DNA of 42,112 nt from Chitinophagaceae bacterium (lineage in GTDB: Bacteria; Bacteroidota; Bacteroidia; Chitinophagales; Chitinophagaceae), in NCBI GenBank assembly GCA_027486695.1, contig JAIXOS010000351.1:1-42112 (forward strand), written 5' to 3'. Below, one piece after another: positions 1 through 42,112 of the stretch (position 1 is the stretch's first letter; each line of letters opens with the position of its first letter). The position numbers were made by a program, and so were the translations under genes. A model generated the notes under the pieces. That model was not told the origin of the DNA. It searched no databases and worked only from the letters and a program-made list of their open reading frames with translations.

Positions 1-79
1 CATATACCTATAAGTATAGTCCCATAAACACACTTACTTTATTTCTGTTTTTTAATACATCAGCAAATAGCTCCAAAAT

Positions 80-232
80 GGGGTATAATACATGCCTATC
101 GGGGGGAAAATTACCATTATTGGGGTATAAAAACCAGCTATTGGGGGGAAAAGAAAGCTTGTTAGGGTATAAATATTGCCTATTGGGGAATAAAATCTGC
201 CAAACGGGGTATAAAAACAGGCTATCGGGGGG
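80..232. repeat. Eight-unit imperfect tandem array with exact 21-bp period; alternating GGGGTATAA and GGGGGGAAAA cores
   Basis: G-tracts begin at about 80, 101, 122, 143, 164, 185, 206 and 227, each 21 bp apart. Odd units read (G)GGGTATAA; even units read GGGG(GG)AA(T)A, giving a 42-bp higher-order period. Confidence 0.9.
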
Positions 233-599
233 AAAATACACATAAAACAATGCAATAACAGCCCTATAACTTGCTACTCCATTTGTTTTGCTTGGGTAAA
301 TGGTAATTTACATACGAAAACATTACTGCTGTTATTAGGAACCTTTGTATTGTTCATTACTTTGGCTTGCTGATAAGCATGATCCAATAACACAGCTGCT
401 TAATTTGTGCATGGCAAAGCCGCAGGCAAACAGGCCAAAGCGTAGTAAAGCAGGTTTATGCGCAACTGCATTTGTATAGCCTATTGGGGGTACCTCATTC
501 ATTACTGCCATCGCTTTTGTATGGTTTATAATCATAAAAGAGCCCCAAACCTTTGCAGGATGGAGCCCTTTGTTGTATTGCTAAGCCTAAAATCCACAA

Positions 600-3500
600 T
601 TATTGAACAAGCAACGAAAGCTGTTTTTGCAACAACCCACCACTCAGTACCAAGAAGTATTGTCCTTTTGGCAACCTGCCCAAGTGAGCAATTGGTATAT
701 TGCTATTGGTGGCGGCAGATGCTATTTGTACGTTTTGTTGTGCAACTAATTTGCCAAGTGTGTTAGCAATTGTTACTGTATAATTGCCGGCCGGTAACTG
801 ATGGCATTGCAAATAGGTAGCTTGATTGGTATGTGCCGGATTGGGCACCACCTGTACAGTAAAGGGCTGTGGCGTTGCTTGTACAACATTGCTATACACC
901 ACTTTGCCATTCAACAACCATGCTTTTATACGATATACTGTTTGCGCTAAGGGTTGTTCGTCGGTAAATTGAGCGGTTAAAGGCAAATTGTGCAAAACAG
1001 CATAGCTTACAAATGCACCTCCTTGCGGTTGCATGCGCTCTACTTCATATTTTACCACAGGAACGCCCGACTTTAACTGCCAATTAAGTTGAACTACGGC
1101 ATTATTGTTCACCGCTGCTTTTACGTACAACGAAGGTTCGGTATTGGCCATACGGCTACCACCACCGCCTGTAGCCAAAAGAATATTGGTGCGGCCGGCA
1201 ACATCTATATTGAACAAAATAGTGCGAGTAGTGCCATTGTTGATAACCGTTAACGACGTGTGGGCAGCATCGTTCCACTTGGTAATTGGCAGCGAATCGC
1301 CTTGATTGTAAGCAAACAACATAATTCTAAATTGGGGGCTTATACTATTGCTTTCAATTACCCACCTACCTACTCGTTTTGCCACATTAATAGAATCTAT
1401 GTACACCGGCAATCCGGCAACAGCGCCTGTATTATTTAAAACCCGTATCAAAAAGCGTCGGTTGCCGGTAGCCACCGGTTCTTGATAAATGACATCGTTG
1501 CGGTAGTTACTATCAACCAAGTTAACACTACTAGATAAAAAAGTAAGATCCTGTGCCTTTTGGGCTATCCACTTGTAGTTGTTTACAAGGCTATCCTTTT
1601 GTACATCATCGGCAATTAATACATATGGTTTGGCATCTTGCAGTAGTGCTACCGTGCGGAATACTTTTTTTACCGGATTAATGGTTTGCTTTACCAATCT
1701 ATTGTAATACGTGGTGGTATTGGGCAAATCGGTAAAAGCATACGAATTGTAAAACGGTATTTCATCAAAACTATAATAGGGCGAAAAACGGTAACTATTG
1801 GGCGTTGTCATTACTTTAGATGCGCCGGGCAAAGTAATGGCCGGATTATCGCCCTCCCAACCGCCAAACTGTCTATACCATATATCGCTATAAGCTTCTG
1901 TAGCGTCGCCTGCAATAGACAGCATATTACTATTTTTAATTACCATTGGTATTTTTCCGGGCACGGGTTGTACTGCTGCGTCCAAGCCACTAGTAGCACC
2001 TTGATTATTGATGAGGATACCCGAATTAGAACGAGTAAGCGCCGCTGAATCGTAATGACCATTAGAGTTGGTGGTGTTTCGGGCTATAAATATGCGCCCC
2101 AAAGCACTGTAAACAATGTCGTTTTTATTGGCAAATGTGTGTCCGCCTAAATCTGTTTTGTTGTGAAACCACAATGCTGCGGAGGTGGTATCAAAACCGC
2201 TACGCAAACAAGCCAATCCGCCAAGTGAATCAAAATACATTTTTTCGTTATTCAGTGCAATTTGTGCTTGTTGGGCAAAGCCAATAGGCATATAATCGCT
2301 TGCAAAAATTACGGCCGGTAAATGAAAATAAAATCCTGCCGAAAAATTGCCATTACCATTAGAATAGGAGTAATAAGTATTATTGTATGGTCGGGAGGCT
2401 TTTTGACGCTGAATATAATTTTTCCATACAAAATCTACTGCGGTATCTTTTGGATACACCCATTTTAAAGCGGGGGTTTCCATTTCGTTAAAGCGCCATC
2501 CTCCGTATGCAGGGTCTTCTGCAAAATCGGTATTGCGGCTTCCGGTACCACCCAAAAGGCCCATACCGAGAAAAGAAAAACCAAAAGGTTGGGTTATTGC
2601 GGGTAAAAACTTGGTAGCATGACTGCGCACAGATGGATGGCCCAACATGCTATAGCCTCTGCGTGCAACTATGTATAAAAGTGTGGTATTTATTTGGTCT
2701 TTACCATTCGATTCGAAAAAGCTACCCGTTTTATCGTACATACCATAGCTCAAAAAATTCCAGACATTGCGTGCCCAACGTTTAATGGCTGTATTGTAGC
2801 TAGAAGTATAGCCTGCTTCGCCTTCAATAGCCAAATTAGGAATGATTTCGTAGCCAAAAGTTAACCAATTGGTGGTGCTAGCGTACGAAATGGCTTCAAA
2901 ACCATGTAGTTCGTTACTATCGCAAGCAATTTTGGCCAAGGCCATCCTAACAGTATCTTGTTGTGTTGGTGTCATTTGCGAATGCAAAAAGTCGTAAATC
3001 AACGCAGCGTATTGTCCACCAAAATAGGCTCTATTGTTGTAATTAACATTGGTATCGGCAATTGCTTTGCGAGCCCAAATAGTCATGGCATTAGCCAATT
3101 TAGCGGCCCTTGTGGTGTACGAAGTATTGGTTACGGGGTCTACAGCACCTTTAAACAACCAGCATTCAAATGCTTCGTAAGATAGTTCAAAAGCAATTTT
3201 TAATGAATTGCCACCAAACTGATTGGCGTAATTACTGGTTACACCAATATCTCCCGCTGCTAATGAATCGTAAAAGGGCTTCACATTTGTATATCCTACA
3301 TTCGTGATAAACGGTACTCCCATCGTGTCTTTATTATACCATCCTGTTGATTTGTAGGTAGGTGCACCCCATTGAAGTAAAATGGTATGCGCATGAAAAA
3401 ACTTATAGGCGGCTTTACCACTATTGGTGTTTTGTAATCGCCACTTAATATCGGTACTGTCTTCTGGATTACAGAAAATGCGCGGGTGCGTACCTACCGG

Positions 3501-6500
3501 TGGCACATGTTTTATAAAGCGCAATCCTGTGGTATCTTGTTGCATTGGAAGCATGGCATACGGCCCAATGCCATTGGGTGCCGCAATAGTGGTATTGTCA
3601 AAATCGCTCATGTTATAAGTAAATCCCCCTTGCAAGCTATCTTTTAGTACAAATGCCGCATTGCTAGACCAAGCCGACTCTGAAGCGGTGCCCATCACTG
3701 AATCCATGTATTTGTATCTAAATTGATACGTAGTATTGGGAGCTAATGCATTGAATGTAGCTGTATAGTCGGCTTGATAACCGGCGCCGCTAGTAGCATT
3801 TTTTTCAAATACATATTTCAACTGGCCAAAAGCTACTGGTTTTATACCTCTTACAAGTGCCGTTGCATTACCGGCAAACTGAGGCAACCCTACCCAAGAG
3901 GCTTGCTTAACGCCCGGTATAGCAGCAACAGCAGCCGACTTTACACTTTCCTTTCCTGAGGCAATAACTGCCGTAACCTGATAGCTATAGGTGGAATCGT
4001 TCAATAAATTGCGATGCGCATAATAATTATTTCCATTGGCCGCCACCGAATCCAATAGCGCAAATGCACCATTATTGCGTTTTACATAAATTTTATAATA
4101 ACCAATTTGATAGTCTATTTTTTCTGAACTCCAATTGAGGTAGTTAAACTTATTTCCTGCAAATACAGCCGTTATAGTAGGTGCCGGATTGATGGTAATA
4201 TTGGGTGCTATAAAAGTAGCCCCGTTGTTAATATTACCACTAACAGCCGTATTTTTTTTGCCATAAACCAATGTATAATAACCCGTAGCGGTATTAATGG
4301 CGTCTACAGTAAAAATAAATTGTGTACTGCCATTATTTACCAGCTGTTTACTTGTTGCCGGTATTACGTAGTTAGTGCCGGTTGCAAAAGTGGGGTCAGT
4401 AGCATTGTATAGCAAATGATAATCGAACAAAGTAGTGTCTGCATTAGCCGCTAATCCGTAATTGGTAAAATTAAATTTTAGTTTATACAACCCTCCATAA
4501 CCGCCACATGCATCGTTTTTTTGGATAAACCAAACCCGGTTCCAGCGTGCGAAGCCATTGCCTATTTGTTGTATACCCGATAGTAAATTGTCGCCTAGTA
4601 GTATATAATCACCCGGTTCTTTTAAAAATCCATCTACCGTGTTCACATTTTCTATACCCAATCCGTTGTCGGAAACTGATGCCGTAACCGAATCGGTTCC
4701 TCTTTCCCTACCAATACCCACAATGTTGTTATAAAAGGCCGCATTAACAGGTAAATAATTGTTCACCGTATTGGTAGATAAATTATTTTGAATACCCCAT
4801 TTATATGCCAAATAGGTTTCTACTATTTTTTTAGCCGGTGTTTTCAAGGCAATATTGGTCAATACGGTTTCGCTAATACCCCATTTTACATTTACAAAAT
4901 AGCTATAAGGTGCACTATTGGTATTGCCTCTATTGCCTAAAGCAATAGGATTGTTGGTAAGTTTTTTGGTTAACATGGTATAATCTGCTTCGTAAGCGCC
5001 GTTTAATAGACCCACATAGTTAGCCAAGCCGCCGGTAGCTGCATAGGTTTCCATTAACGACACTTTACCTCTTACGTCGGGCACCGCGGCATCGCCTCCA
5101 CCTACATAGGACCATACCGAATTGGCCGGTACGCGCAAACGAAAACGCTTATCGGTAGTATTATAATTGATACTAATTCCCGGTGCATCGGAATTACGGC
5201 AAAAAGTACCGTACCTAAAATCGGTAATAGTAGTGGACAAACCGGTATCTACTTGTACAATTTGTGCCAAATGATACCCGGTTGCCGAATCGAAGATAGC
5301 CGGCGCGGGATTTAGTACCAATCCTTTTACCCCATTAAAATACACCATTTTTTTACCATTAATGGTTGAGTCGGCAGGGTTGTGCGTGGCTAGCGGGGCT
5401 TTAAATGCAAAACCATTTATTTTATCAACCCATTTAAACAATCCTCCTTCATAACCTATTGTTGAAGCATCCGATGCATCTAACCAAATATTAAAATTGG
5501 TTTTATCTAAACCTCCCGGAAAGTAGGCAAAAGTTGGCTGCATAAAACCAGGTAATAAATTCAGGTTGGTATTTTTGGGCGCCCACACCACGGTATAAAA
5601 GCCACTCATAAAATTAGCAGATGGCAATTCAACAGACCATTTATTGGCATTAAATACCGCATTGATAGTAGGTACTATCCAATTGTTACCGGTTGAAAAA
5701 CTTCCTGATTTATCGTTAAAAAGTAAATAATAATTGAATGTTGCTGTATCGTCAACTACTCCATATTGATTAAAGTCAAAATTCATTGCTATGTTACCAC
5801 CATTAACCATTGCATCGGTACGTTGCACATACCAAGCTCTTGCCCATCTGTTAAAATTGGCATCTATTGCCACAGTTCCCGAGGCTTTGTTATCGGCAGC
5901 AATTACGTAATCACCGGTATTTTTTAAAAAAGATACATTGCTTAATTGAAGTCCATTTCCGGATGCAGTAGCATTAATGGAGTCGGTACTACTTTCGTAA
6001 CCTATACCAATTAAATTATTTGAAAAAATACTATCTACAGGCTGGTAAAGGGTTTGTAATGCAGCGGGTATGAGGGTTTTTGTAGTCCATTTATTGGCTA
6101 AATACAATTCCAGCAATTTTCTTCCGGTGATGCCTAAGCTACTACTCGATAAAACGGTTTCGCTAATTGCCCAATGCACGTTTACGGCATAATTGGTGGG
6201 CAAAGCGGCACTATTACCTCTGTTACCAATAAAAACGGGAACACCCGAAAGTTTTACTGATGACATGCTATAGGTATTGTACTGCACACCATTTAATAAA
6301 CCAAAATGATTGGTTGTGCCGCCACTATTTGCAAAACTCTCCAACAACGCCCAATTATTGCGTAAGTCTACAGCACCACTATTGCCATTACCAATATAGG
6401 CCGAGGTATTATTTCCCGGTATTCTACCTCTAAAACGTGCGTCATTGGTTATGTAATTTACCGACATTCCCGGTACACCGGAACTATTGCGGGAATAAGT

Positions 6501-6905
6501 GCCAATACGAAAGTCTTTTACAGAAGTATCTATATTATTATACAAATATACCACTTGTGCTAAGTGATAAGCTCCGGCTGAATCAAAAACTGTTGGCGAT
6601 GGCTGTGTACTTATAAATAATTGTTTTACTCCATTAAATTCAACGGTTTTTTTTCCATTTACGGTGGTATAAGTAGGATTAAAACTACTGCTAAACGAAC
6701 GTGCCTGCCAACCACTAATTTTATCGTTCCATCTAAATAAAGAGTCTATTACAATTTGTGTACTATCGGCAGCATCTAACCACAAATGAAATTTTTGTTT
6801 GGCCATCCCGGCAGGATAATACGTTTGCGCCACTGTACTTGTAACACACAAGGAGGAGGATAAAATAGCGGCAAACGAAAGCATTTTTTTGTAAAAAATA
6901 CCCAT
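600..6905 (-). CDS. Giant secreted multidomain protein: two N-terminal LamG/ConA-like repeats, Fn3-like region, heparinase II/III-like (alginate-lyase-like) region, T9SS-type C-terminal sorting domain
   Basis: 2101-aa ORF with a hydrophobic signal peptide (MGIFYKKMLSFAAILSSSLCVTSTVAQ). WLDAxD...W.DK..G modules occur twice. GGHTFANKNDIVYSALGRIFIAR resembles the heparinase II/III core. The C-terminus VVPNPAHTN...GKLVAQQNVQ...LPKGQYFLVLSGG...QLSLLVQ is typical of a T9SS type A sorting domain. Confidence 0.8.
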   Translation of the reverse strand: MGIFYKKMLSFAAILSSSLCVTSTVAQTYYPAGMAKQKFHLWLDAADSTQIVIDSLFRWNDKISGWQARSFSSSFNPTYTTVNGKKTVEFNGVKQLFISTQPSPTVFDSAGAYHLAQVVYLYNNIDTSVKDFRIGTYSRNSSGVPGMSVNYITNDARFRGRIPGNNTSAYIGNGNSGAVDLRNNWALLESFANSGGTTNHFGLLNGVQYNTYSMSSVKLSGVPVFIGNRGNSAALPTNYAVNVHWAISETVLSSSSLGITGRKLLELYLANKWTTKTLIPAALQTLYQPVDSIFSNNLIGIGYESSTDSINATASGNGLQLSNVSFLKNTGDYVIAADNKASGTVAIDANFNRWARAWYVQRTDAMVNGGNIAMNFDFNQYGVVDDTATFNYYLLFNDKSGSFSTGNNWIVPTINAVFNANKWSVELPSANFMSGFYTVVWAPKNTNLNLLPGFMQPTFAYFPGGLDKTNFNIWLDASDASTIGYEGGLFKWVDKINGFAFKAPLATHNPADSTINGKKMVYFNGVKGLVLNPAPAIFDSATGYHLAQIVQVDTGLSTTITDFRYGTFCRNSDAPGISINYNTTDKRFRLRVPANSVWSYVGGGDAAVPDVRGKVSLMETYAATGGLANYVGLLNGAYEADYTMLTKKLTNNPIALGNRGNTNSAPYSYFVNVKWGISETVLTNIALKTPAKKIVETYLAYKWGIQNNLSTNTVNNYLPVNAAFYNNIVGIGRERGTDSVTASVSDNGLGIENVNTVDGFLKEPGDYILLGDNLLSGIQQIGNGFARWNRVWFIQKNDACGGYGGLYKLKFNFTNYGLAANADTTLFDYHLLYNATDPTFATGTNYVIPATSKQLVNNGSTQFIFTVDAINTATGYYTLVYGKKNTAVSGNINNGATFIAPNITINPAPTITAVFAGNKFNYLNWSSEKIDYQIGYYKIYVKRNNGAFALLDSVAANGNNYYAHRNLLNDSTYSYQVTAVIASGKESVKSAAVAAIPGVKQASWVGLPQFAGNATALVRGIKPVAFGQLKYVFEKNATSGAGYQADYTATFNALAPNTTYQFRYKYMDSVMGTASESAWSSNAAFVLKDSLQGGFTYNMSDFDNTTIAAPNGIGPYAMLPMQQDTTGLRFIKHVPPVGTHPRIFCNPEDSTDIKWRLQNTNSGKAAYKFFHAHTILLQWGAPTYKSTGWYNKDTMGVPFITNVGYTNVKPFYDSLAAGDIGVTSNYANQFGGNSLKIAFELSYEAFECWLFKGAVDPVTNTSYTTRAAKLANAMTIWARKAIADTNVNYNNRAYFGGQYAALIYDFLHSQMTPTQQDTVRMALAKIACDSNELHGFEAISYASTTNWLTFGYEIIPNLAIEGEAGYTSSYNTAIKRWARNVWNFLSYGMYDKTGSFFESNGKDQINTTLLYIVARRGYSMLGHPSVRSHATKFLPAITQPFGFSFLGMGLLGGTGSRNTDFAEDPAYGGWRFNEMETPALKWVYPKDTAVDFVWKNYIQRQKASRPYNNTYYSYSNGNGNFSAGFYFHLPAVIFASDYMPIGFAQQAQIALNNEKMYFDSLGGLACLRSGFDTTSAALWFHNKTDLGGHTFANKNDIVYSALGRIFIARNTTNSNGHYDSAALTRSNSGILINNQGATSGLDAAVQPVPGKIPMVIKNSNMLSIAGDATEAYSDIWYRQFGGWEGDNPAITLPGASKVMTTPNSYRFSPYYSFDEIPFYNSYAFTDLPNTTTYYNRLVKQTINPVKKVFRTVALLQDAKPYVLIADDVQKDSLVNNYKWIAQKAQDLTFLSSSVNLVDSNYRNDVIYQEPVATGNRRFLIRVLNNTGAVAGLPVYIDSINVAKRVGRWVIESNSISPQFRIMLFAYNQGDSLPITKWNDAAHTSLTVINNGTTRTILFNIDVAGRTNILLATGGGGSRMANTEPSLYVKAAVNNNAVVQLNWQLKSGVPVVKYEVERMQPQGGAFVSYAVLHNLPLTAQFTDEQPLAQTVYRIKAWLLNGKVVYSNVVQATPQPFTVQVVPNPAHTNQATYLQCHQLPAGNYTVTIANTLGKLVAQQNVQIASAATNSNIPIAHLGRLPKGQYFLVLSGGLLQKQLSLLVQ

Positions 6906-7289
6906 AGCAATCGTTGTTTTATGATTATTGGATTGCCTTCCTCCTTTTTTTCATATGACAGAGTAGGCGATTATTAGGAACAAAACAATCCTTTAGCACC
7001 CAATTAACACCTTCTCCACGTTGCAAAAAATGGCTTCTTTTAACCAATTTATAACATATTCTACAAAAAATATTTACAATTCGTCAATTTTTGAAGTCAA
7101 CAAACTACTGCATGGAAAAAAATAACCACAGCCAACAACATGCATTGGTATGTGGCTATAGCGCATATGCACAAAAGCAGCAAACAATGATAGCCTTCCG
7201 CTACTAACAAACGTTGATAATTAAAAAGGCTCAATTTTTTCAAATGCAATACAGGTACATTATCTTAGACAATTAAAATATCCCCTGTC

Positions 7290-9296
7290 ATGTATTTTAA
7301 TCGTCTTGGCTTTTACAATTCCGAATTGGTAACTTTTTATAAGCACTTGATGTTGCCCCGAATGATTGAAGAAAAAATGTTGCTACAACTGAGGCAAGGA
7401 AAAATAAATAAATGGTTTAGTGGAATTGGACAAGAAGCAATAGCAGTGGGTACAGCACTAGCATTAGAGTCGGACGAATGGATATTGCCACTACATAGAA
7501 ACCTAGGGGTTTTTACCACGCGTCAAATGCCCCTGCACAAATTATTTTTACAATGGATGGGGGATGCCAAGGGTTACAGCAACGGAAGGGAAAGAAGCTT
7601 TCATTTTGGCAGTAAAGAACACCACATTTGTGGTATGATTTCGCACTTAGGGCCACAGTTGGCCGTGGCCGATGGCATTGCCCTAGCGCATCAATTAAAA
7701 AAAGAAAACAAAGTAGTGGTAGTCTTTTCCGGCGACGGAGGCACTAGTCAAGGCGATTTTCACGAAGCACTTAACATTGCTTCGGTATGGAACTTGCCCG
7801 TAATTTTTGTAGTTGAAAACAACGGCTATGCACTTAGCACACCTACTTCCCAACAATATGGCTGCATCAATATTGCCGACAAAGCAATTGGTTATGGCAT
7901 ACATGGTGTAACCATAGATGGCAACAATGTATTGCAGGTGTACGACACCATTAAACGCATCAAAAACTTTTGTTTGGCCGAGCAAAGGCCCTATTTAATT
8001 GAATGTACCACCTTTCGGCTAAGAGGGCACGAAGAAGGCAGCAATAACCAACATGTACCCAAGCAACTATTGGAAACTTGGCAAAAAAAAGATCCGGTAA
8101 AATGTTACGAACAGTTTTTGGTAGCCGAAAAAGCCATTACCGAAATGGAAATTGCCGATATTAGAAACAACATTAAACAATTGATAGAGCAAGAGTGGCA
8201 ATTGGCAGAAAAAGGGACATCGACCACAACGGCCACAGCAACCGACGAACTAAAGTCGGTGTTGGCAAAACCGCAACCCGGCAGCAATGCAGTACCAATC
8301 TTAAACAAACCGTCCGAAAACAGCAAATACAACCAATCGTTGCGCTTTGTAAATGCCATTCAACAAGCATTGGAGCAAAGTATGCAATTGCATCCTAACC
8401 TTCTACTGATGGGGCAAGATATTGCCGAACATGGTGGCGTATTTAAAGTGACAGAAGGATTATTTGAAAAATTTGGTGCCCATAGGGTACGCAATACACC
8501 GCTCTGCGAAAGTGGTGTAATTGGTGCTGCTTTGGGATTAAGTATAGAGGGCTTTAAAACGGTGGTAGAAATGCAATTTGCCGATTTTGTAACCATGGGT
8601 TTTAATCAAATAGTCAATAATTTGGCTAAACTACATTATAGATGGGGGCAAAATGCCGATGTGGTTATCCGAATGCCTACCGGTGCCGGCGTGGGTGGAG
8701 GGCCTTTTCATAGCCAAAGTACCGAGGCTTGGTTTACCCGTGTACCGGGTTTACAAGTAGTATATCCATCTTCTGCACACGATGCCAAAGGATTGCTGAA
8801 TGCAGCCATCAATAACCCCAATCCGGTTTTGTTTTTTGAACACAAAGCGCTCTACCGAAGCATCAGCGGTACCGTTAACCAAAGCTATTACCAAGTACCT
8901 ATTGGCAAAGCCTTTGTGGTGGCGGAAGGTGCTGACTTTACCATAATTACCTATGGCATGGGGGTTCATTGGGCATTGGAATACCAACAGCAGCATCCTG
9001 AATATAGCATACACCTGCTAGATTTACGCACTTTGCTACCTTTAGATACTGCGGCAATATATCAAGCCACCGAAAAAACCGGTCGCGTACTCTTGTTGCA
9101 GGAGGATACGCTCACGGGTGGTATTTGCAGCGAAATTGGCGCTTGGATAGCAGAAAATTGCTTCTCGCTTTTAGACGCACCTTTGGTACGTTGCGCATCG
9201 CTAGATACCCCTATACCATTTAACCAACAGTTAGAAAGTCAGTTTTTAGCCAAGAGCCGACTACATAGTTGTGTACAAAAACTACTCAGTTTTTAA
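7290..9296 (+). CDS. Fused 2-oxoacid (branched-chain/pyruvate-type) dehydrogenase E1, alpha + beta subunits in one chain
   Basis: 668 aa. The N-half has the ThDP motif GDGGTSQGDFHEALNIASVWNLPVIFVVENNGYA. The C-half is E1-beta (GQDIAEHGGVFKVTEGL, RVRNTPLCESGVIGAALG, RMPTGAGVGGGPFHSQS). A Thr/Ala/Pro-rich linker joins them. Confidence 0.9.
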   Translation: MYFNRLGFYNSELVTFYKHLMLPRMIEEKMLLQLRQGKINKWFSGIGQEAIAVGTALALESDEWILPLHRNLGVFTTRQMPLHKLFLQWMGDAKGYSNGRERSFHFGSKEHHICGMISHLGPQLAVADGIALAHQLKKENKVVVVFSGDGGTSQGDFHEALNIASVWNLPVIFVVENNGYALSTPTSQQYGCINIADKAIGYGIHGVTIDGNNVLQVYDTIKRIKNFCLAEQRPYLIECTTFRLRGHEEGSNNQHVPKQLLETWQKKDPVKCYEQFLVAEKAITEMEIADIRNNIKQLIEQEWQLAEKGTSTTTATATDELKSVLAKPQPGSNAVPILNKPSENSKYNQSLRFVNAIQQALEQSMQLHPNLLLMGQDIAEHGGVFKVTEGLFEKFGAHRVRNTPLCESGVIGAALGLSIEGFKTVVEMQFADFVTMGFNQIVNNLAKLHYRWGQNADVVIRMPTGAGVGGGPFHSQSTEAWFTRVPGLQVVYPSSAHDAKGLLNAAINNPNPVLFFEHKALYRSISGTVNQSYYQVPIGKAFVVAEGADFTIITYGMGVHWALEYQQQHPEYSIHLLDLRTLLPLDTAAIYQATEKTGRVLLLQEDTLTGGICSEIGAWIAENCFSLLDAPLVRCASLDTPIPFNQQLESQFLAKSRLHSCVQKLLSF

Positions 9297-10498
9297 ACCG
9301 GAAAATACATATGCACCGTGGCTCCTTTACCAACTGTACTTTCTATGGAAATGGAGCCCTTTAGCAACGCTATAAAATCTTGTGCCAACAACAAACCCAA
9401 ACCACTGCCTTTTTCTTCTTTAGTACCAATAGTGGTTTTAGATAGTTTTTTGTTTAGCAAGTTATCAATTGCGGCCTCGCTCATACCAATTCCGGTGTCG
9501 CTAACACTTAGGTGAATTAAGTTATTTTCGATGTTGCCATTTAGGGTAATACAACCGTTTTCGGTGAATTTAAGCGCATTGGTTACCAAATTGCGTAATA
9601 CAAACAACAACATGCTAGGGTTGGTATATACCATTAATTGTTGATGAATATTGTTGACAATTGTATTGTTTTTAAAATTGGCCGCCAAATGAAAATTGGG
9701 TATTTCGGTGGCTACCAATTCGTAAAGATTGGTAGCTATTTTGTTTTTGTTTACGGTGCCTAATATTTGTTCGCTGCCCCAATCTACCAAATTATTGAGC
9801 AAATTAAGTGTGGTGGTAACCTGACTTTGCAATTCGCCAATAATCATTTGCCGCTCTTCTTTACTAAAATCATCCAACTCCATTTCCAATGCTTGTCGTA
9901 TGCTTGCTAACGGACTGCGTACATCGTGGGCAATAATCGACAGCATTTTTTGCTGTATTTTATTTTGTTGTTCAATATGCTTTTTTTGTTCTTCTATTTG
10001 CTTGTTCTTTACTTTCAGCTCTATCATGCGTATAATCTGATTGCTCAATACACGCAATGCATATGCTTGATCCTCGTTAATACTGTTGGGTTTTCGGTCA
10101 ATGACACACAGAGAACCAAGCTTATAGCCATTACTTGTAACAAGCGGCACTCCTGCATAAAACCGAATATTGGGTGCTGTAGTTACCAATGGATTGTCAA
10201 AAAATCGTTCATCTAAATGTGCGTCGGGCACTTGCAACAAATCATTTTCTTGCGTTAACATATGCGCACAAAAGGATACATTTCTCGACGTTTCATTTGC
10301 ATCTAAACCACACTTGGCTTTAAACCATTGCCGATGCACATCCACCAACGAAATGAGTGAAATAGGAACTTTGCAAATTTGCGACGCCAAAGCCACTATT
10401 TCATCGTATTGGTTTTCGGCTTCGGTATCCAATATTTCTAACCTATAAAGTTCTTGCAAACGTGCTTGTTCATCTGCTGGCAAGGGTGGCGGCATCAT
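9293..10498 (-). CDS. GAF-domain sensor histidine kinase
   Basis: N-terminal GAF (ASQICKVPISLISLVDVHRQWFKAKCGLD), coiled coil, H-box (LSIIAHDVRSPLASIRQAL), N/G boxes (LRNLVTNALKFT, VSDTGIGM, KGSGLGLLLAQDFI). Confidence 0.92.
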   Translation of the reverse strand: MMPPPLPADEQARLQELYRLEILDTEAENQYDEIVALASQICKVPISLISLVDVHRQWFKAKCGLDANETSRNVSFCAHMLTQENDLLQVPDAHLDERFFDNPLVTTAPNIRFYAGVPLVTSNGYKLGSLCVIDRKPNSINEDQAYALRVLSNQIIRMIELKVKNKQIEEQKKHIEQQNKIQQKMLSIIAHDVRSPLASIRQALEMELDDFSKEERQMIIGELQSQVTTTLNLLNNLVDWGSEQILGTVNKNKIATNLYELVATEIPNFHLAANFKNNTIVNNIHQQLMVYTNPSMLLFVLRNLVTNALKFTENGCITLNGNIENNLIHLSVSDTGIGMSEAAIDNLLNKKLSKTTIGTKEEKGSGLGLLLAQDFIALLKGSISIESTVGKGATVHMYFPV

Positions 10499-10742
10499 AC
10501 AATTGGTATTTTAATATGGCAGCAAGATAATTATAACGTTGCAATAATACAATAACTTATTTCTAACTAATGACTAATAATTAACGTACAACTTACTATT
10601 TGATGCCATTTAGCGGATATGGGCTTCTACAAATTAGGTAACGGTTGCTTACGCCAAAAACCGGAACAGGAGGTGCAATAAGTTGGACGGATTGAACCAT
10701 TTTGTTATGAGAACGCCCAAAATGCGGCAGTTGTGTACAAAG

Positions 10743-10777
10743 CAAAGGCCATTACCTTTCAAGAGTAATGGCCTTTG
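10743..10777. terminator. 13-bp perfect hairpin downstream of the bcp-like gene
   Basis: CAAAGGCCATTAC-ctttcaaga-GTAATGGCCTTTG. Confidence 0.75.
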
Positions 10778-10804
10778 TTATAGCATGTTGTTGGCTAAAA
10801 AAAG

Positions 10805-11281
10805 TTACTTAGATTCCCAAGCTTCTAATACCTGAGCTGTATGGTTTTTGGTATCGGGCTTACTAATTATTTTGCGGATAATGCCCAATTCATCTATTAA
10901 AAAAGTGGTTCGGGTAGTGCCCATGTAGGTTTTTCCCATAAACTTTTTTTCGCCCCACAAATTGTAAACGTCCACAATTTTCTTGTCTTCGTCGGCCACC
11001 AATGGAAAAGGTAATGCAAACTTTTCTTCAAACTTTTTATGACTTTTTACACTATCGGTGCTTACGCCAATAATTTGAAATCCCTTTTCTAAAAGCACAT
11101 CGTAATTTTCTTTTAAATTACAAGCTTGTGCGGTACAACCCGGCGTATCGTCTTTCGGATAAAAATATAAAATCACTTTTTTACCTAAAAACTTTTTCAA
11201 CGATATGTCGTTGCCATTTTGATCTACCCCTTTAAACTGAGGAGCTTTGCTACCCTCTTTTAATACTGCCATAAATTTCAA
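10805..11281 (-). CDS. bcp: Thioredoxin-dependent peroxiredoxin, Bcp/PrxQ type (start probably 11272)
   Basis: Motif FYPKDDTPGCTAQACNLKENYDVL, characteristic of Bcp. Confidence 0.93.
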   Translation of the reverse strand: MKFMAVLKEGSKAPQFKGVDQNGNDISLKKFLGKKVILYFYPKDDTPGCTAQACNLKENYDVLLEKGFQIIGVSTDSVKSHKKFEEKFALPFPLVADEDKKIVDVYNLWGEKKFMGKTYMGTTRTTFLIDELGIIRKIISKPDTKNHTAQVLEAWESK

Positions 11282-11443
11282 CTTTTTTAAAAATGGAACA
11301 GGTTAATAACAAGCTTCTTCATCCTTTTGTTTAGGCCTGTATTATGCTGCGCAGCGGTGAATATAAGGTATTACTAATAAATTTTAGTTTTTAAGTCCAA
11401 TTCTTCTCTGTAAAATGGTAACAATAGTATAGCCTGCATCACT

Positions 11444-11451
11444 TACATTTG
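11444..11451 (+). promoter_or_regulatory. Bacteroidota-type -7 element TACATTTG upstream of carB half gene
   Basis: Matches TAnnTTTG, 21 nt upstream of the ATG at 11473. No clear -33 TTTG. Confidence 0.45.
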
Positions 11452-11472
11452 CACAATTTTATTTTTTATACT

Positions 11473-13119
11473 ATGCCAAAAGACAACTCTATTAAGTCGG
11501 TACTCATTATTGGTTCTGGCCCAATTATCATTGGTCAGGCCTGCGAATTTGATTATTCCGGTTCACAAGCGGCCCGCAGTTTACGCGAAGAAGGTATTGA
11601 AGTAATACTGATCAATAGCAATCCTGCTACCATTATGACCGATCCTATGATGGCCGACAAAGTGTATTTATTGCCATTAACGGTAGAAAGTATTGAGCAA
11701 ATTTTGCAAGAAAACAATATCGATGCCGTGCTACCTACTATGGGTGGTCAAACTGCTTTAAATCTTTGTAAGGAAGCCGACGAACTAGGTATTTGGGAAA
11801 AATACAATTGTAGAATGATTGGTGTAGATGTGGCCGCAATTGATACCGCCGAAGACCGTGAACAATTTCGCCAACTCATGGTCAAAATTGGTATTGCAGT
11901 AGCCCCTAGCCATGTAGCCAATAGCTTTTTGGAAGGAAAAGAATATGCCCAACAAATTGGCTTTCCACTAGTTATCCGATCTTCCTTTACCCTAGGTGGT
12001 AGCGGTGGCGGATTTGTACACGATAAAAGTGAACTTGACGAAGCCTTAAAACGGGGTCTTGAAGCCTCTCCTATACACGAAGTATTGGTAGAAAAAGCGG
12101 TATTGGGCTGGAAAGAATACGAATTGGAATTGCTACGCGATATAAACGATAACGTAGTCATTATTTGTACCGTAGAAAACCTAGACCCTATGGGCGTACA
12201 TACCGGCGATAGCATAACCGTAGCACCGGCTATGACACTAAGCGATACGGCCTTTCAAAATATGCGTAACCAAGCCATTTTAATGATGCGTAGCCTAGGC
12301 AACTTTGCCGGCGGTTGCAATGTTCAATTTGCACTTAATCCAGCTACCGAAGAACTCATTGCTGTAGAAATCAATCCGCGTGTGAGTCGTTCATCGGCAT
12401 TGGCAAGTAAAGCTACCGGCTACCCAATTGCCAAAATTGCTGCCAAACTTGCTATCGGATACTCGCTCGACGAACTCAAAAACCAAATTACCAAAACCAC
12501 TTCAGCCTATTTTGAACCGGCACTCGATTATGTAATTGTAAAAGTGCCCCGTTGGAATTTTGATAAGTTCAAAGGTGCTAACGATACCCTTGGCTTGCAA
12601 ATGAAAAGCGTTGGCGAAGTAATGGCTATTGGCCGAAGCTTTACCGAAGCTCTACAAAAAGCATGTCAAAGTTTGGAAAACGATGCACTTGGCTTAGGCT
12701 ACTATGGTAAAAGCTTAATGAAAGGCGAGCACATTTTGGAATACATCAAAACACCCAAATGGGATCGTATTTTCCGTATCAAAGATGCATTGATGCAGGG
12801 CATTACCGTAAAATCAATTGCCCAAGCCACAGGTATTGATCGATGGTTTTTGTACCAAATACAAAAAATTTGTACCATCGAAAAAGAAATTGCCCACTAT
12901 CATTTGGAAACCTTACCGGTTGATTTGTTGAAAGAAGCCAAAAGGAATGGCTTTGGCGACGAGCAAATTTCTAAAATATTGCAAGGAAATTGTACCGAAG
13001 ATATGGTGTACGAACACCGAAAAGCTTTGGGCATACAACGTGTTTACAAAATGGTAGATACTTGTAGTGCTGAGTTTGAGGCCAAAACCCCCTACTTCTA
13101 CAGTTCTTTCGAAAACTAA
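11473..13119 (+). CDS. carB: Carbamoyl-phosphate synthase large subunit, N-terminal half only (carboxyphosphate + oligomerisation domains)
   Basis: KSVLIIGSGPIIIGQACEFDYSGSQAARSLREEGIEVILINSNPATIMTDP through ...VYKMVDTCSAEFEAKTPYFYSSFEN-stop. It ends at the junction that links the two CarB halves. The ORF-track start at 11449 (TTG) overlaps the -7 element, so ATG 11473 is preferred. Confidence 0.92.
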   Translation: MPKDNSIKSVLIIGSGPIIIGQACEFDYSGSQAARSLREEGIEVILINSNPATIMTDPMMADKVYLLPLTVESIEQILQENNIDAVLPTMGGQTALNLCKEADELGIWEKYNCRMIGVDVAAIDTAEDREQFRQLMVKIGIAVAPSHVANSFLEGKEYAQQIGFPLVIRSSFTLGGSGGGFVHDKSELDEALKRGLEASPIHEVLVEKAVLGWKEYELELLRDINDNVVIICTVENLDPMGVHTGDSITVAPAMTLSDTAFQNMRNQAILMMRSLGNFAGGCNVQFALNPATEELIAVEINPRVSRSSALASKATGYPIAKIAAKLAIGYSLDELKNQITKTTSAYFEPALDYVIVKVPRWNFDKFKGANDTLGLQMKSVGEVMAIGRSFTEALQKACQSLENDALGLGYYGKSLMKGEHILEYIKTPKWDRIFRIKDALMQGITVKSIAQATGIDRWFLYQIQKICTIEKEIAHYHLETLPVDLLKEAKRNGFGDEQISKILQGNCTEDMVYEHRKALGIQRVYKMVDTCSAEFEAKTPYFYSSFEN

Positions 13120-13144
13120 TTATACTGTTTAATCATCTTTGTAC

Positions 13145-13179
13145 AGCCCTTCATTTCCCAAAAAATGAAGGGCTTTTTT
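13145..13179 (+). terminator. Rho-independent terminator after carB half gene
   Basis: 12-bp stem AGCCCTTCATTT/AAATGAAGGGCT followed by TTTTT. Confidence 0.9.
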
Positions 13180-13389
13180 ATTCCCTCGCTACATTTTACA
13201 AACCAAACGGCTACCGTGTAGCCTCATTTAGGGTATGAGCCAAGCGCACGTTACACCAATGTAGCAGCAGTGGCGTTGGCACCATTCAACTGTATCCATT
13301 CTTGTCAGCTTATCCCAAATAGGGTTTTAACTTGCAAAAAATGCATTTTATATTGTTTTTTCTGAAAAAATAGTATATTTATACTTGTT

Positions 13390-13407
13390 TTTCTAAAAAT
13401 TTAGAAA
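13390..13407. promoter_or_regulatory. Perfect 8-2-8 palindrome upstream of guanine deaminase, candidate Lrp/AsnC operator
   Basis: TTTCTAAA-AA-TTTAGAAA, about 95 bp upstream of ATG 13501. Confidence 0.5.
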
Positions 13408-13500
13408 TTGTTTCATAGGTAGATACATCAACTGTACACACTGTTGCATCCGATATACCTATTTAAAAATATTTACCACCAATCATACCAAACAAACAAT

Positions 13501-13974
13501 ATGACAAGGGAAGAAAAATTTATGCAACAAGCCATTGAATTATCGCACAATGGCATGCACAACAATGAAGGCGGGCCTTTTGGCTGTATTGTGGTAAAAG
13601 GCAACGAAATTGTTGGCAAAGGCAACAACAAAGTAACTTCCACTAACGACCCCACCGCACATGCCGAAGTAACGGCTATACGCGATGCTTGCAAAAATTT
13701 GAATACTTTTCAGTTAGAAGACTGCGAAATATACACTTCGTGCGAGCCCTGCCCTATGTGCTTGGGTGCTATTTATTGGGCACGCCCCAAAGTGGTGTAT
13801 TTTGCCAATACCCGAACAGATGCCGCAAATATTGGTTTTGACGACTCAATGATTTACGATGAAATGGCGGCCCCTATTCACGAACGCAAAATCCCAATTT
13901 TACCAATTGGCAGAAACGCAGCCATCAAGGTTTTTGAAGCTTGGCAAAACAAGCAAGACAAAACAGAATATTAA
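13501..13974 (+). CDS. guaD: Nucleoside deaminase, probable guanine deaminase
   Basis: Cytidine/deoxycytidylate-deaminase fold motifs HAEVTAIRDAC and CEPCPMCLGAIYWARPKVVYFANTRTDAANIGFDD. Adjacent to xdh genes. Confidence 0.88.
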   Translation: MTREEKFMQQAIELSHNGMHNNEGGPFGCIVVKGNEIVGKGNNKVTSTNDPTAHAEVTAIRDACKNLNTFQLEDCEIYTSCEPCPMCLGAIYWARPKVVYFANTRTDAANIGFDDSMIYDEMAAPIHERKIPILPIGRNAAIKVFEAWQNKQDKTEY

Positions 13975-14026
13975 CGCTACTGCACAATCTCACTATATAT
14001 TGGATTATCAACCCTACCAATGCAAT

Positions 14027-14069
14027 GATTCCTGCGTATTTAAAAGTAAACTTTAGTAACGCAGGAATC
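14027..14069. terminator. Long nested inverted repeat between convergent guaD and xdhC
   Basis: GATTCCTGCGT ... ACGCAGGAATC (11 bp perfect) enclosing AAAGT-AA-ACTTT. Lies in the convergent intergenic gap. Confidence 0.6.
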
Positions 14070-14152
14070 GTTCTTACTTACAAATTAAAAAAGGGTGTAT
14101 AGTAGTTAATTGCAAGAAAAGGCAAACATGGTAGTTAATATAACGCCAAGCC

Positions 14153-15130
14153 TTAGTTGGGCTGCTTGTTTTTTACCAAAATAATTTCGGCGGCTATACT
14201 TACTGCAATTTCTTCAGGTGTTTGGCTATAAATGGGTAAGCCAATAGGTGCACGTAAGTAATTGCGCACATTTCCAATCAGTCCATCCGCCTCCAACTCA
14301 TTAAGCAAGCGCATTATTTTGTTTTTACTTCCAAGCATTCCCAAATAAGCCAATTGCTTATAGCTTACCGCTTGAAGTGCCACTGCATCGGTACGGTAGC
14401 CAAACGTCATGAGTACTACATAATGATTGCTGCCATCCGGTATCAATGAACCTATTTCGCTGTATTGGTTTACAATAGCTATTTCGTGAGCAAAATGGTT
14501 TTGTTGCAATGTGTTTAAATGCGGTCGTTCTTCAATTACCTGAACATAAAAACCAAGCTTGTGCATCAATTCCGAAAAGGCCAAAGCACAATGCCCTCCT
14601 CCAACAATAAACACTTTGTTTTGGTGGCCTATTTTTTCGGTAAATACAAAATTGTCTTCGCTGTCAAATTCAAACAAGTATTGCGCTTGGGGCATACTTG
14701 TTGCATCAAACGCAATGCCTTTTGGAGTGATTGTTAACCTACCATGCTTGTGTTGTTGCAAGGTGTTTACTATTTGACTAACCATTATTAAGTCGCAAGG
14801 CTGTAGTTTATACATATACACACTTTGCTCGCCACTACATATCATGCCGCTTTGGTTTTTGGCCGCAGCTTTATCATGTATTTGTTGATAGTACGCTTGT
14901 GTGGTTGTTCCTGTAGCCAAATGGTGTTTTGCCACTTCTACCAATTTGTGTTCCATCATACCACCACCAATAGAACCACACATATTGCCCGATGCCGTAA
15001 CAGCCATCCCAAATCCTTGTCGTCCCGGGCTACTGCCAATACTTTCCAATACATACAAGAGTACTACCGGTTCGGCTAAGGTTAATTGCCGCTCAATAAA
15101 TTGCCACAACAAACGTTGTTTGTGCATCAT
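14153..15130 (-). CDS. xdhC: Xanthine dehydrogenase accessory factor XdhC/CoxI family
   Basis: LESIGSSPGRQGFGMAVTASGNMCGSIGGGMMEHKLVE, VFIVGGGHCALAFSELMHKLGF, and MTFGYRTDAVALQ...LGMLGSKNKI. Confidence 0.9.
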   Translation of the reverse strand: MMHKQRLLWQFIERQLTLAEPVVLLYVLESIGSSPGRQGFGMAVTASGNMCGSIGGGMMEHKLVEVAKHHLATGTTTQAYYQQIHDKAAAKNQSGMICSGEQSVYMYKLQPCDLIMVSQIVNTLQQHKHGRLTITPKGIAFDATSMPQAQYLFEFDSEDNFVFTEKIGHQNKVFIVGGGHCALAFSELMHKLGFYVQVIEERPHLNTLQQNHFAHEIAIVNQYSEIGSLIPDGSNHYVVLMTFGYRTDAVALQAVSYKQLAYLGMLGSKNKIMRLLNELEADGLIGNVRNYLRAPIGLPIYSQTPEEIAVSIAAEIILVKNKQPN

Positions 15131-15133
15131 ACA

Positions 15134-17404
15134 TTACTGATTATAGGCATTTGCTTTTTCAGGATATAGTGCTAGCAACACTTTTTCGGGTGTAAAAGGT
15201 GCGTCAAATGCCGGACAACTTGCCGGATTGAAGCTGCGAATAGCATTCCGAATAGCAAAATAAGTGCCTATGCCATACATCAATGGTGGTTCGCCAACGG
15301 CTTTCGATTTGAAAATAGCTAGATTATCCTGAACAGTTTCTAAGAATGTAATATCAATCACCGATGGAACGGAATATATGTCGGGAACTTTATACGTAGA
15401 TAGTGCGTTGGAGCGCAATTTACCTGCCGCATCGTATACCACCTCTTCCATCGTCATCCAACCAATTCCTTGTACCAATCCTCCTTCAATCTGCCCTCTA
15501 TCAATCAACGGATTCATACTAGTACCAAAATCGTGCACCAATTGCACTGCATCTATAGTATAAGTGCCTCGCAAACAATCTAGTGTAACTGTAGTAATGG
15601 CTGTTCCATATACATGGTATGCAAATGGATGTCCTTTTTCCTTGGTTTTATCGAAATGAATTTCCGGGGTGGCATAATGTCCGTGTTCCGACAAACTGAT
15701 GCGTTTGTTGTGCGTGGTTATTACTAATTTTTCCCAACTGAGATCCGTGGGTTCACCATTGGCATATACAATTTCGTTAAGAATAGTAATGGTTTCGGGC
15801 AGCACATTGAGTTCCGTTGCAGCTACATTTTTTAATCGGTCTAAAAGTGCTTCACAGGCTATTTGTGTAGCTCTTCCATTCAAGTCGGCAGTAGCACTTG
15901 CCGCAGATGGCGATGTATTGGCTATACGATACGTATTGGTACTATTTACTTTAATCCTGCTAGTACTAACAGACAAAATATGTGCAGCAACTTGTAGTAT
16001 CTTGGTGTTAACACCTTGCCCCATTTCTACGGCGCCGGTACTTATAACAATACTACCATCGGTATATATATGCACCAAGGCCCTTGCTTGGTTCATTAAG
16101 GTATTGGTGAAAGAAATTCCAAAACAAATGGGCATGAGCGATAAACCCTTTTTCAACCATTTATTGTTGTTATTAAATTGGTTTATTTGAGCTTCCAATT
16201 CCGCTAATTGATAGGTTTTTACCGCTTTTTCCCAACATGGAATGGCTTCGCTCACTACTTTTTGTCCATACGGAAGTTCATTGCCGGTTTGCAATAAATT
16301 TTTGGACTGAATGATTTTTGCGTCTACCCCTAATTTTTCAGCGGCTTGCACTATTGCGGCTTCTATTACAAACATTCCTTGCGGTCCTCCAAACCCTCTA
16401 AAAGCGGTATTGGGGGGTAAATGGGTTTTGCAGCTAATAGCCGTAGCGGTTACATTGGGTATATAATAACTATTGGTACAGTGAAAAAGTGTTCGTTCTA
16501 AAATAGCAGGCGACAAGTCGGCTGCGGCACCTGAATTTTGGTAAAAAGTAGCTTCGTAAGCCAAAATGGAAAAATCGCTGCTGAGCCCTATTTTGTAATC
16601 GGTAGTATAGGGATTTCGTTTGCCTGTCATGCGCATATCTTCCATTCTGTGCAACGAATATTTTACAGGTCTTTTGGTTACCAATGCACCCAAAGCACAC
16701 AAAGCTGCCCAAGTATTGGCTTGGTCTTCTTTACCCCCAAATCCACCGCCTAACCTAGTAACATCAATTTCTATTTGGTGCATGGGTAGGCCGGTAACTT
16801 TGCTTACGGCACGCTGTACGGCCGTTGGTCCTTGGGTAGAGGAATAAATTTTTAGTCCCCCTTGTTCGGCAGGTAGTGCATAAGCACCTTGTGTTTCTAT
16901 GTATAAGTGTTCTTGCCCATTGGTGTTGGCTACGCCTTCAAAAATGTAAGCACATTGCTTCCAAGCGTCCTCGGTATTGCCAAGCACAAATTTTCGGGAA
17001 GGAATGGTTAAACTACCTTTGGCAAATGCCTCTCTAGGGTTCGTGATAATAGGCAGGGGTGTTATTTGTACCGATATTTTTTTTACCGCTTTTCTCGCTA
17101 TTTCATCCGATTCGGCTAGTACCAATGCTATCGGCATACCACAAAAATGTACATGGTGTTCGGCAAACAATGGTTCGTCGGGAATAATGCCGCCTATTTG
17201 ATTTTGTCCGGTAATATCTTTATAGGTAAGAATGCGAACTACACCGACCATTTTTTCCGCTTCGGTAATATCTACATGTTCAATACTACCATGTGCTATT
17301 TGCGAATCAAAGCAAGCTGCATACAAGGTACCTTGCACTACAGGTATATCGTCTAAATAAACCGATTCGCCACGGGTATGACTATAACTATCTATATTTT
17401 TCAT
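15134..17404 (-). CDS. xdhB: Xanthine dehydrogenase molybdopterin-binding subunit
   Basis: GGGFGGKEDQANTWAALCALGALVTKRPVKYSLHRMEDM, NTAFRGFGGPQGMFVIEA, and KAVGEPPLMYGIGTYFAIRNAI (catalytic Glu region). Confidence 0.93.
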   Translation of the reverse strand: MKNIDSYSHTRGESVYLDDIPVVQGTLYAACFDSQIAHGSIEHVDITEAEKMVGVVRILTYKDITGQNQIGGIIPDEPLFAEHHVHFCGMPIALVLAESDEIARKAVKKISVQITPLPIITNPREAFAKGSLTIPSRKFVLGNTEDAWKQCAYIFEGVANTNGQEHLYIETQGAYALPAEQGGLKIYSSTQGPTAVQRAVSKVTGLPMHQIEIDVTRLGGGFGGKEDQANTWAALCALGALVTKRPVKYSLHRMEDMRMTGKRNPYTTDYKIGLSSDFSILAYEATFYQNSGAAADLSPAILERTLFHCTNSYYIPNVTATAISCKTHLPPNTAFRGFGGPQGMFVIEAAIVQAAEKLGVDAKIIQSKNLLQTGNELPYGQKVVSEAIPCWEKAVKTYQLAELEAQINQFNNNNKWLKKGLSLMPICFGISFTNTLMNQARALVHIYTDGSIVISTGAVEMGQGVNTKILQVAAHILSVSTSRIKVNSTNTYRIANTSPSAASATADLNGRATQIACEALLDRLKNVAATELNVLPETITILNEIVYANGEPTDLSWEKLVITTHNKRISLSEHGHYATPEIHFDKTKEKGHPFAYHVYGTAITTVTLDCLRGTYTIDAVQLVHDFGTSMNPLIDRGQIEGGLVQGIGWMTMEEVVYDAAGKLRSNALSTYKVPDIYSVPSVIDITFLETVQDNLAIFKSKAVGEPPLMYGIGTYFAIRNAIRSFNPASCPAFDAPFTPEKVLLALYPEKANAYNQ

Positions 17405-17428
17405 ACAAAGTTAATTTTGGGTACGCTA

Positions 17429-18844
17429 CTACAACTTCGGAAATAATTTTATAAAATGGGCTTCAATCAATTGATCCAACAAAAGCCGTTTATAAGCAAC
17501 ACTTCCTCGCACATCGCCAATAGGAGCAATTTCGGTTTGGGCTAGTGCACATACCTCATTGAGTAGTTGCCTGCTTGGTACTTTGCCTTCCATATACGCA
17601 CTAGTTTTGGGCAAAAATGCCGGCACAGGAGCCACCCCACCTGCCGATAATCCGGCTTTTGCAATAGTGCCATCGCTGTGTAAATGCAAGCAAATAGCTG
17701 TATTTACACTAGCAATATCAAGGTGTGTTCGTTTACAAACTTTCTCAAAATTTACTTTGGTTTGTGCATCGGGTAGTTGAAAAAAAATTCTTTCTACGTA
17801 TTCATCGGGTTGTTTATCTAACTGCTTATAGCCTTTATACAATTTTCGTAGGGGTAGCTGACGAGCTTGCGTATTACCCATAGAAGCAAATTGCAATTGT
17901 GCATCGAGTGCCAAAAACAAAATACTAAAATCGCCTATAGGCGATGCATTGATAAAATTACCGGCCAGGGTAGCCATATTCCTGATTGGCGTAGACGATA
18001 CTAATTTAATAACGGCCTGCCATTCTTCAAAATGGGCTTTAAAAATGGGAGACTCCGCTATATCGGTTACGGTAGTGCCACTCCCCAAAAAGCACAAATC
18101 GTTTACCTGTGCTATTTCGCTCAAATGGCTTTCGCGTTGGGCAAAATACAAATCGTTTCTTTCCGTCATGCTATCGTGCTTTTGCACATACAAATCGGTT
18201 CCTCCCCCCACAATGCTCATTGGTGACGCAGGGTTATTGGGCACAACCGACAATTCGGTTTGTAGCGCCATTAATTTATCGGGTATTCGTTTAAAATACT
18301 CAGGTAGTATTTGGTTATTAACGGCAAAATCTACTGCGCTTTCCTGTTGGCGAGTGGTCAACTTGTTGGCAATGGTACCAATAGCCCGCTCAATAGATTT
18401 GTATCCGGTACAACGACAAATATTGCCATTAACCGCATCAATGCCCTGTTCGTATGTAGGTTCCTCATTGGCCTGCAAGCAAAAACCTGCAAGCGACACC
18501 ATAAAGCCGGGCGTACAAAATCCGCATTGCGATGCCCCTTCGTTACTAAAGGCTTGCTGTATAAAGTTCAGCCCCTGTATATTGGTACCTTCAACAGTTA
18601 CAATATGTTTGCCTTGTGCATTACCAATGGGCATTAAACAAGAAGTGGCCGACCTATACACCACCTGTCCCTGCGTATTGAGGCTACCTACCAAAACAGT
18701 ACAAGCACCACAATCGCCTTCTCTACAGCCAATTTTGGTACCATGTAGGTGTTGATGATACCGCACAAAATCTAGCAATAACGTACCGGCGGGTAGTAAC
18801 GTACTTACGATATTGTTGTTCAATAAAAACTTTATCACAGCCAA
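17429..18844 (-). CDS. xdhA: Xanthine dehydrogenase small subunit (2Fe-2S + FAD domains)
   Basis: GCREGDCGACTVLVG, QCGFCTPGFMVSLAGF, NGNICRCTGYKSIERAI, and FAD domain IVGGGTDLYVQKHD and NMATLAGNFINASPIGDFSILFLAL. Confidence 0.93.
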   Translation of the reverse strand: MAVIKFLLNNNIVSTLLPAGTLLLDFVRYHQHLHGTKIGCREGDCGACTVLVGSLNTQGQVVYRSATSCLMPIGNAQGKHIVTVEGTNIQGLNFIQQAFSNEGASQCGFCTPGFMVSLAGFCLQANEEPTYEQGIDAVNGNICRCTGYKSIERAIGTIANKLTTRQQESAVDFAVNNQILPEYFKRIPDKLMALQTELSVVPNNPASPMSIVGGGTDLYVQKHDSMTERNDLYFAQRESHLSEIAQVNDLCFLGSGTTVTDIAESPIFKAHFEEWQAVIKLVSSTPIRNMATLAGNFINASPIGDFSILFLALDAQLQFASMGNTQARQLPLRKLYKGYKQLDKQPDEYVERIFFQLPDAQTKVNFEKVCKRTHLDIASVNTAICLHLHSDGTIAKAGLSAGGVAPVPAFLPKTSAYMEGKVPSRQLLNEVCALAQTEIAPIGDVRGSVAYKRLLLDQLIEAHFIKLFPKL

Positions 18845-18875
18845 CTAATTTTAAGCATTTAGAAATGTGGTTGTA

Positions 18876-18942
18876 GTAATGATACCAGCACAATAGCCCT
18901 GTGGCATCTTCGTTGCGTCGCAATCCTTTCATCTTCCTGTTC
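18876..18942 (+). repeat. Copy 1 of a dispersed intergenic repeat (~67 bp)
   Basis: GTAATGATACCAGCACAATAGCCCTGTGGCATCTTCGTTGCGTCGCAATCCTTTCATCTTCCTGTTCG aligns by eye with the sequence at 36625-36691. Confidence 0.6.
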
Positions 18943-19044
18943 GCTTGGCAACATTTTAGCCCAATACATTAGTTACCGTGTATGCATCATTAATACTATA
19001 GGCTTACACGGTTTTTGGTAGGTAGGTTGCCCAAAACCGTTTCA

Positions 19045-20475
19045 TTATGCGCTACGCCTACCTTCTAATATTTTGTAAAAAGATCGGCTGCGTATTTCGT
19101 CAATGGTTAGTCCGGTAGCCAAGGCTTCATCTTCGGTTATTGCGCCACAATTCATGGCTTTTAAAAAGAAGTTGAGCAAGCCCTGACCCGTAGCAGCGTC
19201 GTCAAAAATGTCGCCCGTAAGGGTAGATATTGCGGCCCTGTCTACAAATGTTTTTAACCGAAATACGGCATCCTCGTAGCTGCTTAGGAAAAAATGGTAG
19301 GTAGCAGCATAGCGCATAGGCAATTGGGCAGGATTCAAATCCCAACCTTGATAAAATCCATTAATGAGCGAATGGGTGGTATGGTTAAAGCCAATACGCC
19401 AAGCATTGTGTACCGATTCGCGATTTTCGTTTAATTGTTCAAACGTTAATTTGTCGCCACGATGTGGGCCAATTGGCATAACATTGGTAGCGCCATCGCT
19501 CAAGAAAATACCGGTACCGCCTAGTGCTACTTTGGTCATGTGGTGAGCAAAATCGCATACTTGGTGTGCCATTGTTTGGTATTTGGCTGTAATGCCACAA
19601 CTAGCGGTATAATCGTATGTACCAAAATGCGCCGCTATACAGCGTCCTTCGCTTGCCCTGATAATGCGCATCAGCGGGTTACGTCCTTCATCGTCCATAA
19701 CTATTTGGGTTGCTTCTACCATGGTTTCCATTTTCAAGGTTCCCTTTGGCAAATCAAATTGCTGTTCAATGATTTCGAATAAACGAATAAGGGTTATCAC
19801 CTGCTCAGGAATGGTTACTTTGGGCAGCATGACCACAAAGTTATTGGGCAATACGCCATTGGTAGCTGTTAGCAAAGTGGTTAAAAACAAATCGAGTGTT
19901 CGTACACCACGCTCTTTTAAATCTTCGGTAAAGGGTTTAATACGAATGCCAATAAAGGGAGAAATGGTGTTATTTTTCATGCCAAGTGCCAATTCCTGAG
20001 CAGCTTGAATAGCAGTGGCATCTTCTTCTTCGTTTGGACGATTGCCAAAGCCGTCTTCAAAATCTATTCTAAAATCTTCCACCGGCTCGGTAGTTAATTT
20101 GGCTACTATCTTTTGGTAAATAGAGTAGGGTAGCCAAGCGGCTTCGTGTTTGCGCTGTTCGGGCGTTAAGGTTGCCAATTTTTGTGACAAATAAGTAATG
20201 TCTTTCTCTAAAGTTGGCAAGTACTGATGGCCTTCTAATTTTAGCGCTTTGGCCAAAACCACAAAATTGGGGGCATAGGTTTGTAAATTTTTCAGTGCAA
20301 TACCGCCCATTTTTTGGGTAGTATCGCTTTTAAACAAATTGGCACCACCATACACGGTATGCACTGCCTGACGGTCTGGCTTATCGCCCGGGTATGTTTT
20401 TTGAAACCGTAAATTGGCTTCTTGTAAGCTACTAAGTAAGGCCTCTTTGGCCGACTCGGAAATAGATAATTTCAT
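19045..20475 (-). CDS. HpcH/HpaI aldolase / citrate-lyase-beta / malate-synthase superfamily protein of unknown specificity
   Basis: IDFEDGFGNRPNEEED (FED-type motif), IGIRIKPF, LPKVTIPEQV, LKMETMVEATQIV and AAHFGTYDYTASCGI. TIM-barrel HpcH/CLYBL-like layout. 22 bp downstream of the HIU hydrolase gene. Confidence 0.75.
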   Translation of the reverse strand: MKLSISESAKEALLSSLQEANLRFQKTYPGDKPDRQAVHTVYGGANLFKSDTTQKMGGIALKNLQTYAPNFVVLAKALKLEGHQYLPTLEKDITYLSQKLATLTPEQRKHEAAWLPYSIYQKIVAKLTTEPVEDFRIDFEDGFGNRPNEEEDATAIQAAQELALGMKNNTISPFIGIRIKPFTEDLKERGVRTLDLFLTTLLTATNGVLPNNFVVMLPKVTIPEQVITLIRLFEIIEQQFDLPKGTLKMETMVEATQIVMDDEGRNPLMRIIRASEGRCIAAHFGTYDYTASCGITAKYQTMAHQVCDFAHHMTKVALGGTGIFLSDGATNVMPIGPHRGDKLTFEQLNENRESVHNAWRIGFNHTTHSLINGFYQGWDLNPAQLPMRYAATYHFFLSSYEDAVFRLKTFVDRAAISTLTGDIFDDAATGQGLLNFFLKAMNCGAITEDEALATGLTIDEIRSRSFYKILEGRRSA

Positions 20476-20497
20476 AAAATATTATTTTTTATTGCAA

Positions 20498-20836
20498 TTA
20501 AGAACCTCGATAGGTGCTGTATCCGAAAGGATTGAGCAACAAAGGCACATGGTAATGGCTATTACTTTGTATATTGAAAACAATTTCTACATAAGGATAA
20601 AAAGTCGCTATTCCCATTTGCTGAAAATAGGCTTCGGTTTTAAACAACAGTTTGTAATGACCCAAGGCCAATAAAAGATTGGAAGGTAGCAAATTGGGAA
20701 TGCGTCCGTCGGCATTGGTATGTCCTGCGGCTATTTCGTTCCAATCGGAACCGTGTTGTTGATACAATACTACGGCTACATTAGGGGCGGGTTTACCAAT
20801 AGTGGTATCTAAAATATGGGTAGTTAGTTGGCTCAT
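20498..20836 (-). CDS. 5-hydroxyisourate hydrolase (transthyretin-like)
   Basis: MSQLTTHILDTTIGKPAPNVAVVLYQ ... TNADGRIPNLL ... YPYVEIVFNI...HYHVPLLLNPFGYSTYRGS C-terminal signature. Start moved to the ATG at 20836, which overlaps the uraD stop by 4 bp. Confidence 0.95.
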   Translation of the reverse strand: MSQLTTHILDTTIGKPAPNVAVVLYQQHGSDWNEIAAGHTNADGRIPNLLPSNLLLALGHYKLLFKTEAYFQQMGIATFYPYVEIVFNIQSNSHYHVPLLLNPFGYSTYRGS

Positions 20837-21336
20837 GATACTAGTTTTTGTAAGCGCAAACGCGTAATTTTTTGTTGTTCCTGCATGGCTATTTTTAGTT
20901 CGGTAGTAAGATCGTTGGGTAGTCGTTCTTGCAACAATTGCAGCATTTCGCCGGCCGATTTTCCTGTTGCACAAACGATAAAGATGAAACCAAACTTTTC
21001 TTCGTACAAAGTATTGCCCTTGGCTAATGCTTCAATAACTTGGGTAGTGGCTTCGGCTACTGCGCTTTGTTCCCCGGCAGCCCAATGTGCCGTGTTGGCA
21101 AACTTTTTTTGCAAGGAGGCCACATCGCCAATTTTGGGATGATGGGTAAATGCTTCGAGCCAATCGGCAGGGGCTGTTTGTTGCCATAAATTATCGGCCA
21201 ACTGCAACAACATTTCTACCGACGTAAATGGTGCATACTGCACCATTGCATTCACCCAAGCAGTGGCCCCGCAGCATTGGGTAAACGACTGCCTCAATTC
21301 CGAAACAGCTAATCCATTTAATTGTTCTAAAGTCAT
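20833..21336 (-). CDS. uraD: 2-oxo-4-hydroxy-4-carboxy-5-ureidoimidazoline (OHCU) decarboxylase
   Basis: FTHHPKIGD, ANTAHWAAGEQSAV, NTLYEEKFGFIFIVCATGKSAGEML. The start at 21336 (MTLEQLNGL) fits better than the ORF-track start. Confidence 0.94.
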   Translation of the reverse strand: MTLEQLNGLAVSELRQSFTQCCGATAWVNAMVQYAPFTSVEMLLQLADNLWQQTAPADWLEAFTHHPKIGDVASLQKKFANTAHWAAGEQSAVAEATTQVIEALAKGNTLYEEKFGFIFIVCATGKSAGEMLQLLQERLPNDLTTELKIAMQEQQKITRLRLQKLVS

Positions 21337-21402
21337 AATGTATTGAAAATTGAAAAGCGTTATGTTATTGATGCAGCTACAAGTTAACCAAGCTGAAATT
21401 AT

Positions 21403-21513
21403 AGCCCCGATTGAAGCGGATACCCCACAGACGGCCACCTTGCAAAGGTGCCGGCGAGGAGTATGAGCGAAAAGCGGGACTGTAGTTGAAAAGACTGGTG
21501 AACGATGGGCTCC
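21403..21513. repeat. Structured intergenic element, copy A
   Basis: AGCCCCGATTGAAGCGGATACCCC...CGGcCACCTTgcaAAGGTGCCG...GGAGTATGAGCGAAAAGCGGGACTGTAGTTG...GATGGGCTCC. Same ordered blocks as copy B. Outer AGCCC/GGGCT and inner CACCTT/AAGGTG pairings. Confidence 0.75.
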
Positions 21514-21524
21514 TAATCATGCTC

Positions 21525-22277
21525 CTACACCACAGTTGGGAATCGGTTAACGTTTTTATAGTATATATAAACAGCTGGTTCTTTGCCCATAGCGGTAAAC
21601 CATTGTTGGCAATAAGGAGCCATCCAAATGGAATCGCCTTTTTTAATTGGATACCATTGATGGTCGAGCATATACACGCCTTGTCCTTGTAAATACAGTA
21701 GCCCATGTTCCATGATGTGTGTTTCTACCATAGGCAAGTGGCCACCACTATCGTAGGTGAAAATATTCACTGCCATGTCGAAGCGCAAATCGTCGGGCAA
21801 CAATACTTGCAGTCGCAACGCCGGATCGCCCAAATATTCGGGAGCCGGCACAGTAGCTGCATCTCCAAACAATACAGGCGGATTTTCTACACCCGCTAGC
21901 GGTTCAAACACCTTGTGAAAAGTAAGTATTTGCGTTCCTTCCACTACATCGGTAAATGCATAGGTGTGCTCTACAGGCACATATACAAATTGCCCTTTAG
22001 TGAGCAATTGACTTGTTGTATTTACTACCGCAGTTGCCGCGCCCTCAATAATATAAAAAAATATTTGCGACTGTTTTGTAGTTCCAGAAAGGGTACAATT
22101 GGCTTGTGCAGTAATGATGGTTTGGCATAACCTTGCGCCCATTTGTTCGTTGATGATTACATTAACGGTACAATTATTCCAACCCGGAACTTTGCTATTG
22201 ATGTAACCATCCGGAGCAATAACGGCATGGTTGCTTTTTACGACACTACGGGTAAGTGCGGATATTTCCATAAACAA
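21525..22277 (-). CDS. (S)-ureidoglycine aminohydrolase, bicupin (YlbA/AllE family)
   Basis: VKSNHAVIAPDGYINSKVPGWNNC, FFYIIEGAATAVVN...GQFVYVPVEHTYAF, GHLPMVETHIMEHGLLYLQGQGVYMLDHQWYPIKKGDSIWMAPYCQQWFTAMG. Confidence 0.92.
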   Translation of the reverse strand: MFMEISALTRSVVKSNHAVIAPDGYINSKVPGWNNCTVNVIINEQMGARLCQTIITAQANCTLSGTTKQSQIFFYIIEGAATAVVNTTSQLLTKGQFVYVPVEHTYAFTDVVEGTQILTFHKVFEPLAGVENPPVLFGDAATVPAPEYLGDPALRLQVLLPDDLRFDMAVNIFTYDSGGHLPMVETHIMEHGLLYLQGQGVYMLDHQWYPIKKGDSIWMAPYCQQWFTAMGKEPAVYIYYKNVNRFPTVV

Positions 22278-22283
22278 TATGTT

Positions 22284-23534
22284 TTAAGTGTGCTGTTGAA
22301 TTAATAAATGTAAAAAATTGTCGGCCACTTGCAAAGCAGCCGCTATGTCGTTCTCGTTACAACTTTCGGCGGGGTGATGGCTGATGCCCTTATAACACCT
22401 TATAAAGAGCATGGCTATTGGTGCTACTTGCGATACAGGAACAGCATCGTGGCCGGCACCACTTACCAAAGACACATCCGGAAAACCCGCTTGCGCTATT
22501 GCTTGTTGCAGTAATTGGGTAAACGGGGCATGTGCCGCTACCGGAGCTGTATGCTGTACCAATTGCCAATTGCAAGCAATATTGCGCGATTGTGCAATAT
22601 GGGTACAAAGCTGCTGTAATTGTTGGTATGCATTGGCCAATAAATCCGGCTCATTACTTCGCAAGTCAATGCTAAAATGCACATTACCGGGAATCACGTT
22701 ACTAGCCGATTGGGGTATTTGTAATGTACCTACCGTAGCCACTAAATTGGGTTGTTGCAAAGCAAATTTTTCAATAGCCACAACCATTTCGGCAGCAGCA
22801 CAAAGGGCATCTTGCCGCATAGACATTGGTACGGTACCTGCATGTCCGGCAAAGCCGGTTAAATGTACCAAAATGCGTTTTTGTCCTGCAATATCGCTCA
22901 CCCAAGCTACGGGTAAATTCCTATTATCCAAAACGGGGCCTTGTTCTATGTGCATTTCAAAATAACCCAACCAATCATTGGCCGGAATTGCTTCGTTAGG
23001 CAAATCAGCTGCCGTGCCGCCAAAAACCGACATTGCTTGCTGTAAGGTAATACCATCGGCATCTTGCTTGGCAAGTAGTTGGGGGTTAAATGCACCCGTT
23101 ACTACTTGGCTCCCTAGAAAGGTGGTATGAAAACGAACGCCCTCTTCATCGGCAAAAGCAATAATTTCTATATGGAAAGGCAACAAAATGGTTGACTGCC
23201 CTATTTGTTTGGCTACATCTATGCCCATTAATAGACCTAAAGGCCCGTCATATTTTCCGGCATTGACTACCGTATCGATGTGCGAAGCCATAACCAATGT
23301 TTTTGCATGGGGATTAAGCGATACCAATCGGCCTCTTACGTTGCCAATTGCATCGATACGTGTTTGCAATCCGGCTTCTTGCATCCATTGAGCCACCAAA
23401 TGTGCACCCTCAACAAAAGCAGGCGATCCATAACGACGCGTTACGCAACCGGACTGTTCCGTTATAGCCGCCAATTGCTCTATTTGCTGCACAATGGCTT
23501 TTGCCCTAGTATATTGATGAGATTTTTCCGTCAT
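22284..23534 (-). CDS. allC: Allantoate amidohydrolase (M20 peptidase-like amidohydrolase)
   Basis: VMASHIDTVVNAGKYDGPLGLLMGIDVAKQ, AFADEEGVRFHTTFLGSQVVTG, EMHIEQGPVLD, SGAGHDAVPVSQVAPIAMLFIRCYKGISHHPAE. Overlaps allantoinase by 4 bp. Confidence 0.88.
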   Translation of the reverse strand: MTEKSHQYTRAKAIVQQIEQLAAITEQSGCVTRRYGSPAFVEGAHLVAQWMQEAGLQTRIDAIGNVRGRLVSLNPHAKTLVMASHIDTVVNAGKYDGPLGLLMGIDVAKQIGQSTILLPFHIEIIAFADEEGVRFHTTFLGSQVVTGAFNPQLLAKQDADGITLQQAMSVFGGTAADLPNEAIPANDWLGYFEMHIEQGPVLDNRNLPVAWVSDIAGQKRILVHLTGFAGHAGTVPMSMRQDALCAAAEMVVAIEKFALQQPNLVATVGTLQIPQSASNVIPGNVHFSIDLRSNEPDLLANAYQQLQQLCTHIAQSRNIACNWQLVQHTAPVAAHAPFTQLLQQAIAQAGFPDVSLVSGAGHDAVPVSQVAPIAMLFIRCYKGISHHPAESCNENDIAAALQVADNFLHLLIQQHT

Positions 23535-24871
23535 AGGGCGTGGGTAATTATGGTGCCTTGGTTTAGTAATTGGTGTTGTTGGTTATCAAAAACGAGTTGC
23601 CCATTGAGCCAGGTTTGTTTTACCACACCATATAAACGTTCCCCAATATAAGGCGATACTTTGTGTTTGTGGTATAAATGTTGTCCCTGCACTGTAAACG
23701 CCTCGTTGGCAGCGAGTACTGTAAAATCGGCATCCATACCTTCCACAATACGACCTTTTCGATGGGTTAAGCCTGCTAGCTGCGCAGGTTGCACACACAA
23801 CCAATTGACCAATTGACTCAACGTGTAACCTCGTTGTCGAGCAGCTGTCCACAAAATTGGCAACGCCAACTGAATAGATGCTATGCCCCCCCAAGCTTTT
23901 AATAAATTGCCGGAGGCTATTTCTTTTAAATCGGGGGTAGCCGGAGAATGGTCGGTAGCTACCAAATCAATAATACCTTGCTGCAATGCTGTCCAAAGTT
24001 GGTCGTTATTGCTTTTCTCTCTAATGGGTGGCGCACATTTGAATGGCGTTTGCCCGTCGGGTATGCTTTCGGCATTAAAGTACAAGTAGTGTTGAGCTGT
24101 TTCCACCGAAATAGGCAGCCCTTTTGCTTTTGCTTGTTGCAATGGTGCAATGCTATTGGCCGATGATAAATGCACCACATGCACCCGACATTGGTATTGT
24201 TCGCACAATCGAATCATCATGGCTATGGCGTTGTCTTCCCATTCTTTTGGCCTGCTAGCCAAATAATTTTGGTACGATGCAGGATGTCCTGTGGCTCTGA
24301 CGAGGTTATCGGTTAACTCGCAATGTACCAATAGCGGCAAGCCATATTTGGCAATAATGGGCATAGCCAAATGCAAGTCGGATTCAGTAACATTAGGAAA
24401 ATCATCTATGCCAGAATGGGTTAAGAAAGCCTTGAAACCCAAAACCCCTTTTTTAATCAAAGGCTCAATTTGCTGATGGTTGCCGGGCACCAATCCGCCC
24501 CAAAAACCAACATTGGTGTGTAATTTATAATTGGCAGCAGCTAATTTTTGCTCAAAAGCATCGGGCGTAGTTGTTACCGGTGCCGAATTTAAAGGCATGT
24601 CTACCAAAGTAGTAATGCCACCCGCAATAGCAGCCTTGGTAGCGGTATCAAAACCTTCCCAACTAGTACGGCCAGGCTCGTTAATGTGCACATGCGGGTC
24701 TATGACACCGGGCATAAGTACGCTATCACCTAATGCTACTATTGGATGATGCGTATTGGCAGGCAATTGTTTTGCCACCCAACTAATGCGGCCATTTTCT
24801 ATGGCTACATAGGCTTCTGATATGCCTTCCGGCAAAACGGTTTGATAAGAATGTAGTATTTTCAACAACAA
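23531..24871 (-). CDS. allB: Allantoinase (cyclic amidohydrolase); probable TTG start at 24865-24871
   Basis: VLMPGVIDPHVHINEPGRTSWEGFDTATKAAIAGGITTLVDMPLNSAPVTT, GFKAFLTHSGIDDFPNV, HVVHLSSANSIAPLQQAKAKG, VATDHSPATPDLK. No in-frame ATG near the N-terminus; TTG-TTG-TTG precedes KILHSYQTV. Confidence 0.92.
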   Translation of the reverse strand: MLLKILHSYQTVLPEGISEAYVAIENGRISWVAKQLPANTHHPIVALGDSVLMPGVIDPHVHINEPGRTSWEGFDTATKAAIAGGITTLVDMPLNSAPVTTTPDAFEQKLAAANYKLHTNVGFWGGLVPGNHQQIEPLIKKGVLGFKAFLTHSGIDDFPNVTESDLHLAMPIIAKYGLPLLVHCELTDNLVRATGHPASYQNYLASRPKEWEDNAIAMMIRLCEQYQCRVHVVHLSSANSIAPLQQAKAKGLPISVETAQHYLYFNAESIPDGQTPFKCAPPIREKSNNDQLWTALQQGIIDLVATDHSPATPDLKEIASGNLLKAWGGIASIQLALPILWTAARQRGYTLSQLVNWLCVQPAQLAGLTHRKGRIVEGMDADFTVLAANEAFTVQGQHLYHKHKVSPYIGERLYGVVKQTWLNGQLVFDNQQHQLLNQGTIITHAL

Positions 24872-24980
24872 CGATTTTTTACAATTTTGAAAATAATTAC
24901 TAAAAATAACCAACAAAAAATTAAATTGCTCGTTTAGAAGGTAAAAAACTGCAAATTTTTCAGTAAAAAATGTTTTTTCT

Positions 24981-26387
24981 ATGGTAGAAGCTATTGTATA
25001 TGGTATTTTGACGATGGTATTGGGCTTCGCTATTTACTTTACCTATGCTTTTAAAAAAATGGAGCAAACGGCAATATCCACAGATGCCCCGGAGGAAAAG
25101 CAATCGTTTTTATCGTTGGCATATGGCTACATGTACACCATTATTGTAATTGTGATAGGAATAATGCTGCTAGTAACTTGGTATTTTGTGCGCAATACAC
25201 CTTGGGAAGGACACTTAATGGAGTGGATGAACATTGTTGTACGACTTATGCACATTACTTTTGGCATTGCTTGGATTGGCGCCTCTTTTTATTTTGTTTT
25301 TTTAGAAAATGCGCTCAATAGAACCGATAATGTTCGGGACGAGCTTGCCGGCAACCTGTGGGCAGTACATGGCGGCGGTTTTTATTATTTAGAAAAATAC
25401 AAAGTGGCTCCGGCTACTATCCCCAAACATTTACATTGGTTTAAATACGAAGCCTATTTTACTTGGTTATCGGGTTTTTCGTTGTTGTTTGTGGTATATT
25501 ATTTTAATGCAAAAGGCATTTTGATTGATACCAATGTACTTAAAATGAGTAGTTGGGTTGCCGTAAGTATGGGAGTTGGTTCATTTGTGGTGGCGTGGAT
25601 TGTTTACGACTTATTGTGTAAATCGGCTTTAATTAAGCATACCAATGCATTTACAATTGTTGGTTTTTGCGTAGCTGTAGGCTTTGCTTATTTGTATACA
25701 CACTTGTTTAGTGCGCGGGCAGCCTACATTCATTTTGGTGCTATGTTGGGTACGCTTATGGCTGGCAATGTATTTTTTGTCATTATTCCTTCGCAAAAAG
25801 CTATGGTCAATGCCGCAAAAAAAGGCATTCCGTTAGATGCTACCTTGGGCAAAAAAGCATTAGCGCGTTCCTTACACAACAACTATTTTACGTTGCCGGT
25901 TTTGTTTGTAATGGTAAGCAATCACTTTCCAAGCACTTTTGGATACGAACAATCGTGGGCCGTGTTAGCCGGGCTTACATTGGGTACTGCAGGAATAAAA
26001 CATTACTTAAACTTAAAAGAAAAAGGACAGTATACCGTTTGGGTGCTACCTATTTCGGTGGCCATTTTATTGGCTGTTTGTTTTGTTACAGCTCCGCCAA
26101 AAAACAATGATGCTTGCACCAAACAGGTAGATTTTGCCGATGTTCAAGCAGTTATCACCAAGCGATGCGTAACTTGTCATTCGTCTAAACCAACCGACGA
26201 CGTTTATACAGCCCCACCAAATGGTGTGGTATACGATACGCCACAAGATATTGTGAAACTGAAAGATAAAATCATGCAGCGCGTGGTGGTTACCAAAACC
26301 ATGCCGCAGAACAATAAAACCAATATTACACCCGCAGAACGGAACTTGATTCGTTGTTGGATAGAACAAGGAGCTAATATTAAATAA
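24981..26387 (+). CDS. puuD: Membrane urate oxidase PuuD (DUF989-type integral membrane domain + C-terminal cytochrome c-type CxxCH domain)
   Basis: Multi-TM protein with WMNIVVRLMHITFGIAWIGASFYFVFLENAL, LWAVHGGGFYYLEKYKVAP and LHWFKYEAYFTWLSGF. C-terminal VITKRCVTCHSSKPTDD...MPQNNKTNITPAERNLIRCWIEQGA. Confidence 0.92.
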   Translation: MVEAIVYGILTMVLGFAIYFTYAFKKMEQTAISTDAPEEKQSFLSLAYGYMYTIIVIVIGIMLLVTWYFVRNTPWEGHLMEWMNIVVRLMHITFGIAWIGASFYFVFLENALNRTDNVRDELAGNLWAVHGGGFYYLEKYKVAPATIPKHLHWFKYEAYFTWLSGFSLLFVVYYFNAKGILIDTNVLKMSSWVAVSMGVGSFVVAWIVYDLLCKSALIKHTNAFTIVGFCVAVGFAYLYTHLFSARAAYIHFGAMLGTLMAGNVFFVIIPSQKAMVNAAKKGIPLDATLGKKALARSLHNNYFTLPVLFVMVSNHFPSTFGYEQSWAVLAGLTLGTAGIKHYLNLKEKGQYTVWVLPISVAILLAVCFVTAPPKNNDACTKQVDFADVQAVITKRCVTCHSSKPTDDVYTAPPNGVVYDTPQDIVKLKDKIMQRVVVTKTMPQNNKTNITPAERNLIRCWIEQGANIK

Positions 26388-26452
26388 CCCTACTTCGGCT
26401 ACTCATCATTAATACACCGCTGACGGGATAAGTATTAGCAAAATGGGCTTAC

Positions 26453-26923
26453 TTATTTTTTAAGCAAATTCAAATCGGGCTGTGCATATTTGTACACTTT
26501 GAAGTAGATGGTTGTTTTGGTTTGGTATACACCTTCTATTTGCGAAATACCATTAACAAATTCTACCAAATGATCGTTATCTCGGCACATTACATCTACT
26601 TCTAAATCATAATCGCCTGAAGTGCCAGCCAAAAAGCTCACTTCCGGTTTGTTTACAATATTTTCTACAACATTTTCTTTCAGGGCAGCAGGTCGTACAC
26701 AAATAGCAATGTGGGCATAGGAATGAAAGCCTACTTTATCGGGATCTACCCTGCCTAAAATATTGATAGTACCATCTTCTATCAGTTTATTGAAGCGGGT
26801 ACGTATGGTACCAACAGACACTTTGAGATTCTCGGCCATTACCGTAAACGACATGCGTCCGTCTTTTTGTAAAAAAGACAAAATTGAAAAATCCAAATCA
26901 TCTAGCATGGTTGTTCCTTTCAT
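26453..26923 (-). CDS. Lrp/AsnC family transcriptional regulator
   Basis: MLDDLDFSILSFLQKDGRMSFTVMAENLKVSVGTIRTRFNKLIEDGTI, followed by a RAM-like domain (LAGTSGDYDLEVDVMCRDNDHLVEFV). Confidence 0.94.
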   Translation of the reverse strand: MKGTTMLDDLDFSILSFLQKDGRMSFTVMAENLKVSVGTIRTRFNKLIEDGTINILGRVDPDKVGFHSYAHIAICVRPAALKENVVENIVNKPEVSFLAGTSGDYDLEVDVMCRDNDHLVEFVNGISQIEGVYQTKTTIYFKVYKYAQPDLNLLKK

Positions 26924-27055
26924 ATTGCACCAAAAATTTGTTTGACAAAAATGAAGTAATTTTTTGAAAATAATTTTTTTAATTTCAACAGAAAATGCAT
27001 TATTTTTATTTTTCCGTATAACTTTCTAAAAAATTTACAGAATAAAAAAGAATTT

Positions 27056-28513
27056 ATGAAATACGCTCCTATTGCCAACTACATCAATGGCCAATTTGTT
27101 CCGGCTTCCACTTCTCAAACAATGAATGTGGTATCGCCGTTAGACGGCACTCTACTTTCTACAGTACCAATGTCGGCCTCAACCGACTTGGATGCAGCCG
27201 TAGCGGCAGCAAAAGCTGCATTTCCTATTTGGAGCAAAACTACAATTAAAGAAAGAGTTCAGGTATTTTTTAAATATAAATATTTGTTGGAGCAGCATTT
27301 GAAAGAATTGGCGCTTTTGTGTAGCGAAGAAAATGGTAAAACCTATAGTGAGTCGGTTGCCGAAATAGAAAAATGTATTGAACTAACCGAATTTGCCACC
27401 TCCTTGCCGCAATTGGTAACAGGAGAAGTGTTGGAAGTAAGCAGAGGTGTGGAGTGCCGCACAGAACATGTGCCCCTTGGCGTGGTGGCTTCTATTGTAC
27501 CATTCAATTTTCCGGCTATGGTTCCCAATTGGACGCTACCCAATGCAATTGCATTAGGTAATTGCATGATTATGAAACCATCCGAAAAAGTACCCTTGTG
27601 CTGTGGCAAAATTGCCGAATTGCTCAAAGAAGCAGGCCTCCCCGATGGAGTTTTTAATATTGTACATGGCGATGTAGCCATTGTAAATGCTATTTGCGAT
27701 CATCCCGGTATAGAAGCAGTTTCTTTTGTAGGCTCTACCAAAGTGGCCAAAATTGTTTATCAACGAGCTACTCAAAATTTAAAACGCTGTTTGGCTTTAG
27801 GCGGTGCTAAAAATCACTTAATTGTGTTGCCCGATGCAAAAACCGACATGACAGCACAAAACATTATTGCTAGCATGAGCGGCTGTGCCGGCCAACGCTG
27901 TATGGCAGCATCGGCAATGGTAGCTGTTGGAAATGTAGACCATATTGTTGAAAAAATATGCGACGAAGCGCGCAAAGTAGTAGCCGGCCAAAATTTAGGG
28001 GCGGTTATTAACCACGAATCAAAAACGCGCATTGAGCAATACATTACAGAAGCAGAACAACAAGGCGCTAAAATTTTGGTAGATGGTAGAAAAGTGGTGG
28101 TTACCGGAAAGGAAGCTGGTTCTTATGTTGGACCAACCGTTATTGACTACGTAACGCCCGATATGGCCATTGCAAAAGAAGAAATATTTGGCCCTGTAAT
28201 TTCCATCATACGCACCAATACTTTAGATGAAGCAATTACCATCGAAAACGCCAACCCCTACGGAAATGCGGCTAGTGTATTTACACAAAATGGCGGCATG
28301 GCTAGGTATGTGATTGACCGTGCAAGTGCCGGAATGATTGGCGTAAATGTAGGTGTACCTGTACCTCGTGAGCCTTTTAGCTTTGGTGGCTGGAACGAAA
28401 GCAAATTTGGCGTTGGCGATATTACCGGAAAAAGCTCTATTGAATTTTGGACAAAATTGAAAAAATCCACTACCAAATGGAACCCCGAAGCCGGTGTTAA
28501 TTGGATGAGTTAA
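27056..28513 (+). CDS. mmsA: CoA-acylating methylmalonate-semialdehyde dehydrogenase
   Basis: YINGQFV, EEVxRGVE-type segment LEVSRGVECRTEHVPLGVVASIVPFNFPAMVPNWTLPNAIALGN, CAGQRCMAASAMVAVG. Confidence 0.92.
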   Translation: MKYAPIANYINGQFVPASTSQTMNVVSPLDGTLLSTVPMSASTDLDAAVAAAKAAFPIWSKTTIKERVQVFFKYKYLLEQHLKELALLCSEENGKTYSESVAEIEKCIELTEFATSLPQLVTGEVLEVSRGVECRTEHVPLGVVASIVPFNFPAMVPNWTLPNAIALGNCMIMKPSEKVPLCCGKIAELLKEAGLPDGVFNIVHGDVAIVNAICDHPGIEAVSFVGSTKVAKIVYQRATQNLKRCLALGGAKNHLIVLPDAKTDMTAQNIIASMSGCAGQRCMAASAMVAVGNVDHIVEKICDEARKVVAGQNLGAVINHESKTRIEQYITEAEQQGAKILVDGRKVVVTGKEAGSYVGPTVIDYVTPDMAIAKEEIFGPVISIIRTNTLDEAITIENANPYGNAASVFTQNGGMARYVIDRASAGMIGVNVGVPVPREPFSFGGWNESKFGVGDITGKSSIEFWTKLKKSTTKWNPEAGVNWMS

Positions 28514-28558
28514 TGATTGGTGGATACTGTTTAAATCTCAACTTAAAACATTTACAAT

Positions 28559-29905
28559 ATGAGTACCTCAACTTTATCGCAAACGCAAGAAATATTACAA
28601 GACAATTTTGATTATACTTTGTTTTCGTGGAGCAAGCAAAAGGGTCACACCCCTATTGCCGTTGAATATGCCGAAGGAGTATACTTGTACGACTACGACG
28701 GTAAAAGATATATTGATTTTAGTAGCGGTTTAATGAATGTAAACATTGGGCATGGCAATCAACGGGTAACCGATGCAGTGGTAAAACAAATGCAGCAAGT
28801 GGCTTATGTTACGCCAAGTTGTGTAACCAAAGTGCGCGGCGAATTGGGAAAAAAACTAGCCGAAATTTGCCCGGGCGATTTAAACAAAGCTTTTTACACC
28901 CTTTGTGGTGCCACATCTATTGAAAACGCCATTAAACTAGCACGGTTGTATACCGGCAAACACAAAATTTTAAGTCGTTACCAATCGTACCACGGATCTA
29001 GCAATGCTGCTATGTCGGCAAGTGGCGATCCTAGAAAACTACCGGTAGATAGCCAACAAGCACCCAATTTTGTTCACTTTGATTTGCCAATTGCTTATCG
29101 TTGGGATTATGGCGAGGAAAACCTTTTGAAAGAATGCATTGCTTCGCTCGAAAGAATCATTGCATATGAAGGCCCCAACAATATTGCAGCTATTTTACTT
29201 GAAGGCGAAAGTGGTTCATCGGGTTGCTTAAAATACCCTGTAGGCTACCTAAAAGCCTTGCGCGAAATTTGTACTAAAAACAACATTTTACTCATCATGG
29301 ACGAGGTAATGAGTGGTTTTGGCCGTACCGGCAAATGGTTTGGCTTTCAACACCACGATATTGTTCCCGATATGATTTGTATGGCCAAGGGTCTTACTTG
29401 TGGGTATTTACCATTTGGCTGCTTGATGGTTAGCGACAAAATAGCCGCTAAGTTCGACGACACCGTAATGGCAATTGGTCTTACCTATTCGGCGCATCCT
29501 GTTGCCTGCGCCGCTGCATTGGAAACATTGAAAATTTACGAAGACGAACATTTAATAGAAAATGCAGCAGCAATGGGTGTGTATTTGAACAAACGCATTG
29601 AAGACTTGAAAAAAATTCACCCTTCTATTGGCGATTGGCGCAATACGGGCTTATTAGGTTGTATAGAATTGGTGAAAAACAAAACTACCAAAGAACCGAT
29701 GGCTCCCTTTAATGCCAAGCCTGATGAAATGTTGGTAATGAATAAAGTGGCCGCCAAAATAAAAGAATTGGGTATGTACACTTTTGTACGTTGGGGCTAC
29801 ATTTTTATTGCACCGCCTTTGTGTGTTACCGAAGAACAAATTGAGGAAGGATTGGCCATTATTAGCGAAGCCATCAAAATTGCTGATGCGGCAGTTACTC
29901 CATAA
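28559..29905 (+). CDS. Class III aminotransferase, likely beta-alanine/3-aminoisobutyrate transaminase by context
   Basis: YDYDGKRYIDFSSGLMNVNIGHGN, LIMDEVMSGFGRTGKWFGFQHHDIVPDMICMAKGLTCGYLPFGCLMVS (PLP lysine region). Confidence 0.88.
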   Translation: MSTSTLSQTQEILQDNFDYTLFSWSKQKGHTPIAVEYAEGVYLYDYDGKRYIDFSSGLMNVNIGHGNQRVTDAVVKQMQQVAYVTPSCVTKVRGELGKKLAEICPGDLNKAFYTLCGATSIENAIKLARLYTGKHKILSRYQSYHGSSNAAMSASGDPRKLPVDSQQAPNFVHFDLPIAYRWDYGEENLLKECIASLERIIAYEGPNNIAAILLEGESGSSGCLKYPVGYLKALREICTKNNILLIMDEVMSGFGRTGKWFGFQHHDIVPDMICMAKGLTCGYLPFGCLMVSDKIAAKFDDTVMAIGLTYSAHPVACAAALETLKIYEDEHLIENAAAMGVYLNKRIEDLKKIHPSIGDWRNTGLLGCIELVKNKTTKEPMAPFNAKPDEMLVMNKVAAKIKELGMYTFVRWGYIFIAPPLCVTEEQIEEGLAIISEAIKIADAAVTP

Positions 29906-30023
29906 GCTTTGTGCTATTGGTAACTACTTTTTGTATAAGAGAAATAAACACAGCGTCCAAAGAAAATTGTAGCTAGTTATGCGCTACACCAATACATAAA
30001 AAAGCCAATTCTGCTAACTGTTT

Positions 30024-31490
30024 ATGATGTATAATGAACCAATATTAACCGAAGAACTACAAGCTTCATCACTTTTTAGCGATGATTTAGCCCCTGTACC
30101 TGCCTCTAAACGCACTTGGAGTACTTGGAATTTTGCAGCACTTTGGATTAGTATGAGCTTGTGCATACCTACCTACATGTTGGCTAGTTCGCTGATACAA
30201 GGTGGTATGAATTGGTGGCAGGCCATTATGACTATTTTTTTAGGCAATACCATTGTGCTCATTCCTATGATTTTGAACGGACATGCAGGTACTAAGTATG
30301 GTATTTCGTTTCCGGTATTTGCACGTGCAAGTTTTGGTACTTCAGGTGCCAACATTCCCGCATTGTTGCGTGCTATAGTAGCTTGTGGTTGGTTTGGTAT
30401 TCAAACATGGATAGGTGGTTTTGCCATTTACCAAATGTTACAATTGTGGATTCCTTCGTTGGCTACCTTACCGCAAATTTTTCCTGACGCTTTTCAATTG
30501 CAAACAGGTCCGGCTATTTGCTTCCTGCTTTTTTGGTTATTGAATATGTACGTTGTATACTTAGGAGTAGATAGCATTAAAAAATTATTGGTTTTCAAAG
30601 CGTTTTTTTTGCCTGTTGCAGCTTTAGCACTGTTGTTTTGGGCGTTAAATGCGGCTAATGGTTTAGGACCTATATTGCGTACACCTTCAAAATTTACTGA
30701 TACCGCTAGTTTTTTTCATTTCTTTTTTCCAGCGCTTACTGGCATGGTAGGTTTTTGGGCTACGTTATCACTCAACATTCCAGATTTTACACGTTACGCT
30801 ACTTCGCAAAAAGCGCAAATTAATGGTCAGGCATTGGGTTTGCCGCCGGCAATGACTTTTTTTTCATTCATTGGTGTAGTGGTTACTTCGGCTACAACCA
30901 TTGTTTTTGGCACTACAATTTGGGATCCGGTGGTATTGGCTGGTAAATTCGATAGCAAATTGTTGGTGAGTATTGCCATGATTGCCGTTGCTATTTCTAC
31001 TTTGGCCACCAATATAGCAGCCAACATCGTGAGTCCGGCAAACGATTTTGCACATTTGGCACCTAAAAAAATTAATTTTAGAACTGGCGGCTACATCACT
31101 GGTTGTATTGGTGTAGTTATTTTTCCTTGGAAATTAATTGCCGACCCTACAGGATTTATTTTTACTTGGCTGATTGCTTACTCAAGTTTGTTGGGGCCAA
31201 TTGGTGGCATCATGATTGTAGACTATTTCTTCATTCGCCACAAAATGCTGATTGTACCGGAATTGTTTCAGCAAAAAGGAATTTACAGCTATAACAATGG
31301 CACCAACCTGGTTGCGGTAATCGCCTTATTGGCCGGCATTTTACCCAACTTACCCGGTTTTTTGGTAACCATCAAACTAATTGACACTCATAATATAGTA
31401 CCCTGGATCAGCGATTTATACAATTACGCTTGGTTTGTTGGTTTTGGGGTTAGTGCATTGGTTTATTGGTTCTTGATGCGAAAGAAATAA
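30024..31490 (+). CDS. NCS1-family nucleobase:cation symporter
   Basis: Multi-TM. RTWSTWNFAALWISMSLCIPTYMLASSLIQGGMNWWQA, GTKYGISFPVFARASFGTSGANIPALLRAIVACGWFGIQTWIGG, LNIPDFTRYA, NIVSPANDFAHL. Confidence 0.93.
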   Translation: MMYNEPILTEELQASSLFSDDLAPVPASKRTWSTWNFAALWISMSLCIPTYMLASSLIQGGMNWWQAIMTIFLGNTIVLIPMILNGHAGTKYGISFPVFARASFGTSGANIPALLRAIVACGWFGIQTWIGGFAIYQMLQLWIPSLATLPQIFPDAFQLQTGPAICFLLFWLLNMYVVYLGVDSIKKLLVFKAFFLPVAALALLFWALNAANGLGPILRTPSKFTDTASFFHFFFPALTGMVGFWATLSLNIPDFTRYATSQKAQINGQALGLPPAMTFFSFIGVVVTSATTIVFGTTIWDPVVLAGKFDSKLLVSIAMIAVAISTLATNIAANIVSPANDFAHLAPKKINFRTGGYITGCIGVVIFPWKLIADPTGFIFTWLIAYSSLLGPIGGIMIVDYFFIRHKMLIVPELFQQKGIYSYNNGTNLVAVIALLAGILPNLPGFLVTIKLIDTHNIVPWISDLYNYAWFVGFGVSALVYWFLMRKK

Positions 31491-31572
31491 TTTCTTTTTT
31501 CTATAAAAAGCAGCTGCTGTAACTTTAAACATGTTAAGCCATACTGCCTATAAAAGTAAAAATAATTAATAC

Positions 31573-32964
31573 ATGAGTGTTCTTATCAAAAATGGCAACA
31601 TAGTAACCGCTACCGATAATTATGTTGCCGACATTTTAATTGAAGGAGAAACAATTGTTGCTATTGGACAAATAGCTGCTAGTCAGGTTTTGCCAACTAC
31701 CGAAATCATTGATGCTACCGGCTTATTGGTAATGCCCGGGGGAATTGACCCGCACGTACATTTAGAAATGCCTTTTATGGGCACCTTCTCAAGCGATACT
31801 TACGAAACAGGAACTAGGGCGGCCTTGTTTGGAGGCACCACCACCGTTATTGATTTTATTTTACAAAAGCAAGGCAGCAGTTTGCAAGCCGCATTGGACG
31901 AATGGAAAAGCCGTAGTACCAACAACGCTGTTGGCGATTACAGTTTTCATATGGCCGTTACAGATTTTAACGAAAACACAAAGAAAGAAATTCGCCACTT
32001 TATTGAAGAAGAAGGTATCACCTCTTTTAAAACCTTTATGGCCTATAAAGGAGCATTGATGATTGATGATCGCCAAATGGTTGACTTAATGTTGGAAGTA
32101 AAAAAACATGGCGGACTCATTAATGTACACGCTACCAATGGCGATATGATTGATTTTTTAATTGCCAAACACAAGGCTGAAGGTAAAATGGCGCCATTGT
32201 ACCATTATTTGTCGCAGCCCGAAGTTACCGAAGCGGAGGCTAGCGGCCGTTTTGCCGATTTGGCCAACTATACCGGCTGCCCGGGCTACATAGTACATTT
32301 AACCTGCGAAGGTGCACTCAATGCTGTACGCAATGCTACACGCCGCAACCAAAAAGTATTTGTAGAAACCTGTATACAATATTTAGTGTTGGATGCCTCG
32401 CTTTACGAAAACGACTTTGAGGGAGCAAAATGGGTAATGAGCCCGCCGCTTCGCGAGAAAAAAGACCAAGCAACACTTTGGGCCGGCATCAACCAAGGTT
32501 TGGTACAGGTAGTGGCCACCGATCACTGCCCATTTATGTGGGAGCAAAAATTGATGGGTAAAAATGATTTTTCTAAAATCCCGAACGGTCATCCGGCAAT
32601 TGAAAACAGAATGGAACTATTGTTTAGCGAAGGCGTGAGCAAAGGAAGAATTTCGTTGAACAAATATGTGGAAGTAGCAAGTACCAATGCTGCAAAAATA
32701 TTTGGCATGTTTCCTAAAAAAGGAACTATTGCTATTGGCAGCGATGCCGACATAGTACTTTTCCATCCTACCGAAAAGCACACCCTTTCTGCATCAACGC
32801 ACCACATGAATGTAGATTATAGTGGGTACGAAGGATGGGAAATTACCGGGAAAGTTAAAACCGTATTGTTGAGAGGCAAAGTAGCCATAGGTAACAATGA
32901 GTGTAAGGTAGAGAAAGGTTATGGTCAATTTATTAAACGCAATAAAGTAGCAGGAAAAATTTAA
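31573..32964 (+). CDS. hydA: Dihydropyrimidinase
   Basis: VMPGGIDPHVHLEMPFMGTFSSDTYETGTRAALFGGTTTVIDF, SFKTFMAYKGALMIDD, NVHATNGDMIDFL, VATDHCPF. Confidence 0.93.
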   Translation: MSVLIKNGNIVTATDNYVADILIEGETIVAIGQIAASQVLPTTEIIDATGLLVMPGGIDPHVHLEMPFMGTFSSDTYETGTRAALFGGTTTVIDFILQKQGSSLQAALDEWKSRSTNNAVGDYSFHMAVTDFNENTKKEIRHFIEEEGITSFKTFMAYKGALMIDDRQMVDLMLEVKKHGGLINVHATNGDMIDFLIAKHKAEGKMAPLYHYLSQPEVTEAEASGRFADLANYTGCPGYIVHLTCEGALNAVRNATRRNQKVFVETCIQYLVLDASLYENDFEGAKWVMSPPLREKKDQATLWAGINQGLVQVVATDHCPFMWEQKLMGKNDFSKIPNGHPAIENRMELLFSEGVSKGRISLNKYVEVASTNAAKIFGMFPKKGTIAIGSDADIVLFHPTEKHTLSASTHHMNVDYSGYEGWEITGKVKTVLLRGKVAIGNNECKVEKGYGQFIKRNKVAGKI

Positions 32965-32989
32965 TCAATCGAAATAAAAACAATATTTT

Positions 32990-33856
32990 ATGCCTCGTAT
33001 CATCAAATCCGGCCTTATACAAATGAGCCTAGCCAAATCAGAAGGCGAGGGCACTATTGCCGAAATTAAAGAGGCAATGTTACAAAAACATTTGCCGCTT
33101 ATTCATCAAGCAGGCAAACAAGGGGTGCAAATATTGTGTTTTCAAGAAATTTTCAATACCCCCTATTTCTGCCCCGGACAAGATGCCGCCTGGTACGCAA
33201 GTGCCGAAACAGTACCCGGCGCCACCACCCAAATGATGCAAGAATTAGCCAAAATGTATCAAATGGTCATCATCGTTCCTATTTACGAAAAAGAACAAGC
33301 CGGTGTTTTGTACAATACAGCCGCCGTTATTGACGCCGATGGTACTTATTTAGGAAAATATCGCAAAAACCACATTCCACATACGGGCGGATTTTGGGAA
33401 AAATTCTTTTTTAAACCTGGCAATCTTGGTTATCCTGTTTTTGAAACAAAATATGCCAAAATAGGCGTGTACATCTGTTACGATAGGCATTTTCCCGATG
33501 GCGCAAGGTGCTTAGGACTCAATGGTGCCGAAATTGTATACAATCCTTCTGCTACTACCGTTGGCCAATCGCAATATTTATGGAAGTTAGAACAACCCGC
33601 CCATGCTGTGGCAAACGGCTATTATATGGGATGTATCAATAGGGTAGGTAGCGAGCAACCTTGGAACTTAGGCCAATTTTATGGATCTTCTTACTTCGTA
33701 AACCCACTTGGTCAAATTTTTGCTTGTGCATCGGAAGATAAAGACGAACTCTTGGTTGCCGAATTTGACCTCGATTTAATAGACGAAGTGCGCAGCAAAT
33801 GGCAGTTTTATAGAGATCGACGGCCTGAAACCTATCAAACAATAACAGAACTATAA
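32990..33856 (+). CDS. Beta-ureidopropionase / N-carbamoyl-beta-alanine amidohydrolase, nitrilase superfamily
   Basis: Glu-Lys-Cys motifs: CFQEIFNTPYFCP, YRKNHIPHTGGFWEKFFFKPGN, VYICYDRHFPDGARCLGLNGAEIVYNPSAT. Confidence 0.92.
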   Translation: MPRIIKSGLIQMSLAKSEGEGTIAEIKEAMLQKHLPLIHQAGKQGVQILCFQEIFNTPYFCPGQDAAWYASAETVPGATTQMMQELAKMYQMVIIVPIYEKEQAGVLYNTAAVIDADGTYLGKYRKNHIPHTGGFWEKFFFKPGNLGYPVFETKYAKIGVYICYDRHFPDGARCLGLNGAEIVYNPSATTVGQSQYLWKLEQPAHAVANGYYMGCINRVGSEQPWNLGQFYGSSYFVNPLGQIFACASEDKDELLVAEFDLDLIDEVRSKWQFYRDRRPETYQTITEL

Positions 33857-33916
33857 CAGAAAAAAATCGCTAATGCTTGCTTTTTTCTACAAAAATTTAG
33901 AACAAAATCTGTAACG

Positions 33917-35254
33917 ATGATACAAAACAACCGACTATCTACCGAACAATACGAACAAAATTTTGCCGACATTCATCCTCCTTTTGAAACCAAAGAAGCG
34001 GCACTAGTTGCGGCCAATAAATGCCTTTTTTGTTACGATGCACCTTGTACCAAAAGTTGCCCTACGGGTATCAATGTTCCCAAATTCATCAAGCAAATTA
34101 CTACCGAAAACATCAAAGGTTCGGCCCATACCATTTTTTCATCAAATATTATGGGGGCTGGTTGTTCAAAGGTTTGTCCGGTAGAAAAACTTTGTGAAGG
34201 CTCTTGTGTGTACAACCTCATGCACGAAGAACCCATTCAAATTGCTCGCCTACAACGATATAGCACCGAAAAAGCAATGGCGCAAAATTGGCAATTGTTT
34301 GAACGCAAACCTTCTGTTGGTAAAAAAGTAGCTATTGTGGGTGCCGGCCCCGCTGGTTTAAGTTGTGCGCACACACTTAGCCGCGAAGGTGTATATGTTA
34401 CCATCTATGAAAAAGAAGCCAAAGGCGGCGGATTAATGACTTACGGAATTGCGGCCTATAAAGTAACTCCCGAATTTTGCGAAGCAGAGGTAGACTATAT
34501 TACGGCAATTGGTGGTATAGATATCAAATACAACCATGCACTCGGCAAAGACGTTACACTAGAACAATTACAACAAAATTACGATGCGGTGTATTTGGCA
34601 TTTGGTGTGGGCCTTGCCCGACAATTGGCCATTCCAGGCGAAGCATTAACCGGCGTTGTAGATGCCATTAGTTTTATCTATGATTTGCGTACCAATCATT
34701 TTTCATCTATTCCCGTTGGCGACCGAGTAGCGGTGATTGGTATGGGAATGACGGCAATTGATGCTGCTACACAAGCCAAACGTTTGGGAGCAAAAGAGGT
34801 TACGTTGGTGTATAGAAGAACGCAGGAAGAAATGCCTTGTACAGAGCACGAATTAAACATTGCCAAACTAGATGGCTGTAATGTAATATGGTTGGCAGCA
34901 CCTACAGAAATAATTGGAAAAGAAGGTAAAGTCACCCACTTGGTATGCGATACCATGCAACTAGGCGAACCCGATGCTTCCGGACGCAGAAGCCCGGTAT
35001 CTACCGGTACTACCATTACCCTAGAAGTAGATATGGTCATTAAAGCAGCCGGCCAAATGCCTTTTGAACATTTGGTTAAAAGCGAAAAACTCCATCATTT
35101 ATACGGAAAACTAACCGTTACCAACAAAACACAAACCAATTATCCGGGTGTTTTTGCCGGAGGCGATTGTGTCAATGGCGGTAAAGAAGTGGTAGATGCA
35201 GTACAAGCCGGAAAAGATGGCGCATCGGCTATTCTGCAATACCTTATGCCCTAA
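33917..35254 (+). CDS. preT: NAD-dependent dihydropyrimidine dehydrogenase subunit PreT
   Basis: Cys clusters CLFCYDAPCTKSCPTGINVPKFIKQI and CSKVCPVEKLCEGSCVYN; FAD motif VAIVGAGPAGLSCAHTL; NAD motif VAVIGMGMTAIDAATQAKRLGA. Confidence 0.93.
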   Translation: MIQNNRLSTEQYEQNFADIHPPFETKEAALVAANKCLFCYDAPCTKSCPTGINVPKFIKQITTENIKGSAHTIFSSNIMGAGCSKVCPVEKLCEGSCVYNLMHEEPIQIARLQRYSTEKAMAQNWQLFERKPSVGKKVAIVGAGPAGLSCAHTLSREGVYVTIYEKEAKGGGLMTYGIAAYKVTPEFCEAEVDYITAIGGIDIKYNHALGKDVTLEQLQQNYDAVYLAFGVGLARQLAIPGEALTGVVDAISFIYDLRTNHFSSIPVGDRVAVIGMGMTAIDAATQAKRLGAKEVTLVYRRTQEEMPCTEHELNIAKLDGCNVIWLAAPTEIIGKEGKVTHLVCDTMQLGEPDASGRRSPVSTGTTITLEVDMVIKAAGQMPFEHLVKSEKLHHLYGKLTVTNKTQTNYPGVFAGGDCVNGGKEVVDAVQAGKDGASAILQYLMP

Positions 35255-35336
35255 AAAAAACGTATATTTTAATCGCTTTAGGGCAATGTTTCGTATATAG
35301 TATCTATTTTATCTACACACATCAAACCGAATCATC

Positions 35337-36605
35337 ATGGCAAACATAAGTTCTAATTTTTTAGGCATTCACTCTCCCAATCCATTTTGGTTGGCAAGCG
35401 CTCCTCCTACCGATAAAAAAATTAATGTATTGCGCGCTTTCGAGGCAGGATGGGGCGGCGTAGTTTGGAAAACATTGGGCAGTCAGGTAAAAAATGTTTC
35501 CTCACGATATTCTTCAGTAGATTATGGCGGACACCGTGTAATGGGCTTTAACAATATTGAATTAATTAGCGACAGACCGCTCGATATCAATCTTAAAGAA
35601 ATTACCGAGTGCGTAAAATTATTCCCCGATAGGGCAATGATTGTATCGCTTATGGCCGATAACAATCGTGAATCGTGGCACGAACTCATCAAAAAGTGCG
35701 AAGATGCCGGAGCTATGGGCTTTGAACTCAATTTTGGTTGTCCACATGGCATGACGGAGCGCGGCATGGGCGCCGCCGTTGGTCAAGATCCGGAAATTGC
35801 CCGCATGGTGGTAGAATGGGTAATGGAAAAAGCAACCATACCCGTTATTACCAAACTTACTCCCAATGTGCACTCGGTAGTACCAACGGGCAAAGCAGTT
35901 GTAGAAGCAGGTACCAATGCCTTGAGCTTGATCAATACCATACAAAGTGTTACGGGAGTAGATTTAGATACGTTGGTTCCCAATCCGTATGTAGCAGGCA
36001 AAAGCGTATTCGGTGGCTATTGTGGCCCTGCCGTAAAACCGATTGCCTTAAAAATGCTTACTACCATTGCCCAAAATGCCACTACCAATAAAGTACCTAT
36101 TAGTGGTATAGGCGGTATTAGTACCTGGAAAGATGCGGTAGAGTTTATGCTTTTGGGTGCAAGCAATGTGCAAGTTTGTACAGCAGCAATGAAGCACGGC
36201 TTCCGTATTGTGGAAGATATGTGCGAAGGATTGAATAATTGGATGGACGAAAAAGGATTTGCTACACTCAACGATTTTATTGGCAAAAGCGTTCAAAATG
36301 TCACCCATTGGGAAGAATTAGACATCAACTATCACCATGTTGCTAGTATCAACCAAGACAAATGTATTCATTGCGGCCTCTGCTATATCGCCTGCGAAGA
36401 CACATCGCACCAATCCATCAATCTTACATCCGGGAATCCTTACAACACTTATACTATCAAAGAGGAAGAATGTGTGGGCTGTAATTTGTGCAAGTTGGTG
36501 TGTCCGGTAGACAATTGCATTACGATGGTAGAACAGCGGGTAGCTCCGGAATATATTAATTGGAAACAATGGCAAGAACAAGGTTTACCACTGAACGACC
36601 ATTAA
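35337..36605 (+). CDS. preA: NAD-dependent dihydropyrimidine dehydrogenase subunit PreA
   Basis: NPFWLASAPPTDKKINVLRAFEAGWGGVVWKTLG, ELNFGCPHGMTERGMGAAVGQDPE, and a C-terminal 2x[4Fe-4S] ferredoxin (CIHCGLCYIACEDTSHQ, CVGCNLCKLVCPVDNCITM). Confidence 0.95.
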   Translation: MANISSNFLGIHSPNPFWLASAPPTDKKINVLRAFEAGWGGVVWKTLGSQVKNVSSRYSSVDYGGHRVMGFNNIELISDRPLDINLKEITECVKLFPDRAMIVSLMADNNRESWHELIKKCEDAGAMGFELNFGCPHGMTERGMGAAVGQDPEIARMVVEWVMEKATIPVITKLTPNVHSVVPTGKAVVEAGTNALSLINTIQSVTGVDLDTLVPNPYVAGKSVFGGYCGPAVKPIALKMLTTIAQNATTNKVPISGIGGISTWKDAVEFMLLGASNVQVCTAAMKHGFRIVEDMCEGLNNWMDEKGFATLNDFIGKSVQNVTHWEELDINYHHVASINQDKCIHCGLCYIACEDTSHQSINLTSGNPYNTYTIKEEECVGCNLCKLVCPVDNCITMVEQRVAPEYINWKQWQEQGLPLNDH

Positions 36606-36624
36606 TTCTTGATTGAAATTGGCA

Positions 36625-36691
36625 GATAATGGCACCGGCAAAAAGCGCTTTGGGCATCGCCTGTTGTGTCACTCCCTTGTACGTTCTGTTC
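36625..36691 (+). repeat. Copy 2 of the dispersed intergenic repeat
   Basis: ATAATGGCACCGGCAAAAAGCGCTTTGGGCATCGCCTGTTGTGTCACTCCCTTGTACGTTCTGTTCG aligns with 18876-18942. Confidence 0.6.
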
Positions 36692-36729
36692 GTTGTGCAG
36701 CTAGTAGGCTGACCATTAAATAAAGTAGC

Positions 36730-37968
36730 ATGAAAATCAATCCTCTTCGTTTACAACAGCATTTTGAAGCCATGAGCCTGATTGGCAAAATTGGCGATAC
36801 CGGCACTTGCCGTCCTGCCCATAGTAGCCTTGAAAAAGAAGCTTTTTTGTTGGCCGCTTCATGGATGCAAGCCGCCGGAATGACGACTCGTATAGATGAT
36901 TTTGGCAACTTAATTGGCCGGCTAGAAGGCAGTCAACCACATTTGCCCGTACTGATGATGGGCTCGCATCTAGATTCGCAACCCTATGGCGGCAGATTTG
37001 ATGGTGTAGCGGGCGTTTTGTGCGCAATCGAAGTAGTAACTACCTTGACGGAAAACAACATTGTTCCTACCCGACCTATTGAGGTGATATCCTTTGCCGA
37101 CGAAGAAGGATGGCGTTTTAACAAGGGACTGTTTGGTAGCAGAGGGATTTTGGGCAAACTTGAAGCCGGCGAACTGCAACGCACCGATAAAGACGGTATT
37201 TCGCGCGAACAGGCACTGCTCGATTTTGGCTGCAACATCAGTAATTTTAAAGCAAGTGAATACGCCAACGGAAGCATTTTTTGTTTTTTGGAACTGCATA
37301 TAGAACAAGGTCCCGTGCTCGACATTGCCAATAAACCTATTGGTGTAGTATCGGGCATTTCCGGGCCACTTTGGCAAACCCTAACCTTAAAAGGCATGGC
37401 CGGTCATGCCGGAAGTGTACCAATGGCCATTAGAAACGACGCATTGGTGGGTGCCGCTGAAGTCATCATAGCCCTGAACGAAATTGCCACCCAAATACCC
37501 GGTGCCCCTACAGTAGGTACCGTAGGCACCTTGCAGGTATTTCCCGCATCACGCAACATTATACCGGAAGAGGTTACCCTTACCCTCGATTTACGAGATA
37601 TAGATTTGGAACGTCGCAATAAATACGAAAATCAACTATTGCAAGCAATAAACCGCATTGCCGAAAAACATGGTTTAACCTACACTTTAACCGAAGACAC
37701 GAACAGCGAACCACGTTACTGCGCTACTTGGATAAAAGAAATCATTCACGAACAATGCCAATTGCTACAATTAGATGCTCCGGAACTAATGAGCGGTCCT
37801 TTTCACGATTCCCTTCCGCTTTCGTATGTGTGCGATTATGGGATGATTTTTATTCGCAGTAAAGATGGCATTAGCCACAACCCTTTAGAATATTCTTCGT
37901 ACGAAGACTTAGCTATTGGCTGCAATGTATTACTAGGAACAGTAAATACTATTTTAAACAAACAATAA
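36730..37968 (+). CDS. M20-family Zn-dependent amidohydrolase (N-carbamoyl-amino-acid / beta-ureidopropionase / ureidoglycolate amidohydrolase-like)
   Basis: MMGSHLDSQPYGGRFDGVAGVLCAIEVV, FADEEGWRFNKGLFGSRGILG, ELHIEQGPVLD, MAGHAGSVPMAIRNDAL, SGPFHDSLPLSYVCDYGMIFIRSKDGISHNPLEYS. Confidence 0.88.
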   Translation: MKINPLRLQQHFEAMSLIGKIGDTGTCRPAHSSLEKEAFLLAASWMQAAGMTTRIDDFGNLIGRLEGSQPHLPVLMMGSHLDSQPYGGRFDGVAGVLCAIEVVTTLTENNIVPTRPIEVISFADEEGWRFNKGLFGSRGILGKLEAGELQRTDKDGISREQALLDFGCNISNFKASEYANGSIFCFLELHIEQGPVLDIANKPIGVVSGISGPLWQTLTLKGMAGHAGSVPMAIRNDALVGAAEVIIALNEIATQIPGAPTVGTVGTLQVFPASRNIIPEEVTLTLDLRDIDLERRNKYENQLLQAINRIAEKHGLTYTLTEDTNSEPRYCATWIKEIIHEQCQLLQLDAPELMSGPFHDSLPLSYVCDYGMIFIRSKDGISHNPLEYSSYEDLAIGCNVLLGTVNTILNKQ

Positions 37969-38055
37969 ATATTGTTTAAAAAATGACTATCAATGTTTTT
38001 GGCTAGTAAATAGCCTTTAAAAAGAGAATTACGTTTGTTTGGGTTTATAGTTTAG

Positions 38056-38092
38056 CAGGTTTTTTCTTCATTGAAAGAACCTGTTTTTTTTT
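38056..38092 (+). terminator. Rho-independent terminator closing the pyrimidine operon
   Basis: CAGGTTTTTTC-ttcatt-GAAAGAACCTG (one G-U) followed by a run of Ts. Confidence 0.85.
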
Positions 38093-38227
38093 ATAACTTA
38101 TACAACGGGAGCAGTAGCCCAAAAATGTTGTGTACAACAAATCGTTGTCAATATTTATGAATAGAGCGTGTAATTAATAGATGCAATGGTTCTATTTTGA
38201 AAATTTCATTCATTGAGCACCAAAACA

Positions 38228-38260
38228 AAAAAGGACTTCTCTTGTCGGGAAGTCCTTTTT
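38228..38260. terminator. Terminator for rpsP, bidirectional
   Basis: AAAAAGGACTTC-tcttgtcgg-GAAGTCCTTTTT, 29 bp beyond the rpsP stop. Confidence 0.88.
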
Positions 38261-38288
38261 GTGAATGCTATAAATACTTTTGTATGTA

Positions 38289-38747
38289 TTATGCTTCTTC
38301 TGTTGCAGTAGGTGCAGCGGGTTCAACGGCTGTTTCTACCTTACGGTAAACCGGTTGAATACGTTTGGCACGTTGTGCTTTTTTGTGCTCTTCGTTTTTG
38401 CGAGCAATTTGTACTTCATGTTCTTCGTGCCAAGCTTGGAATTTTACCATTGCTGTTGCATCATCGAACAAACCAAGTTTTACACCACGCAATAAGTGTT
38501 TTAAATACAATACACCTTTGAACGACAAAATTCGACGAACCGTATCGGTTGGTTGCGCTCCTTTGTGAAGCCATTCCAAGGCTTTTTGACGGTCTAACTG
38601 AATGGTGGCTGGTACTGTTAATGGATTGTAAGTACCAATTTTTTGGATGAATTTACCATCACGGGGTGCACGGGCATCGGCCACTACAATGAAGTAGAAT
38701 GGGCGTTTTTTACTGCCGTGGCGTTGTAATCGCATTTTTACTGCCAT
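38289..38747 (-). CDS. rpsP: 30S ribosomal protein S16 with ~65-aa charged C-terminal extension
   Basis: [43 protein letters not shown]...[16 protein letters not shown]; extension ends [17 protein letters not shown]. Confidence 0.96.
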
Positions 38748-38802
38748 GTTAAATAGACATTTAGCGGCGTTAATAAATAAGGTTTATAAAAAAATAAGAA
38801 TG

Positions 38803-38833
38803 CAAATTTAGTTAAGTGCTATCTATTTTCCAA
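38803..38833 (-). promoter_or_regulatory. Bacteroidota-type promoter of rpsP
   Basis: Minus strand reads TTGG-N19-TAAATTTG, close to the TTTG-N19-21-TAnnTTTG consensus. Confidence 0.7.
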
Positions 38834-38901
38834 GTTTGTGGAAGAATGTTTCGCTTATCAACAACAAATTAACACTTTTATAAGCCGACCGAAGTGATTG
38901 C

Positions 38902-39018
38902 AGCCCAAATACTACACCCGATTGGCGTGAATACCCCGCTGAGGGTTGGAAGCGTGGGCTTTTGTGGCGGAGTAGCAACAGAAAGCGGGACCACAGTTGC
39001 AACAATGGATCTACAGCC
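38902..39018. repeat. Structured intergenic element, copy B
   Basis: AGCCCaaatactacaCCCGATTGgcGtGaATACCCCGC...GGCGGAGTAgcaacagAAAGCGGGACCACAGTTG; ordered blocks shared with 21403-21513. Confidence 0.7.
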
Positions 39019-39108
39019 CGTGTTCTAATCAACAAAAAATAATGATTAACAGCTGCCGCTTGGCGAGTAGGTGTACACTTTATACGCAATGTTGTTTATA
39101 TTCGTGGT

Positions 39109-40374
39109 ATGACCGAAGTTACCACTATCGTATTGATATTGCTCACCCTTATATTAATTGGCTTTTTTGCCGGATATGAAATTGCTTTTATCAGTGCCAA
39201 CCGCCTGAGTATAGAGCTGAAAAAAAAGCAGGGCAAAAGCAGCGGCCTTATTTTGGCGCGCTTCATGGAATATCCTGCCAAATTCATTGGTACTTGTTTA
39301 ATTGGTTTGAATATTTTTTTGGTCATCTATGGCTTGCTGTTCGACCAACTTTTAGAAGAAACTTTTTGGAAACGATTTAGCTTTAGCATCGACAACCCGT
39401 CGTTAAGACTAATTATTGACACTTTTTTATCGGCAATGGTGGTGCTTATTTTTGGAGAGTTTTTACCCAAAGCCATTTTTAGAGCCAAGCACGATCAATT
39501 ACTGTTTTTATTTGCTCGTGTAGCAAGTTTTTTTGATCATATCTTTCAACCTTTTGCCGTTTTTTTTGTGAATGTGGCACAGTGGATAGTCAAATATTTA
39601 TTCAATGTTCGCTTATCCGACAAAAGCAATGCTTTTAATAAGGTGGATTTGGAACATTTTTTTCAGCAAACAAAAGAACAAGACGAAGACAATCAAGAAT
39701 TGAATACCGAATTGTTTGAAAATGCCTTGAGTTTGCCATTGATTAAAATAAGAAGCTGTTTGGTGCCACGTACCGAAATTGAAGGATTAAACATTACGGC
39801 AAGCGTAGAGGAAGCGCGTCAGCTATTCATCAGCACACAGTTGAGTAAGTTGATTGTGTACAACGATAGCATTGATGCTATTGAGGGCTATATTCATCAA
39901 TTGGATTTGTTTAAAAAACCGGCTAGTATTAAAGACATTTTATTGCCTATTCCGGTGGTGCCGGAAAGTATGAGCGCTACAGATTTGCTGAACAAATTCA
40001 CCAAATTGGGTAAAAGTATTGCTTGGGTGGTGGACGAATTTGGCGGCACTTCGGGCATTATTACGATGGAAGATGTTTTGGAAGAAATTTTTGGAGAAAT
40101 TCATGACGAATACGATACAGAAGAGTTTGTAGACAAACAAATAGCAGAGGACGAATTTATATTTAGTGGTCGTTTGGAATTGGACTACCTAAATGAAAAA
40201 TACGATTTAGAATTTCCTGAAAAATCGTCCGAAACACTTAGCGGCTATATCATTAACGAATTTGAAACGATTCCAAAGCAAAAAGACAAAATCATTATCA
40301 ACAATTATCAATTTGATATCTTGAATGTGAGCGATACGCGTATAGAGATGGTAAAAATGAAGGTATTGCGATAG
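39109..40374 (+). CDS. CNNM/CorC-type (DUF21 + CBS pair + CorC_HlyC) membrane protein, hemolysin-family
   Basis: N-terminal TM region (LILIGFFAGYEIAFISANRLSIELKK), CBS region, AWVVDEFGGTSGIITMEDVLEEIFGEIHDEYD, then a C-terminal transporter-associated domain. Confidence 0.9.
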   Translation: MTEVTTIVLILLTLILIGFFAGYEIAFISANRLSIELKKKQGKSSGLILARFMEYPAKFIGTCLIGLNIFLVIYGLLFDQLLEETFWKRFSFSIDNPSLRLIIDTFLSAMVVLIFGEFLPKAIFRAKHDQLLFLFARVASFFDHIFQPFAVFFVNVAQWIVKYLFNVRLSDKSNAFNKVDLEHFFQQTKEQDEDNQELNTELFENALSLPLIKIRSCLVPRTEIEGLNITASVEEARQLFISTQLSKLIVYNDSIDAIEGYIHQLDLFKKPASIKDILLPIPVVPESMSATDLLNKFTKLGKSIAWVVDEFGGTSGIITMEDVLEEIFGEIHDEYDTEEFVDKQIAEDEFIFSGRLELDYLNEKYDLEFPEKSSETLSGYIINEFETIPKQKDKIIINNYQFDILNVSDTRIEMVKMKVLR

Positions 40375-40481
40375 CGTGCGTTTCGTCGTATTCTCCAAAT
40401 GGAGCGGCGCTATACCTTGATTGGAGCATTTAAATTGCCACGCAGCTTACCAAGTGTCAATGAACACTTACCTATCCCCTT

Positions 40482-41513
40482 TTATTTTTTATAATATTGA
40501 TTGGGTGCCATTTTAAAAATTCGGCTCCTTTGGTATTGTGTTAAAGCTTCGGCATCTTTTGCGTGGTTTTCTATCCATGTTTGAAAAGCGGTGGTACTAT
40601 TTGCGGCACCAAATAGCCATTGGTTGTACGCTTCAAACAAACCTTCTTTCAAAAAAAACTGGTGCAAATTAAATATGTACCAAGGCCAAGTAGAGTGGGT
40701 GTTGGTCTGAAAATAATCAAGAATACACCTCGTGCGTATAGCCGTAAGCGATTCGGGGGTTAGCCCATTTTTGCTTAGTTCTACCGATTTTGACCAAAGT
40801 GTTGCTATTGCTTTTTCGAAAGGAGTGGTTTTTTTATCGTTTATCCATTTAGCAAAATCGGTGTTTAGGTACAATTTCTTATATGCATCTAACATAAGCG
40901 ACTTTATGGTGGCGGTACGTTTGGTGTAGCTTTCTAGGTTTACAAAAACTTCGCCATACATAATTACCCAAAACAGCTGATTGGTTTGGGTATAATAGTT
41001 GGCTGCATAAAAATAGTTACCGCTATAGTTTGCATCCGTTTTAATGCCTTGTTCCCATTCATTTATTGCGGCTGTCAAATCTTTTTCTTCAGCTAGCACC
41101 TCGCCATATTCGCAATGCAACACACCACTTTCCGGAAATTTACTGAGTGCTTTTTTATATACTTTTTTGGTATTGTGCGCATCGGCAATGCCCTTGTATG
41201 CAAGTGCTAATATTTGAAAAGTAGTAACATCGGCTGCGGGTTGCTCGGTAAGGTATTTTCCTAGTTCGATAGACTTAGCAAAATCTCGTTTTAAAAAACT
41301 TAAAAAAGCCAAATCTTTTAAATATTCGGTATTGGTAGGTTCTTTTTCTATTAATTTACCGAATATCAGCGTTGCATTGTCGTAATCGCCCTGATTCATA
41401 AAGCTTTTGGCTTTTGCATGCATTTCAGATGCGGTTTGTGCCCATCCATACTGAAAAGTACTAACAGCTAGCACTACAATTACAACAACAATTTTACGCA
41501 TAAACAGGTGCAT
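40482..41513 (-). CDS. Secreted/periplasmic TPR-repeat protein
   Basis: Signal peptide-like N-terminus MRKIVVVIVVLAVSTFQYGWAQ; TPR-like AKSFMNQGDYDNATLIFGKLIEKEPTNTEYLKDLAFLSFLKRDFAKSIELGKYL. Confidence 0.75.
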   Translation of the reverse strand: MHLFMRKIVVVIVVLAVSTFQYGWAQTASEMHAKAKSFMNQGDYDNATLIFGKLIEKEPTNTEYLKDLAFLSFLKRDFAKSIELGKYLTEQPAADVTTFQILALAYKGIADAHNTKKVYKKALSKFPESGVLHCEYGEVLAEEKDLTAAINEWEQGIKTDANYSGNYFYAANYYTQTNQLFWVIMYGEVFVNLESYTKRTATIKSLMLDAYKKLYLNTDFAKWINDKKTTPFEKAIATLWSKSVELSKNGLTPESLTAIRTRCILDYFQTNTHSTWPWYIFNLHQFFLKEGLFEAYNQWLFGAANSTTAFQTWIENHAKDAEALTQYQRSRIFKMAPNQYYKK

Positions 41514-42112
41514 TAATAAATGAGGTGGGTCAGCAAACCATCTCTCAATTTAGGTTCAAACCAAGTACTTTTTGGAGGCATTACATTGCCGCTGTCGGCA
41601 ATATCAAACAATTGATCTATGGTTACCGGATATAAGCTAAACGCTACGGCCATTTCGCCACTGTTCACTCTTTCTTCCAAAGCCTGTAATCCTCTAATAC
41701 CGCCCACAAAATCAATGCGCTTATCGGTACGCTGATCGGTGATACCTAAAATGGGATCTAAAATATTATTGGAAAGAATGGTTACATCCAAAATGCCAAT
41801 TGGATCAGTAGTATAGGTATTTTCTTTTGCTGTTAACTGGTACCAAGTATTGTTTAGGTACATGCCAAACTGATGTAAGTTTTTGGGCTTTAACGGCTCG
41901 GAACCTAATTTTTGAACATCGAAAGCGTGTGCTATTTTTTCTATAAAGGCTTCTTCGGTGAGGCCATTCAAATCTTTTACCACCCGGTTGTAATCCATGA
42001 TATACAATTGGTTAGATGGAAAAAGGGTGGTTAAAAAATAATTGCTTGCTTCAGTAGCTTTGGTACCTAAGGCTTTACGCACTTTTGCCGCCGATGCAGC
42101 TCGGTGGTGGCC
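41513..42112 (-). CDS. DUF1015-like protein, C-terminal part; gene runs off the right edge
   Basis: The minus-strand reading frame continues to the window edge as GHHRAASAAKVRKALG (the ORF-track start at 42082 is an internal GTG). C-terminal PPKSTWFEPKLRDGLLTHLI. Confidence 0.72.
   Translation of the reverse strand, partial: GHHRAASAAKVRKALGTKATEASNYFLTTLFPSNQLYIMDYNRVVKDLNGLTEEAFIEKIAHAFDVQKLGSEPLKPKNLHQFGMYLNNTWYQLTAKENTYTTDPIGILDVTILSNNILDPILGITDQRTDKRIDFVGGIRGLQALEERVNSGEMAVAFSLYPVTIDQLFDIADSGNVMPPKSTWFEPKLRDGLLTHLIY

Follow-up and report, generated by a model that had tools for sequence, protein, structure and literature searches.

Tandem arrays with an exact 21-bp step between genes of Chitinophagaceae suggest a common, possibly protein-bound noncoding element

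What is encoded, bound or simply copied in a short run of G-rich boxes spaced by exactly 21 bp, i.e. two helical turns, at the edge of a Chitinophagaceae contig? The window, which is the whole stretch of 42,112 nucleotides that was analysed, is one complete contig (C233, 1-42112) of a MAG of 502 contigs, and the array lies at its left end (table 1). The eight G boxes start at 80, 101, 122, 143, 164, 185, 206 and 227, confirming the spacing given in a preliminary description of this DNA. The 42-bp alternation of box types claimed there is real but imperfect, since the box at 185 (GGGGAATAAA) departs from the pattern (box order TATAA/GGAAAA/TATAA/GGAAAA/TATAA/AATAAA/TATAA/GGAAAA). Units 1-7 all keep GGG and the AA at phases 6-7, and much of the remaining unit varies.

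The periodicity is far above chance. Over the best 126 bp the 21-lag identity was 0.603, compared with 0.334 ± 0.030 (maximum 0.405) in 300 dinucleotide-preserving shuffles (segment swaps) of positions 1-600. When lags of 10-60 were scanned along the whole window, only 42, at the same place, reached 0.5 over 126 bp besides 21, and TRF also detected both periods. A further similar motif, described near 478-489, was recovered as GCCTATTGGGGG at about 479-490. The distance from the box at 227 to the start of the G run in this motif (486) is 259 bp, which is no multiple of 21.

Table 1. Coordinates of the array, its boxes and other repeat features (positions in the window unless a locus is named).
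Feature	Position	Strand	Remarks
Array, eight 21-bp units	80..247	.	about 350 bp past the 3' end of gene 600-6905
Box 1, GGGGTATAA type	80..88	+	
Box 2, GGGGGGAAAA type	101..110	+	
Box 3, GGGGTATAA type	122..130	+	
Box 4, GGGGGGAAAA type	143..152	+	
Box 5, TAGGGTATAA	163..172	+	register start 164; A replaces the first G (AGGG, not GGGG)
Box 6, GGGGAATAAA	185..194	+	alternation broken here
Box 7, GGGGTATAA type	206..214	+	
Box 8, GGGGGGAAAA type	227..236	+	
Isolated GCCTATTGGGGG	479..490	+	out of 21-bp phase
Incidental open frame named in the preliminary description	8..250	-	no coding signal
Incidental open frame	78..245	+	ATG at 78, 55 aa, heptads such as GYKNQLL/GGKESLL; no coding signal
Heptanucleotide repeats in relatives	L087:1470-1550, L254:6958-7055, L266:12563-12722, L275:819-997		
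Duplicated array with short flanks in one genome (G048)	L121:19108-19427 and L129:169-488		

One reading offered for the locus was a small gene for a heptad-repeat peptide. The two minus-strand frames reported as open do run across the array (ORF 8-250, 80 aa with a TTG start, and 52-255), and with one plus-strand frame, from the ATG at 78 to a stop at 245, three of the six frames are open, which is what speaks for such a gene. Against it, differences between the window units are spread evenly over the codon positions (0.41/0.36/0.39), the substitutions among three orthologous arrays of relatives show as little bias (30/30/32), and none of the frames stays open across all three of these species. 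Neither a codon-position bias nor a shared frame was found, and a peptide gene is regarded as highly improbable.

Searches of related genomes for the unit, as proposed in the preliminary description, returned nothing for its sequence, but the 21-bp architecture proved to be common in same-genus relatives. The 42-bp composite pattern of the window had no match beyond its own array across 399 family genomes, and window DNA searched against 12 other same-genus genomes gave no ortholog of the array. A 21-lag scan without sequence bias detected 17 arrays in 240 kb of relative G048, 13 in 199 kb of G319 and 4 in 144 kb of G138; the genome of the window itself, sampled over 301 kb, had none. All of these densities refer to contig samples and not to complete genomes, the contigs being picked by number and, for G319 and G138, partly for homologs of the window's large gene. 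Array calling used our own 21-lag identity threshold, which admits a few weak regions. Extrapolation from G048 gives, as an upper figure, a few hundred arrays per genome.

The relatives with arrays are freshwater bacteria, and the arrays lie in gaps between genes. Each array there has its own unit, so that the period is common and the sequence is not; G-tracts at 21-bp spacing recur among the relatives with other sequences. The locus had been predicted to be a mere decaying minisatellite if relatives lacked phase-conserved boxes. For the class as a whole such boxes are present, but no other locus had the unit itself. What places the window array in this class is its period, position and box/linker pattern; homology plays no part.

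The preference for 21 bp is close to exclusive. In the period spectrum of G048 from 9 to 65, 17 arrays fell at 21 (seen also at 42 and 63) and nearly all other periods had 0-3, the exception being 14, with 6 arrays; in G319 there were 13 at 21, mostly 0-3 elsewhere, and 6 at 60. An independent scan of G048 for G-tracts at free spacing likewise placed nearly all tandem matches at 21. Periods 14 and 28 in the relatives come from 7-bp repeats, and heptanucleotide repeats such as AACTAAT (periods 7, 14 and 28) were observed in the same relatives, 21 being 3 x 7.

Among 77 arrays, a set that depends on ORF-based gene calls and was partly selected by GGGG, only one lay within an ORF of 100 aa or more, the median array length was 207 bp, and the orientation of flanking genes resembled that at all long gaps. 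The neighbours were diverse and many were housekeeping genes (thymidylate synthase, SecA, chorismate synthase etc.); no recurrent neighbour gene family was found beside the arrays beyond orthologs and small groups. Several arrays in the relatives lie near contig ends, as would be expected if repeats break assemblies.

Dispersed intergenic repeats raise the question of a mobile element with internal 21-bp repeats, either REP/BIME-like or copied by another enzyme. In one genome an array together with its flanks occurs twice (L121 and L129, about 92% identity over 320 bp) in otherwise unrelated surroundings, and several arrays built on GGGG-N4-CCCC end in a similar AGTCTTT sequence, both of which fit such an element. 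However, units differ between most arrays, and the diverse, often housekeeping, flanking genes include no recurrent cargo. The array-rich genomes G048, G368 and G389 have only 1-3 genes with a Y1-transposase domain each, and in 20 neighbourhoods of Y1-domain genes, judged by eye, arrays occurred at about background density. REP/BIME sequences with their RAYT (Y1) transposases are likewise extragenic, often have palindromic units and can cluster, but the arrays show no consensus across loci (the window unit being unique in the 399 genomes), no covariation within the palindrome and, again by eye, no link to a RAYT-like gene. A mobile element is therefore considered unlikely.

The orthologous arrays of relatives give a view of how such loci evolve. 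In the set L065/L076/L089 the array is 66-74% identical and the flanking genes about 85%, and alignment of L065 with its orthologs has zero or one gapped base within the array, a 78-base gap of one pair lying at the array end. Out of about nine units, 1-2 show variation at phases 0-3 and 0-1 at phases 15-16, against 3-9 at the remaining phases (7-9 at several linker phases); the near-invariant phases correspond to CCCC and GG, and the compared block takes in some 30 bp past the array. Conserved boxes with fast linkers are indicated by this one informative set of three orthologs, although gene conversion among units that are alike might give the same picture. In a second set, L064/L073/L074, the arrays are gap-free and 90-94% identical, above the flanking genes (76-88%), and contain too few changes to show box constraint. 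Elsewhere orthologous arrays differ by exactly 8 units (168 bp, 8 x 21) or, in another comparison, by five (5 x 21), and the unit type has changed between related species at L091/L097 and L082/L090.

These features bring the arrays close to bacterial intergenic minisatellites or VNTRs, with which they share noncoding tandem units, copy changes by whole units (number variation being seen in the relatives) and locus-specific sequence. They differ from them in that a single 21-bp period runs through many unrelated arrays per genome, and in that boxes are conserved between species in the tested set. A purely mutational origin, in which slippage or repair makes tandem duplications in steps of two helical turns and leaves functionless minisatellites, would account for locus-specific units, the 42- and 63-bp cycles, whole-unit differences and concerted divergence through repeat turnover, and also for the presence of arrays in relatives and their near absence from the sample of the window's own genome. 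Lower variation of boxes than of linkers between three species is not expected from copying alone, nor does copying alone give units with dyad symmetry above that of random intergenic units, and no process that steps by a fixed 21 bp is known to us. A mutational origin is nevertheless the main rival, at a fair but less than even probability.

The symmetry was measured on consensus units of 22 arrays collected without sequence bias, of which L121 and L129, being copies of one array, are not independent. Mean dyad symmetry was 0.677, whereas random intergenic 21-mers gave 0.542 (p=8e-7); taken singly, 2 of the 22 passed 0.01 in that comparison, and 13 of 22 passed against column permutation. The unit of the window lacks such symmetry, hence the argument cannot be carried over to the window array. 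A purine/pyrimidine alternation over half a turn was strong against permuted columns. When random intergenic 21-mers served as the control it did not stand out (p=0.10), and it was discarded.

Dyad symmetry in many units of relatives, together with the helical phasing, could also point to an array of hairpins (RNA or cruciform) or to a DNA-curvature element. At the dyad positions in relatives, though, there was no covariation (981 observed against 1009.5 expected), and changes in the G boxes were uncompensated (GCGG-N4-CCCC or its mirror is common, GCGG-N4-CCGC never occurs), which argues against hairpins and fits recognition of the double strand. Orientation of the arrays relative to genes is mixed, and an Rfam search of the window gave no match. 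Bending, another of the readings first offered, did not hold up either: calculated with wedge parameters, the predicted curvature of 22 arrays was not above that of column-permuted controls (mean z -0.23), and for the window array it was 0.97 against 0.72 ± 0.36. Curvature and hairpins are accordingly given very little probability, and of the readings in the preliminary description it is the phased protein-binding array that is left standing.

For that reading, relatives carry many arrays with this period, and one ortholog set keeps its boxes as the linkers vary; the docking itself we infer. A DNA-binding protein would dock at each 21-bp unit, and where units are two-fold symmetric it would be a dimer or a cooperative oligomer. 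Two helical turns per unit would put the sites on one face, allowing bound molecules to touch. Unequal exchange of in-phase units would homogenise each array and drive its divergence from the others, selection would remove off-phase indels, and in its species, otherwise free of arrays, the window array would stand alone or nearly so. Since units differ between arrays, it is hard to see how a single sequence-specific protein would recognise them all. Judged from sequence comparison, docking appears to be the best single mechanism, with the mutational origin close behind. That the window holds a noncoding tandem array, of a class spread through the genus, whose common and exact 21-bp step serves docking of a putative protein, is the interpretation we favour, with slightly less than even confidence.

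Known protein-bound arrays offer partial parallels. Regulators of the LytTR type bind direct repeats spaced by about 21 bp, and the arrays share with these targets the spacing and the proportions of a box of about 8-10 bp with a linker of 11-13 bp. LytTR sites usually consist of two boxes, however, and the arrays of about ten. The regulators are also far fewer than the arrays: genomes of the genus have 3-12 LytTR genes (5 in G048 and 4 in G368) and many arrays with different units, and the window's genome has 6 such genes and one known array. Assignment to LytTR sites is thus very doubtful. Plasmid iterons of about 19-22 bp are likewise phased direct repeats on one helical face, but the arrays are many per genome and each has another sequence. 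CRISPR arrays share a periodic conserved box with a variable part between, but their repeats are about 23-47 bp, with unique spacers and cas genes, and the conserved core here is 4-10 bp in a unit of 21 bp.

Beyond the family, the dyad GGGG-N4-CCCC at 21 bp was matched on 60 contigs of a species-genome collection, many from Bacteroidales, Planctomycetaceae, Spirochaetaceae and Verrucomicrobia besides Chitinophagaceae; many of the hits are presumably termite-gut MAGs, going by their isolate codes. Such arrays were recorded at L153-L212 in MAGs of these four non-Chitinophagaceae groups, with seven contigs of the Odoribacteraceae MAG JAIROI01 carrying them. Matches within long ORFs (e.g. L154, L155 and L179) are probably coding repeats, and others are intergenic (e.g. 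L168 and L187). The spread over phyla comes from a pattern-biased scan and is a lead. A pattern of four GGGG across the phylum mostly picked up repeats that were of low complexity or unrelated, and was left out of any estimate of distribution. Among viral contigs there was one match to the dyad pattern (IMGVR_UViG_3300021961_009540, L293:5313-5358) and none to the window pattern.

Literal matching in the open-access literature found no published description of such arrays, and the data suggest that 21-bp arrays are a common, seemingly undescribed noncoding element, possibly protein-bound. We tentatively propose, at well under even confidence, a new noncoding class of phase-locked arrays of exactly 21 bp, which differ in sequence from one another, would reach a few hundred in a genome if our extrapolation holds, and would dock a putative protein that reads symmetry or spacing; the class would belong to Chitinophagaceae and perhaps to termite-gut Bacteroidales, Planctomycetaceae and Spirochaetaceae and to Verrucomicrobia. 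Intergenic repeats in bacteria are usually seen as mobile copies of one sequence or as minisatellites of any period. Arrays that are alike only in a period locked to two helical turns match neither category, and raise the question of what reads spacing without a fixed sequence, which the lineages and loci named here make testable.

Elsewhere in the window, a 556-aa ORF (11449-13119), judged by its translation, is similar to the large chain of carbamoyl-phosphate synthase over the N-terminal half of that chain only, and may be a truncated or split gene. Behind it comes a short tandem repeat (about 31 bp; 13336-13399). From 14153 to 37968, ORF translations point to a long gene run resembling purine/pyrimidine (ureide) catabolism, with xanthine dehydrogenase subunits, amidohydrolases of the allantoinase/dihydropyrimidinase type, an OHCU-decarboxylase-like protein, M20-type amidohydrolases and a permease.
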